From: Apiotrichum sp. Y4204 | Taxonomy: Eukaryota > Basidiomycota > Tremellomycetes > Trichosporonales > Trichosporonaceae | NCBI GenBank assembly: GCA_025531455.1 | Contig: JAMYHL010000017.1 | Location: 372,001-436,000 of the forward strand | DNA: 64,000 bases | Direction: 5' to 3' | Shown: piece by piece, positions 1-64,000 of the stretch | Layout of the letters: the number at the start of each line of letters is the position of its first letter | How positions within the stretch are numbered: the first letter of the stretch is position 1 | The notes under the pieces: generated by a model | The model's input: only the letters and a program-made list of their open reading frames with translations | What the model was told of the DNA's origin: nothing | Database searches by the model: none | Translations under genes and position numbers: made by a program

Positions 1-3000
1 TCTTCCCCTTGGCGTACCCCGCCTTTGTACTGCCATCATGACTAGGATGCTTTGCAACCTGTGGAAACCTTTATTAACCTGTGGCGATGGTGATTAGCAC
101 CGGAGCACTGGTAGCGCACGGCAGAGCACGGCAGAGCGCGGCAGAGCACTGGCCTATGGCTTACCGACGCTCCTTGATTACCAGCCAAGAGCACTGGATC
201 CTTGCTCGTCTCGAGGTCTCAGCTGTCCAGCTGTCCTGCATTCCGTCTTCACCGTTCACCGACATCGGGCATCCCACGGCATTCCTCCCCGTCACCCCCC
301 TCGAGCTCGCGAGCTCCCTCCCCTCCAACCCCACCATCTTCCACCGCCCATTGCCGCGCCCACCTCCGAAGCGGATGCTCTGTAATCTGTAACGACTCTC
401 TGCAGTACAGACAGTAGATGTAACCGCTGCCATTCCCAATCCTATTCCCATTCCCATTTCCCTAATATCCCTTATCCTTATCCTAATCCGACCCCGCTTA
501 CAGTCCCACTGTCCCGGTCCCAATCTCCGGTCCCTTTACATCCCCTATTCCCATTCCCTTTCGTTCCTCCCCCCTTTGGCGTCGGGTCCATTCGACCTCT
601 CGACCTCTGCGACCTTCGGTCATCTCCCCGCATCTCCCTTTACCGCGCCCCTTCCTCCGAGCTTCCGGCTTCCCACACTTTGGAAACGTGCTTGAACGGC
701 ACCGACCCATAACCCGTAACCCAGAGGATCAGAGGGCAAGAGGACCGCGCTCAGCGCCATCAGCCACCAAGGACATCAGAGACAGAGACATTATTTTTTT
801 TCTTGTTCGCCATCCCTGGGCGTCCACTGCCTTTGCACTGGTAGAATACAAAGATACTTCTGTTAACCGCTGTTACACTGTTTGACGGCGGCAGATCCAG
901 AGAGATCAGAGAGATCAGAGATCCAGAGCAGCTGCACTATACACAATTACCGCTCGGTGTCGTAGAGAGGAGCATTCAGAAAAGGGAAAGGAAAACGAAC
1001 AAACCAAAGACGCCAAAGGCCAAAGGTTGAGGGGGTTGAGGTATGTGAGGAATTGAGGAACGGAATACAGACTGCATGCACCACTACCACTGAACTGTAT
1101 GTCGTTGCCTTCTGCCTTGTTGCCTCTGGCATCGCATCCCAGTGTGCATTTGCACTGCTGGTCTCTGTGGCCTCTCTTGTCTTGCGCCCTCCCACTTTCT
1201 GGCCTGCATGGCCTGGTTTCTCTGATTCTCTGACTCCGTTCCTTCTCCGCGCACCCCCCCTCTCCCCCCTCCCCTTCCCCTCCTCCCCGCCCTCCGCCCT
1301 CCGCACTCCGCGCCTCTCTCCGCCCTCCCAACTCTTCGGGCTCCGTCCTCTTCGGCGCGCGTGCGCACTGCCTCGCACTTTTGGTCTCTGCTCTCTGCTC
1401 TGCTCCGCGGCGCCGTCGTCGTCTTCCGCCTTTTACTTTTTTTTTTTTTTCCTTTGTACCCTGACACCCCCCTCTCCTTTGATTTCCTCGCCCTCCGGCC
1501 TCTGGTCTGTAGCCCTCCTGCACCTGTTTTCCCTTTCAACCATTTTGAACCCTTTGTCTCCCTCGGCCCTCGGCTTACTCTCTCAAATTCCCCTTCTTCC
1601 TCATCCTCTGTCCCCCCGCGACCAGCTGCCTTTAGCTCTGGTAGCAATACCACACACAACTATCATTTCCACCCACCTCATCGCATTCCCCCCATCTCAA
1701 CACCTTTGTGCTTTGGGTGCCGCATCTCTCCTCCATCTGTGCACCTCTCTGACATCTCTCCACTTCTCTGCTCTCCACTTCGCGTCGCCGCCGCCCCCGT
1801 GCAATCGAGACAACACACCACTCTACTCCGATACTCCGAGCCCCACCTCCGGAACTACGTCCACACTCTACACGTTCGTCGTCCCTCCGCACACACCCCC
1901 ATCTCCACAAACTATTACTCCTCCTACTCCTCCTTACTCCGCCGCGTCGTCACCCTTTTCGCTCCAGGAGACCCCCCGACCCCCCGAAGACCCTGTCCCC
2001 TTGGTGCAAAGGATACCTACAGTGCCACCACCACCACCACCACTATCAACCTCTACCACCACCCCTTCACTCCCTCAACCCTCACTCTCTCACTCCCGTC
2101 AGTGCATACCATCCTCGAGGCCCCTGCATCTGCACTTTGCTTCCCCTCTTCTTTTGGCCACTCATCGACAGTCGACAGAACACTTCTCAACGTTTGACTT
2201 TTGTCCATCTCGCCGGTTGTGTCCGTCCATTCACCCTTCTCTCGACTCTATCCCTTCTCTCGTCATCGCCATTCTCCGCGCTGGCATCGCTGTCGGACCC
2301 GATATCCACGCACATCTCCACACACACACACATACACACGCTTACCGACATTGCCTCCCCACACACATCCACACACAACCACTCATACCATCCGTCCGCG
2401 TCGCCCAGTTTCTTGGCGACAACCTCAGACTCGGGAAGCTAAAGAAGATTCGTCCCTGTCTTCCGCACCCCGGATCGCCTCACGATCTCACGAGCACATC
2501 ACTCTGAACGTCTAGACAGACCATTTGGACTCTTTCCGTCTGCCCGGACCGCAGCGCGCACTGACAATCGGTACGGCACATCGGCATCGTTCAGTCTTGG
2601 CCCAAACGCCCATCCATCCGTCTCCGCCCACCCAAGCCGACATACCCCCGGTGTCTCCTGCTTTCCGGACCACCACACGGATCAACAGACTGAACCAACA
2701 ATCTGGTTTCTGGTAAAGTGTGGATACATTCCGCGAGGGCACAACCTCAGGTCTTGCATTCCTTGGAACTTGGAGAGTCGACATCCAACCCCCGTTGACC
2801 CCACCTGTTCCATTCGCAGCCAGGCCCGCCCCTCCTCGCGCCCGTCTCACAAACCAAGCCGCCACTCTTCCATCTCAGCCTCGCTTCCATTGTTCAGTTC
2901 CCATCTGCCTCTCTATTTCACCCCTCTATCAGGCCGTCTCAACAACACTCTCCTGGATTCCGGCATCGAGCGACTCCGATATCAATCTCCGACTTGATCT

Positions 3001-3280
3001 TGTAGCTCGCCAGCGACACCCCTGCAGTCCAACTCTCACTGTGAACTTGAGCTTCTTGCCCTCAACACTTAATCTACCAATCACGGTTCTTCCCGTCGTG
3101 GAATCGTCCACACCCACCACCATTCCACGCCGGTCGCCATAACGACTGTGCCGCGCTTTCATTGCGCTCATACTATAGTAACTCCAGATCTCGACAAAGG
3201 TGAGCCACAGCGCCGAACCCGTGTCCCCCAAGGCGTTCACCTCTAATCCCAGTGTTGTCGTTCTGGCCTGAATCTTTCCA
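1..3280. other. Gene-free pyrimidine-rich leader upstream of the homeobox gene
   Basis: No protein of recognisable family is encoded here on either strand. From about 1240 to 3270 the + strand is dominated by C and T, with runs of CCCTCC, a T12 run near 1440 and a CA dinucleotide tract at about 2316-2340. This low-complexity composition keeps long reading frames open by chance (for example 1053-2507), but their translations are Ser/Pro/Thr/Leu filler. The simplest reading is promoter plus a very long 5' untranslated leader for the homeodomain gene starting at 3281. Confidence 0.55.
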
Positions 3281-6197
3281 ATGTCTGGTGCGGTGACCTA
3301 TGGGCCCGACTCGGGCGCCAATGGTGCCGAGTATGGCTCTTACGTCTCTGATGGCCGTCCCGTCAGCTATCCGGGCCAGGCACAAGGTAACAACATGATG
3401 CCTCCGGGCATGCTTCCGCAGATGCCAATGACCGGTGGTGGCCAGCAGGGCGGCTATCTTACGCCGAGCATGGGCGAGCCGTCCATGCGCGACAGCGTCG
3501 ATGGCATTCCGCAACTTCACATGCAGCACCAACAACATCTCGCAGGCCTTCCCAACCTCCAGGGCGTCCCCGGCGGTGGTATGCCTGGTATCCCTTCTCA
3601 TCTTGCTGGCATGTCCCAGTACGCCGTCCCAACTGGAATGGCCATGGGCACACAGCAGTACGCAGCTGGTGGAGTCCCGCTGGGTTACTACCAGATGCCG
3701 TCCGGCGCGGGTGGGTTCGCCCAGATGGCCACCCTCGTTCCCGACTATCGCTTCGGCGCGGCCACGCAGTTTGTCCACCCCGAGTGGGAAGACGAGTACG
3801 AGGAAGGCACAGGGGCGGTCCTGTATGGAAACCTCGAGGTACGTGCATACCGAGGTGACAGCAAGCGAAGGCACCCACTCACACACCAGCAGGTCAAGCA
3901 CCGCCGCCGAACAACACCCGAGCAGCTCCGCGTCCTCGAGCACTACTTTGCGATGAACCCCCGGCCGGACAACGCGCTCCGCGAGTATCTTGCATCAGAG
4001 CTCGGCATCACCAAGCGCAACGTCCAGGTGTGGTTCCAGAACCGGTGAGTAGCATGAATAATCCATCGCCGTCGGTGCCATTCCGCGCCTTCCCGTGCGA
4101 CCAAGCCACCCAGCCATGTCTTTAGGTGGCCACCCTGTGGCGCCGGGCTGGATCCCTTTGGATTTGAACGTTCCCATCACATGTGGACCCTTGGAACACA
4201 ACTGACCTTGCAGTCGTGCAAAGATAAAGCAGCAGGAAAAAGCCCGCGAGGCTGCGGCTGCTGAATCGCAAAAGGAGCAGGCCGCCAAGGCGGAGGCGGG
4301 TGAAGGTGCGCAGTCCGAGACGACGCCCGTGGCCGACGCCAACAAGTCACCCTCAGCGCCACCATCTGGGTCACAGGCGGCAGTCACCACACCATCAGGG
4401 AAAGGAACGCCCGTGGCGGCGCGCACTCAGGTGCCCTCTCTCGGCGTTCAGCAGGCACAACAAACACCACCCACAATTCAGACCACGCCGGCACCAGGGT
4501 CGACACCGACTCGGGTACCATCACGACCGTCCTCGCGGACGAGCAACTCGGGCTCACAGCCGGCACCAGTAGTGAACCTCCTTCCTTCTGCGGACAAGAT
4601 TGACATGGGCCGCCGAGTGTCGATCGCTGGCGGTGATGTGGCAAGTATCGAGCAATGGGCCATCAAGCGGAGACAGCAGATGGGCCAGGCGGGGCAGTAC
4701 TCTACCAACTTGTCCCCGGCCAACTCGCCCATGGGCGCTGCAGCTGCCGCGAGGAGAAACAGCCAGCCGTACCCGACGCAGATCATCACACATCACACCC
4801 CCAGTGGAGAAGCCGCCGACCAGTCAGCGGCGAGCGGCATGCAGCGTCCGGGACTCGGGAGTCCAAAGATTTCTCCCAACGCGACCAATGGGCGGACGCC
4901 AGGGCATTTGTTGTTCACCGCGATGCGGAACAACTCGATCCGCCGCGCGTCCATGCCGGGTGGTGCGTCGATGCCGGGTGGTGCGGCGCAGCTCATCTCC
5001 ACAACGGCGTTCACCCCGCCCCGCGTGTCGACGTACCACTGTGCATCTTCCGAGTCCTCTAATGGTCGCCACGGCGTTGCGCGCGAGCTGAGCCCGATCA
5101 AGGACCAGGACTACGAGATTGACCCGTCGCTGCGCGTGCCCATGACCTTCGTTACCCCGCCACAGAACGGTTCGCAGAACGCGTCAGCAGACCTGCTCAA
5201 TGTGCCGGGCGCGACCGAGTCTTCCCTCTCATACACGCTGAACCCCGGGTTGCCGTTCTCGCCAAACTCGCCCCTGCCGAATCCGTCCTTCTCCTTTGGT
5301 GGCACGCCGTCGCACGACTCTACGCCCGCCGTGCCAAGCATGTTTGGCAGCGACAAGACGACGCCCTCGGGCCTGGAGAACGATCCGAACCATGCGCTGT
5401 TCCTGGCCCTGGAGCGTGGCCGTCTCGGTTCCATTGCCTCGGTCAACTCGGTTGCCACCAACGGCACGGAATGCACGGCTACCGAGTACGGTAGCGAGGC
5501 CGACTGGGGATCGTTTATCCCTCCTGGCTTTGACCCGGATACTCGTCGTGCATCTGCTCCGGCGGACCTGCTCCACAACATAGGCCTGTTGGGTATCTCG
5601 GGGTCGTCATCCCAGAACCCCAGCCCGATCCGCCCATCTCCGCTGGCAAGCCATTATGGTGCAATGCAGGGTTCGTCGTACGAGCTCACCGTCCCTTCTG
5701 GGCCTGTGTCTGGCCCCATGTCCGCCCCGCTCCAGCAGTCTGGCTCTTCGTCATCCACCCTCGGTGGCGGGCCTTACCTCCCTGCTTCCACCGCGTCCCC
5801 AACCCCGTCTGCCGGCGGGTCGGCAATTGCCTCGGAGGGACCGTCGCCGGCCGCCTCGCAGATGCAGATCAACCCCCAGTCCCTAATGATGCCTCCGCCG
5901 CCATTGCCCGGCCAGCAGCAACAGCAGCAGCAGCATCAGTACCAGTTCCCCGCTATGGGCCAGCAATACTCTGCGTCGTCTGCCGCCCTTCCTCCGTCGT
6001 TCCCCAACGTCCCCGACCCGCTCGCCTTCCACGGTCTGCCATCATCGGGCAGCAGCAGCGCCGACACGCTTGGCGGCGTCGGCAACGACTACGACCTGGG
6101 CTTTGACTTGTCCGCCGGGTCGGACGACAAAGATTTCTCCTTTCTCTCCGACCTCACAGACGAAAACTCGTCCGACGCCGTGAATGTCTTTGTGTAA
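3281..6197 (+). CDS. Homeodomain transcription factor
   Basis: Encodes a predicted 897-residue nuclear DNA-binding protein. Exons are 3281-3838, 3893-4044 and 4214-6197. The homeodomain lies at about residues 188-247. It begins KHRRRTTPEQ and ends with the recognition helix VQVWFQNRRAKIKQQ, keeping the W, F, N and R positions typical of homeoboxes, and it has no TALE-type insertion. Intron 2 (169 nt) splits the first Arg codon of NRR. Intron 1 is only 54 nt and in frame, and it sits directly before the homeodomain. The rest is low complexity: a Gly/Met/Pro/Gln-rich N-terminus, a Ser/Thr/Pro-rich C-terminus, a short Gln run near 5920 and an acidic tail. The start is the first ATG after the pyrimidine-rich leader. 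A single N-terminal homeodomain resembles basidiomycete Hob-type regulators, but orthology is not established. Target genes are unknown. Confidence 0.93.
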
Positions 6198-8373
6198 TCT
6201 CTTCTCCCATGTCTGCTTCTTCAGTGTTCGCCTCGATTCTCTCGCTTTTGCTTGTTTTAGTTTGGGCCGCCAGTTCTGTACCTGTCACGCTCTGGGTGGG
6301 ATACTTTGTCGTCGTTTTCGTCTCTCGGTTCTCGTCTTATGTTGACTTTACGCTTCGCCATTTACAGTACTGCTCTCTCATTGTCCGGTGGCGCGCCTAC
6401 ACACGCCCGCCGCGCCTGTCTGGTTTATCGGTCCGCAGCTCTCACATTCAATCGACACATTGTTAGACAATATATACACGTATGCGATGTCTTGCAGAGG
6501 AGCGAACAAGAGTTTGAGCACATGGGCGCCCGCAGTGTCGGAACAGTTTAACAGTACAGCGCTGGAACAGCGACCGTTCCTGTGGCGCGTGGCGCAGGAC
6601 ATTGACGCCCAGAGATCAGAGATCCAGAGTCCCCGTGATCTGCAGTCTGAATGCACAAATGGTGCGAGGAGCGCGGGCAGGACTGACCACCGAAAGACTT
6701 TTGGTGATTGCTACTGCACATCAAGCAAACGCCTCACTGGGCCTCGTCCGCGGCAGATACGCCTGTATCAAGGGTCAAAGGATACACAGTCCACGAGAGT
6801 TCAGCTACTTGCGATTCCAGGATCCCCCGTGGCCACATCCCCAAACCTGGAATGGCATCAGGACAAACAATTCGCGCAGTGGACGGGGCAAAAACCCAAA
6901 AGTGGACGGACTGCGGTAAAGTACATACTCTGGAGATCTGAGTTGAGCTCTATTACCATGCCATTACCATGTTACCATATTATTACCTGCCGTCCGTGGC
7001 GTGGGATCATGCATTGGAGCCTGGAGCTCAATTGCCGACTGGCTCGCAAAAGGAAGAAATGGAAAGTGTATTGTGTCTCGAGGGCAGAGTGGAGTGGGTT
7101 TAGCGCCGTCCGGACCATTCATCTGGATCACAGTCTCGGCTGGATCTGGATTCTGGATTCTCCGTGGCATCAGTAGTACAAGTCAGTCCGTGAGTGACAA
7201 TGGTGGCCAGAGTGGCCAGAGTGGGTCGTTTACGGGGCCAGGCTCGGGTCAGCGGTGGCGCCGTGGCGCCCGGGGCATGTCTCACACCTTGGAGCTTAGA
7301 AGCTACATCTTGTCTCGCGTGTTCGCCTCGTCTTCGTCTTTCATCTCGGCTCGGCTACGTCGCTTCTTGGACCGGGTGATGAATATCAATATCAATATCA
7401 CAACTGGGATGAATGGGTCAAATGGTATTCAGTCTTATCAGCAGTCCTGCAGGCCTGCAGCTGCAGATTGGCACGGCGCATGGTTCTCGTGAGTTGGTGT
7501 TCCCGCTTGCACGCGGAGCCTCTGAACACCTGCACTGTGGGACATGTGTGGTGGGAAGATGTACTATCTCAAGCGCGAACAGGCTTTAGGTGGCTGCGAC
7601 TCGGATATTCGGACTTTGGCGACAGAACGGTGCAGCGATGGCAGTGACGTTGTCCCTCTCATTACGATATTCTACAGATTGTGGGATGGTGGTTCGGAGT
7701 GTGTGGATGGGGAGGGATGGAGTGACTGGGAACATATGTACACGATGAAATATGGTGGGAATCTGGACACGAACGGGCCAGACAGCAACAACTTTGGGAG
7801 GAGCAACAAACTCTCAAACTCTCAAAACTCAATACGAGGGACACCGTTTCTGCCCTCACACCCCGCTCAGTTTGGCTTCTGCGCCGGCAGGCCAACACAG
7901 AGACGGAGCACGCGCTGCGCCTGCGGGCCAGTAACCTGCTCGCCTAGATAGTACTCTGTCCACGCCGCTTGCTCGGGGGGCGTGAGGGCGCCGATGACGC
8001 GCGTGCTCGTGAGGGGCTGCAGAAGAGTATAAGAGTATGACGGTGTGGCGCCGGGCGTGGGCGTGGGAGGGAGAGAGTGGCAGTTTGTGGCAGTTGGAAT
8101 GGAATGGGAACAAAACGTGTGTTCGATATGTTCAATGTGGTGAGAGAGAGTGTTCAGATATATTCAGCACAAACCGCACGCAAGGTGAGAACCGGGCGGA
8201 ATGTGAGATCCACAACCCAGTCGGCGTCAGCACTCGCACACTGCACCTCGCCACTCGACTTACGGGCGCGTCGGGGGGCATGCCGCCAAAAAGCACAGGG
8301 ACGAGGGGCATGCCGGCTGCCTCGCGCGCGGCGTTGAGGTGTCTGTCCGTGAGAAAATGACCAGAAGAGAACC
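6198..8373. other. Intergenic between convergent genes
   Basis: About 2.2 kb between the 3' ends of the homeobox gene and the His-rich gene. No family motif, tRNA or strong repeat was recognised. A short ATATCA/AATATC tract lies near 7381-7400. Open frames here are short and not protein-like. Confidence 0.5.
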
Positions 8374-9426
8374 CTACGCCGTGACGAGGGCGTCGACGCG
8401 CGCCTCGGCCGTGATCCCCACAGGGCTGTTCTTGCCGGACGGTCCGTGGTGCTCATGGGCGTGGTGCTTATGGGCGTGGTGCTTGTGCTCGCTGTGCTCG
8501 CTGTGCGCGCTGCGCTCGCTGTGACCGCTGTGCTCGTGGTGCTCGTGGTGCTCGTGGTGCTCGTGGTGCTCGTGGTGCTCGTGCGCGTGGGCAGGGTGCG
8601 CCGCGCGGGGCTGCATAGGCTGCGGCTGGGGACGCTTCGCCTGAGGTTGGTACTCTGCCTGGGTGTCCTGCGGGAAGAGCGGGGGCGACGCGAGGGGCGA
8701 ACGGCTGTGCTTCATCTGGTGGGGAAAGTACCCCGGGCGAGGCGGAGAGAGGATACCCGCGGCGAGGACGGGCGCCGAAGTCTGGATGGGGACGGTGATG
8801 GAGCGCGTGGGGAGATTGGGGACGGATAGACTCGGCGGGGACATGCCCGGCGACGAGAGCGGCGACGTGCCCGGCGATGTGTGGCGGGACGCTGTGCGCG
8901 AGGCTGGGTGCGAGCGCTGGGTATCCGTTTCGGGGTTTACGCACAGCGGGGCAAATCGCGCGGGGGGCGAGTGGGGCGACGGCGAGACGGTCGGGTATCG
9001 CGAAATGTTCTCGCTCGGGGGCTCCATCTCGGGAATGCACGGCACGGGGGCGATGAGGCCCGGATACTCTTCGGAGGTGGGACGGTGCATGCTCGTCCCC
9101 GAGATGGAGTAGCCGCTGGGCGGGATGGGGATGGGATCACTTGAGCCCGCGGCGTTGATCGTGCTTGCGTCCATGGGCGGGAGATTCGCCTCGGGATGTA
9201 GTCCGAGGACAGAGTTGCACCACTCTTCGATGGCCTTGTTCTCGTCCTCGCCGCCGTCGCGGCTGCGTTTAAGAACGCCGAGGACCTCCTGTACGGTCCC
9301 GTGCTTGAGGGGCATGGGGAGTCCGCCGTGCGTCTCGTGCTCGAGGCACAGGTCCTGCGACTGCGGGAAGAGCGGCGACTCGAGCAGCGCAGTAGGGATC
9401 GAGATGATCTTGGGCTTGGGGCTCAT
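8374..9426 (-). CDS. Single-exon protein with a His-rich C-terminal tail
   Basis: Predicted 350-residue protein, uninterrupted from ATG (9426) to TAG (8374-8376). I do not recognise a family. The N-terminal 75 residues look like an ordered, conserved-type segment with alternating charged and hydrophobic residues. The middle is Pro/Ser-rich and probably disordered. The last 80 residues contain repeated HEH units ([15 protein letters not shown]) followed by Ser/His/Glu and Lys/His repeats. Such His-rich stretches can bind zinc, nickel or copper or drive phase separation, but no function can be assigned. The coding repeat spans 8529-8583 on the DNA. No signal peptide or membrane segment is evident. 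Upstream lies 1.2 kb of non-coding DNA before tRNA-Tyr. Confidence 0.72.
8529..8583. repeat. 9-bp tandem repeat encoding HEH units
   Basis: The + strand reads as successive copies of a CTCGTGGTG-type unit, about six in a row. On the minus strand this encodes the His-Glu-His repeats of the His-rich protein. Copy number is likely to vary between strains. Confidence 0.85.
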
Positions 9427-10593
9427 GCTGGATGTGGGTGTGGATGGTGGGAGCGAGTGGTGATGGGAATGAGGCGCGTCTTCTACGTCTTACACGTCTT
9501 ATATCAAACTGTATCCCTCCCGTCCCTCCTCGACCTGCGGCAGTCAACCTCACACGCCCAACGGGATCCCATTGATCCCACCTCCTTGCTCTTCTGGAGG
9601 CGTTCCGATGGCGCCCGGGACACAAGAACGTGCCAAACCTCGTGCACCCCAGGGCGCGGGGCACTGTCCCTCTGTCCCTCCCTCCCTCTGTCCGTCATTC
9701 TTGTCCTCACGTCCTCGCCCCCGTCGTCACATTGCTTCCACATACGACCTTTCCGACGCTCCTCGCCGCACTCGTCGGCGCGGAACGGAGCGGGTCGTAG
9801 GTGTAGGTGTATCAGTGATCTGTATCGAGTGCTGGGGTGGTCAGTGAAATGAGGAGCCTCCACACTCTGAGCTCTGCGCCGCAGCGGCCGCCTGAATGTG
9901 TGGTCAAAGCTGTCGTTGAACCAGTACGAGGGTTGGGGGGTACAGAAGTGGAAGTGGAATCTCGGGTTGCGCGATAAGTTCTGTTCGTTGCCATCCACGG
10001 CAGGGGATCTCCGACGTCAGTGGCCCGATGACAATGACCTGGACATCAAGAGGGAGGGGCCCGAGGGCGACAGTACAATAGCGGCCCAGTATTATTGTCT
10101 CGTGTTCTGCGCGTGCTTCCTCTGCGCAAGGCGTATCCTTTACGAGGACTTTTGCCCCTGTACCAGACAACACAATAGACGGTATAGACGGCAGTATGCG
10201 ACAGTGTGAGCGACACAGAACGTGTGAACAGTCGGTAAAGCGCAAAGCTGGTCCGAGCACATCCTGTCGTCCTGTCCTGTCGGTCAGACTCGCCGAGATT
10301 CAATGGAAGCAGCTCAACCCGACCGTCGAGACATGGCCAGACATCGGTCTCCTAGTCCTAGGTCCTAGATCCTGGATGCCCTACCCATCGTGTGTAATGT
10401 ACTGTCAGTCATCGTAATCGTCAGCTCATCAGCTCCGGTGTCACCGACTAGACCACCTGCAGTCCGTCTCCCGTGGATAGCCGGCCCTCTGCGCGCTGCG
10501 CCTCTGGGCGCCGCCCTCTCCGCCCTCTCCGGATGTCCAGTCCGCCGCGGTCCGAGAAAAAGAGCGCAGCGAGCTATCGCTCGGCGGCGCCGC
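9427..10593. other. Intergenic, promoter side of the His-rich gene
   Basis: No coding family, repeat or RNA was recognised in these 1.17 kb. The T-run terminator for tRNA-Tyr lies at its right edge. Confidence 0.5.
10557..10561 (-). terminator. Pol III terminator of tRNA-Tyr
   Basis: Five A residues on the + strand give TTTTT on the transcribed sense, 32 nt after the tRNA 3' end. This is the usual minimal RNA polymerase III stop. Confidence 0.6.
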
Positions 10594-10692
10594 TCTCCCA
10601 ACCCTGATTCGAACAGGGGACCGACGGTTATGAGCTCGACACTCGGAGGTAACAGTTACAGTCCGGCGCTCTACCAACTGAGCTATTAAGAG
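10594..10692 (-). tRNA. tRNA-Tyr (GTA) with an intron
   Basis: On the minus strand the acceptor strand CTCTTAA pairs with TTGGGAG (two G-T wobbles), giving the C1-G72 pair characteristic of eukaryotic tRNA-Tyr. The D arm is GCTC/GAGC and the T arm is CCCTG TTCGAAT CAGGG. The anticodon loop begins CTGTAA (anticodon GTA). Aligning with tRNA-Tyr convention gives a 37-nt 5' exon (10692-10656), a 26-nt intron (10655-10630) and a 36-nt 3' exon (10629-10594). The odd feature is the anticodon stem: CCGGA faces ACCGT, giving only three Watson-Crick pairs flanked by C-T and A-A mismatches. It may be a divergent functional gene or a decaying copy. Confidence 0.75.
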
Positions 10693-10827
10693 GAGGCGGT
10701 GGGGCGTTTGGCGGGCGGGCCGCGACGGGCGGAGCGTGTGTGGGTGAGAGGAGACGGTTAGTGAAGAATAAGAGACAGTACAGGTATCCTCGCTGGCAAG
10801 ACGGCAAGACGGCAAGACGTTCACATC

Positions 10828-11975
10828 CTAGTTGACATACAGCTCGTCGGGAATCCGGAGACCCTCGTTGATACCCGCCGATAGGGCGCGGCCGCCATCA
10901 ACAGTGAGGACCGCGCCGTCCATGTAGCTTCCGGCCCTGGATCCGAGGAGGAGCACAGGGCCAACAATCTCGTGGGGCTGGCCCGGGCGGCCGACGACGG
11001 AGCGCGCCGCGGCCTTGGACGCGCCGTCCGCAATGTCGTACTTGTGTCCTCCGGCGGCAGCCGAGGTGCCCGTCATCTCGGAGGGGAAGATGCCTGGGCA
11101 GATTGTGTTGACGCGGATCTTGGCCCTGTGAGGGGTTAGGATGGGGAGTAGAGCTCGACTCACGGGGAGAGACGGCCGGCGAGGAGGTTGGCCGTGTGCA
11201 TTGCGCCGGCCTTGCTTGCGCCGTAGCTCACGGATCCGACCGCGCGCTGTAGGATGTGGCCCGCAATCGACGCAATGACGACAACGGACTTGAGGTCGCT
11301 CCTGTTCAGCAGCGGGACAAACGCAACAGTCGTAAAGTAGACGCCGTTGATGTTGACTGAGCGTGAGCGGCTGCAGGTATTTGAGCATCAGGTACGCACT
11401 CTGGTTGGTGTAGTTGAAGTCGTCGTCGTCGCAGCCCTCCCACATCATCTTGGCGACCGCGTCGACTGCCATCAGCAACGGCTTGTTCATTTTTTGGGCT
11501 GCTCACTGTTGTTCACGTCGGTGGTGGGGTTGCGATAGTTCTTCATCACGCCAGCGCAGTTGACGAGCACGTCGACCTGAAAGTGAGACCAAGTTACAGC
11601 TCATACACTCACGACGTCCGTCTGCGCAGCGACATCGTCATACAGCTTCTTGCACCCCGCCTTGCTCGATACATCGCCAGGAACCCTGCCATCAGCACAG
11701 AACTTATTCTTCCACTCACACAACGACGCTCCCGCCCTGCCCAGCCTGCGCGCTCATCTCCCCGGCCGCCTTCTCAAGCACCTCCTTGCGCCTTCCCGAG
11801 ATGAACACGCGCGCGCCATTCGCGACATATGCAGCGGCGATCGCTGGCGTCAGTATCCCATAGGCAATATCGGTTCGAACTCACCCTTGCCGAGGCCGGT
11901 GCCGCCGCCGGTGATCACGACGGTGCGGCCCTTGACGGCGAAGAGGTCGGAGACGGCAAAGGTGGGTTCGGACAT
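10828..11975 (-). CDS. Short-chain dehydrogenase/reductase (classical SDR)
   Basis: Predicted 304-residue NAD(P)-dependent oxidoreductase of unknown substrate. Exons in coding order are 11975-11885, 11843-11720, 11685-11613, 11576-11507, 11465-11400, 11356-11164 and 11125-10828. All six introns are 34-43 nt with a CTNAC box just before the acceptor in most. The Rossmann motif TGGGTGLG is at residues 22-29 and NCAG at 102-105. The catalytic Ser is about 171, with Tyr186 and Lys190 in YGASK. ICPG follows, and a C-terminal VDGG closes the fold. The family includes fungal oxidoreductases similar to RhlG-type and 3-oxoacyl reductases. The protein looks intact, and no linked pathway genes indicate its role. 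Confidence 0.9.
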
Positions 11976-12360
11976 GGTGTGGACAGAGATATACAGACGT
12001 TGAGAGAAGGAGATGAGAGCAATATGGCAATTGGGAGCATATATACTACTTTACCAGGCTACAGGCGGCCGGCCTTGGTTGTCCCGACTGTCGTCATCGG
12101 GCAGCCGGGTCAACCGGGCAAGGCACGGCATTTGGCGGCTCATCGCCGGCCCGGCGCCGCGCACGGTTTCGGGCCGCGGTCGTCGGCTTTGTTGATGGCC
12201 GCGAGCATGCATGCATGTAACTGTGCTCATGAGATGCAGTTATAGTTACTCATTCGTCGCACTAGTTCTTCAAACTGGTCATGCCAGGGCAAGACCCGGC
12301 GCGAGTGTTAGTGAGTTACTGCTGCGTTGGGATCTACACATGCATATGTACAACATGGAC
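11976..12360. other. Intergenic (385 bp) upstream of the SDR gene
   Basis: Lies between the CSM3-like stop codon and the SDR start, both on the minus strand. An AT-rich stretch (TATATAC on +) near 12040 could serve as a core promoter. Nothing else was recognised. Confidence 0.45.
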
Positions 12361-13577
12361 CTAGTCGTAGAGGCCCTCAAACTCGTCCTCCTCCGGGGCT
12401 GCGGTCGGCAGCTCAGCCGATGCCGAGGCAGACATGCGCGCGGCCGCAGCCTCCGCAGCCGCGCGCCTCGCCTCTTCCCGCTCCATCTCCTCCATGGCAG
12501 CAATCTCGTCATCCTGTCCTCCGGCCTCCATCTCCGCCATGGCCGCAATCTCGTCCTCGTCCTCGTCCATCGGCGGCGGGCCGCGCTCCATCTCCTCCAG
12601 CGCAGCCATGTCGTCCGCAAAGTCAAAGTCGTCGGTCGGGTCGAAGAGCGGCTGCGGCGCGGACGTCACGCCGTTCGACCCCACGACTGTGACGCCGTGT
12701 GCCCTGTTCTCCGCCTCCATCTCGACAGCGTCCGCGACCGCGTCGGGGTCGTCTTGCGGGTCGAGCTCGTACGCGTCGCGCGAACCCTCGGGATTGTGGA
12801 ATGCCTCGCGCAGGCCGTTCACGTATGACTGGTGTGAGCGGATCCATCAGCTAGGTGATCGATGCAGCCCCGGAACCTGGTCCTGAACTACTCACCACAA
12901 CGGCACGTTGCCGGCCTAGCGTCTCCACCCGGCCGACAGTGTACATGAACTGGCCCTTGGGGAACATGGTATGCGCCCACATCTGGTACATATCCAGCAA
13001 GCGGTCGAGATCGCGCGCCTGCCGTCAGCCTCGCCGTGCTCCGCTTATCACCCACCTCTTGGCCCTTGCCCTTCGGCTTCCACTTCTTCGCAATCTTGAT
13101 GAGCGCCGGAAAGCCGTGCGGTCCCGCCAGCCGGTCACGGTTAACAGTCGCGACGTGGCGCTTGGCCTTGGGCGGCTCCGCGTCCGCCCCACCAGCAGCG
13201 AGCGGGTCCTGCACCGCAAACGGGTCGTCGAAAATATCGCGGCGCTCGGCGTCTCCATTCCTATCCCCATTCGCCATGCGGGAATGCAGCCTGTCAAGCC
13301 CGTCAAAGTCCATCGGCGTAATCTCCCTCTCTCGGGCTCTCTCGCGGAGAGGAGACACCGGCCCGTCCTCGAACCCATCATCAATCTCGTCCCACCGCCG
13401 CCGCCGCGGGGTCGCGCCAGGCGTTGCGCCAGGCGTCGCGCCAGGGGAGAGGAAGAGCGTGTTGTTCCGCCGTGGTGGGGAGAGCGGGGAGTATACCGCC
13501 GGGGAGAGCGAGCGGCGCGCCGGGCGCGCGGGGCGCGGAGGCGAGTCGTCTGCGAAGAGGTCGGCGAGCTCGGCCAT
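12361..13577 (-). CDS. CSM3: Csm3/Swi3/TIPIN replication fork protection protein
   Basis: Predicted 370-residue partner of Tof1/Timeless in the fork protection complex, which stabilises paused replication forks and supports checkpoint signalling in the nucleus. Exons are 13577-13056, 13018-12896 and 12828-12361, with introns of 37 and 67 nt. The Swi3 domain spans about residues 150-215. It includes FPALIKIAKKWKPKGKGQE, then ARDLDRLLDMYQMWAHTMFP across the first intron, and a VETLG segment, all typical of the family. The N-terminus carries three GATP repeats (about 13410-13445 on DNA) and basic/acidic linkers. The C-terminal 100 residues are strongly acidic with EEME and DEDEDE blocks. It sits head-to-head with the GCIP-like gene, 274 bp apart. 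Confidence 0.9.
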
Positions 13578-13851
13578 TGTGTTTGGGTAGTGAAGAGGAG
13601 TTAATGTGTGCAATGATGTTGATTTTTGACGCGTCTCATAACTCATAGGACGGCGTCGCGCCACCGACGCGTCTGAGAGCGCGTACAATTTGATTCCGTT
13701 GCTCGCGTGGGGGTGGAGGGCGATCTTTTTGCGATCCGGGGCCCATTGCAGCTTTTTTTTCTGACGACCAATGCTTCAGAGTGGGATGCACGACAACAAC
13801 AACAAGGAGGACAAGCATCACATAACACCCACTCAGACAATACATCTCAAG
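13578..13851. promoter_or_regulatory. Bidirectional promoter, CSM3 / GCIP-like
   Basis: The two start codons face away from each other across 274 bp, so both promoters must lie here. ACAACA repeats near 13790-13803 are the only visible simple motif. No specific factor site was identified. Confidence 0.5.
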
Positions 13852-15122
13852 ATGGCGGACAAGGAAACAGGTGAGTTCAGCTATGACCTCCTCGCGAACC
13901 CGATCTGACAGACTCCCAGCAATTGCTCTGAAGAGTACGTCACCCAACCTGTCCACACTGACTCCAGACCTGGGCGCGGCGCGTGCCGACGTGCTCACCT
14001 CTCTGCGCGCGATGGAGGTCGTCTCGCAGGGCGAACCAAGCACGGTTCTCCGTCCCCTCCCGGCCGGCCTCGCCGAGGCGACGCAGAACATCCTCTCCTC
14101 GCTCCGGCAGACGGTCACGACGCTCTCTCTGGCCTTCAAGCCCCCGCTCACCGCGGCCGGCATAACGCGGTATCTCGACAAGGCGCGGGACGAGCTCGGG
14201 CGGCTGGTGTCGTGTGTTGTTGCCGCGTCGGCGGGGAACGTGGGGTCCGTGCTCGTTGAGGAGTGGCGCGGGGGCGTCGAGCAGGTCGGGCACGAGGTTG
14301 AGCGCCTCCTCGCCGTCCTCGAGGACGGGGTGCGCGCGGGCGCGGCGAGCGGCGAGGGCTCAAGCTCAAACTCGGCCGGAGAGTCGCCGTACCTTGCCCA
14401 CACGGGAATGGTCTGGGAGGCGATTGACCGCCTCAAGAGCCGCTTGCCATCTGACGAGCGGGCGGCGGTCGCGCACAAGTGGGACGGGCAGAAGGCGATG
14501 ATGCGCGATGCGTGGGACGAGTTCAAGGAGATGCTCGAGGACGCGGAGGAGGATGAGGAGGATGATGAGGATGATGGCTTTGGGTTTGACGGAGACGGTG
14601 ACGAGGAGTGGGCCGAGCTCGAGAAGGCTATGAATGCGAGCATGACGGCGGTGGAGAAGAAGCGGGCCGAGGCAGTGAGTCGTCGAGCAGCCATGCTTCC
14701 CAGCCTAGCTGTTCCCCCTCTCACCTTACTGACGGCAGGCAAAACCGCTACTGGGGCTGCACCAGATTCTGCACGCGAGCGTCCCGCGCTTCCTGCCACA
14801 ACTGGCGCTCGACCCCGAGGAGCCATACACTGCGCTTGTGGCGTCGGCGTCCGGGGTCGTCGCGGCGTTCGACGTCGCCGTGTCGGCCATGTACCCGAAA
14901 CACGACGTTGCAGAGATCAACGACGGGATGGAGGCGCTCAACGCCGCGGGGCGCGGGCTCGTGGACGCGTTCACTGCCCGTCTTGCGCGCAGCGTTGCGG
15001 ACAAGGAGAAGAAGGACGCCGCGGCGAGCTTTGCGGCGCGCTGGACAGAACGCCTCGATGCCGAGGCGAAGAGTTGGCACGAGATGCGCCTCGGCATGGG
15101 CGAGCTTGCTGATGCCTTGTAG
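13852..15122 (+). CDS. GCIP/cyclin-D1-binding protein 1-like protein
   Basis: Predicted 374 residues. Exons are 13852-13870, 13920-13934, 13968-14674 and 14739-15122. The first two exons are only 19 and 15 nt, and the second intron is 33 nt. Reading across them restores MADKETAIALKNLGAARADV. The helical body resembles the GCIP (CCNDBP1) domain: an N-terminal bundle with long amphipathic helices, a central very acidic stretch (about residues 225-250, EEDEEDDEDD) and a C-terminal bundle after the last intron (KPLLGLHQILHASVP onward). In animals the family binds cyclin D and HLH proteins. The fungal role is unclear and the family call rests on overall pattern. Head-to-head with CSM3. Confidence 0.7.
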
Positions 15123-16171
15123 CGAGCAGATCCTTGAGCCACATGTAGATGCATAGACAGGGTTGTAAACATGGAACCAGGCCGAGGCCTGCGGCCAAGC
15201 CTGTTGATGGGGGACAGTTCCAAGTAGGCACCGCCCACCAAACGAACAAGAACGAATGCAACCCGTCGCCACGCGGATTCCTTTTTCCGGCCAGGCGGCC
15301 GGTGCATGCCACGGGTGAGCGCTCCCACGACGACGAGGTACGTGTAGGTACAGTTTTTTATTCTGCGGCGTTGTGTGTTGTGGAGCTTTTTGTCTTGTTA
15401 TTGCCTTTGTTATTGTCCTGTGGCCCCGTGATCATGTCCTGGTCGCATTACTCCCACCGGAAGAGAGGAGAATTCCGTGTCATCCCCGTGCCGCGCGCCT
15501 GGAACCTGGGGGCACCTGGGCAACCTGGAACCTGGAACGCCAAGCCTTTGAGCGCCTCGAAGCCCGCCGCGGCAAACTCTTTTATCAGAGTTCAGAGATC
15601 GACATCATCGCATCCCCCCCCCCCCACCCCCCATAGCAGCCAACTCTGATGGTGGGCATGCGGCTTCCCAGCCCAGCTGCTCATCCAGACTCTAGGCACA
15701 TCCGGCGGTCTGGCCTGCTTTGGCCGGCAGCAACGCCGTGAGGGACCCAGAGGCCAGAGGCCTAGCGGGATGGTTGGGTAGCGAGCTGCGCGAGGGACCT
15801 CATTTCTTGTCTTTCTGGGCTTGGCTCGGTGCCAAGCATCAGTGGCCAGTGGCCAGCCAGGTCTTGGGCGTCGTGGGTCTCATGGTCTTGTGGGCGTCGT
15901 GTCCCAGACGGGTTTACAGTAGCTTGCAAGACTGCAACGGTTCCCATCAGTATCCATCAGTATGAGAGCATGTGCATGAGCATGTGTCGTATCGCTTGGC
16001 GCTGTTGCCGCATGCTATTGTCACCAGAGAGTCTGGCAAAGTCTGGCCACTGCCGTCGCTGCAGTCTTTCTCACCGTTCATAACTCTCATCTTTCTCATC
16101 ATCTCGTCTTCTTCTCCTTCTCCTTCTCCTTCTCCTTCTCATCTTCCCTTCTCCCCTCATTGCCATTCAAA
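15123..16171. other. Intergenic, promoter of the RNase H-like gene
   Basis: About 1 kb without a recognisable gene. It contains a C10-type homopolymer near 15608-15625 and a TTCTCC polypyrimidine tract at about 16100-16145, just before the next start codon. Confidence 0.5.
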
Positions 16172-17169
16172 ATGTTGGTTGTTTCACGGAATAAGCAACC
16201 ACTAACCACCAGGGTCCTCACCGACACGGTCTCGCCGCCACCGCATCCCGAGGTGTCCAAGCTCGCCGCCGCCCTCTCTTCCGTAACAGTAACAGAGGTG
16301 GACGAGGTGGCCGAGCTCTCGACCTCGCCACTAGGCGACAACGGCGGGCGCCCGCGCCCGCCCCGCCCGCAGCGGCGGTACACATCCGATACGGCAGACG
16401 ACACGATCCTCCCGGCCGAAATCACCTCCAAGCAGAGCAAGTATGTGCCGCTCGACGCGAGTGCCCTTTGCCCGACACTCGCGGCCATCGTCGAGGAAGG
16501 GTTCCACCTCTCCTCCTCCACGCCCCACTACCTCAAGGGATACCCCTCTGCAGCGGTGAACCCCCGCAACGGCCGCGTAGGGCTCGGCGTGTGGTGGGGC
16601 GACGAGGGGCCGGCAGCTGGGAAGAATGTATACGAGCGCGCGTACGCCGACAGGATGAGTAATGAGGCGGGCGAGCTTCTTGTGAGTATGAGTATACAGA
16701 ACGGAGAGCTGAGGCCAGGCGGTTATCCGCACGATCGAGTCGTGTCCTCACCCGGAACTTCCGCTCGAGATCAACACTGGGTCCGACTACGTCTGGGACA
16801 CCATCAACCGTGGGTGTCCATAGATGGAAAACCACCCACTGACGGCAGACACACTGCACAAGTGGCAGTCCAAGTGGTTCTCCGAGGAGATACAGGAACA
16901 CCCGAACCGGCAGCTGCTGGGCCACCTGATCGCGCTGCTGCGCGAGCGCGACAACCCAGTGCGCTTCAAGTACATCCGCGGCCACCACGGCTCGTACATG
17001 GCTTTTGTGAGCTGACTGTAGAAGATGAGCTGACAGACAGGAGCTCGCACGCAGTGCCCAGCGGCACAGCAAGCGTACCCCGATCGAGTTCAAGTCGGCC
17101 GACGAGCTCGTCAAGGCGCGCGCGCGCAGGGCCAAGCACGTCTGCATCACGCGTTCTATCCAGGTTTGA
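16172..17169 (+). CDS. RNase H-fold protein with degenerate active site
   Basis: Predicted 295 residues. Exons are 16172-16681, 16719-16809, 16849-17006 and 17041-17169, with introns of 37, 39 and 34 nt. Once spliced, residues about 130-270 read as an RNase H domain. A first strand RVGLGVWWGDEG is followed by the helix SNEAGELLAVIRTIE, the strand LEINTGSDYVWDTIN, a WQSKWF helix and RFKYIRGHHGSY. Active RNase H1 enzymes use D, E, D and D residues. Here the E (NEAGEL) is kept, but the first Asp position (YPSA instead of YTDG type) and the third (TGS instead of TDS) appear lost. Hybrid-nuclease activity is therefore doubtful. It may bind nucleic acid. The start is the first ATG in frame. Confidence 0.78.
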
Positions 17170-17526
17170 GTCCAGTCCCCATTGTAGCATCTTGCGAGTC
17201 CCAGTATGAGTAGTATCCCTAGCCACCGAGCCGTAGTCGTTGCAGACCAGTAGCCGTAGCAGCAGCAGTAGCCGTAGCAACAGTCGTAGCCGTAGCAGCA
17301 GTCGTAGCCGTAGCAGCAGTCGTTATGATGTCCGCATGAACGTGTTGTGTATGCATCTGCATCGTTGACGCACGATTGTGACATCGCGATGCCATGGGTT
17401 GCCAGTCAACAATATCCCATGTCCGACCGGATTTAGCCTCGCTACCATCCAACATTGGCATATTGGCATCAATTCGCCACCCAATTTTTTTCCTTTCCTT
17501 TTTTCCCTCCACTCTCTCCCATCCAC
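17170..17526. other. Intergenic between RNase H-like gene and DUS2
   Basis: 357 bp holding the GTAGC-based repeat described separately and the DUS2 promoter with a CT-rich tract (about 17485-17525) just before its start. Confidence 0.5.
17251..17322. repeat. Imperfect 18-bp tandem repeat (GTAGCAGCAGTC type)
   Basis: Successive units built from CGTAGC and AGCAGT blocks repeat about four times. The last two units are near identical with an 18-bp period. It lies in the presumed 3' region of the RNase H-like gene. Confidence 0.75.
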
Positions 17527-19213
17527 ATGTCGGTGGTCTCGCGACTCGCGGCCCACATCTCGCGCATCTCACCGTTTGCATCCCTCACAGCCCGCACAGC
17601 ACGTATCATGCCAGTCGCCACGCGCTCCCCCCCGCCGTCGGACGAGCCCGCCGCGAAGCGCGTGAAGACCGAGGCCGCGAGCTCTCCTAGTACGAGCATC
17701 CCTCCCGTCTCCAATTCCACCGCCCCGGCCCCGGCCACACCGCACATCTCGACGAAGCGTTCCAAGAAGATGGAAAAGCTCGCGCCGACACCCTCCTTCC
17801 GCCCCCTCCCGACGCCGCCGACACAGGAAGAACTGGACGAGATTGCCCGCCTCCTCTCCCTCCCCACCGAGCTGCCTAGAACTTACGCACATGAAGTCGA
17901 GTACAAGAACAAACTCGTGCTCGCGCCGATGGTGCGCTCTGGCGCGCTGCCCACCCGCCTGTTGAGCTTGTACTATGGTGCCGGGCTGGTGTGGACGCCG
18001 GAGATTGTGGACAAGGCGATCATCGGCGCGCAGCGGGACGTTGACCGTGAGTTGCGGTAAGAAGATGGTTTCTGATATGTAGCGGACACGGGCGTTATCA
18101 CGTACCACAAGGGCCAGGGACCAATCTTCACCTGTCATCCGGTCGAGAAGCCGTTCTGTAAGTCGTGCAACTCGAGTAGGAGGAGTAAAGCTGACTTTTG
18201 CGAGTGATATTCCAGATTGGCTCGTCGGACCCGGACCTCGCCGTCGCCGCCGCGCGCGTGGTAGCACAGGACGTGGCGGGCATTGATCTGAACTGCGGCT
18301 GTCCGAAGCCGTTCTCGACGCACGCCGGAATGGGCGCCGCGCTCCTCTCCACTCCGGATCTGTTGCTGAACATCCTCCGCGCACTGCTCACCCAAATCCC
18401 GCTGCCGATCAGCGCCAAGATCCGCATCCTCCCCACGCGGGCAGAGACGATGCGCCTCGCCGCGCGCATCCTCGCTACTGGCGTACGGAACCTCACGGTC
18501 CACTGCCGCACGAGGGACATGCGGCCCCGCGAAAAGGCCATCCACGAGCGCCTGGCCGACGTCACCAGACTCGGCAAGGAGCGCGGCGTCAGCGTCACGT
18601 GTAATGGCGACGGAGAGGGGTGGGCGAACTGGGAGGACATTAGGAACGCCACAGGTGAGGAGAAGAGTAAATTTACAGTAGTCTGACTCTAGGCGCGGAC
18701 TCGCTGATGATCGCCCGCGCGGCGGAGAGCAACCCCTCGGTCTTTGCCGAAGTGCCTGCAGACCCCACACGCGAGGTCGTGCCCCTCCTCCTCTCCTTCT
18801 CCAAGTACGCGGGACACAGCTGGGGCAACACAAAGTTCCTGCTCATGCAGTTCCGCCCGGCGGGGAGCAGCCTGAGCAAGGCGGAGAAGAAGGGCGTCAT
18901 GGAGGCGGTCGCGCGCGGCAAGTCGGTCGACGAGGTCGCCGAGGGCTTGAGAAAGGTCATTCCGGATGTCGTAGTTAGTGCCGACAAGGGGAGGGAGTTT
19001 ATGGCCGAGCTTGAGCGCCGGATGAAGGCCCGGCTGGAGTGGGATGCGTGGGAGGCGGCGAGGGAAGAGCGGGATAAGGCCGTCGCTGCGATGGCTGCTG
19101 CTGTTGCTGTCGCGCCAGCAGCGCCGGTAGCAGAGGCAAAGACACAGCTGGAGCCTGCGACGGCTGAGACGACCGAGGAGGAGGCCGCGTGCGCGGCGGC
19201 CGCGACTGCATAA
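17527..19213 (+). CDS. SMM1: tRNA-dihydrouridine(20) synthase, Dus2 type
   Basis: FMN-dependent enzyme that reduces uridine 20 in the D loop of cytoplasmic tRNAs. Predicted 521 residues. Exons are 17527-18046, 18083-18157, 18205-18654 and 18693-19213. The TIM-barrel start KLVLAPMVRSGALPTRLLSL and the active-site segment LNCGCPKPFSTHAGMGAALL are Dus2-like, and Cys231 is the predicted proton donor. Further barrel motifs are SAKIRILP, LTVHCRTRD and VTCNGDGEG. The C-terminus is Ala/Glu-rich. The first 28 residues form a basic amphipathic stretch without acidic residues, like a mitochondrial presequence. A second in-frame ATG (17608, Met28) is followed by a PAAKRVK basic motif like a nuclear signal. 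Its 3' end lies only 68 bp from the convergent NAA35 gene. Confidence 0.92.
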
Positions 19214-19281
19214 TGGAGATATGATCAGATAGCATGCCATGAACACGTACTACAATGTACAAACAACGCGCCGGCCTGCCG

Positions 19282-21283
19282 TCACTCCACGAGCGGAATG
19301 TATCCGCTCGGTCCCAGCTGCCCAATGACGACCCTTCCATCCCCAATCTTATCCAGCCTGTCCGCGTTCGCAGCCAGATCCGCCATGATGGCCTTGACGT
19401 CCAGCTCGCCCGGAAGGCCAGCAAATCCGTCATGTGCGGCGAGTAGCCATTCGCGTGCCGTGCGCAGCGCCGATGCCGTCTGCGAGTTAGAAGCGTCTTA
19501 TTATCCGCACTTACATCAGTCACGGCCGCGTCGAGCGCGTCGCGCGCCGAAGCCCACGCACCGGGCGAAATACCAATCACGCGCAGGATCTTGTACCGCA
19601 GCACAAACTGGGGCAGGCTCGGTTCGGCCTCTGTTCCCGCAAGGGTATACAGCTGCTGTCAGCTGCAATCCTGGGTAAAACAGCTGTACGCACCAGTATC
19701 ATTCCCGAGGCGGCGGCGGCCCACGCGCGCGCGAGGCGCGCCTCCCACGTCTCGCCGGAACGGGCAGCAGAGAGGACAAGGACGGTCCACCACGCTGCGC
19801 GCGCCTCGCCGAGCCCGAAGAGGCGGAGCGGGAAGCCGAGGAGGTGGCCGCTAAGTGCGCAGTCTAGTGCGCGTGCGTGCAGCGCGGGGATGAGCGGTGC
19901 CAGGGCGGGAATGCGCCGCGCCGCGGTGGCCTGCTTTGTCCATCCCTCGCATAGGTCGAGGAGGGAGCGCCGCCTGCGGGCGGGGTTGGCGAGCGGTGCG
20001 GCGAGGTTCAGGAGGAGCGTCTGCCGTGAGCGCGTGAGCGGGCGGCGGGCGTGCCATGCGGAATAGGAACTCGAAGCACTCACCCCGCCGACAATGTCGC
20101 GCCACAGCGCAAAACTGCTGCGCGCTGGCCCGTCTATCTGCGCATCGATGCGGGCAAGCACGTCCCGCGGCTCGCCGGTCACCCCGACCAGCCACTCATC
20201 CACCAGCACGTCCCGGTTCGGCGCATCGCACAGCACCGTCTGCTGTTAGCTGGAGTCACGCATGATTCCCACCTTGTACAGGCACCGCACGACGGGGAGC
20301 ATGGTGCCCGCGCGGGAGCGGAGGAACATTTCCGTACGGGCGAGGCCGGTGCCCGCGAGACGGCGGACGTCCTGCAGGTGCGTGGCGGCAGTCAAAAGCA
20401 CGTCCCATGTCTCGGCGTGTGTTGGGAAGGGCACCTTGGGGAAGGGCATGTTTTGTCGGAGGAAGGGCGTCACATCGTCGAATGCCCACGGTACTTCTGC
20501 CGGGGAGGGGGTGAACTCGCTTCGTGGGGGGATGTGTGCCGGGCGAAGGAGGAGGCAGGAGATCCATGCCTGCGGTTAGACGGGTGACAGACACGCTCCA
20601 CTCACAGCACGGAAGCGCAGGCGGGCAGCAACCGGCTCCCACGCCGGGCCTTTACTCTCGACCCAGGCGATGATCTGCTCTGCATACTGCAAGACGTCGT
20701 CTGCCGGCTCAGACGTCTCGACACTGATACCGTACGCATCAAGCCAGACGTCCTCGCCGTCCCGCGCTGGCCCTTTGGTGTCGATCAGCGCGCCATATGT
20801 GATGTCCACCGCCTTGGCATAGACAATCACAAACGCCTGGAGCGCGATACACGCCGCCTCAGCAGCGGCAAACTCGTCATCTGGCTGCTCTGGATACTCT
20901 TGTTTCCGGACATGCAGATGCAGGGTGTTGTGGTAGTGCAAGCTGGAGAAGAGCGTCAGCGCCATGCTCCACCCCCGGAGCCAGGCGACTTCACGGGCGG
21001 CCATTTCGTCCATTATCCACACAATCTCCCCCGGGGAAAGCGGCGCCTGCGGGTCAAACTGGCCGATTGGCGCGCTTCCCGCCCCGACGTCCATTGCCGG
21101 ATCCATGATTTCCAGAGCATTCATCGCGTCCAGGTACGACAGCGTCGGCGGCTTGACCACCTCTCCTGACGCGAGGGCTGATGGTTAGAAACTTGCTCCG
21201 GTGGGGAACTCACTCGCGCACGCCCCGATGAGCCAGTTCTTGATGTCGGGCATGTCGCTGGGCGAGGTGCTGAGCGATCCCAT
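19282..21283 (-). CDS. MAK10: NatC N-acetyltransferase auxiliary subunit (Mak10/Naa35)
   Basis: Ribosome-associated NatC acetylates protein N-termini of the Met-hydrophobic class, and this subunit scaffolds the complex. Predicted 585 residues. Exons in coding order are 21283-21214, 21177-20606, 20569-20273, 20239-20084, 20020-19694, 19652-19515 and 19479-19282. Introns are 33-63 nt. The family signature LDAMNALEIMDPAMD lies at residues 39-53, after PPTLSY, followed by the PLSPGEIVWIMDEM segment. Later exons encode long helices as expected for the all-helical fold. The acceptor before exon 4 is a NAGNAG (AACAGCAG), so one Gln may be optional. The protein is shorter than the yeast one. Head-to-head with the LEA2-like gene. 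Confidence 0.9.
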
Positions 21284-21632
21284 GTATAGTGAGTGTGTTA
21301 TCTTGTGATGATGACGACGTTTTGAGATCTCTGATGTCGAAAAGAGTTCCGAGTTCCGACAACGACGCGCCAAGGCTCGACAAAGGTGGACGGATATCCG
21401 GAGACCCCGCAAGAATGACGTGTGATTTTACTGCGCTCATTGATAAGGTGGTCTGCGTGCGTCGCCCCCCCGCAGCACGCGCAGCCGCGGCACAGCCATC
21501 CCATCCACATGGCGCGCACAGTCCGTTTTCCGCGTCGCCGTCGCCGCCACCACACTCTGTCGGTCCCCATCGGTCCACAGTCCCTTTCTCTCCATCACCC
21601 ACACGTTCTTCTAGCTCCCAGCTCTCTCCACG
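21284..21632. promoter_or_regulatory. Bidirectional promoter, NAA35 / LEA2-like
   Basis: The 349-bp interval separates two divergent start codons. A CT-rich tract (about 21540-21630) precedes the plus-strand gene. No specific operator was identified. Confidence 0.5.
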
Positions 21633-23136
21633 ATGGCGAGCTACAACGACTATCCGAACCCGTATGCGCAGGGCGCGCACGCACAGGCCCCGGGGGCACA
21701 GTACGGCGCACGCGAGAACGAGGACTACACGACGCCGGCGTACGCGCACCAGCAGTCGCCCGACTACACCTACAGCACCCCGGGGACGGGGGGCACGACG
21801 CCGGTGCCAGGCGACGACCGGACGGCGGCATCTGCGTCGTCGCTCGCTACCTCTGCGACGCCAAAGGGTGTCGGCGCCGAGAAGCCCCACCCGGACGATC
21901 TGGACGGCGATGGCGTGAATGGCCTCGGAGAGATTGGCGGCACGGCGCGTGCAAAGCCCGGACGTGCGGGTCTCCACACGCACCCGTCGAGCTATGCCGC
22001 CATGGGACCCCCGCCGCGCAGTACGGGCATCCTCCGCATGTGGCGCAAGGACGAGCGCGGCAAGCAGTGGTTCCGCGTAAGTGATCGAGCGAGAGGAGAT
22101 TGGGAGATTGGCGCGGCGGCTCGATCTCGCCTGGAGATGCAGCGGAGATGCAGCCGTATGGAACGCCAGCGGGAGAGTAGCTACGGCGAGCATCCAACTC
22201 GCCGTCGTTCCGACTGCTGCAGTTCGAAAGCAGCACCTCCAGATCCTCTTGAGATCTCACACACTGTGTGCTGAGCCTGCCTTTGGCTGCTTTGGCTGCG
22301 TATCTCTTTCCTCGCCACATGACGATCCACCTCAAAACTAACACCACAGGGCGGCGGAACGCGCAGCACACTGCGCCTCGTGTGCTGCTGTGTCACCATT
22401 GCGGTGCTCACCATCATCAGCGTCATCCTGACCGTGCTTCTCGTGAGTACTGAAACAGCTGAGACGTCTTAGGAGTCATCTAGCTGTATCGCAGTCTCCA
22501 TGCACCGCTCACAATAAGTACATCCGCCCGCCGTCGATCAACCTCAACGGCGTGACGTTCACCCCCGGCTCGGTCGTGCTCGACACGGCAAACCAGAACT
22601 TCAACGTCGCTGTCAACCTCAGTATTTCGTACGTGTGTCGAGGCGGTGCTGCACGGGCATCTCGCTCAAGGAAGCTGGTGCCACTCTGCAGCCGAATGTC
22701 CTTTTTCCTCGCTGACCCCCAGCGTCTCCAACCCCAACTGGTTTGCGGTCAACTTCCGCCGTATCGAGGCGGACGTCAAGTACAACAACGGCCAGTTTGG
22801 TGGTGGTGCCATAAACAAGGTCAATCTCCAGGCCTACCGCGTCTCGACCTTTGACTTCCCCTTCTACCTCAAGTGAGTAGATGATTTCTGTTTTCGTCCA
22901 TCTAACGCTCCAGCTACTCGTCCAAGGCGGACCCGGGCAGCGTGATGATCAAGGCGCTGTCGGACTCGTGCGCGTCCGGCAAGACCAACCCCCAGATCAC
23001 GGTCAACTACAACCTCAAGCTCTGGCTCGAGGTCTTCTCCGCCACGATCAGCCCGTCGATAGACAGCGACGCCACCATCGACTGTCCCCTCGACGCAAAG
23101 GACATCCAGCAGATCTACCCCCAGGGGGGCAAGTAA
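21633..23136 (+). CDS. Single-pass membrane protein with LEA2-like domain
   Basis: Predicted 339 residues. Exons are 21633-22076, 22350-22442, 22519-22628, 22723-22872 and 22914-23136. The N-terminal 145 residues are Tyr/Gly/Pro-rich and likely cytosolic and disordered. Exon 2 encodes one hydrophobic helix, LVCCCVTIAVLTIISVILTV (about residues 158-177). The remainder is a beta-rich domain starting YIRPPSINLNGVTF, with NLSISVSNPNWFAV and VTFTPGS features of the LEA-2/WHy fold seen in fungal vacuolar and plasma-membrane proteins. The acceptor for exon 3 was chosen at 22518 because CTCAC sits just before AATAAG. An upstream in-frame acceptor (CGCAG, about 22494) would add eight residues. The role is probably membrane-associated, but unproven. 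Confidence 0.78.
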
Positions 23137-23459
23137 ACCCCCCCGGATTCCGGATTGTCCCACGTTTAGTTAGACGCTCGTCACGCATAAACGAATTACA
23201 CGAACAGTTGCAGCTTGACCGCTTGCCTCCGATGTCTAGTCCTAGTCCCTGTCCTCGTCTCTCCTTTAGCTCCCTTTCCCCGGATCTCTGCTGCCGCGCG
23301 GCACACAACCTATTGTAATGCATCCAGTGTACGGCGCGAGGCGGTGCCCAGTGCTGCGTGGTGCTCCTATGTATGAGATGGACTCTGAAATTCGAATGAC
23401 TACCGGCTTTTTTTTCGTATGCGAATGCGTGCAGCTTAAACAAGCTACTTTTCTCCTGC
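23137..23459. other. Short convergent intergenic region
   Basis: 323 bp between the stops of the LEA2-like gene and ADE13. It holds both 3' UTRs. No other feature was seen. Confidence 0.5.
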
Positions 23460-25228
23460 TTAGACCGAGAGCTGGGCGGCCTGGATGTTCTCGAGCGCCT
23501 TGGCGTACGGCTTGAGCGCGGGCTCGACCCAGTTGGTGACAAAGCCGTCGACCTGTTCGGGGGCGCGGCCGACAAACGTCGAGGGCTCGAGGAGCGCGTC
23601 GAGCTGGGGCACAATGGGAGCAAAGTACGGGTCCTTCTTGACGCGGTCGATGAGGTCGTTCTCGCCGCCCTGCTCCTTGACCACGGCACCGGCCTCGTGG
23701 GAGAGCACGCGGATCTTCTCGTGGCACTCCTGGCGGTCGCCGCCGGCCTTGACCATTGCCATGATAATGTTCTCGGTCGCCATGAAGGGCAGCTCCTGCG
23801 ATATCCTGCGCGCAATGACCTTGGGGTACACGACGAGACCCTCGCACACGTTCTGGAGAGTGGTGAGGAGGATGTCGGCGGTGAGGAACGCCTCGGGGAG
23901 GGTGACGCGGCGGTTCGCGCTGTCGTCGAGGGTGCGCTCAAACCACTGCACCGACGAGGTCATGAGTGCGTTCTGCTGCAGGGTGAAGAGGTGGCGCGCG
24001 AGCGAGCACAGACGCTCGGAACGCATCGGGTTGCGCTTGTACGCCATGGCCGACGAACCAATCTGGTCCTTCTCAAACGGCTCCTCGACCTCCTTGAGGT
24101 TGGCGAGGAGGCGGATGTCGGTCGCCATCTTGTGGACGGACGCGCCGAATGAGGCAAGCGGCGCGAGCACGTCGGCGTCAATCTTGCGCGAGTAGGTCTG
24201 GCCACAGACGGGGTACGCGTAGGGGAAGCCGAAAAGCTCGGTGACACGCTTGTCGAGGGCCTCGACCTTGTCGTGGTCGCCGTCAAAGAGGGCAAGGAAC
24301 GACGCCTGGGTGCCGGTGGTGCCCTTGACGCCGCGGAAGCCGAGGTCGTTGCGCGCACGCTCGAGGTTGCGCAGGTCCCACAGGAGCTCCTGGATCCAGA
24401 GGGTCGCGCGCTTGCCGACGGTGGTGAGCTGCGCGGGCTGGAAGTGGGTGAAGCCGAGAGTGGGGAGGTCGCGATACTGCTTGGCAAAGGCGGCAAGACG
24501 CGAGATGACAATCGCGAGCTTGGGGATGAGAATGTCAAAGCCATCACGGAGGAAGATCAGGTCGGCGTTGTCAGTGACAAAGCACGAGGTCGCGCCGAGG
24601 CTGCCATTAGATGGGATACTAATCGTTACCTACTGGATGATACCGGCGGCCTCGGGGGCAACGGTGCCAAAGGTGTGGACGTGGGCCATGACGTCGTCTG
24701 CGGTTAGTAGAAAGCCCAGGGGCTGGGGTAGGGAGAGGCTCGAGATCGCACTCAGGCAATTATGCGAGGGCGGTGCCCGTATCTCTCCGGACAACTTGGT
24801 CTGTGTTGCCGAACCCGAGCTCGCCGGCCATCACTCAACACTCACGGCGGCGCTTACGCTCTTCCTCAGCGGCAACCTTCATCTGCGCCTCGTCGAGGTC
24901 GAGGTTGGCACGCATCTGCTCGATCGCCTTGTCCGAGATGGGGAGGCCGAGCTCCTGCGGCGTTAGTTCCAGCTGGAAAGAGAGAGCTAGCTAGACACGC
25001 ACCTTCTCGGCGATGGCGAGGTTGAGCCACAGCTTGCGCCAGGTGCCGAAGCGGGTCTGCCGTCAGTGGCCGTCAGTAGGGGAGCCGGGGTCAGGCTCAA
25101 AGGGCAAATACGTACCCCGCTCGAGAAGAGCTTGGACATCTCCTTGGACGCATAGCGCCTGCCGTCAGCTGACACCCAGGGTATGCTTAGCAGACTCACG
25201 ACGAGAGGGGGGTCTGGTACGAGTCCAT
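23460..25228 (-). CDS. ADE13: Adenylosuccinate lyase
   Basis: Catalyses two fumarate-releasing steps of purine synthesis: SAICAR to AICAR, and adenylosuccinate to AMP. Predicted 479 residues, the normal length. Exons in coding order are 25228-25200, 25158-25116, 25056-25003, 24954-24846, 24697-24634 and 24600-23460. Introns range from 33 to 148 nt and crowd the first 100 codons. The fumarase-superfamily signature [10 protein letters not shown] is intact, as are HLGATS (joined across the last intron), [11 protein letters not shown] and [14 protein letters not shown]. The N-terminus [17 protein letters not shown] is typical of eukaryotic enzymes. It should be cytosolic, acting as a homotetramer. 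No purine genes are adjacent. Confidence 0.96.
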
Positions 25229-26382
25229 GATGGTTGTGGATGAGGTGGTGGACAACAACAGCAGCAATGGGAATGCACTCGTTGGATATCTTTGGATTGC
25301 GGGCCAGAGATAATTATTTCGGCAGAAATTGGACAAGCAGCAGGGATCCCATCAGCAGAGGGAGAGATCCGCGCTGATAGGAACTGGCGAACAAAAGATC
25401 TCCCTTGCCGATCACATTCTGGACCAAAAAGACACGTCATTAAACAAGCTTATTTGACTTAATCCTGGGGGATCCTCACTTGTGATGCTTTATTGTCTTC
25501 TGTCCCAACGGGAGCAAAATGGCTCCGCCGCGCAACTAAACAACTAAGAGCACCAACTAGGTTCGGCCCGGTATCGGACTGTGGCGGAGTTACTCGCGGC
25601 TTCCTCCGCCCGTCCTCCGCATCATCCAGCGATTGGTCCGAGGGCGCGAGGGCCCCGACCCGCGCTAGTAGAGCAAGAGAGGCGATTGCCGGCCCCGGCG
25701 CACCGAACGGCACCGAATGGCCCATCAACGGCATCATGGCATCACCGGCCGCGAACGGAGAGACACGGAGACCGGAGAAAGAGCGTTCCAGATGAGACAC
25801 TCCGATTCTACCCTATTCCACTGTGCACGGTGAGCTTAATTGCCCAGGTGCCCCTGTGCGCGTGGGCGGAAGCCACGCGAGACGAGCATACGGTGGTGTT
25901 CTTGATGTGGGGCAACTACGTAGTGTGGGTAAACGAGACCAGGGTCCAATGGCCCATTACATTGGCTGGGGGCGCAGGGCGGCATAGCGGGCATCTCTTC
26001 GTATGGTACCTGGGAGACCACGAGCCAGCCACACAATGCTCAAGTAGTTGGAGCATGGAGCACAGTCGAATGAAGCATCTAGATGGATGTGGGAGGTAAT
26101 ACGTGCTCGCGTACGCATTATATGCATCGGACGGAGAGGGGCAGCGCGGAAAGGTAGTAGACTTGCCGAGATGCCATCACGACTACCACAGCACACACTG
26201 AGCAACTAGTACTTATTCCACCCGGTTCCATTCCAGTTCGGCTCTTTCTCTTCTTCTTCCCACCCACTCCCTTTCTTGCTCACCACCTCCCTCACCCCAC
26301 TTTAATCTACTTCATCCAGTGAGCACATATTGCACACACGCCAGCACACACACTCTGCACTCCCGTACTCACACACACAGTC
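25229..26382. promoter_or_regulatory. Shared upstream region of ADE13 and MDH
   Basis: 1.15 kb between divergent starts. The last 130 bp before MDH are CT- and CA-rich (TTCTTCTTCC, ACACACACAG), a common strong-promoter and leader signature in this window. No coding family was recognised in the rest. Confidence 0.45.
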
Positions 26383-28156
26383 ATGGTCAAGGCTGTTGTT
26401 TGCGGCGCCGCCGGTGAGTTGCAGGACGACAGCGATAGCGACCCTGGCGTCATTGGTGGGCCGGAGCTGGGTCATCTTATTCCAAGCTCTGTGCCCATCA
26501 ACGACATGGCCCGCACTCGCTATCGCCTCGCAGCATGCAACACTCAGCTAACCCACAGGCGGTATCGGCCAGCCCCTCTCGCTCCTCCTCAAGCTCAACC
26601 CCCTCGTCACTGAGCTCTCGCTCTACGATGTCGTCAACTCGCCCGGTGTGAGTGTCCCTGAATCACGCTAAACAAAGGCCGGCGGGGCCGGAAGCCTTCC
26701 GACGCTGGCGCCGGTTATCGGGTCCTCCGTGCCCTCTGCGCGCCGGCACGCCAGCCAACCAGCTCGCATCAATCGCCCATCTCTGCATGGGCATCGTGTG
26801 CTGCATCCTCAATGCACAGATGCGTGATGGCCGCACCGGGCGGGCTCTTGCCCTTCCATTCCCGGTCCGAGCTGCTCCCCCGGCCCCTGTCTGCATCATG
26901 GCCTCCCATCCCGGCACCCGCTTACAGTCCAGGTTGCTGCCGACCTTTCGCACATCAACACCCCCGCTAAGGTTGCCGGCTTCCTCCCCGCCGACAACGG
27001 CGCCGAGAAGGCCCTCGCCGGTGCCGACATTGTCGTCATCCCCGCTGGTGTCCCCCGCAAGCCCGGCATGACGTGAGTGGGCAGCGACTTGTGTGCATGT
27101 GCTTTGTATTGACTTTGCAGCCGTGACGACCTCTTCAAGGTGAGATTTGACGAGCTGGCCGCGTTTGATTACTTTGGCCGCGTTTTGAGTTTCATGACGC
27201 GTGCGGCCGACGTCGACCGCGCTGGCATTGTTGCTCGCATTCTTACCCCGCACTCCGAATAGGACACTGACGCCCCATAGGTCAACGCTGGCATCTGCGC
27301 GACCCTCGCCCAGGCCATCGCCAACGCCGCCCCCAAGGCCTTTATCCTCGTCATCTCGAACCCCGTCAACTCGACCGTCCCCGTCTTCGCCGAGACCCTC
27401 AAGCGCGCGGGCTGCTACGACCCCAAGCGGTGCGTATCGAATATTTAGCGCTGAGCGTTAGAGCTTTGCTGCTCGAGGCCCACAGCACGCCCCGTTGCAC
27501 TCCCCTAGATTGGCACTAACCCATAGCCTCTTCGGTGTCACCACCCTCGACATCGTCCGTGCCGCTACCTTCGTCGCGGAGGTTGTTGGCAAGCCCCAGG
27601 ACGCCGGCAAGTACAACGTCCCCGTCATTGGCGGCCACTCTGGCCACACCATCATCCCCGTCCTCACCCAGTCGGACCCCGAGATCCCCGCCGCTATCCT
27701 TGACGACAAGGCCAAGCGCGACGCTCTTGTCAACCGCATCCAGTTCGGTGGTGACGAGGTCGTCAAGGCCAAGGACGGCCTCGGCTCGGCCACCCTCTCG
27801 ATGGCTCAGGCCGGTGCCAAGTTCGCCGACCTCGTCCTCCAGGCTGCCTTCGGCGGCAAGAAGACCGTTGTCCAGTCGTACATCGACCTCGAGGCCGCTC
27901 CCGGCGGTGCCGACATCCAGAAGGAGATCAACTCGAAGGTCCAGTACTTCTCGGTCAACATTGAGCTCGGCGTGAGTAATGCAGCTATATGTTCGTTGAA
28001 TAGAAAGCTGACATCCAGCGTGACGGTGTTGAGAACATTCTCCCCATCGGCAACGTCGACTCGCAGGAGAAGGAGCTCATCGCCAAGGCTGTCGAGGAGC
28101 TCGGCCCCTCCATCGAGAAGGGTGCCCAGTTCACCCCCTCGCCCCCCAAGCTTTAA
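26383..28156 (+). CDS. Malate dehydrogenase (NAD-dependent, no presequence)
   Basis: Interconverts malate and oxaloacetate. Predicted 336 residues. Exons are 26383-26413, 26559-26647, 26933-27072, 27121-27139 (19 nt), 27281-27429, 27527-27971 and 28019-28156. Introns are 47-285 nt, longer than in most neighbours. The NAD motif [15 protein letters not shown] (split by intron 1), the loop segment [42 protein letters not shown] and the catalytic-His segment [10 protein letters not shown] are all present. The protein starts directly at [14 protein letters not shown], so it lacks a mitochondrial presequence and is likely cytosolic. It ends PSPPKL, and the final PKL resembles a weak peroxisomal tripeptide, leaving peroxisomal location possible. 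Confidence 0.96.
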
Positions 28157-28814
28157 AGCGCTTGCGGAACGAGCTAGCTGCAGCCGCGAGGTTGTAGATT
28201 GAAAGCACACACATCGAGTGCCATAGGATGATATGTTAAGCGTGCAGCAAGAAGCAATAAGTCAGATGCAGTTGGATGCCGTGCAGTAAAGAGAAAACTG
28301 GCTGTCAGCCGCTGTGCCATTGCCCGGTAGCCATTCTGGGCGGCGCCCCGCGCAGGGTAGTGTATGTAGCCTGGACCCTGCCAATGTGGTTCTTTAATCG
28401 CGGAGCTGGAAGATGCCGGTTGGCAGTTGGTAGCTGGCGGCAACGCAGCACGACTCGGATCGAGATCTGCCGTGCATGGTGTGCATGGTGCACATGGCGT
28501 GATGCGCCTCGTGCGATGGCATCAGATGTGCTAGATGTGAGCCGGCTGTTAGATGGCCAGATGGATAATCATCGGGTGTCCGGGGATCCGGGGACTCGCG
28601 CCACGCTGCGGCGCACGCGCGCTGAGTCATCTCGGGAGAACAGTGCGGAAGTATAAATTGGGTGGACATTTGGGTGGACATTGTGTGAAGTCATCGCAAA
28701 AGAGGACCACACACACACACACACACACGCTCAGGCTGGATAAACACCTCTTTGCCTTTCCATCGCATTCTTTTCTTTCTTTCTTTTATCATCACCCTTC
28801 ATCATCTATCCATA
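28157..28814. promoter_or_regulatory. Intergenic, thioredoxin promoter
   Basis: 658 bp between MDH and thioredoxin. A CA dinucleotide tract (28707-28728) and a TTTCTTTC pyrimidine tract lie directly before the thioredoxin start. Confidence 0.5.
28707..28728. repeat. CA dinucleotide microsatellite
   Basis: About ten CA units, 90-110 bp upstream of the thioredoxin ATG. Confidence 0.9.
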
Positions 28815-30691
28815 ATGGTCAAGTCTATCGAGTCCTTTGACGAGTTCAAGCAGCTGGTGAGTACAACGAGACAGGCAGTTTTTCGGTGCAGTATTCTTTG
28901 TGTGTGCGCACTCGGATTGGTTCCCATCGCACTTGTGCGCCCACGCCCATCGGGGAATGACACCGGACGCCGCTGGCAGCTTTCCAATCGATGCCTCACG
29001 CTTGGGAGCCGGTGGCCGCTCGTACTCGCAATGGGATCTGGTGGAGATGGAGCGCAAAGCCAAGGTGGAACTGGACCGGCACTGGGCGGCGTGTCTTCGG
29101 CCGAAACGCGCGCCTGCGGACGCTGGTTCTACCTACACCATGTCCACTGGGGCGCGGTTGTGCCTTTCGTCTTAATGTGTCGAAAGTGGACTGCCGTACG
29201 CATGGACGCAACGCAGGCGGGCTGTATCCCAGGATTTCAGGCTATGCGCGCGGGCGTCCATCACTTCTACTTGGCGGCGATCGCCTGGTGTGATAACAGC
29301 TGGGTCGTCCTGTCTTTTCAGCTGGAACGAGATGATTGACCACGCGTCCGCTGGATCTGGGTATTGTCGCATTGCGTCAATCCCGCCCTATCCGTTGGGT
29401 GCAACGGCTCATCTCTACATCCCTTTTGTTTGCACTCCCGACTTGCTACATTCCTGCCTGTTCTACGCATCTGCCCTCTCTGCCACCCACTGACCGCAGA
29501 TCTCCGGCTCGCAGCCCGTTGTCGTCGACTACTGGGCCACCTGGTGCGGCCCCTGCAAGCTCATCGGCCCCCACTTCGCCAAGCTTGAGGCCAAGTACCC
29601 CAACATTGTCTTCGCCAAGGTCGACGTCGAGGAGCAGGCGGTGAGTGCACTTGGATGGTTCTCGGCTTGAGAGTTGTCGAGCGGCTTGTGTTGGCTGCGT
29701 TCATCGAGACCGTGTTTGGATTATCTGAAATTGAGATTGGCGAGGGGGGTCCGCGACATTGGAGCGGTGGCCGGAGAATCGAATATCTATCTCGCATCTG
29801 TTCATGCGGTTGATCGATGTCGATCGCGGCGCGATAAGCACGGTCGCTGGATGGCTGCGATCGTAGCTTATTATGACGTCGTCGTGGATGGGTGATAGAG
29901 CCACCTGGCTCTCGAGCACTGGACTATGGCCGGCCAGGCGCCTCGTGGCCAGCTAACCATTATCGACTACGGCGCCGAACCAGCGAGTGTTGATGAAGTC
30001 TGGATCGATGGGACCATAACATCCTTTTCTGTTTCATGGCCCCATAAGACAATAAGACGTCACTCAAAGGCACATGGCATGGTCTAAGACCCACTAGACC
30101 ATGCATACACATGCGCTGTCCCGATCCCTCTCGATGTGAAGTCACCGAGCATCTGCAGTATGTCATCGTGCTGTCAACCTCGTGGTGGGACCAGAATCTG
30201 CCTCGCTGCGTCGATGATGATTGCGGTAGAACATTGCGGATCGTCAAGGTCCAGAACATTGCCCTCTTTGCTTCACAGTGGAATCCGAGCTGTCTGGATT
30301 TCGAGATTCCCACGCCGTCACGTGTCGCCAAAGCCGAGAACCAGCCAGGGACCGGGTTCTGAGATAGTCCGCTGACGCTGTGCAGGAGATCGCCAAGGAC
30401 CAGAACATCAAGGCCATGCCCACTTTCAAGGCCTACAAGGACGGCCAGGTTGTCGACGAGTTTGCTGGTGCCGTTCCTGCTAAGCTTACGGTGAGTGGAT
30501 TCTGGGTGGCCTCGGTCGGTGGAGCGCTGGCGGATGGCGCCGTGCCGTGCCTCGTGCGCTTGTCTGCCGAGCAACCACTATCTGCCGAGCGGCCAAGTGG
30601 CGATGCCCCCCTGTCGTACATCTGTTCGCAATTTGCGCAGCTGCTGACGAAGCAGGCACTCCTCGACAGCGTCGCCGCCTCGGCGGCGTAA
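28815..30691 (+). CDS. Thioredoxin with very long introns
   Basis: Small redox protein that reduces protein disulfides and supplies electrons to peroxiredoxins and ribonucleotide reductase. Predicted 107 residues, the normal size. Exons are 28815-28856, 29500-29640, 30386-30490 and 30656-30691. The active site WCGPC lies at residues 29-33, the cis-proline is Pro73 in MPTF, and the DYWATW and VFAKVDVEE strands are typical. There is no targeting peptide, so it should be cytosolic. The introns are 643, 745 and 165 nt, together almost five times the coding length and far above the 31-45 nt usual here. Splice sites are canonical, with CTGACCGCAG, CTGACGCTGTGCAG and CTGACGAAGCAG acceptors. Confidence 0.95.
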
Positions 30692-31005
30692 TGTGCCGAT
30701 CTGTAGCGCGTAGATGCAGTAAAGTAGCGAAGATTGTGAGGCTGTGTGGTTGACCGAAACGATACTGATCTGGCCCCTGTTGTACTTGGGCAACAGCTGC
30801 AACGGCAGGAGCAAGGCAGTATCTAACACGGCGACTGGTCCAGAGACTGGCTAAAGAGATTGGGACTGACCAGGTTGAGCGCCACTGATGACTGGGGTCA
30901 TTTATTATCGCATTGCGATCTGCAACTAGATCACTGACACGAGGACGGCACGGCACGTGCCAGGTCCATCTACTGCCTATAATAACCCAGACTCTAGAGG
31001 CGGCA

Positions 31006-31046
31006 GAGCATGAAGCATGGAGCATGGAGCATGGAGCATGGAGCAT
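31006..31046. repeat. Heptamer tandem repeat (GGAGCAT)
   Basis: Five to six copies of GGAGCAT/GAAGCAT in tandem within the gene-poor region. Confidence 0.9.
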
Positions 31047-33582
31047 ATCGTACAACGAGACTAGGACACGAGGGGTAATCGTGAAATCAGCTGTGAAGTC
31101 GTTGTGGATGCAGCTCGGGCCAGTGTACGTGTTAGCCTCTGGGACCCGCTCGTCCGCTTCAGCGATGCGTAACATGGGGGCGACCGGGGCGATCAGATAC
31201 GACCTTGCCATGCAGGATCCACGGATCTCAAGCTCGCAAGGTGATCAGTGACCACCACCAATCTAAGTACCCTCGGCGAGATTCATTCCATCGGCAGTCA
31301 ACATCTATCGGCTCAATAAATGTCCCGATTCAACACCTGTTCCGCAAGCACCGCAGCACCGCAAGCACCGCAAAGAGGCACAGAGGCACGCGTGCGACGC
31401 CAGCCTAGAGCCAGACTAGAGCCAGGCCCAGGACCTAACCGACTTGAGCAAGTAGGGGGATCGAGGGGCAAGTAATTAAGCACGGCGCACAATGTACGCT
31501 AAACGCCTCGGTCCGAGAGAGTACTAGTGCGGATAGATTGTGGATTGTGGAACTGAGAACTAGAACTGAGAACTGAGAAGTAATAGGCGTCGAAGTGGAG
31601 AGTCTAACGTGTCGACGATGGGACACATTGCGGACAATAGTACGACACATGTCGGACAGCAGGTTAATTCTCTTCAATCTCAGTGCACAGGAGGTGCTGG
31701 AGCGTGGCTCCCTCACCATCCGATGTGCCACCTGCCGTCACCCACAGCACTCACCCACGACACATCGCCAAGCGCCTACCGCGAGGCGAGTCAATGGTCG
31801 GTAAAAGGCCCTTTCACACTCTCTACTCGCTACTCGCAACTCACCACGCACCACCCCCCGCCTCCGGCCTCCGGCCGTGACGCCGTCCTCCGACCTCGAG
31901 ACTCACTCACCCCCGGACCTCCACGGGACCCGGGAGTCGGGAGCATGATGTGCTTAGCGCAAGGAACCTTCCACTAGCAAGATATGCGCCTTCTGGCACC
32001 AAAGTAAGATCGCCGCTAGGCTTTTCTTCCACCCAATTCCATACTTTGCATACTGTAATTCCTTATTCTACGCTTCTACGCTTCAAGGCCTCTCCACCGG
32101 CACGCGTTCCTCGGGCCTGGGGGTGCCGAGGCACATAACGAGGTGGGTTGTGGCACTTGATAGCTTGATGGCCTGTCGCCACTATCCCACCGGCTCACCC
32201 CGAACCTTAGGCCATGGTCTTTACGGAGGGCGCTCCCAGGTGTACGTCAAAGGTCCGAGGTCCGACGCCAGGGCGAACAGTGCTGGGGGTGTAGATGTAC
32301 GCTCCGATGGACGCCAGTCGTCCCGAGGCGAGGACCTAGAGTGTCGAGAAAAATATGCTGGTGGTGCATTCGGAGGGCTTGAGCGATCCCGAGCGAACCC
32401 CGAGAGACCTGGAACCTCGAGACATACCACAAGGGCGGAGAGAGCGCGGCGCGCAAGGCTCGCGAGGCGCGCAAGGCGTAGCCCAGGGCACGATGACAGC
32501 ATCCGATCCAGCCCTTGGCCCTGTCATCCTGACGTTTGCATGCTTTGCAGTGTCTGGCACTTGCTCTTCTGGGCAAGTTGTGACATGACCTAATCAAATG
32601 GCCAGGTAGTCCAGGAGGGCCAGGATCTCCTAGCGGCACGTCGTGAAACGAGGTGGTGCGCGTATTTTTTGCGCATGGTGGGGAGCATGGGGTGGGGAGT
32701 GCCTGGCGCATGGTAAAGAGGAAGACATCACTCGCTTCTCTCTCGGAACTACCCCGCCCGAGACTTCGACACCAATGTTCCATGCAAAATGGACTCTGGA
32801 ATCTCCCTGTGCGGCCTTCTGGCTGCCTTGTGTGCCGCATCGAACAGGGCCCGCAAAACGTGTGCATATGGCGCAACGGGGATACCTGCGGCGGAAGCGG
32901 CGCAATGCCCCCATATCCCCATATCGTACACTGAATCCCCCATCTTCCATGCCTGAGCATATCATACGCCGGACATGTCCTCGCCCGACGCAACTCCGAA
33001 CACACCACTCCTCGCCCGGGCTCCCGAACCCGGCCCCTGCCTTGGCTTCCCGAGATCTGAGATCCGAATGTGCCCTTTGATACCAAGATCCCATCCTGCC
33101 ATGAGAGGAGATCTTGGTCGTGTACCAGGACACAGAACGGACTGAAATACCAGAGACATAGCTATCTAGTCCTGTAGTGTTGGATGTGTGTTCCGCGGGA
33201 CACTGCATTCCGTCGTTTGTCTCAGACTGGCATTCCATTGTGTGTATCAGGCTGTATTCAATTGTGTTTGTACCGAGTACCGAGTAGCATGGCGGAGTGA
33301 CTAAGAGTGACTAATGCAATACCCTCCATCTCTGGCGCGCAACTGCCGCCCTCAAAGACCAGTGCCCGCTCCCGATTACCGTGCCGCCTGTGGACTGAGA
33401 CTGGGCCGACGACGGTCACGCTAGGGCCAGGGGTAGGCGACGCGCTGGGCACCGCGTCGCGGGTGGGAACCTCGCCCCCGGCGAGGGAGAGCCATGGAGA
33501 AGCGAGGGGATGGGGAGATGGGAGATGGGGGAGATGTCATCTGAGAGGTTGTACAGTAGAAGCATGTGTAGAGGAGAGAGCA

Positions 33583-33614
33583 AGAAATCAGAAACCAGAA
33601 ACCAGAAACCAGAA
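33583..33614. repeat. AGAAACC heptamer repeat
   Basis: Four near-identical copies of an AGAAACC/AGAAATC unit in tandem. Confidence 0.85.
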
Positions 33615-35430
33615 TGTGGGATGAACGAAAAACGTTGCAGCCCGAAACGAGTCCCAAGCCACAAGCCATAAGGCTCCAAACCTCCAGAGCTCCAAAGCAA
33701 GCACAAGCGCAAACGCACTCCCATATGCATACTTCTCACACTTCTGATGCTCTGATACTCTGTGGCGTCGAGTGCCGTCCTGGTGGCGTCGCCACGGCCC
33801 GCACCCGCCTCGTGCGCTTGTCGTACGTGCCGTTTCATCCGTCACTCCCGGGAGCCGGAAACACAGGCGACGCCACACAATCAACCATCACGTGCAGTCT
33901 CTGGAGCATCAGTAGCAGGATGGATGATCCGTCAAGAGTACGCGTGTGGACACCAGAGTCGCGCACAAAGAGTGGGGTTTGGTTACAAAATTCCTGCACG
34001 GTGCGCGTGCTGCTAAACCTTGGCTCTGGTGGCCTACTCCAGGTTCACGACTACAGGCCCTCTCTTTTCTGTGGGTGTGGTAGTACACCCAAACTAGACC
34101 CTTGAAATCGACCCTCGCGCGAGGCATGAGTCCAGCTCCAGGTGTATCCAGTCGCGTTTCCAGTCCCGTGTCTATAAGCGTATTTTATGAGGCGTCGTAG
34201 GCCGCGTTTTACAGTGGAATCCGTGATCCTGTGATTCATGGTCCTGTGATCTTGGTCCTGTGGTAGCCGTCGGCCAGTGGCACCACCGCCAGACGTGGAC
34301 GGAATGCCAGTCCGCAGCTCACAGGATCACAGGCCTAGCGTCCATCGTCGCATGCCGTGTTCTGTCCTGGTCGCTCTGCCGTATCCTATCATAGAAATCC
34401 AACGCAGAGCGGCTTCCATAGGCCATGTATGACTCAACGTGTGATCCACGAGCGCCTGTTGGAGGCCGACTCGCGATCTTATTCATGTCCTTCATGCCGT
34501 CTGGCTGCAGCCAATCGCCCCCGCTCACCCTCATCCCCCAACCTCATCCGTCGCGGCGTCTGTGATCTGCAATGTGCGGCGTCTTGAATTAATAATCCCA
34601 GCGCGACCGTCGGATCCTTGCACTAGTGGCTGCCTTCCGACGCCGCCCATGTGTGGCGCATGGCCGTGGCGCATGGGGCACGGTCTGGGCAGTCACCATT
34701 ACGGCGTACTCGCATCCCACGATCCGCTGGCCGCTTGCTGCTGGCCGCTGGCTGATGGCGCTCGGTCTCGGGCCTCTTGCGATACCGTCTGGGACGTTTG
34801 GGCCGTACAGGCAGCAATGTTTAAGTTCATCGCGACCTGATGGATTGATACAAGAGCCCTGCGCCGATGCTGCTAGATTAGAGAAATCCAAAACCCAACG
34901 ATAGCATGCCGGCAGTGGCGCCGCAGGCCACAGAACTGTACTGAGAGTGCGAGCGAAAGATGGGCCATGCAGCCACAGGCGCGGCGGTGCGCGGTGCTGT
35001 CACTCCCCTCCTGTCACACCCGTGGGCAGCCGCTATGTGAACTGCTTTCTCTCTCGTTGACCGCCAAGGACAACAGAGCCTTCTGGGCCGGAAGATTACT
35101 GTACGACGTCGGCGTCGCAACTCTTGCGCGTGGGGCATTGTAATCCCTCCAGATCGCGAGATGAGATCGATCTTCGATCTCTGGGCTGACGATGGCCACC
35201 GAAAGTCGCACTCGCCTGGCCTCGGACTGTCGGCATACTTGGTTTAGACGCATCCGAGACGTCCGAGACAAGCCGCCGCCGAGAGCCGTGCGGCGAGGTA
35301 CCGCAGCTAGTACTGTAGCTGCTGTCTACGGCCTGGGGCGAAACTCCCGAAGCCCCTGACACACGTGAAGTCTAGCGCTGCAGCTAGTACCGGGGTTTAC
35401 AGCAGAGCGACCTCCCCAGGCACCCAGTCT

Positions 35431-35497
35431 CAGGTCAGGTCGGGTCAGGTTCTGTCAGGACTCGTGAGGTCTTGTCAGGTCTTGTCAGGCCTTGTCC
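35431..35497. repeat. Imperfect repeat of CTTGTCAGG/GGTCAGGT
   Basis: Roughly seven related 9-10 bp units, each carrying GTCAGG or GTGAGG, in tandem. No coding or RNA interpretation was found. Confidence 0.7.
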
Positions 35498-36900
35498 CGG
35501 CACCCCCACGGCCCACGGCCGTCGACCCTCGGGTGTCGTGCGTCATCCTCTCGTCTCTTCGCACAGCCGGCATCTCTCCGCGGACTAGTCTGCGGCCCGA
35601 GGGTCGTGACGCATGTAGCCTCTGCCCTGCCGCGCGCCGCCCATTCCTTCCAGGCCATGCAGGGACGCGACAGGCAAACCTTTTGCCTCGGACCTGATGC
35701 CGGGAGCCCATTTATCGTAGCTGGGCGTAGCTGTATCGCTGGGCTATTCCTCATCCTATCCACAGTCCCTCGCCTCTCGGTTGCTGGCCGAGCCGCCCCA
35801 GCCCTTCTCCCGGGTTTAGACTAACCCCTCCCCCCCCCTCCCCTCCCCCTCCACTACTCGCGACTCGTGGCCGCTGGGTCTGGACTTTCGGGTCTAGTTT
35901 GGCACACTAGGTCCACAGCCTACGGCACACGGCCCACGGTCCACGGATCCACGGCACCCTGACTGCCCATGCCATGCCATGTCTGCAGTGTCAGTCATCC
36001 TCAGACGAGTGCCTATCGCCTCTGGAGGCGAGGGAGGCACCTAAGGCTCTGGGTCTTTTCTCTCGTGGATCGTGGGCGGTGCCTCACATCGTCCGAGTCG
36101 CGAGTCTCAAGTCTCACGATCAGAGAAAAGAGATTACATACCCACCCACCGTGCCGCGGCTAAGCGCCAACGGCCTGTATCCACTGAGCGCCGCGCAAGT
36201 CTGGAGACCAACCCACACCGGCACGACAAAACCTACTCCGGCTCAGAACACGCTGCTTGCATGTACGAGTGTCCTAGGGCGCCGTGGGCCGTGGGTTTGT
36301 GGGGGCAGCGGGCCGCAGTACCTACCTCTGTGGCCTGTGGCCTCTGTGGCCTCTTGGCTGTGCTCCTCTGTGCTCCCTCCCCGCCAACTCCGCTGCTGCT
36401 CCGCTCCGGACTCCTTAGGTTTGACGTTGACCACCCCCTTATCCTCCCTCAGAGCATGTAACGCTCCCAACCCGCCGGTGCCGTTCTCCCGGTCACACCG
36501 CGCGCTCCAGAGGCTGCGGCAGCAGCCAGCGGCAGCAGCGGCACTGGCCAGCCCCATCCATCCACCTCATCCTCGCCTCGCCGGTAAACTAAGCTCAGCG
36601 TTCCTGTTACAGTATCAACCGTGGTCAGTGGCCCACACAACCAACTGTTGTCCCTTGGTGGATGCACGTCTTGTCGTCGCATGAGCGCACGCCGTCCCGT
36701 CCGTCTACACCCATGCATGCTGCGCTGCCATCGCACCCACACTCACTCACCGCGCTTTGCCGAAGCAACAGGAGAAAAAACAGGATTCTCCACAGCCTCA
36801 GCCTCGTAACTCCCCTCTGTCAGTTGCTCAACTTTGTTGTGAGACCCATGCCGGAATCCTTTGGAACGCAAAGTCGCTGCTTTGTTGGCTCGTAAAACCC

Positions 36901-38990
36901 CTCACCCAGCGAAACGACAGCGACACATTGTTTGTGTTCCGTCCTCCCACCTCCCCCTCCTCGCTTTCTTGCTCGCCTTTGTGGTAGACCTGTTGCTGCC
37001 CGCGGTTCTGCTGCCCGCGTCACCCAACGTTCCCCACATCCCATCCTCCATCCTGCCGACGTTCCTCCTGGCAGCTTCTTCGGCCTCCTTCGGCTGCACT
37101 CGACTTGTCCAGACCTCTCCATCACCAACTTGCTGCATCGCCCAGAACATCACAGCCAGGTCGTTCCCCTCACCGCTCGTTCCTTATCCCCTCCCCTCCC
37201 TCCCCACTATCCCCCCCGCCCCTCTTCAGCTGGAACTGTCTTCTTTTCCTTATCCTTCTTTCGACTTTAATATCGCCTTACCTTTCAGCTCCAGCTTGTT
37301 CACTGCACGGCCATCATTGTTCAACCCCCTACGCTGTCTGTGGTCGCTGCGTTCGGCTCCCTATCCCCATTCGACGAGCTCTTCGATTATCGACTTTATC
37401 CTTTCGCCAGCTCTGGATCGCACTCAGACTTTAGCTTCCAAACCTTTGTCTCAGCCTCCCTGTGACAACCCACTAGTGCTCGAGTCCTCGTTTCGACCTT
37501 GCACACCGTGGCGTTTCATTAGAGTCAAAGCGAAACACAGTCCACATTGCAGCAGCTCATCGCTACCACAACAAGATCCCACACAACCTGCCTGCATCCC
37601 CACATTGCAGCGCCTCTGCCCTCGATAGATCGCGCCGAAACCGTGCACCCAGGAACCCGACTTGCACGGCTGGTGTCCTGTATCCGACCCAGATCTTGCT
37701 GTGCCGTTGTCGTACCGAATTCTCTCCGCGTTGTTCACACACCTCCAGCTTGTCATTCTCTCTGCGATCTGTGCGAATAGACTTGTTTCTGGGCCCCCCT
37801 CTTCTCCCCCCTCTCCCCCCCTTGTTTATAGTACCACCCCCTTCTCCCCTGCACACGGCCCGACGAGGCGCGCGCGCATAGTCGTGGAGAACACAAAGGA
37901 GTAGAACAGAAACGGACCACCTGGTCACCTACCTTGGCCGTCCCCCTGTTTGCCATCCCCATCAAAGGGAACACGCAAGCAGAACCAGCGTGGTGCTCCG
38001 CGTGAACATCGACCTCGATCAGTTGTTGGATCACAAGTAGTTTTGCGAAAATAAAGAGGGATAAAAGCTGCTTGCCTCCCCCTCTGCTTCATTCCACCTT
38101 CGTCTCTTGCGATCTCTCGTCTCTCTGCACTTTTTGGGTCATTTGCTCGCTCGCCGGCCCGGCCCGCTCGATCGCCCTTCTCGATCACCCACCCACCACC
38201 TTTTCGTGGTTGCCAGAAGTGGCAGTACGGCAGTCGACCAGATCACAAAAACAACGACATTCTTACGGCGGCCCGTCGAGGAAATCGAAGGAATCGGGTG
38301 CCCAGTTAATCCGTGCTGCTCGTCTTGCGCCATTGTCCTTGTTCTCTCGGGTAGCCCTGCTGATTCATAAAAGAAGGAACTCGTCTGGCAAGGGAAGAGG
38401 ACAGAAGAACAGGACGCACACGCACAGAGAAAGGGCAAAGGTCTTGTTTGTACCGGTAACAACAACAACAAACAGCACGAACAAGCACAGTTAACTGTCC
38501 ACCAGCAGCTTTAACACCCACTTCCAACACACACTTCTCTACACATCCAAACACTCGAGAACACACACCTCCATCGCCCATCGACATCTGGCGCATCTCA
38601 TCTTTCTGATCTGTCCTGTATCGAGTAGAAACCGTTCCTCCGCCACTGTCGTTCTTGAGCTCAGATCTGCAAGGTCGCTGTTCCGTCCCATCAGTGCGCC
38701 CGTCACCCTCTCACTCCCGCTCATCTTCTTGCATCGACGACGACGCTCATCGTCGCTGCTCCTCGCCTCCTCTTTGGGACTCACCTAGGTGACCTCTCAA
38801 CCCCTCCAATTCTCTCTCCCCTTTCGTTGGCAGTGCGCCACAACTGCCCGCCATACTCGCCGCAGTCCACGCCCCCGCCCCTGCGCACACGCTGATCCCG
38901 GGGTCAGCGACGCAGCAGCAGCAGCCGTCGCCTCATAACGCTTACTCGACGCCCGTCTTGAGCAGCAGCAGCTGCAGTGCCGCATTTGCC
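36901..38990. promoter_or_regulatory. Pyrimidine-rich leader of the RFX gene
   Basis: About 2 kb of strongly CT-rich + strand (CCTCCC, TTCTCC and CCCCTC runs) ending at the RFX start. It mirrors the leader of the homeobox gene at 1240-3270. The reading frame of the RFX protein stays open upstream of its first ATG through a CAG run, back to a possible acceptor (TTGGCAG, 38833), so a short upstream coding exon is possible. Confidence 0.45.
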
Positions 38991-41900
38991 ATGGCAGAAT
39001 ACGGCGACACGCCGTTCCCGGGCGACTACCAGCCCGGACAGGTTGACACCTCTCCTGGTTTCTTGGGAGCATTCACAAACGACAACTCTGTGCCTCACTT
39101 TTCTCCAGCAACATCAGAGCACTCGTTTGGCGTCCATCCCACCACCACCACCATTGATCACTCTCGGCCACCGACTGGATCGCACACGCCGGCAGGTCCT
39201 CCGAACTTGGAGGTCAACGTGAACAGCCTCGGTCAGCCCCAGCCCCACTCTGCGGGTCCGACACAAGGCGGCTTCCATCCAGACCATCACCACAGCCACA
39301 GCCAGTCGCACTCGATTCACTCTGGCCACTCGCATTCATTCTCCACGGCCTCGCTTCCATCGCTCGCGTCGAGCTCCACTTCCTTTTCCATAGCATCCCA
39401 CGACGGTCACCCAGGTGGCGGCATGTACGTCCCAGGCTTTACCCCCACGAGCGAGTTTGCCCCGGCCCCCATGTTCCACGACGGCAAGCTCGCCCTCAAC
39501 ACCAATGTCCCACCGCAGAGTATTCAGCCGGGAGTCGGCCTTGGCATCGGTGTCATGCCTCATACGCCTCTCAGCGGAACGCTCCCTCCGGCGCTTCTAG
39601 GCAGGTCTCCTATGACACCTGGCTCGGCGATGATGGCGGTAAGTGGCTTCGCCGTGCTCTCGAGCGCTCAGCAGCATGCTGATACCATTTACAGAGTCAA
39701 GGATTTCCACCTGGAATGGGCAAGATCGGCCATGATCGCAACCGCAGTCTCAGCCGGCCCAGTCCCTACCACATTAACTCTCGCTCCAACTCGTTGTCTC
39801 TCAAGTGAGTAGAATGGTCAATGATGGCGTTGACTGCAATGAGAGCAGCAATCGTGGCGCCAGTGACAGCACATATCACTGACTCATTAGATCGGAGGGA
39901 GATGAGGAACTGCTCTCGATCTACAGCTCCACGAGTACCGGCAGCTACCAGACAACGTGGTCCCATGGAACGAACATGATCACAGGGGACCTCGGCCAGA
40001 TGAGCCTCGAGCACCGCCGTTCGAGCTCCACGCCGTTCGAGATTCCGTCCATGAATGCCGCGGTGCGCCCACGCGCCCGCTCGTTCTCCCTCGGCAAGGC
40101 CTCCAACTCGCTCGACTTTCTGGAATCGGAGCTCGAGCTCGCAGGTCCCGCCGCTGAGCGCGAGGCGCAAGTACGGGCCGACCTGAGCAGCAAAGCGGAA
40201 CAGGTCCGTGCCCTCAGCCCCTGCCAACATGGCAAAGCACGGGCGGTCTGGGCCAGGCGATGGTGAGCACCGACGGGCGCGCTATGATCGCGCCTGTCTC
40301 TCCGTGAATCCCTTATGTGCATCGCGTCCCATCTCGCATCGCATCGCATCCTGTACCTTATGGCTGGCCATGGCTGGACTCATCACATCCTACCATGGCA
40401 GATGCTTGATGTGGAAGTGTTGCTCAGGGGGTTCTGACGGTCGTCATGACAATGCGTGGCAACTAACACGTCCAGGCTCAAGCTCAGTTATACGCCAGTT
40501 AATGGCTTCACCGTGCCCCGGCAGGGCCTGTACCACTCGTACACGATGAGCTGCAACGACTTTGGTCTTCGGCCGATCAACTCTGCCTCGTTCGGCAAGG
40601 TTGTTCGCTCGACGTTCCTCGGAATACGCACACGGCGTCTTGGTGTGCGTGGCAACAGGTGCGTACACTGCTCCGAATTCATCCGCCCTATCTGTGACAA
40701 CCCCTGTTCCGGTCATGACCTGCTTTTCGTAACTCTTGATGTGTTGTGCTGACCCTCGCCAGCAAGTATCACTATGTGTCGCTCCGCCCAGCAATCTCCA
40801 CCGAGGCTCACCGACTCAATGCATACGGCGATTCCAGCGGTCAGCTCCACATTGCCCCGCAAGATGGAGACTTTACGCACGATGACAACAGTGCAGGCGA
40901 CCAGGAGATCCTCACAGAAGACGACACAGAGGAGGACGACGACGACGACCTCGGTGACTTGTCAGAATCGTAAGTGACATGAACAGACAGCGTTCTTGTT
41001 TCCTGTTCTGACCCCTGCAGCATGTTTCAGGGTGGATCTGCCTTTAGGAGTGGAAGCTCGAAGTCTCACAACCGCTCAAGGTCAGCATCACAGGAAGAGA
41101 GCCCGATGCTGCGATCTGCCCGACCTGCGATGCAACGCGTCCAGGTGGCCCTTGCCAGTGGCCAGGCCGGTCCGATGCGCATGTCGTCTCCTGGAGCTGG
41201 TCGTCCCTTGCCACCGTTTCCAGCGGCACCTGCTGGAAGCGACCCGTCTACCGTCCACTTCTGGAGCCGATTCTGTCAATCGCAGGAGCTCCTGGCCCGC
41301 TGCGCCGCTGAGCTGCAGTTTGACCGATATGAGACCAACTACCGCAGCTTCTGGGAGACTCTGTCTGCCGAATCACTTCAACGCTGCGCTCAGCAGCCTC
41401 TGGCCGGCATGATTGTCGACGTCATGGCCATGTCCTTTGACGTAAGTTGACCGCAATGTTGAATCAAGGCCCCACAATATCTAATCATGCCAGCATCTCG
41501 TCCTCTCGCTCGTCGACAAGATCCTCTCGCCCATAACGCCGGCGACGCACGCCTCTCTCGGCCTTCTTGCGGTCAATTTCGAAAAGATGAATGTCGAGAC
41601 AATGCGCATTCTCGCCCCCGAGATCGCGGTGCCGGTGGTGGACATGAGTGTCCAAGTGGGAGCGCTTCTTTCTCGTTTCCTCGACCTCAATCAGATCACG
41701 ACCGCGATCAACCCGATTCTCGGCAACTTTGACCAGCTCCACGCTATGCGCAATTCGTGGCAGAACCTTGACACAAGCTTCATCATTCGCCAGGTCAAGC
41801 AGGCCTGCGATTGCAATGAGGCCGTCATCGAGTCGGCCCTCGCTGCCTTTGAGGCCTGGCTGAACGAGGTCGGCAACGATCCGTGCAGCCACCCCGTGGA

Positions 41901-42399
41901 GCAGCTTGCCGCCTGCGTGGACAACACGCTCGCCGCCGCCGAGAAGGCCATTCGCCTGCCGAACCTCTCGAGCCTCATCCCCCGCTCGTCGTACATATCA
42001 TCGCAGGTCATGCGCCTTCTCACCCTCCGCTCGGACCCGTCCTTTGGATGGTTCCAACTCCTTAAAACATGGCTCGACGACTATGTCGCCATTTCTTGCA
42101 CTCGTCGCGACGCCTTTGCGCGTGATGACCCTTCCTTCCCTCCCGCCTCGAGTGGCCAGGGACACAACACGCCGAACCTTGCCATCAACACGGCGTCGGC
42201 GGGATACCAGGCAGTGCCTCCTCTGGACAACAATGCCATCACCCCCCGCCCGGCGTTTACATCCTCGGGTACTGCCACCACGGCCACCGGACCCAATGTT
42301 GCTGGCATGGCTGGTCACCAGCAGCCCATGGTGCCTGCCGGCGGCCCTGGCATGCAAGCCCCAGGTGGCGGCACACCTCCGCAGCCGGCGATCTTTTAA
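38991..42399 (+). CDS. RFX-family winged-helix transcription factor
   Basis: Predicted 948-residue nuclear regulator. Exons are 38991-39638, 39695-39804, 39891-40262, 40476-40658, 40763-40969, 41021-41441 and 41494-42399. The RFX DNA-binding domain lies at about residues 370-446. It includes WLKLSYTPVNGFTVPRQGLY, SASFGKVVRSTFLGI, then TRRLGVRGNSKYHYVSL across the fourth intron, matching the family's residues for X-box contact. In fungi such factors (yeast Crt1/Rfx1) repress DNA-damage genes; whether that holds here is inference. The N-terminus is Ser/His/Pro-rich with a HHHSHSQSHS stretch. An acidic DDTEEDDDDD block follows the domain. The C-terminal half is helical, with a Pro/Gly tail. The exon 3 donor at 40263 was chosen because only it rebuilds the WLKLSY motif. 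The first ATG may not be the true start. Confidence 0.93.
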
Positions 42400-44414
42400 T
42401 CATGCCTGGCCGTGGAGCCACATACAATCAATCGGCTCGGGCCTGCGCCGATGCTGCATACGGACGATGACGACACCCCTTTCGATCTCGATCTCATTTT
42501 CAGAATGGAATATAGAGCGGACATTCAACAGCTGTCTTGTTGGATGGCGCAGGCGCCATGGGGTGCCTCGCACTCGCATCACTACACAGAGTGCGGCAGC
42601 CCCACATGTACATACACGCATAGCAGCTAGTAAGAAGAATCAGCAGAAGCATCGCATCAAACAGCGACTACGCCAGCGACCTTGAACGCACGAACACGAC
42701 CCATTCTCGCACACTCCCTCCATCCCCTCGTCAACTGAACAATTTTCTACTTCGAACCCAACCCTTTACTTTCTTTTTTGATTTTCTGATTATCCCGTTT
42801 AGGGCATATCTGGCTTTCACCGTCCCCCCACCATCCACCCCATTCGATTCCATTCCCGTCCCCACATTCCCATCCCCGTATCTGATTTTCCCGACCGACT
42901 TGATCCGACCCAGACTTGACGACGCGTGCATGCCACCAAACCACCCACGAGTGCCGATGGCGGCATATGATGGAGGATGTAGAGGTGCGAGAGTGTGCGT
43001 GCGACGGGCTTGCGCCGTCGTCCAGCTTTTGTATAATCGCATCCCAATGTATCATGCCTTTGGCGATAATTCTATTGTTGTTGCAAGTACGCAAGTGCCA
43101 CGAGATGCTGCTGCCACACGAGTGTGCCACACTCACCTGTCCATCAACGCTTCGCACCAAACAGCCGAGTCGCGAGTCGCAGGTACACTACTGTACCATA
43201 TCTGGAATAATTCCAGCACTCGCCCGCCGAGCCTGGCCCACGATCCCACGACCCACGCGTGAATCACCGCCCCGGCGTCCAGCCATCTCGGAGATCGTTG
43301 CCCTTGACGACGGCCTCATGTCATGTCGGGACGCTGACGACGGGGCAATGACAACAAGGCGGTGCGGTGTGCGTGCAGATGAAACACGCCTGCCGAGAAC
43401 GCTAAGCTAAAACTAGCTTCCACAGTCCAGACATTACCCCGGCAGGCGCCCCGTGTGTTCCTCGTGTGTGTGTTCCTAATGTTCGCAAATAACGCATTGG
43501 TGCTTCCACAACCTCACCCGCGCCCCGGAAACCGATGTTCAGTACGTACACCCGGGTTGAACGCTGCGCTGCTGCGCCTGGCAACCGATACGCATGGGCC
43601 CAGGAACATAGGGCTGAGATTTAGATCGGCACACGGCAGCACAGGGCTCTCGTCGGAGAGATTTGACACCCCCATCCCCCACCCCCCCATCTCCGGCGAG
43701 ACCCTTGTTCTCATAATCTGGATTCTGGAACGCACGCACAGGTGCTTACCTGCCCGATCTGGACAGACTGGACCGCGCCGGCGTCACGGCGTACGGCGTA
43801 CGGCGTACGGCAGACGGCGGACGGCAGATCGGCAGACGGCGGACGGCGGACGGCAGACTTTGCTGTCCTGATGGGATATTGGAATCGGAACCAGAACATC
43901 AGAGTACAGAAAAAGAGTACAGAAAAAGTACATATCTCCGGAATAGAGGCAACGCTAGGCGCGCAGGGAGTGCTCGGAGTGCTGGGGGCGCTGGGGTCGC
44001 TGAGCACGCTGAGCACGCTGGAACTGTTGAGTTGTTGAGAGACGCCGACCGCCACGTCGCCTTTCCGTTCCGCCTCGGCCGTCACGCAGACCCATGAGCG
44101 GGGGGTGGCCGATGCGGAGGCGTAACCCTCCGTGTGCCGAGGTGTGTAGGCTGCGTTGCGGAGCAGTATCGCTGGCATGGCTGGAGCTGAGCCCAAGCGG
44201 TATCCGGATCTCGTCTGTTGGATCTTCTTGTAGGCAGTTCCATCATCTATCAGCCCAGCCCCTGTGTCAGTCCCACCAGGCTCTCGTCGACAGCCCACTC
44301 GGCATCACTTGCGTTTGTTTCGAGATCCAAGCCGTGCTACAGAAACTCGAGCTCGGCCCAAGAGCACTGGACTCTTCTGCGCCGAGAAACACGAGAAAAA
44401 TAAAACGACACCAA
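42400..44414. other. Intergenic with simple repeats
   Basis: 2 kb downstream of RFX and upstream of tRNA-Thr. No gene was recognised. It contains the GACGG/TACGG repeat listed below. Confidence 0.5.
43785..43858. repeat. TACGGCG / GACGGCG low-complexity repeat
   Basis: Ten or so 6-8 bp units all containing ACGGC (GTACGGC, AGACGGC, GGACGGC) in tandem over 74 bp. Confidence 0.85.
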
Positions 44415-44500
44415 GCCCCGTTAGCTCAGTGGTAGAGCGTGTCACTAGTACCCAATCAGCGGGCATGACAAGGTCAGTCGTTCAAGTCGGCTACGGGGCA
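44415..44500 (+). tRNA. tRNA-Thr (AGT) with 14-nt intron, copy 1
   Basis: Full cloverleaf: acceptor GCCCCGT/ACGGGGC with discriminator A, D arm GCTC/GAGC, anticodon stem TGTCA/TGACA, variable loop AGGTC, T arm AGTCG TTCAAGT CGGCT. The loop reads CT-AGT-A, so the anticodon is AGT. The intron after position 37 is 44451-44464. Exons are identical to copy 2 at 58466. A T5 terminator follows. Confidence 0.95.
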
Positions 44501-45462
44501 GATGTCCTTCGATTCCTAGGGCGTTCTCCTTTTTCGATAGGAAACGCGGGCCGTGGGACGTGGTCTGCACGTGTAGTGAACCCTAGATTGACCGCAAGAG
44601 AGAGGGGGAGAAGGAGAGCCGTGTGACTTTCAGTAAGACCGAGGGCGAGCAGAGCGCGTTTGGACGATAGTGGGATGGTAAGGAATAGACATCATGAGAC
44701 TCATGAGCTTGAGAGCGTTTCATCAATGGTTACGGAAGCGGGTTGGACGCTCGTGAACGCCTTTATCGTCCGGAATAACGAAGCGCGCCAGGCCATAGCC
44801 AAAGGGTTGCAAGGAGAGCACGTCTAAAGTCTGGCCATCTACCGTAGACTGTTATCACTTCCATCATCGGTTGATCGACGCTGAATACTGATCGACGCTG
44901 ATAGATCTGTCGCGGATCATTCCCCACACTAGAACGCTGATAACGTTCTTGCAGATCTGCAGATCCCGTGTTCTGGCGCTAGAACAAACCACTTTGTTTT
45001 TTAGCGTGCGTTGGCTGACGAGAAAGGTCTGGGCCGTTTGGGATTACATTTTCTGCTTGCACAAACTTTGCTGCAATCTAATCTCAATTGTACAGCATTC
45101 GATCCGAATATCCGATATCCGAATCAGACCTCGCGACCGTGTCCTTCCGTTGCACGTGTGTCTAGCACGACTCCCACATGTCAATAGGTCCGAGTGCCAC
45201 ATCCTCGGAGTCTCGAAATCATCCGAGAGCCCTGCAGCCAGTGCGTGCAGCCAGCGAGTGCATCATGGTCTTCGTTGTCCTGAGATTATTTCCGTAGGCC
45301 CCCGTTGGCCCGGAACTGAGCGCGCTGAGCGTCGGGACTGCACTCTTGGACTGGGCTGTGCTAGTGGAGGCCCAGCAGTTTATTATCGTGATCTTTTGGA
45401 ACTCTTTGTGTTGGTTCACTAAAAAAAAAAAAAAGACCACCCTCAGCCAGCCAGCCTACATC
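44501..45462. promoter_or_regulatory. Intergenic upstream of mitochondrial EF-Tu
   Basis: About 960 bp. Two copies of TGATCGACGCTGA lie near 44872-44900. An A14 tract (45421-45434) sits 29 bp before the EF-Tu ATG and is probably within the leader or core promoter. Confidence 0.5.
44530..44534 (+). terminator. Pol III terminator of tRNA-Thr copy 1
   Basis: TTTTT 30 nt after the tRNA 3' end. Confidence 0.7.
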
Positions 45463-47069
45463 ATGCTCCGCTCCAGGATCCAGTCGGGCCTCGTCGCCGC
45501 CGTTCGCACTGCCGAGCTCCGTGGTGAGTGCGACAGTGGAGAGTGCGTGCATGGAAGGGAGACGATTACGTGCAAGGATGCGATTTACGATCCGCGACGG
45601 ACTCCCCACTCCCCGATATGCCGCACCTCGCACTTTGGCTTGTTCGGCGACAGCACACAAGTGAAGAGCCTGTTAGCTGACCACCAGCTCCCCGCGCGCT
45701 CGCTGCGGCCCCCAAGGCTGCGCGCACGTTTGCGTCGCGCCCCCAGCCTGCCCGCGTCGCCATGCTCACCCCCTCGGTGATGGGCGCTGTTCGCGGCTAC
45801 GCTGAGGCGAGCGGCCGTTTCTCGCGTGCCAAGCCGCACTTCAACATTGGCACGATCGGCCACGTCGACCACGGCAAGACGACGCTCACTGCCGCGATCA
45901 CCAAGCACCTCGCTGAGGCTGGTGGCGCCCAGTTTATGGACTACTCGCAGATTGACAAGGCGCCCGAAGAGAAGGCGCGTGGTATCACCATCTCGACCTC
46001 GCACGTCGAGTACGAGACCCCCAACCGCCACTACGCCCACATTGACTGCCCCGGTCACGCTGATTACATCAAGAACATGATCACCGGTGCGGCGCAGCTC
46101 GACGGCGCGATCATTGTCGTCTCGGCTACCGACGGCCAGATGCCCCAGACCCGCGAGCACCTGCTCCTCGCCCGCCAGGTCGGCATCAAGAAGCTTCTTG
46201 TGTTCATCAACAAGGTCGACCAGGTCGACGACCCCGAGATGCTCGAGCTCGTCGAGATGGAGATGCGCGAGCTCCTCTCCGAGTACGGCTACGACGGCGA
46301 CGACACCCCCATTGTCATGGGTTCGGCGCTCTCCGCCCTCGAGGGCCGCGACCCCGAGCGTGGTGCCCAGAAGATTGCCGAGCTCATGGAGGCCGCCGAC
46401 ACCTGGCTCGACCTCCCCGAGCGTGACCTCGACAAGCCCTTCCTCATGTTTGTCGAGGACGTCTTCTCCATCTCGGGCCGTGGAACTGTCGCCACCGGCA
46501 AGGTCGAGCGCGGCACCGTCACCAAGGGTTCCGAGGTCGAGGTCGTCGGCATGGGCAACACCTTCAAGACCACCCTCACCGGTATCGAGATGTTCCACAA
46601 GGAGCTCGAGCGCGGAGAGGCCGGTGACAACATGGGTGCCCTCCTCCGTGGTGTCAAGCGTGAGCAGGTCCGCCGTGGCCAGGTCCTCGCCGCCCCCGGC
46701 TCGATCAAGTCGGTCAAGAAGTTCAAGGCCCAGATCTACGTGAGTAGCCGCTGCGCGGCCTTTGTTGCTACCCTCCTGCCCAGTTACTAACCCTCCCAGG
46801 TCCTCACCAAGGAGGAGGGTGGCCGTCTTACTCCCTTCATGGCCAACTACCGCCCCCAGCTCTTCATCCGCACGACCGACGTGACCGTCGCCCTCACCTT
46901 CCCTGAGGGCACCCCGGACGCGCACGAGAAGCTCGTCATGCCCGGAGACAACGTCGAGCTCATCGGCGACCTCGTCACCGACATTGCCCTCGAGCCCGGA
47001 ACCCGCTTCACCCTCCGTGAGGGCGGCCGCACCATCGGCACCGGTATCGTCGACACCATCATCGAGTAA
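45463..47069 (+). CDS. TUF1: Mitochondrial translation elongation factor Tu
   Basis: Delivers aminoacyl-tRNA to the mitochondrial ribosome. Predicted 460 residues. Exons are 45463-45523, 45688-46739 and 46800-47069. The N-terminal ~65 residues are rich in Arg and Ala without acidic clusters, a mitochondrial presequence, and intron 1 (164 nt) interrupts it. GTP-binding motifs are complete: GHVDHGKT (residues 78-85), the switch I segment [19 protein letters not shown] and SALSALEG. Domains 2 and 3 follow in order, with [13 protein letters not shown] and RTTDVTV, ending TGIVDTIIE. Codon use is strongly biased to C-ending codons, as expected for high expression. Confidence 0.97.
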
Positions 47070-47876
47070 TCGAGTAGAATCGGTGTTTGATGGCTGCTGA
47101 ACGAGCAAAAATTGCCGCGAGGGCACCCCCTATTCCCGATCCATGTCCCTACCGCTATCTGGAATGTTCTCGCGGGCTAGTACGAGTCTGTAGGTAGAGG
47201 TGTACACTAAGCAATGCATTACGCCACTCATTGGACTATTCGCCACGGGTCGTGGGAGATGTGGTAGCGTACGGAGCTGTGGTTGGGGTGCGGGGGCGTT
47301 GCTGCGGTTATCGTTTGGTGGCAAGCGTGTGAGACTGACAGCGAGCCCAGCCAAAGTTGCATTTGGGCAGCCGTTGGTAGCGACGACGACGAAATATCCC
47401 GCATGAGCGGTTTCTTGCACTTCTGGATCCTGGGGACGTCTGGGCCAGACACGTACTGACATGTACATGTGAGGGAATTAGGTCGAGGGCCATTCCTGGT
47501 CGACCTGCGCGAGTTATATGGACTTTGGATCGTGGAATGGCTGATCCAGACCACGGGCCGAGCGAGTGTTGCTGCGATTGTCAGTTTCGTTGACACAACC
47601 TCTCTAACGCGTTGTTCATCGTCACGCCTATCCGAGGGGGGAGCGTAGACTCTTAATGTCACCTCAATCTCAGGGTGGTTTGCAACTGCATAGTGTCTCC
47701 TTGCCAACTTGATCTTGCGGCGACACTGAGACGTTGCGGTCTAGAAGAGGTCTGTCAAGCTGATACGTTTTGACTTTGTTATCGACAAGCGCCTGGATTC
47801 TTGTGGTCCCTAAAAGAGGATGCATTGACTTTCGACGTATCGTACAACAGATTTGCAACAAGGAGAGTTCGAATGA
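47070..47876. other. Convergent intergenic region
   Basis: 807 bp between the stops of TUF1 and the FAM50 gene. No feature was recognised. Confidence 0.5.
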
Positions 47877-49177
47877 CTACGATATGCTCTGACAAGGTTA
47901 GACAGAACAACACCCAATGCTGTATCACTCACGTAGCCTCCATAGTCCTTGTCCGGGTCGTACACCTCCCACCGAGAGGCGGGAAAGATCTGAATGTCAG
48001 CTTAGGATCCAGTGGTCGGAAGCGGACTCACGTGCTTGTTTCGGTTGTACCAGGTGCGCTCGACGACCTTGCCCGCGTGACTCTCATCCTTTTCCTTTGT
48101 GGCATCTGCCAACATGCGCACATCGTCGTGGACGTCAAAGTTGAACAACGGTCCAGATTTCCCGCGCGCCTTATTGATGATAAAGTCGTAGAATGTATAG
48201 TGCTGGGGTTAGGTCTCATCATTCCTTCACACCTACGTGAGGGATAATGAGGTCTTCCTGCTCGATTAGCTCTGATCCATTTCCTTCCTCACCTTGATGT
48301 ACATCAAATTGTCAATGCTGGTCCCTCGTAGTTCCGGAACTTGAGACCGACATTTGGCAAGGAAGCCGGCAATGTCGTCCCCTTTCTTGCACTGGTGGGT
48401 TAGCATTCCGGACCGGACGAGGCACCCACGTCAACGACTTTTCGATGTCCGCTGCCGTCCCAGTACGAATATGTGATCTCGATAACTTCCTCCTTGATGC
48501 GCTCCTGGGCAGCAAGCCAGTTTTTGCGCAGCTCTTCCCGCTCGGCACGCTCCAGCGCCTCCCGCTCGCGATCAGGAAGAAACGATGTGTCAACGTCCGG
48601 ATTCTTCGTAAACTTCTTTTTGGCAACCGCAGAGTCTGCAATGAGCTATTCCAGTGTCTTAGGGAAGCTCACCATCGTCATCTCGAGGGCGTTTCTCCCC
48701 AACGCTAGCCTCGTCTTCCCCCTCCCCATCAAACATGAAGGAGAGCTTGGAACGCTCCTTCTTCTTCTGCTTCTTCGCACGCTTGGCACTGGCACTGTGG
48801 GGTATAAGCACTCGTGCATTTAGCTTCCACATACGCTTTAGATTCCACAGTTTTGGCAGCAAGCTTGCGCTGTTCTTCCTCGATCTCCTCCTTGGTTTTC
48901 CGGAAGTCCTCGAGGGTAACGAGACCGACGGTCGACTTGATCAGCTGTTCATCGATACTCTCGGCTGTGGATTTAAATTTTCCAGGCGTGTAGTCGAGTT
49001 GAGGTTCCTACGAGTCAGCGAGTGTAGGTAAGAATAGGGAGGGCGACTAACCTTCGCGGCTGTGTCTTCCTTTCTCCGTTCATTCTGCGATACCTGACAA
49101 TGAGCTTCAGCCGACGCCAGCAAGCTCACCATGCCGGAGGACAAGCGCGGTAGCTCTTCTGACCCGTTTGCTGCCAT
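47877..49177 (-). CDS. FAM50/XAP5 family protein
   Basis: Predicted 316-residue nuclear protein. FAM50/XAP5 members associate with spliceosomes and chromatin. There are ten exons in coding order: 49177-49130, 49093-49052, 49007-48835, 48794-48673, 48635-48430, 48391-48293, 48257-48237 (21 nt), 48202-48032, 47989-47933 and 47888-47877 (12 nt including stop). The C-terminal XAP5 domain is unmistakable: [35 protein letters not shown] across three exons, [38 protein letters not shown] and [12 protein letters not shown]. The middle has a basic [13 protein letters not shown] block, probably a nuclear signal. Introns are 37-44 nt in most cases. The tiny last exon adds only Ser-Ile-Ser. Confidence 0.92.
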
Positions 49178-49983
49178 ATCTGTAACGTGGCAGATCAGGA
49201 TATGGTTACAATGTTAAAGGGCGGTGATACTGATAGAGATGTAAGTGATGGACAAGAATCGATCGACAACTTGAGGAGATCTGAACATTCTCCGAACAAC
49301 CTGGGGGACCGGAGGAGGGAAGGCTGCACAAACAGAACAAGAAGGTGGAGGTCAGATACATGTCACGTGATTTCTGCTCCACCCAAAAGAAGAAAACGGG
49401 AGAAAATGGACAAAAAGAAGGGGCTAGAAAAATAAAATTCTGGTGCATTTTGCTTGTTCAGCCAGGAGCGTGGGTGGATCCAAACACTGGCGCTGTTGCC
49501 ATTGACGCGCGCGCTTGGGTTGCCAGCCCTCTCTCGTCACCGTGTTTGTGCTGTTTCGTGACGAAGGTCTGAAGAAAAAGGAGGGACGTGTGGCAAGGAC
49601 AATGGTGCGCATACTGCGTATGCATGCATGCTTGATAGCATGAAAGCATTGCGCTTCTGCTGACTAAGATGCAAGAGGCTGCGGTTGAGGAATGCATGGG
49701 GGGGAAGGTGCTGTAGTGACCACACTCGTGCCCTGCGTGTGTGCTGTGCGTGCCCTGGCTCTGCTCTGGCTGGCTGGGGTGGGGGAGCGGAGGCAGAGAG
49801 GAAGGCACAAAATCCACCACCGACTGGCACCACCACTGTGCCACACACCACGCTGACAGAATCTCGTCGTCACAAAACCTCCTTTCGTCGCCACCACTCG
49901 AGCACTTCTCTCTTGCTCTTTCCTATTCTCCCTCTACACAAAAACACTCTCTTTACGTCTCCCCCCATCACCACTAATCAAAA
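49178..49983. promoter_or_regulatory. Divergent promoter region, FAM50 / Ran
   Basis: 806 bp between divergent starts. The 130 bp before Ran are CT-rich with ACAC and TTCTCCC words. No other feature was seen. Confidence 0.5.
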
Positions 49984-51674
49984 ATGTCCAACGACCCCGT
50001 GGCCGCTACCTTCAAGCTCGTCCTCTGTGGTGACGGTGGAACCGTAAGTAAATTCTGTGGTTCAGGCGACTGCGAGAGAGGAACTCGATTGAGTGTTGTG
50101 TTGGTGATTGGTGATTGGAAACAAAGCTCGCGCATGCTCTTTGCCCGTCTATCCCACCTGCATTCTTCGCCACCCGCTCTTCCTTCTCGCATCTCTGGAT
50201 CACACCTTCAAGTGGGACCGCTTGGATAGTCGCTGACACGTCCACAGGGTACGCAAACTTGACGCTACAAACGCAACGCCCATACTGACATGTTTCTTCG
50301 CATTTTTGCTATCCTACAGGCAAGGTGAGTGGAGCTCCCTGGACTCCGTTACGGCGCAAAAACACCGAGCACCTGCAGTGGCTGACACGTACACAGACCA
50401 CCTTCGTCAAGCGCCACCTTACCGGTGTGTAGACCCTTGCACCCCGAAGTGCATCAGAGATCTGTATGCTGACGGCCTCAGGCGAGTTCGAGAAGAAGTA
50501 CATCGGTACGCATCGTCATACTCGGGCCTTCATGACGAAACATGCTAACAGAGACCAGCTACCCTCGGTGTCGAGGTTCACCCCCTCAAGTTCCAGACCT
50601 CTTACGTGCGTATCGTATGCCGAAGAATCCACACCGCGGGCGTTGAGGGTGGTTGAGCGGTGCCCGCGACGTGCTGGGAAGTGGACAGTGTTTGGGCCGC
50701 GATAACTTTTACGCGGATACCCAGCGCACGCGACCTTCTATCCGTGCCGCCCCAGACCACAATGACGAGCGTGACTCTTTAGCATCGCGAACGGCGCGGC
50801 TGGATGAGCTCTCGAACTTGTGAGGGACACAATGTCCAGGCTCAGTCCGCGAGAAAGAGTGCTTGCCACTACGGCCTCACGATGTTCCTGGATTCGCCAG
50901 AAATGATGCGGTTCTGCGAATTTCTTGGTTCCGATCAGGACGTCTGGCCGAACCGGCTCGTCCGAATCCACTAAGAGCGGCCGCTGCATACCTCACGTGG
51001 GCACCTCTCCTCACCACTGCGCGCCGTCCAACTATCCCAACAGTCTTGATAAGACCTTAATCGCACATACTAACATTCGCAGGGCACCATCTGCTTCAAC
51101 GTCTGGGACACCGCTGGCCAGGAGAAGTTCGGTGGTCTCCGTGATGGCTACTACATCCAGGGCCAGTGCGGTATCATCATGTTCGACGTTACCTCGCGTA
51201 TCACCTACAAGAACGTCCCCAACTGGTACCGTGACCTCGAGCGTGTCTGCGAGAACATCCCCATCGTTCTCTGCGGCAACAAGGTCGACGTCAAGGTGGG
51301 TTCAAATGAGATGTTCTTTCGCCTCGGATCTCTGGCTGACCCTTACAGGAGCGCAAGGTGAAGACCGCCAGCGTCACCTTCCACCGCAAGAGTGAGTCCA
51401 CCAAGAATCTGTTTTGGCCACCAGGTGGCAAACGCTAACCAATCCAGAGAACCTCCAGTACTTCGAGATCTCGGCCAAGTCCAACTACAACTTCGAGAAG
51501 CCCTTCCTCTGGCTCGCCCGTAAGCTCGTTGGCAACCAGCAGCTTGAGTTCGTTGCCGAGGCTGCCCTTGCCCCGCCCGACGTTGTGGTCTCGGAGGAGA
51601 CCAAGGCGCAGATCGAGCGCGACCTCCAGGACGCGCTGAATGCCCCTCTCCCCGACGAGGACGACGACCTTTAG
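49984..51674 (+). CDS. GSP1: Ran GTPase (nuclear transport), with a 1-nt exon
   Basis: Small GTPase driving nucleocytoplasmic transport and spindle assembly. Predicted 215 residues, normal for Ran. Nine exons: 49984-50043, 50248-50248 (1 nt), 50320-50324 (5 nt), 50397-50424, 50482-50505, 50559-50605, 51083-51295, 51349-51391 and 51448-51674. Motifs after splicing are P-loop GDGGTGKT (16-23), [10 protein letters not shown] switch [13 protein letters not shown] switch II, NKVD, and [19 protein letters not shown]; the tail ends DEDDDL. Exon 1 ends at Thr20 (ACC). The next codons GGC AAG (Gly21-Lys22) are available only as G50248 plus GCAAG at 50320. The single G is framed by a canonical acceptor (CTGACACGTCCACAG) and donor (GTACGC). 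Intron 6 is 477 nt. No other combination of GT-AG sites I tried restores the P-loop. Confidence 0.95.
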
Positions 51675-52092
51675 AGTGCTTCCATCCCTTCCGCATTTAC
51701 GCCGCAACGACAATCGGCGCCTCATAGTTGTGTAGTCATGTGTCGAGCCATGAATCTCTGCATGCTACTGATCTCAAATTCAAGATATCGAAATGGTGCT
51801 GCTGATGTGGGGAGTGAGCTGATCGAGGAGTGAGCCGTGGTGATCCTACAGGGTCAAGAGTCCATAGATTTCCGTAGTCTTTTCCATAGATCTCCGTAGC
51901 CGAATGTGTTAGGCAAGTCTTCCTCAGCCGGATTGTCTCTGCCTAGATGGAGTGATTGCCCTTGGAAAAATCACTGCACAGATGTCTGGTGTGGTACGCT
52001 CTCCTCGTCGCCATTTAGCAACAAGCGACGCGTTGCACTCTCCCGATTATCAATGAATTGTGCATGCAATATTCTACTCTCCTAGCTCTTCT
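51675..52092. other. Convergent intergenic region
   Basis: 418 bp between the Ran and COX20 stops. It has an imperfect direct repeat of a CCATAGATTTCCGTAG-type word (about 51870-51902). Nothing else was recognised. Confidence 0.5.
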
Positions 52093-52990
52093 CTACACCT
52101 GCCGCTCTGCGCCTCCCTCGGGGTGCGCCGTGCTGCTCGGCGGCGGCGTCCAGTCGGCGCCCCGCGCCTTGAGGTTGGACACATGACGGTGCGGGAACCG
52201 CTCCTGGATCAGACGCATCTGCGCCAGCTCCTTCTCCCGCGCAGAGTTACATGTCTCCCTAAACAGTCAGCAACTTCTGTAGCTCTGGGGAGTATTGCAC
52301 GCTCTGTCACTTACCAGGTGGCGATGGCGATTCCGCAGAAAGCCGCGACCGCCCAGTTGGCTGCGCTCTTGGGGCCTGTCGTCAGCATACCTGGGCGTAG
52401 GGAGCGCCTTCGGGGCACGGATGGGTGAGGTAACGGATACTGGTGGTTTTCCAGCAGACCGGCAATCACTGGCCACTGGTGGAAGACAAGTCACCCATCC
52501 TTCTGAACCCCGCCGCAACACTCACGCTGGCTGCCAATAAACCGCACCGCACCGATCGCGGTGCCGCCGCCAATCGCGTACAGCAGCGAGTCGCGCGCGC
52601 AGGGTACCTGGCCGAGGTTCTTAAAGTCCTCGATGGGCTTTATGCTCTGTAGAGTTAGAGGAAGAGCGGGGAACGGGGTGGTGTTAATGATCAAAGATCA
52701 GATGTTGTCCGCGAGAGGTACAGTTGTGCCAGAAGGCCGCTTGATGGACGTGAAACAACAGTGCACAAGCCTGGGTCGGCCCCCCGAGACAGATAATACT
52801 ATTTCCAGCCAAGCTACTGGTCCTCCCGCCAGAGCTCGCATTTGCCACTCACCGAGATCGCAGCCTTGTAATCAGCCGTCGACGCCTCCTCGCCATTGAT
52901 ATACCGCGTTGGCGCGACGGGCGCGCCCGACTCGGGCGTGACGGGGCTGTTCCCCGCGGGAATGTTGAGCGTGGGCTTGTTCTCGGCCAT
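52093..52990 (-). CDS. COX20: Cytochrome c oxidase assembly protein COX20
   Basis: Inner-membrane chaperone for the Cox2 subunit during complex IV assembly. Predicted 161 residues. Exons in coding order are 52990-52853, 52646-52526, 52375-52315 and 52258-52093. The conserved core is present: EDFKNLGQVPCARDSLLYAI with its invariant PC, a first hydrophobic segment (SLLYAIGGGTAIGAVRFIG), a second (AANWAVAAFCGIAIATW) and the following WETCNSAREKELAQMR. Two membrane spans with both ends in the intermembrane space match the family. The Pro/Thr-rich N-terminus (first 40 residues) carries no strong presequence, as is usual for COX20. Head-to-head with COG2 across 320 bp. Confidence 0.87.
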
Positions 52991-53310
52991 GGCGAAGAAT
53001 AGAGCGAGGTATGAGAATTAGGAAGTGCCGAGAGTTGTTCGTTGTTCGCTATCGATTTCGACGCGCGCGATACTTGTTACGTCTTGGTGAGTATGGTCCC
53101 GAAAAGTCCGTGAGTGCCGAGGCCGAGACGGGTTGCTCCAAGATGCAGGAGGGAGAGGTCACGTGATATTATCAGGAAGCAGAGGCACGGAGTATGGTCC
53201 GTTGTCCGCCCGCCACGCTCGAGGTCCTCGTCGCGCTCGTCGTCATGGGCCAGAAAGGTCAAGGTGTAGCTCGTGCAGATTGACAGATATCATCCCACGA
53301 CACGCCTCCG
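52991..53310. promoter_or_regulatory. Bidirectional promoter, COX20 / COG2
   Basis: 320 bp between divergent starts. CGACGCGCGCG and TACTTGTTACGTC words lie near 53060-53085. No operator was assigned. Confidence 0.5.
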
Positions 53311-55539
53311 ATGGCCGATGACGCCGAACCGCCACGCGCGGACTCGCCCTCCGGCTCCTCGACGGTGGGCCACTCGCTCGACCTCCCCTCCCTCCTCCCG
53401 CTAAGCCACAACCACCCACTGCTCCTAGCGCCGACATTTGATGTCGACGCGTTCCTCCTCTCGCGCATCCACATTCCGCTCGACGAGCTGCGCGCCGAGT
53501 TGAGAGAGTATCTTGGCGTGCTGAGGGAAGAGCTTGTGCAGCTCATTAATGACGATTATGAGGAGTTTATCTCGCTCGGGACGGGGTTGAGAGGAGAGAA
53601 CGATCGGTTGAAGCGGTTGAAGAAGCCTTTAGGCCAGCTCCGAGCCGATGTCACTGTGAGTATCCTCAACGGCGGCTATAGCGTATTGTCATCGCTGCGA
53701 AGACGCAAAGCAGTGGAGTAGCGGACACCAGTCATGCTACTGGTCCGCGATGCTGGAATACCTGAAGCCTGATGGAAGTCCGCGTCGGCTTTTTGTTTCT
53801 TTTCTGACAACCAGGCCGTCCGCGATGTTCTCAAGACTCACCAGGACGCAGTTCAGGCAAAGTTGGACGAGCGCGCTGCGTTGCGCGAGGAGAAGGCGCT
53901 CTTGGATCTCCTACAACGGCTGTTCGACGTGTTAACCCGTGCCGAGAGCTTGCAGGAGAGCAGCAGCAGCAAAGTGGTACCGCGCCTTGCGGGCGAGTAC
54001 ACACAGCTGGTGTATCTGCGGGACAAGGCGGCTGCGGAGGGGTGCGCGATTGTCGAGAGCGTGTCGCCGCGGATCAACGCCATTCGCACACGGCTGAGCG
54101 GTGACCTCAACTCGATCCTAACCGCCGCGCTCGAGGCCAAGGATGAGGCAGCGCTCAAGCAGTGTCTCAAGACGTACGATCTCGTCGAGGGGTGGAGCGA
54201 GGCGGAGGATGTCGTCCGCAAAGCCATCCGCGCGTTTTGCGTGCGCAATGTCATCCCGGCAGCGCTTACTGCCCCTTCGACTCCCACGGCACCCACCACG
54301 CCCGGGCTGCGCGGCTTCGACAAGCACAACCGCCTGGCGGAAGACTCGGCGCTGGCAGCAGTGTACAACAAGGTCCTGGCACACATCGAGACATACCTCC
54401 CACTCCTGACCATTGCGCACGCCGTCTCCCCCGAATTCGACTTTTTCTCCCGTGTCCTGTGGCCTGAGGTCGGCGTCGCGATCACCGACAATCTCGGCCA
54501 CATCATCTTCGCTGCTGGCCGTCCTGACGAGCTTCACAAGCATTACACCACGACACACAAATTCATGACCCTCTTTGAGACGTACGCGCGGACAGAGGAC
54601 GCCGTGCTCGCCATGCGCGCATCTGATTCCTACGCCGCGTTTGAGCGCCGCTGGCAGCTGCCAGTGTACTTCCAGTTGCGGTGGAAGGAGATTGTCACGG
54701 CGTTTGAGGGAGCCCTCGCGCAGCCCAGCGCGCCAGCAGCCTCCGGCTCCGGATTTGCCCTTCAGCAGTCCGCAGCGGCATGGGAGGCATTCCGGCAATG
54801 CTGGGCGCCTGAGATCTACCTCCCGGAGCTCTCGCACCGCTTTTGGCGTCTCGCGCTCCAGATCCTCTCGCGGTACGCCTCGTGGCTCCAGACCGCACTT
54901 GCAGGGTTCAAGGGCGAGTACGAGGACGAGACTGCGCTCAAGTTTGCCGCTTCTGCCGTGGCGGACATGGACGCGCTGCGTGTCCGGATAGACGACAACG
55001 CGCTCCTCGCCGAGCTGGGTGGCTTCCCGGTCGAACTGGACACTACGCCGTTTGCGGACCGCATTATTGGTATCCTTCAGCGCCGCTGCGCCGAGCCTGT
55101 CAAGGCAGTGCGTTCTGTGGCGTCGCAGATCCGAACATCCGCACCGAAAACCATCACGCCATCATACTTTATCCCGACGCTCCTCAAGCCTTTGCACGTC
55201 TTCTTCGACGCGCGGCCCGGTCTCGCGACAAAACACAAGCAGCAGTGGTCGACGGCCGTAGTCGCTCACGTCCTGGGGCAGTTTGCGAGTATCCTCGCTG
55301 CCGTGCGGCGGACAGAGGACCTCGTGCGACGGAACCGCAAGTCGCAGAAATCGGGCTTCTCCCTCTTCGGTACCGGCAGCGCGTCGACGCCAGACGCAGA
55401 GGTCGACGAGCGCCTCCGTAAGCAGCGGTTCACGGACGTCGAGGCGCTCGCGAAGGATGCGCGCTCCCTCGGCGTTGAGGTCGAGGCCTTGCCTACTTGG
55501 ACGGAGCTGAGGGATGTTTTGGATCGCGCGGATGAGTAG
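53311..55539 (+). CDS. COG2: Conserved oligomeric Golgi complex subunit 2
   Basis: Subunit of the COG tether in lobe A, needed for retrograde vesicle traffic within the Golgi. Predicted 689 residues. Exons are 53311-53655 and 53815-55539 with one 159-nt intron. The N-terminal COG2 signature reads FDVDAFLLSRIHIPLDELRA, then LREELVQLINDDYEEFISLG and heptad-type LKRLKKPLGQLRADV, expected to form the coiled-coil bundle. The remainder is helical, with PSYFIPTLLKPLHVFF toward the C-terminus, as in other COG2 proteins. No membrane segment; peripheral Golgi protein. Confidence 0.88.
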
Positions 55540-57439
55540 AACATGTATGGATAGCAGCTTGTGTGGAGTAGAGGTACACTGGGCAGCATGCCATTGACGC
55601 GTGACGCGAAGCGAGGCGTGGACGATGGACGCATTCGGTTGACACTGACACCTTGCATATTCTGAAGTGAGAATGTGCCGGACACTGGAGTTCTCCCGCG
55701 TAATCATTTGACGGATTTGTGGAACTACAGTATCAGAGTATGTACCCAACGCTCACCGTTCATCCACTGAAGCACGTTGATACCACTTGACCCGCGGTAT
55801 CACTCGATCCTGCGAAATCGTCCTCCAGTCATTGACGTTCTTGCGAGTCGAGAGTGTATCGCAATCTCAGCAGCCGACACCTAACAGCCACGACTGGGTA
55901 TCGGCACCGGCCGGGATCGCAATCTCGGACAATGCAGCACCGGAGTAGATCTTTTAGAGATCTCGGCATCTTACGAGCGTTGTTGTTCCCCTGATGCGTG
56001 GCGGTGAATCAATAATCATGGATCTGGATCGAGGAACCGCACGGGATCGCCATGGACCGCTACAAATATCACCTCTACACGGTAGCATAGGAGCAATATC
56101 GCAACTGTAGAGACCAAATGTCAAGCTGTGCGCTACATGTCCTGCTCCGAGGCATGTGACAGACCTTCATTCTCCATTCAGCCCGATTGGCGCCTTATCA
56201 GCCGTACAAACCCGCGACGACGGATATCGGTACACGAGCGGGGAGCGTATCTCCGCCTCCTCACCTGAACGCGCAAGAAGCGTCCACTACAGCTGTACAT
56301 TGCAGCCGATGTCAAGCTGGCCAAGGTGTGCATGGTGGCCAAGGCTGCAGGCTGTGTGGGGCGGGGGCTGACCGAGTCGGGACCCGTCGGCATCCTTCTC
56401 CGTGTTGCGCAAATTTCTCCATCGTCATTAACCTGCAGCCTGCAGTTAATTAGTGATGGTATCCCGCAATGGAGCAGCATAACGCATTTCCGGATGCATG
56501 ACTTGGGTCGTGGTTCATTGTGCGGCTCCCTGAATACCAAATATCAGACCTGGAGGAGAATGCGTACAGAATGACAAGCAACGATCCATGGAGCAGCCCA
56601 TCGGTAACCCACGGACTGGGCGGAGATGGACGGAGATGCACCCCAGGCAGGTGGTATGGAGTGCTGGGGATTAAGGGGCGATAACGTTACCACGGCACCC
56701 ACAGATAATGACAGTCAAAATGCCGTCCACATCACTCTGAAGCCAACATGCGGCAGTCCTGAGACCTGTGAGCATGTGGGCTTGGCAGCTTGTCCATCAG
56801 GGTCTCTATCTACGATGTGCTAGAAGCCGGCCACCTCGGAGGTCGCGTACTGTGGGGGTCTCGGCCTGGCTCAGCTTAGCGGAGAGATTCAGACACGTGC
56901 CCTCATGTGCGGCATATGCAGAACATCTCGGCCTACGCCTGCGCACCAATCCCCGGCGCAGACAGCAGGCCTGCCTGTGTGTCGTAGGATCGCAGCCCGT
57001 AATTCCAGGCCGCACTGCAGGAGCGCAGGGTCTTTGTTCGCTCTCGTTAACTCGCTGTTGCGGCACGGACAGCCGCAAATGTGTCCCTGGGAGTGATCTA
57101 CAGAACCACCAAGGCCGAATTGATCCGCACCAAGGTTTTGCGGTTCGCGTAAGCCACCGACGCGTTTATTGTTCAGCACGGAGATCGGACATCGTCGCAA
57201 AATCTGCACCACCCAGCAGTGGGCTGGACATGACATGGGATCATGGGGAGAATGCGGGCAAGCTGGCAATAGCTGGCAAGCTGGCAAGCTACACTTGGCG
57301 CGGGAGGAGCGGCGCATGTGTTTTGCTGCACTGGGGATATCCGGGAAGATTCTCTGTTATATTATCAAAACGGAAGTGTCGCTTATCGTCTACCACCCTC
57401 TGTGATCCCACCCACCACACAAACACAAACACAACCACC
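55540..57439. other. Intergenic, 1.9 kb
   Basis: No gene, RNA or mobile element was recognised. Three direct copies of AGCTGGCAA lie near 57258-57290. The last 40 bp before the next start are CA-rich. Confidence 0.5.
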
Positions 57440-58149
57440 ATGATCCGCATCCCCGCCGCTCTCGCGCGCCAGTTCCCCATCAACCCCAAGTACGCGACGC
57501 TCGACGCGCTGTACCGCGAGTACGAGGGGCTCCCGCTCCCGCTGTCGAACAAGGTCGTGCAGGAGGGCCTCGACTTTGTCGATGCTGTCGTCGCCTCGCC
57601 CGTCTTTGATGACGAGTACAAGGACGAGGCCAAGGCGCTGCGCACCCAGCTCATGGAGCATGCCGATGGTGAGTAACTGAGGAAAATCCAGCCTCGTGTA
57701 AAGTATACTGACCGCGCAGACTGGTCGAAGATGAAGCTCGACACGGGCTCCGCGTCCCCCCTGTACCGCGTCCTGCTCTCGATGCAGGAGGAGCTGCAGA
57801 GCCTCCGCACATCCCTCAACGCCGCCCAGTCCCGTCTCGACGCCTACGACGAGGCGTGAGTACACTTATCTACAAACAGGAGCACAGGCACTAACTCCCC
57901 AGACGCCTGAATCACGCACGTCGCGTCCTCGGCCTCCCGCCCGCCCGCTCGCGCCCGGGCACACCGCCAAACGGACATGCCGTGCAGCCAATGTACTCGA
58001 ACCCGTCGGCGGTAAACCGCCTGTCCGCCGACCGCCTCCGCGACGCGCTGGAAGTGTACCTCGACGAGACGCCGCCGCTCATGGCGTCCCGCGAGCAGCT
58101 TGTGCGCGCCCTCCGCGTGTGCTGCGGCATGGAGGAGGAGCACAGCTAG
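57440..58149 (+). CDS. Small hypothetical protein, probable coiled coil
   Basis: Predicted 203 residues. Exons are 57440-57668, 57720-57855 and 57903-58149, with canonical splice sites (introns 51 and 47 nt, CTGAC and CTAAC boxes before the acceptors). I do not recognise the family. The N-terminus MIRIPAALARQFPINPKYAT could be a mitochondrial targeting helix. Residues about 88-125 (LLSMQEELQSLRTSLNAAQSRLDAYDEARL) have heptad spacing suggestive of a coiled coil. A Pro-rich linker is followed by a helical C-terminus ending in ALRVCCGMEEEHS. The conserved-looking sequence and good splice sites support a real gene. Confidence 0.75.
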
Positions 58150-58465
58150 ACATATCCCGGCATTGCATCCATAGAATCATTAGAATTGTTAGTTGTAGTT
58201 TTATGTAACGACCATCACTCGCGATGTGCCACAGGGTGAGGAGTGTGCCCAACGAGGTGGAGATAGCACTGTACTGGGCGTTCGTCAACCGTCGCTCGTC
58301 TTCATGTCCACACAGTCCCACTTTACGCTGCTTCTGTGGAGAAACTGGACCGAGTGGAACAGCACAAGGCGAGCGAAAGACACAGATAGCAATGAGATTC
58401 GCAGAGACAAAAAGTCCTGAATCGTTCATGACCTCATACTCAACGCGAATTTCAAACTTTTAGCG
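58150..58465. other. Intergenic before tRNA-Thr copy 2
   Basis: 316 bp. No feature beyond the tRNA promoter region was seen. Confidence 0.45.
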
Positions 58466-58547
58466 GCCCCGTTAGCTCAGTGGTAGAGCGTGTCACTAGT
58501 ATCTCAGGATCATGACAAGGTCAGTCGTTCAAGTCGGCTACGGGGCA
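58466..58547 (+). tRNA. tRNA-Thr (AGT) with 10-nt intron, copy 2
   Basis: Same cloverleaf and same exon sequence as copy 1 at 44415: acceptor GCCCCGT/ACGGGGC, anticodon stem TGTCA/TGACA, T loop TTCAAGT. The intron (58502-58511, TCTCAGGATC) differs in length and sequence from copy 1. A T5 terminator follows. Confidence 0.95.
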
Positions 58548-58551
58548 AATG

Positions 58552-58556
58552 TTTTT
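58552..58556 (+). terminator. Pol III terminator of tRNA-Thr copy 2
   Basis: TTTTT five bases after the tRNA 3' end. Confidence 0.75.
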
Positions 58557-58664
58557 GTGTTGAGTTTATCGACTTCACATTTCCTTTTCTGAGGTTGCCC
58601 GAGCTCTTTTCTTGCTCTAAATCTTGGAACTTCTAGCACTACCTTTATGAATGCATTAAGCTGT

Positions 58665-60040
58665 CTAGATACGATCTTTAAACATGCCCTCCTCGTCCGC
58701 GGTCCTGTCCTCGCCAGAGGACCCGATGCCCGCCGAAGGGGTGAAGAACGACTTGTAGGGCACCATCTTGGCCTCGGGGTTGAGGGTGAGCCCCCATCCG
58801 GGCGCGTCGCTAAGGTCGACGCGACCATCAACCGGCAAAATCTCGTCGGTGAAGAGGTTCCCAAACGAGGGGTGGATACTTTCACCATCAGGTGAGTTGG
58901 CAATGTACTCGCAAAAGTCCGAGTTGGGGAACGCCATGACCGCTTGGAAGCTGTACGGGCCGGATCCATGGGGGACGACGGGAATGTCGTACGCGGCCGC
59001 CATGTTCGCGACGCGAATCAGCTCGGTGAGCCCGCCAAGCCACATGACGTCGGGCTGGAGAATGGCGACCGCGCGCTTCTCAATCAGCTTGCGGAACCCG
59101 TAGCGCGTATACTCGTGCTCCCCCGTCGTAAACTTGACGTGCGGGAGCGCACGGTGCAGCTCGAGCTGCCCATCAAAGTCGTCCGGGTGGAGTACCTCCT
59201 CCCACCAGTTGATCTTGATTCCCGCATCCTCGACAGCCTTGACCAGCTCGATAGTGTATGGCACGTCGAGGCTCATCCAGCAGTCGACCTGGAGGGGAAA
59301 GTCGGGCCCCACCTCGTCGCGGCACTTGCGGAGAAACGCGACGTTCTTCCGCAGGCCCTCGGCCCCATCAGGTGGCCCGTGGGGTAGCGGCACCTTTGAT
59401 CCCCAGAAACCGAGTTTCTTGGCGACCGCCGGCTTCGGTCCTGTGAGATACAGCGGAATGTCCTTCTTTGTCCGCCCCCCGATCATCTTGTAGATTGGCT
59501 CGCCACGGATCTTGCCCACCAGGTCCCAGATCGCGAGGTCGACGACAGAGAGCGCAGCGAGCGGAAGACCTGTCGTCAGCCCCCATCGCTCCAGCACTCA
59601 CCCTTCCGGCCGTAAAACATGCTCGCGCGGAACATCATATCCCAGATCTTATTCGTATCTCTCGGATCCTGGCCGATAACAAATCGCTTAAAGTGCTCCT
59701 CGATGAGCCAGCACGCCGGCGGCCCCCCGAAACCGGTAGCATAACCCACGGTCCCGTCGGTGGCGGTAAGCTTGACAAAGATGGACCCGAGCACGCCAAT
59801 ACCCCACGATGTCCGCGAGGAGCGGTACTCGTCGTACTTGTGCATCGGGCACGAGATGTTGCCTTGAACAACTAGGGAGTTAGGGCCGCTCTCTCCTCCG
59901 TCACTCACTCCAGTGCTCCTTCGCCTGGCGGTGGTAGTCACCGCCCGAGCCGTGCGCGCTGGGGATAAACGTCTCGAGCGACGCCTGTGGTCAGCCGTGG
60001 ACGGGGAGGGACGTACAATCTTGGGCCATTCCTTGGGCAT
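58665..60040 (-). CDS. LRA3: L-rhamnonate dehydratase (enolase superfamily)
   Basis: Third enzyme of the non-phosphorylating L-rhamnose pathway, removing water from L-rhamnonate to give 2-keto-3-deoxy-L-rhamnonate. Predicted 424 residues. Exons in coding order are 60040-60017 (24 nt), 59984-59909, 59871-59602 and 59569-58665; introns are 32-37 nt. The capping domain includes ISCPMHKYDEYRSSRTSWG and GYATGFGGPPACWLIEEHF. Barrel motifs are LSVVDLAIWDLVGK, LQVDCWMSLD, INWWEEVLHPDD, FTTGEHEYTRYGF, ILQPDVMWLGG and VVPHGSGPYS, supplying the metal-binding D, E, E and the catalytic His expected of rhamnonate dehydratases. The opposite-strand neighbour encodes rhamnose dehydrogenase, which strongly supports this substrate. 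Confidence 0.9.
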
Positions 60041-60389
60041 CTTGGATGGAGATTAGAGGTTCTGGGGCTGCTTCACCTGTGTCGTTCAGGCTTTATATCC
60101 CCCGGTCGCGAGAAGCCGAGAGAATAGACGATACACTTGACTTGGTCACGGATGACGGTTATCGGTATAGGTTTATGCCGGGTGCCTATCTCGGTGTTTT
60201 GCGTTGCCGACATGTGACGTCCCAGTCGGTGTAAACTTAATCCGTGAGCAGCAACAATAACCTCTGTCCACGCTGCGATGCATGTGCATACACACCCTTC
60301 AGATGCAAGCAGTATCGTATCAGCAGCTGCTGATCAACTGATATTTGTCCGACGGGAACACACTCTCAGCGGCATTGCCCCTCTATCCA
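60041..60389. promoter_or_regulatory. Divergent rhamnose-gene promoter with 16-bp palindrome
   Basis: The 349 bp between LRA3 and LRA1 starts. ATCAGCAGCTGCTGAT (60319-60334) is a perfect palindrome, 55 bp from the LRA1 ATG. It is a candidate site for a dimeric rhamnose-responsive regulator. That role is inferred from position only. Confidence 0.5.
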
Positions 60390-61244
60390 ATGACACTACT
60401 TCTGCAGGACAAGATCGTGATCGTCACGGGAAGCAGCAGCGGCATTGGACGGGCCGTATCTCTCGGTGGGTGTCGTCCCACCCAGACTAACAACAGCGGC
60501 GGCGCAGCACGGCGCGGACTTGGTCCTGCACCATCTCGGGGACTCAACTTTGGAGGACGCGACCTCGCTCGCTGGTGAGATCCGTGCCCTCGGCCGCCGG
60601 GCCGTCCTCGTCTCCGGCGACATCTCCCTCCCGTCGACAGCAACCGCCCTCGTCTCCACCTCTGTCTCCGCCTTTGGCCGGATCGACGTGCTCATCTCAA
60701 ACGCGGGAATCTGCCCGTTTCACGCCTTCCTCACCCTGCCGCACACACTGTGGAAGCGTACAATGGATGTAAACCTCAGCGGCGCATTCTATGCCGTGCA
60801 GGCGGTCGCGAATCAGATGGCTTCCCAGGAGCCACAGGCGGGAGAGAGGGGGAGTATCGTCGCGATATCGAGTATCTCTGCTCTCGTGGGAGGGAGATTC
60901 CAGGCACATTATACGCCCACCAAAGCCGGGGTCAAGAGTCTGATGGAGAGCTGTGCGCTCGCGCTCGGCGAGTTGGGCATCAGGTGTAATTCCGTCTTGC
61001 CCGGTACGTCTCCGATCTCGTTATGAATCTCGCTGATATAGGCACAATCGAGACGGACATGAACAAAGCCGACCTCTCGGATCCGGCAAAACGCGCCGCC
61101 ATGACGGAGCGTATCCCCCTCGCCCGTCTTGGTGCGCCAGAGGACGTGGCCGGCCCAGTGGTTTTCTTCGCGTCCAGTATGGCGCGGTACTGTACCGGCG
61201 CGAGTCTACTCGTTGATGGTGGGGCCGCAGTTGCGCTGCAGTAG
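60390..61244 (+). CDS. LRA1: L-rhamnose 1-dehydrogenase (SDR)
   Basis: Oxidises L-rhamnose to the lactone, the first step of the fungal rhamnose pathway. Predicted 261 residues. Exons are 60390-60465, 60497-61003 and 61042-61244, with introns of only 31 and 38 nt. SDR motifs are TGSSSGIG (13-20), GDISLP, SNAG (93-96), catalytic Ser150/151, Tyr164 and Lys168 in YTPTK, and a C-terminal LLVDGG. GDISLP, SSISALVGG and HYTPTKAG together are characteristic of yeast rhamnose dehydrogenases as I know them. The divergent rhamnonate dehydratase supports the call. The lactonase (step 2) and aldolase (step 4) are not in this window. Confidence 0.87.
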
Positions 61245-62011
61245 GAGTAAAGGGTGCGGGCTGGGGGGCGGGATTGTTCCTAGTTTATGGACGGCCTGGT
61301 GGGATCAGCGGGTGACTCTCTGGCAAATTGTTTAGTATCGCTACTGTATGTCACCTCCTTTCGCTTCGTTTCAAAGACCAGTGTCGGACGAGAAGAGCAA
61401 GATCCCGTTTCGAGTGGGCAGACACGCGATCTAAACGAGTACAACTCCAGAACAGGGTTCTATGATACTGGGAAAGAGACAGATGAAATAAACAAAATAA
61501 TCTTTAAATAAATGACTAACTCGGAATTTCAGTCATGACCGGATTCTGTGTGTCTTCGCGAATCAGCTTGTGCGAGGTCACAGCAGGCCATTCCTTTGTC
61601 AGAGGTCCGTGCTGAGCGCAGGGGTGGACGCTCTGCACAGGCACAGTCTCACGGTGCCGCGATGTGGTTCATCCTCCGAGATGCGGGCGCCAGGATTGAC
61701 ATTGGGCCGTTTTTCGATATCGTTCAGAATTGAATTTGTGAGCCGCCAATGGCCCAAAGCACTTCGTGGTACTATGTTCCAACAAGGAATAGACCGTGTT
61801 TAACGCATGATGGGACGCGCGGAACGAGGCTGCGTTGCCCTCCTCCTGTTATACACGTTTGTAGCTGAACGTTTCGCAATTTCGCATGACCTGTCAGACA
61901 AGACTACCAATGCGAAGTGAGACTTGTCAGTACGCAATCAGTTCGCGACGCACGCCGTCCCGCACAAGAATACCAGTCATATAACATTATATGCCCAACA
62001 CTATGGTACAA
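61245..62011. other. Convergent intergenic region
   Basis: 767 bp between the LRA1 and ATG5 stops. An AT-rich stretch with two AATAAA-like words (about 61485-61512) probably serves LRA1 3' end formation. Confidence 0.5.
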
Positions 62012-63343
62012 CTACTCACCGACGAGGCGGATGCCGATCCGGAGCCAGCCGTCGGCGCCAGCCATGCACGCCGCAAGCCACGCGACCTCGGCCTCAGGTG
62101 GAAGGATGATGCCCTGCGCGAGGGGTTGGGCGGCGGCGTAGGCATTCGCAACGGCCGGAAAGAGGAGGGGGAGGTGTGTGCGAAGGAGGGAAATGAGAGT
62201 CGTCGGCCTGCCATCGGCTCCAAGGGGCGGGACAACGTGCTGCATTGCGGGTGCGCCGTCGGGAAGGTAAATCTTAATTGGCAGTGAACGCGCAGAGTAC
62301 GCGCTCTCGGGCCGTGGACCTGAAGACGTCGCGCCGGGCTCTGTTGATGGTGGGCGTGAGGGCATGTTGGATCCTGTTCCGGAGGAAGGGGGAGTGCCGG
62401 CCGGTACGGGAATGGGGAGCGGAACGATGCGCGATGCCATGCGTGCGTGGAGATCAAAATCGCGGGATACGACGCCGTCCCAGCCGGCCTCGAGGTCGCC
62501 GCGGCGCAGACCAGTCACGCGCTTCGTGTTGCCCCAGCGCACAAAGTCCGCCTCCTTGACCTGGTTGACAAACTGGGTCTTACACGACTCGACGCCTGAG
62601 GGCACGGTAAACTTGTCGTTTGGCGGGGACGACAGGTGCAGGATGAGCTTGAGCGGCGTTGCTGTCGGTGCGGACATGCTCGTTGGTGTCTCGCCTCGTG
62701 GCGCGGTACGCGTAATCGCCGCGTTGAGTTCTATCAAGTCGATGGGCCAGTGCCTGTGGTTAGAGGTAGATCAATGAGTTAGAGCCAGGTAAGGCGGGCA
62801 GGACTTCGCTACCCTACGCACCATTTGCACGCGCCCTGCGCCGCGAAATGCTCCCCCTCGCCGCCATCCTCCTCAAACCACCACTGCGATTCGTCGAGCT
62901 TGGCCAGCGCGTCGTCGTCCAGTGCTAGCTCCACTAGGTTCTCCTTGATATTTTGCAACAAAAGCGGAAGGTAGGTGTATCGCGGAACTTGGATCTGGAG
63001 TGTAAGCAGGAGAACTGTCAGATGGGACAGCCGTCGGCTGTCACCCGGAATGCTGTCGGACTGTCAGATGGGACAGCCGTCGGCTGTCACCCGGAATGCT
63101 GTCGGATTGGCTCGACATGGCTGCATTTGACCTGGCTGCCTACATTCTCTCGACAACACGTTGTCTGCCCACATCGACATCTTCCCTCCCCGCCTGATCG
63201 CCCGCTCCTCAACTCACATAGTATCTGTCGACCTGTGCGCCCGCGCCCTCTGTTCCGCCCAGCCGGATCTCGAGCGGGACAGTCGCGTTCCACGCCAAGC
63301 GCCGAAAGAGGTTGGTCGAGGACTGTACTGTGGCCGCTGCCAT
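62012..63343 (-). CDS. ATG5: Autophagy protein Atg5
   Basis: Becomes covalently joined to Atg12 and, with Atg16, forms the E3-like complex that lipidates Atg8 on the phagophore. Predicted 346 residues. Exons in coding order are 63343-63218, 62994-62822 and 62753-62012; introns are 223 and 68 nt. The N-terminal ubiquitin-like part shows LAWNATVPLEIRL and VPRYTYLPLLLQNIK. CKTQFVNQVKEADFVRWGN contains the expected Atg12-acceptor lysine, Lys166 in VKEAD. The C-terminal ubiquitin-like domain includes PTTLISLLRTHLPLLFP, LAQGIILPPEAEVAWLA and GADGWLRIGIRL. A GTGAGT just before the stop could permit a further exon, but the family normally ends here. Intron 1 holds a 46-bp tandem duplication. Confidence 0.92.
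63015..63106. repeat. Two exact 46-bp tandem copies within ATG5 intron 1
   Basis: 63015-63060 is repeated at 63061-63106. Each copy contains GACAGCCGTCGGCTGTC, a perfect 17-nt inverted repeat with a single central T. The repeat accounts for nearly half of the 223-nt intron. Confidence 0.9.
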
Positions 63344-64000
63344 GGGTGTCGTGGGGCCGGGGGAATATCGGGGAGAGAGAGGGGGGAGAGCAAACAGATG
63401 GAGATGCGGGACGAGGACGAGATGGATACCTGTTGTCTGGAATGGAGGATGAAACGACGTGCTCGTCGAATGCTCAGAGTGCTTGTTGGCGTGTGCTCTC
63501 TCATGCCTCTTGCTGGTGGTGGCAACAGTGCCTGAGCGCCTGGGCGCCTGGACGCCTGGGCGATGACAGTGGTCGCATGGACAACACGTGGTATTTACGT
63601 AAAAATTGTATGTTGACGTCATCTGTTTTTCTCGGTCTTCTTTGGTGGCGTTCCGAATATCCGGTGATCGCAACGTCCTCGAAAACAAAACTTGAACGCC
63701 ACCATTTCTGTCCTTGCTTTGTTTTCTTTTTGCTTGCTCCCTTCAAATCGTTACCCTTGTCCAGCATTGCACAATGAGAGCCCTCCTTTCCCTAGAGGGA
63801 TACTCGTTCCTCCCCCTTCTTTTTAAAGCAGGGAGACGCGACGAATAAGGAGAGAGCCGGCCCATACAGTGGTACCAGACACTCGTGGGAATCGGGGTAT
63901 ACGCCGGGGGACACTGAAGAAAAGGACGCTAAATGGCGGCTAGTCCCCTGTGGTTAGCTGGGGGGGTTTGGCCCATGAGGGTACGTCGGTCTGCCTGCAG
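63344..64000. other. Upstream region of ATG5 to window end
   Basis: 657 bp. The CCTGGGCGCCTGGACGCCTGGGCG triple (about 63540-63563) is a short direct repeat. No gene was recognised before the window ends. Confidence 0.45.

Follow-up and report, generated by a model that had tools for sequence, protein, structure and literature searches.

A predicted one-nucleotide exon in the P-loop of the Ran GTPase gene of Apiotrichum sp. Y4204

Results

Structure of the Ran gene

We analyzed a 64,000-nt stretch of DNA from Apiotrichum sp. Y4204, hereafter the window. Exon joining and translation gave a nine-exon gene on the forward strand at 49984–51674, with a coding sequence of 648 nt and a product of 215 amino acids (Table 1). 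The translation contained GDGGTGKT, WDTAGQE, NKVD, and the terminal DEDDDL; we take this P-loop, the two internal motifs, and the acidic tail to be those of Ran. The best match of the spliced product to Ran/Gsp1 proteins of solved structures had an E-value of 8.3e-113 and covered residues 8–213 with the P-loop ungapped, and its Pfam Ras score was 162.7 bits. On the full-length match and these motifs, the predicted gene product is the Ran GTPase, the switch protein that drives nuclear import and export traffic. Intron 6 (50606–51082, 477 nt) was much longer than the remaining introns. An Rfam scan of the 64,000-nt window found no RNA family in the Ran introns, including intron 6; three tRNA matches were located in the window at 10594–10692 (−), 44415–44500 (+), and 58466–58547 (+).

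Table 1 Exons of the predicted Ran gene and the introns surrounding the two smallest exons
Feature	Position	Strand	Length (nt)	Remarks
Exon 1	49984–50043	+	60	last codon is Thr20 of GDGGT
Intron 1	50044–50247	+	204	donor GTAAGT; acceptor CACAG; single CTRAY motif with A at 50236
Exon 2 (predicted)	50248–50248	+	1	G, first base of the Gly21 codon; same in homeolog
Intron 2	50249–50319	+	71	donor GTACGC; acceptor CTACAG; CTGAC with A at 50288
Exon 3 (predicted)	50320–50324	+	5	GCAAG, remainder of Gly21 and Lys22
Intron 3	50325–50396	+	72	donor GTGAGT; acceptor CACAG; CTGAC with A at 50385
Exon 4	50397–50424	+	28	first codon is Thr23
Exon 5	50482–50505	+	24	next donor hexamer GTACGC, as after exon 2
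Exon 6	50559–50605	+	47	
Exon 7	51083–51295	+	213	
Exon 8	51349–51391	+	43	
Exon 9	51448–51674	+	227	includes stop; acidic DEDDDL end

Splice signals around the two small exons

Exon 1 terminates with GGAACC after a complete Thr20 codon, and exon 4 opens with a complete Thr23 codon; GCAAG, lying between them, is GGC AAG minus one base. The sequences at the junctions read GGAACC/GTAAGT (exon 1), CACAG/G/GTACGC (the lone G), CTACAG/GCAAG/GTGAGT (exon 3), and CACAG/ACCACC (exon 4). All the bases that the first-pass annotation had placed at 50043, 50248, 50320–50324, and 50397 were present, and its proposal that the lone G restores the frame and a 215-residue Ran agreed with the nine-exon translation, which has an intact GDGGTGKT.

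A CT[AG]A[CT] branch motif occurred once in each of the eight Ran introns. Its A lay 9–11 nt before the intron end in seven of them and 31 nt in intron 2, whose spacing thus departs from that of the other seven. The only such motif in the 204 nt of intron 1, CTGAC, sits 11 nt before its end, preceding the lone G. Since donor, branch motif, and acceptor are all present in each of the introns flanking G50248, both parts of the interval are complete introns.

A homeologous copy of the locus

The assembly (48.9 Mb, 182 contigs) contained many Ras-family matches in near-identical pairs. One contig (C24, 584001–654000; L010–L016) was collinear with window positions 1–64000 and differed from them by 5.1% substitutions at aligned sites over 46000–55000. 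Such paired genes and a collinear copy resemble those of a diploid or hybrid genome, and genomes of these kinds have been reported in Trichosporonales (PMC12820176). The homeologous Ran gene differed at 6 of 648 coding bases and encoded an identical protein. It preserved every donor, branch motif, and acceptor in introns 1–3 as well as the lone G and GCAAG, and was 91% identical over the 353-nt interval between exons 1 and 4. With the homeologs only about 5% apart, their sharing of five particular bases is not strong evidence alone. The 353-nt interval matched only itself and its homeolog in a genome-wide search, which gave no sign of a repeat or introner origin.

Introns 2 and 3, 143 nt together, had 2 substitutions and two gap positions, compared with 63 substitutions in 888 aligned sites in the other six introns (Fisher p 0.005). 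This low divergence is a hint of constraint next to the tiny exons, the grouping having been chosen post hoc and intron 5 being as little changed (1 substitution in 53).

Splicing routes that preserve the P-loop

We enumerated the GT-AG paths through 49984–50424 that have no more than three introns. With introns of at least 40 nt, 39,638 paths were obtained, three of which retained GxxxxGK[ST] joined to TFVKRHLTG; GDGGTGKT itself came from one path, the route through the one-nucleotide exon. When the minimum intron length was 30 nt, the pattern survived in 4 of 75,747 window paths and 3 of 72,942 homeolog paths, with a standard P-loop from a single path in each copy. When GC donors were also allowed and the number of introns was limited to two, none of the 28,378 paths passed. 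The one-nucleotide exon put forward in the first-pass annotation was therefore the sole canonical solution found for a normal P-loop in the window and the homeolog. That annotation had also held that all other GT-AG combinations break the frame or destroy the P-loop, which needs softening: the standard P-loop is unique to one path, but the few others that pass stay in frame and add residues inside or before the P-loop.

We consider it highly probable that G50248 is a real one-nucleotide exon, flanked by two complete U2-type introns and followed by a 5-nt exon; with the same high probability, Gly21-Lys22 of the Ran P-loop would be assembled from 1 + 5 nt. The predicted exon is probably constitutive. 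Dropping G50248 alone caused a frameshift and a stop at codon 130 (nt 387); because this stop precedes the last exon junction (nt 420), such an mRNA would probably be degraded. Dropping both small exons retained the frame and removed Gly-Lys, which should abolish nucleotide binding by the resulting Ran.

Four other explanations were weighed. A single noncanonical intron of 275 nt (50044–50318 with GT-CA ends, or 50045–50319 with TA-AG ends) would leave GGCAAG directly, and either version would produce the same mRNA. However, such ends occur in no other intron of the gene, and the complete acceptor with branch motif and donor at 50236–50254 would be left unexplained in both homeologs; we regard this explanation as very improbable. 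It is slightly less probable still that a base is missing from the assembly beside 50043 or 50320; such an error would account for the frame with no unusual exon, and the one-nucleotide exon would not exist. Against this, the homeologous contig has identical bases at all junctions, and the exact AG-G-GT signals would be a coincidence. Agreement between two diverged contigs on the G, GCAAG, and the splice signals makes a sequencing error unlikely, although the two share one assembly and are not fully independent data.

Replacement of the single G by a 10-nt exon (50094–50103) would give GDGGTCCVGKT; the frame is then open in both copies (the homeolog reads GDGGTCWVGKT), and the Pfam Ras score is still 156.6 bits versus 162.7. 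Nevertheless, no CTRAY branch motif occurs in 50044–50093, the acceptor is TTGAG, and the donor GTGATT has no G at +5. The three additional P-loop residues differ between the homeologs, and no such insertion was seen in 154 fetched relatives with an intact pattern (tallied for the first 120), leaving this exon a negligible chance. The same holds for a strict-sense spliceosomal twin intron, with an internal intron splitting an external splice signal: fungi do have nested or neighboring introns removed in turn (PMC5639578, PMC7138796), but complete loss of 50044–50319 would discard the G and shift the frame.

Chance expectation and rarity of the signals

Dinucleotide shuffling of the interval (4,000 versions) still gave a suitably placed bare AGGGT in 5.9% of cases, and overlapping segments cut from the window (2,550, real site included) had one in 12.9%, so that the pentamer by itself is weak evidence. 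When a pyrimidine-AG and an upstream branch motif were added, the frequencies were 0.45% of shuffles and 0.86% of segments; with a GTRNG donor, they were 0.025% and 0.27%. Once the second, downstream branch motif was required, no shuffle (0 of 4,000) and 0.16% of segments passed (real site included). In a base-by-base slide along both strands of the window, two sites passed the full signal test: 25178 (+) and the Ran site.

Across the 48.9-Mb genome, CTRAC-N4-8-YAG-G-GTRNG matched 31 sites (20 + 11), two of which were the Ran homeologs, whereas the reversed patterns gave 73 matches (44 + 29). A looser pattern gave 9 matches versus 23 reversed. Twenty of the 29 strict-signal sites outside Ran were examined automatically, and two homeologous pairs were read closely; no second one-nucleotide exon was recognized among these 20 of 29, an examination that does not amount to a survey. 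At one site (L024), an open frame runs through the signals, and its partner (L023) differs by an upstream one-base indel. The site shared by L027 and L028 was rejected as a one-nucleotide exon, being an ordinary exon starting with GG. The gene there, which from its WCGHCK motif we presume to encode a protein-disulfide-isomerase-like protein, has an exon of about 20 nt over that motif. Tiny exons in conserved motifs may thus not be limited to Ran in this genome.

Ran proteins of related fungi

Two protein searches, each represented by its best 120 of nearly 8,000 scored proteins, yielded 159 different proteins; the second used a profile of three relatives and contributed 39 new proteins among its 120. 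Among the fetched proteins, the spliced product was closest to Ran of Apiotrichum porosum (identity 0.909; 90%). The P-loop pattern was present in 154 of the 159 Ran-family proteins, including all 39 from the second search. Four of the five exceptions were relatives broken at Gly-Lys, and the other, from Vigna mungo (P0056), begins downstream of the P-loop. Proteins of A. porosum (P0004), Trichosporon asahii (P0060), and Kwoniella bestiolae (P0041) read GDGGT-TTFVK, with exactly Gly-Lys missing. That of Cutaneotrichosporon cavernicola (P0034) has other residues at this place, GDGGTSYNWIKADRAQTTFVK, in which KADRAQ would fit read-through of a GCTGAC...CAG intron end. The P-loop was complete in Naganishia (P0020) and Phaffia (P0006). 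Organism names follow the source records.

Since a P-loop GTPase lacking Gly-Lys should not bind nucleotide, the four defects are most simply annotation errors in which exon 1 was joined to the Thr23 exon, and such errors would imply introns on either side of the Gly-Lys codons in the relatives. A repeated annotation error is thereby indicated, with the P-loop Gly-Lys absent from or replaced in the public Ran models of four related fungi. Because these models fail at exactly Gly-Lys, tiny exons at this place are probably old and have been overlooked by gene prediction. The proteins of the relatives are as compatible with a single 6-nt exon as with 1 + 5, and a scan of viral contigs yielded no relative. 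We can suggest only tentatively, as the less favored possibility, that the tandem of 1-nt and 5-nt exons is an ancient Ran trait across Trichosporonales and perhaps further in Tremellomycetes. If it were, an essential GTPase would long have relied on splicing a single base in strict steps, and the occasional transcript that skipped both exons, still in frame, would produce a nucleotide-dead Ran.

Discussion

Here, we proposed that a one-base exon lies in the P-loop of a highly conserved eukaryotic GTPase, adjoining a five-base exon in a gene whose introns are mostly short. One-nucleotide exons are a known but very rare kind. The first-pass annotation had stressed this rarity and named a plant APC11 gene as the known case; the precedent is sound (PMC4674806), but APC11 is not alone, as one-nucleotide exons have also been reported in plant VPS55 (PMC8831610) and in CYP621A of Fusarium, the first in a fungal gene according to its authors (PMC12940212). 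A further case is reported in placozoan mitochondrial cox1. We consider the case for a one-nucleotide exon in Ran, as a putative member of this small class, to be strong.

CYP621A, as described, is the closest parallel in form: as in Ran, a single G in AGGGT lies within a conserved motif, is essential for the frame, and has introns on both sides, and the exon is conserved in orthologs (PMC12940212). The two differ in that CYP621A is an ascomycete P450 gene with reads from two species, whereas Ran is a basidiomycete housekeeping GTPase whose exon is predicted from sequence. In addition, the base is the middle of a Gly codon in CYP621A and the first of a Gly codon in Ran, and the 5-nt neighbor is a feature of Ran, unlike the described CYP621A gene (PMC12940212). 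APC11 and VPS55 resemble Ran as conserved genes of essential processes whose one-nucleotide exons were overlooked by annotation (PMC4674806, PMC8831610). These plant exons were confirmed by cDNA and reporters, whereas that of Ran is predicted from genomic DNA; the APC11 base is A rather than G, and in the parts of the two plant reports compared here no 5-nt neighbor is described (PMC4674806, PMC8831610). A tandem of 1-nt and 5-nt exons was not found described in the literature compared here. In open-licence PMC literature, a scope outside which subscription papers and preprints fall, no one-nucleotide exon was found in Ran or in a basidiomycete. The open-licence microexon literature on Cryptococcus, fungi, and Tremellomycetes gave nothing on Ran; in the portions consulted of two Cryptococcus papers, a microexon search is mentioned only as a mapping option.

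In recursive splicing of long introns, an acceptor adjoins a donor, stepwise removal is forced, and no base is kept; at the Ran site, the introns are 204 and 71 nt and one base would be retained. Such zero-length exons have been named alongside one-nucleotide exons (PMC4674806). Fungal stwintrons are like the Ran site in undergoing consecutive U2 splicing reactions at one spot, but the entire complex is removed and zero bases are left, whereas one base would stay in Ran (PMC5639578, PMC7138796).

The Ran locus offers a compact substrate for studying the order in which neighboring spliceosomes act and how they share adjoining sites. U1 pairs over the donor, and on GTACGC it would extend over about 50246–50254 and cover the AG of intron 1. 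Because a single base offers no room for two spliceosomes and U1 on this donor would hide that AG, introns 1 and 2 would most likely be removed in turn. If intron 1 were removed first, ACCG/GTACGC would be left, resembling the ATCG/GTACGC junction after exon 5; if intron 2 were removed first, CACAG/GGCAAG would be left, and both orders would end in an identical mRNA. Stepwise intron removal has also been proposed by the authors of the APC11 study (PMC4674806). As to origin, an older exon GGCAAG that gained intron 2 after its first base would have arrived at the present state; intron 2 is also the one with the deviant branch-point spacing. The ends of intron 1 (50228–50247) and intron 3 (50377–50396) were alike at 18 of 20 bases, a match that is possibly a local duplication.
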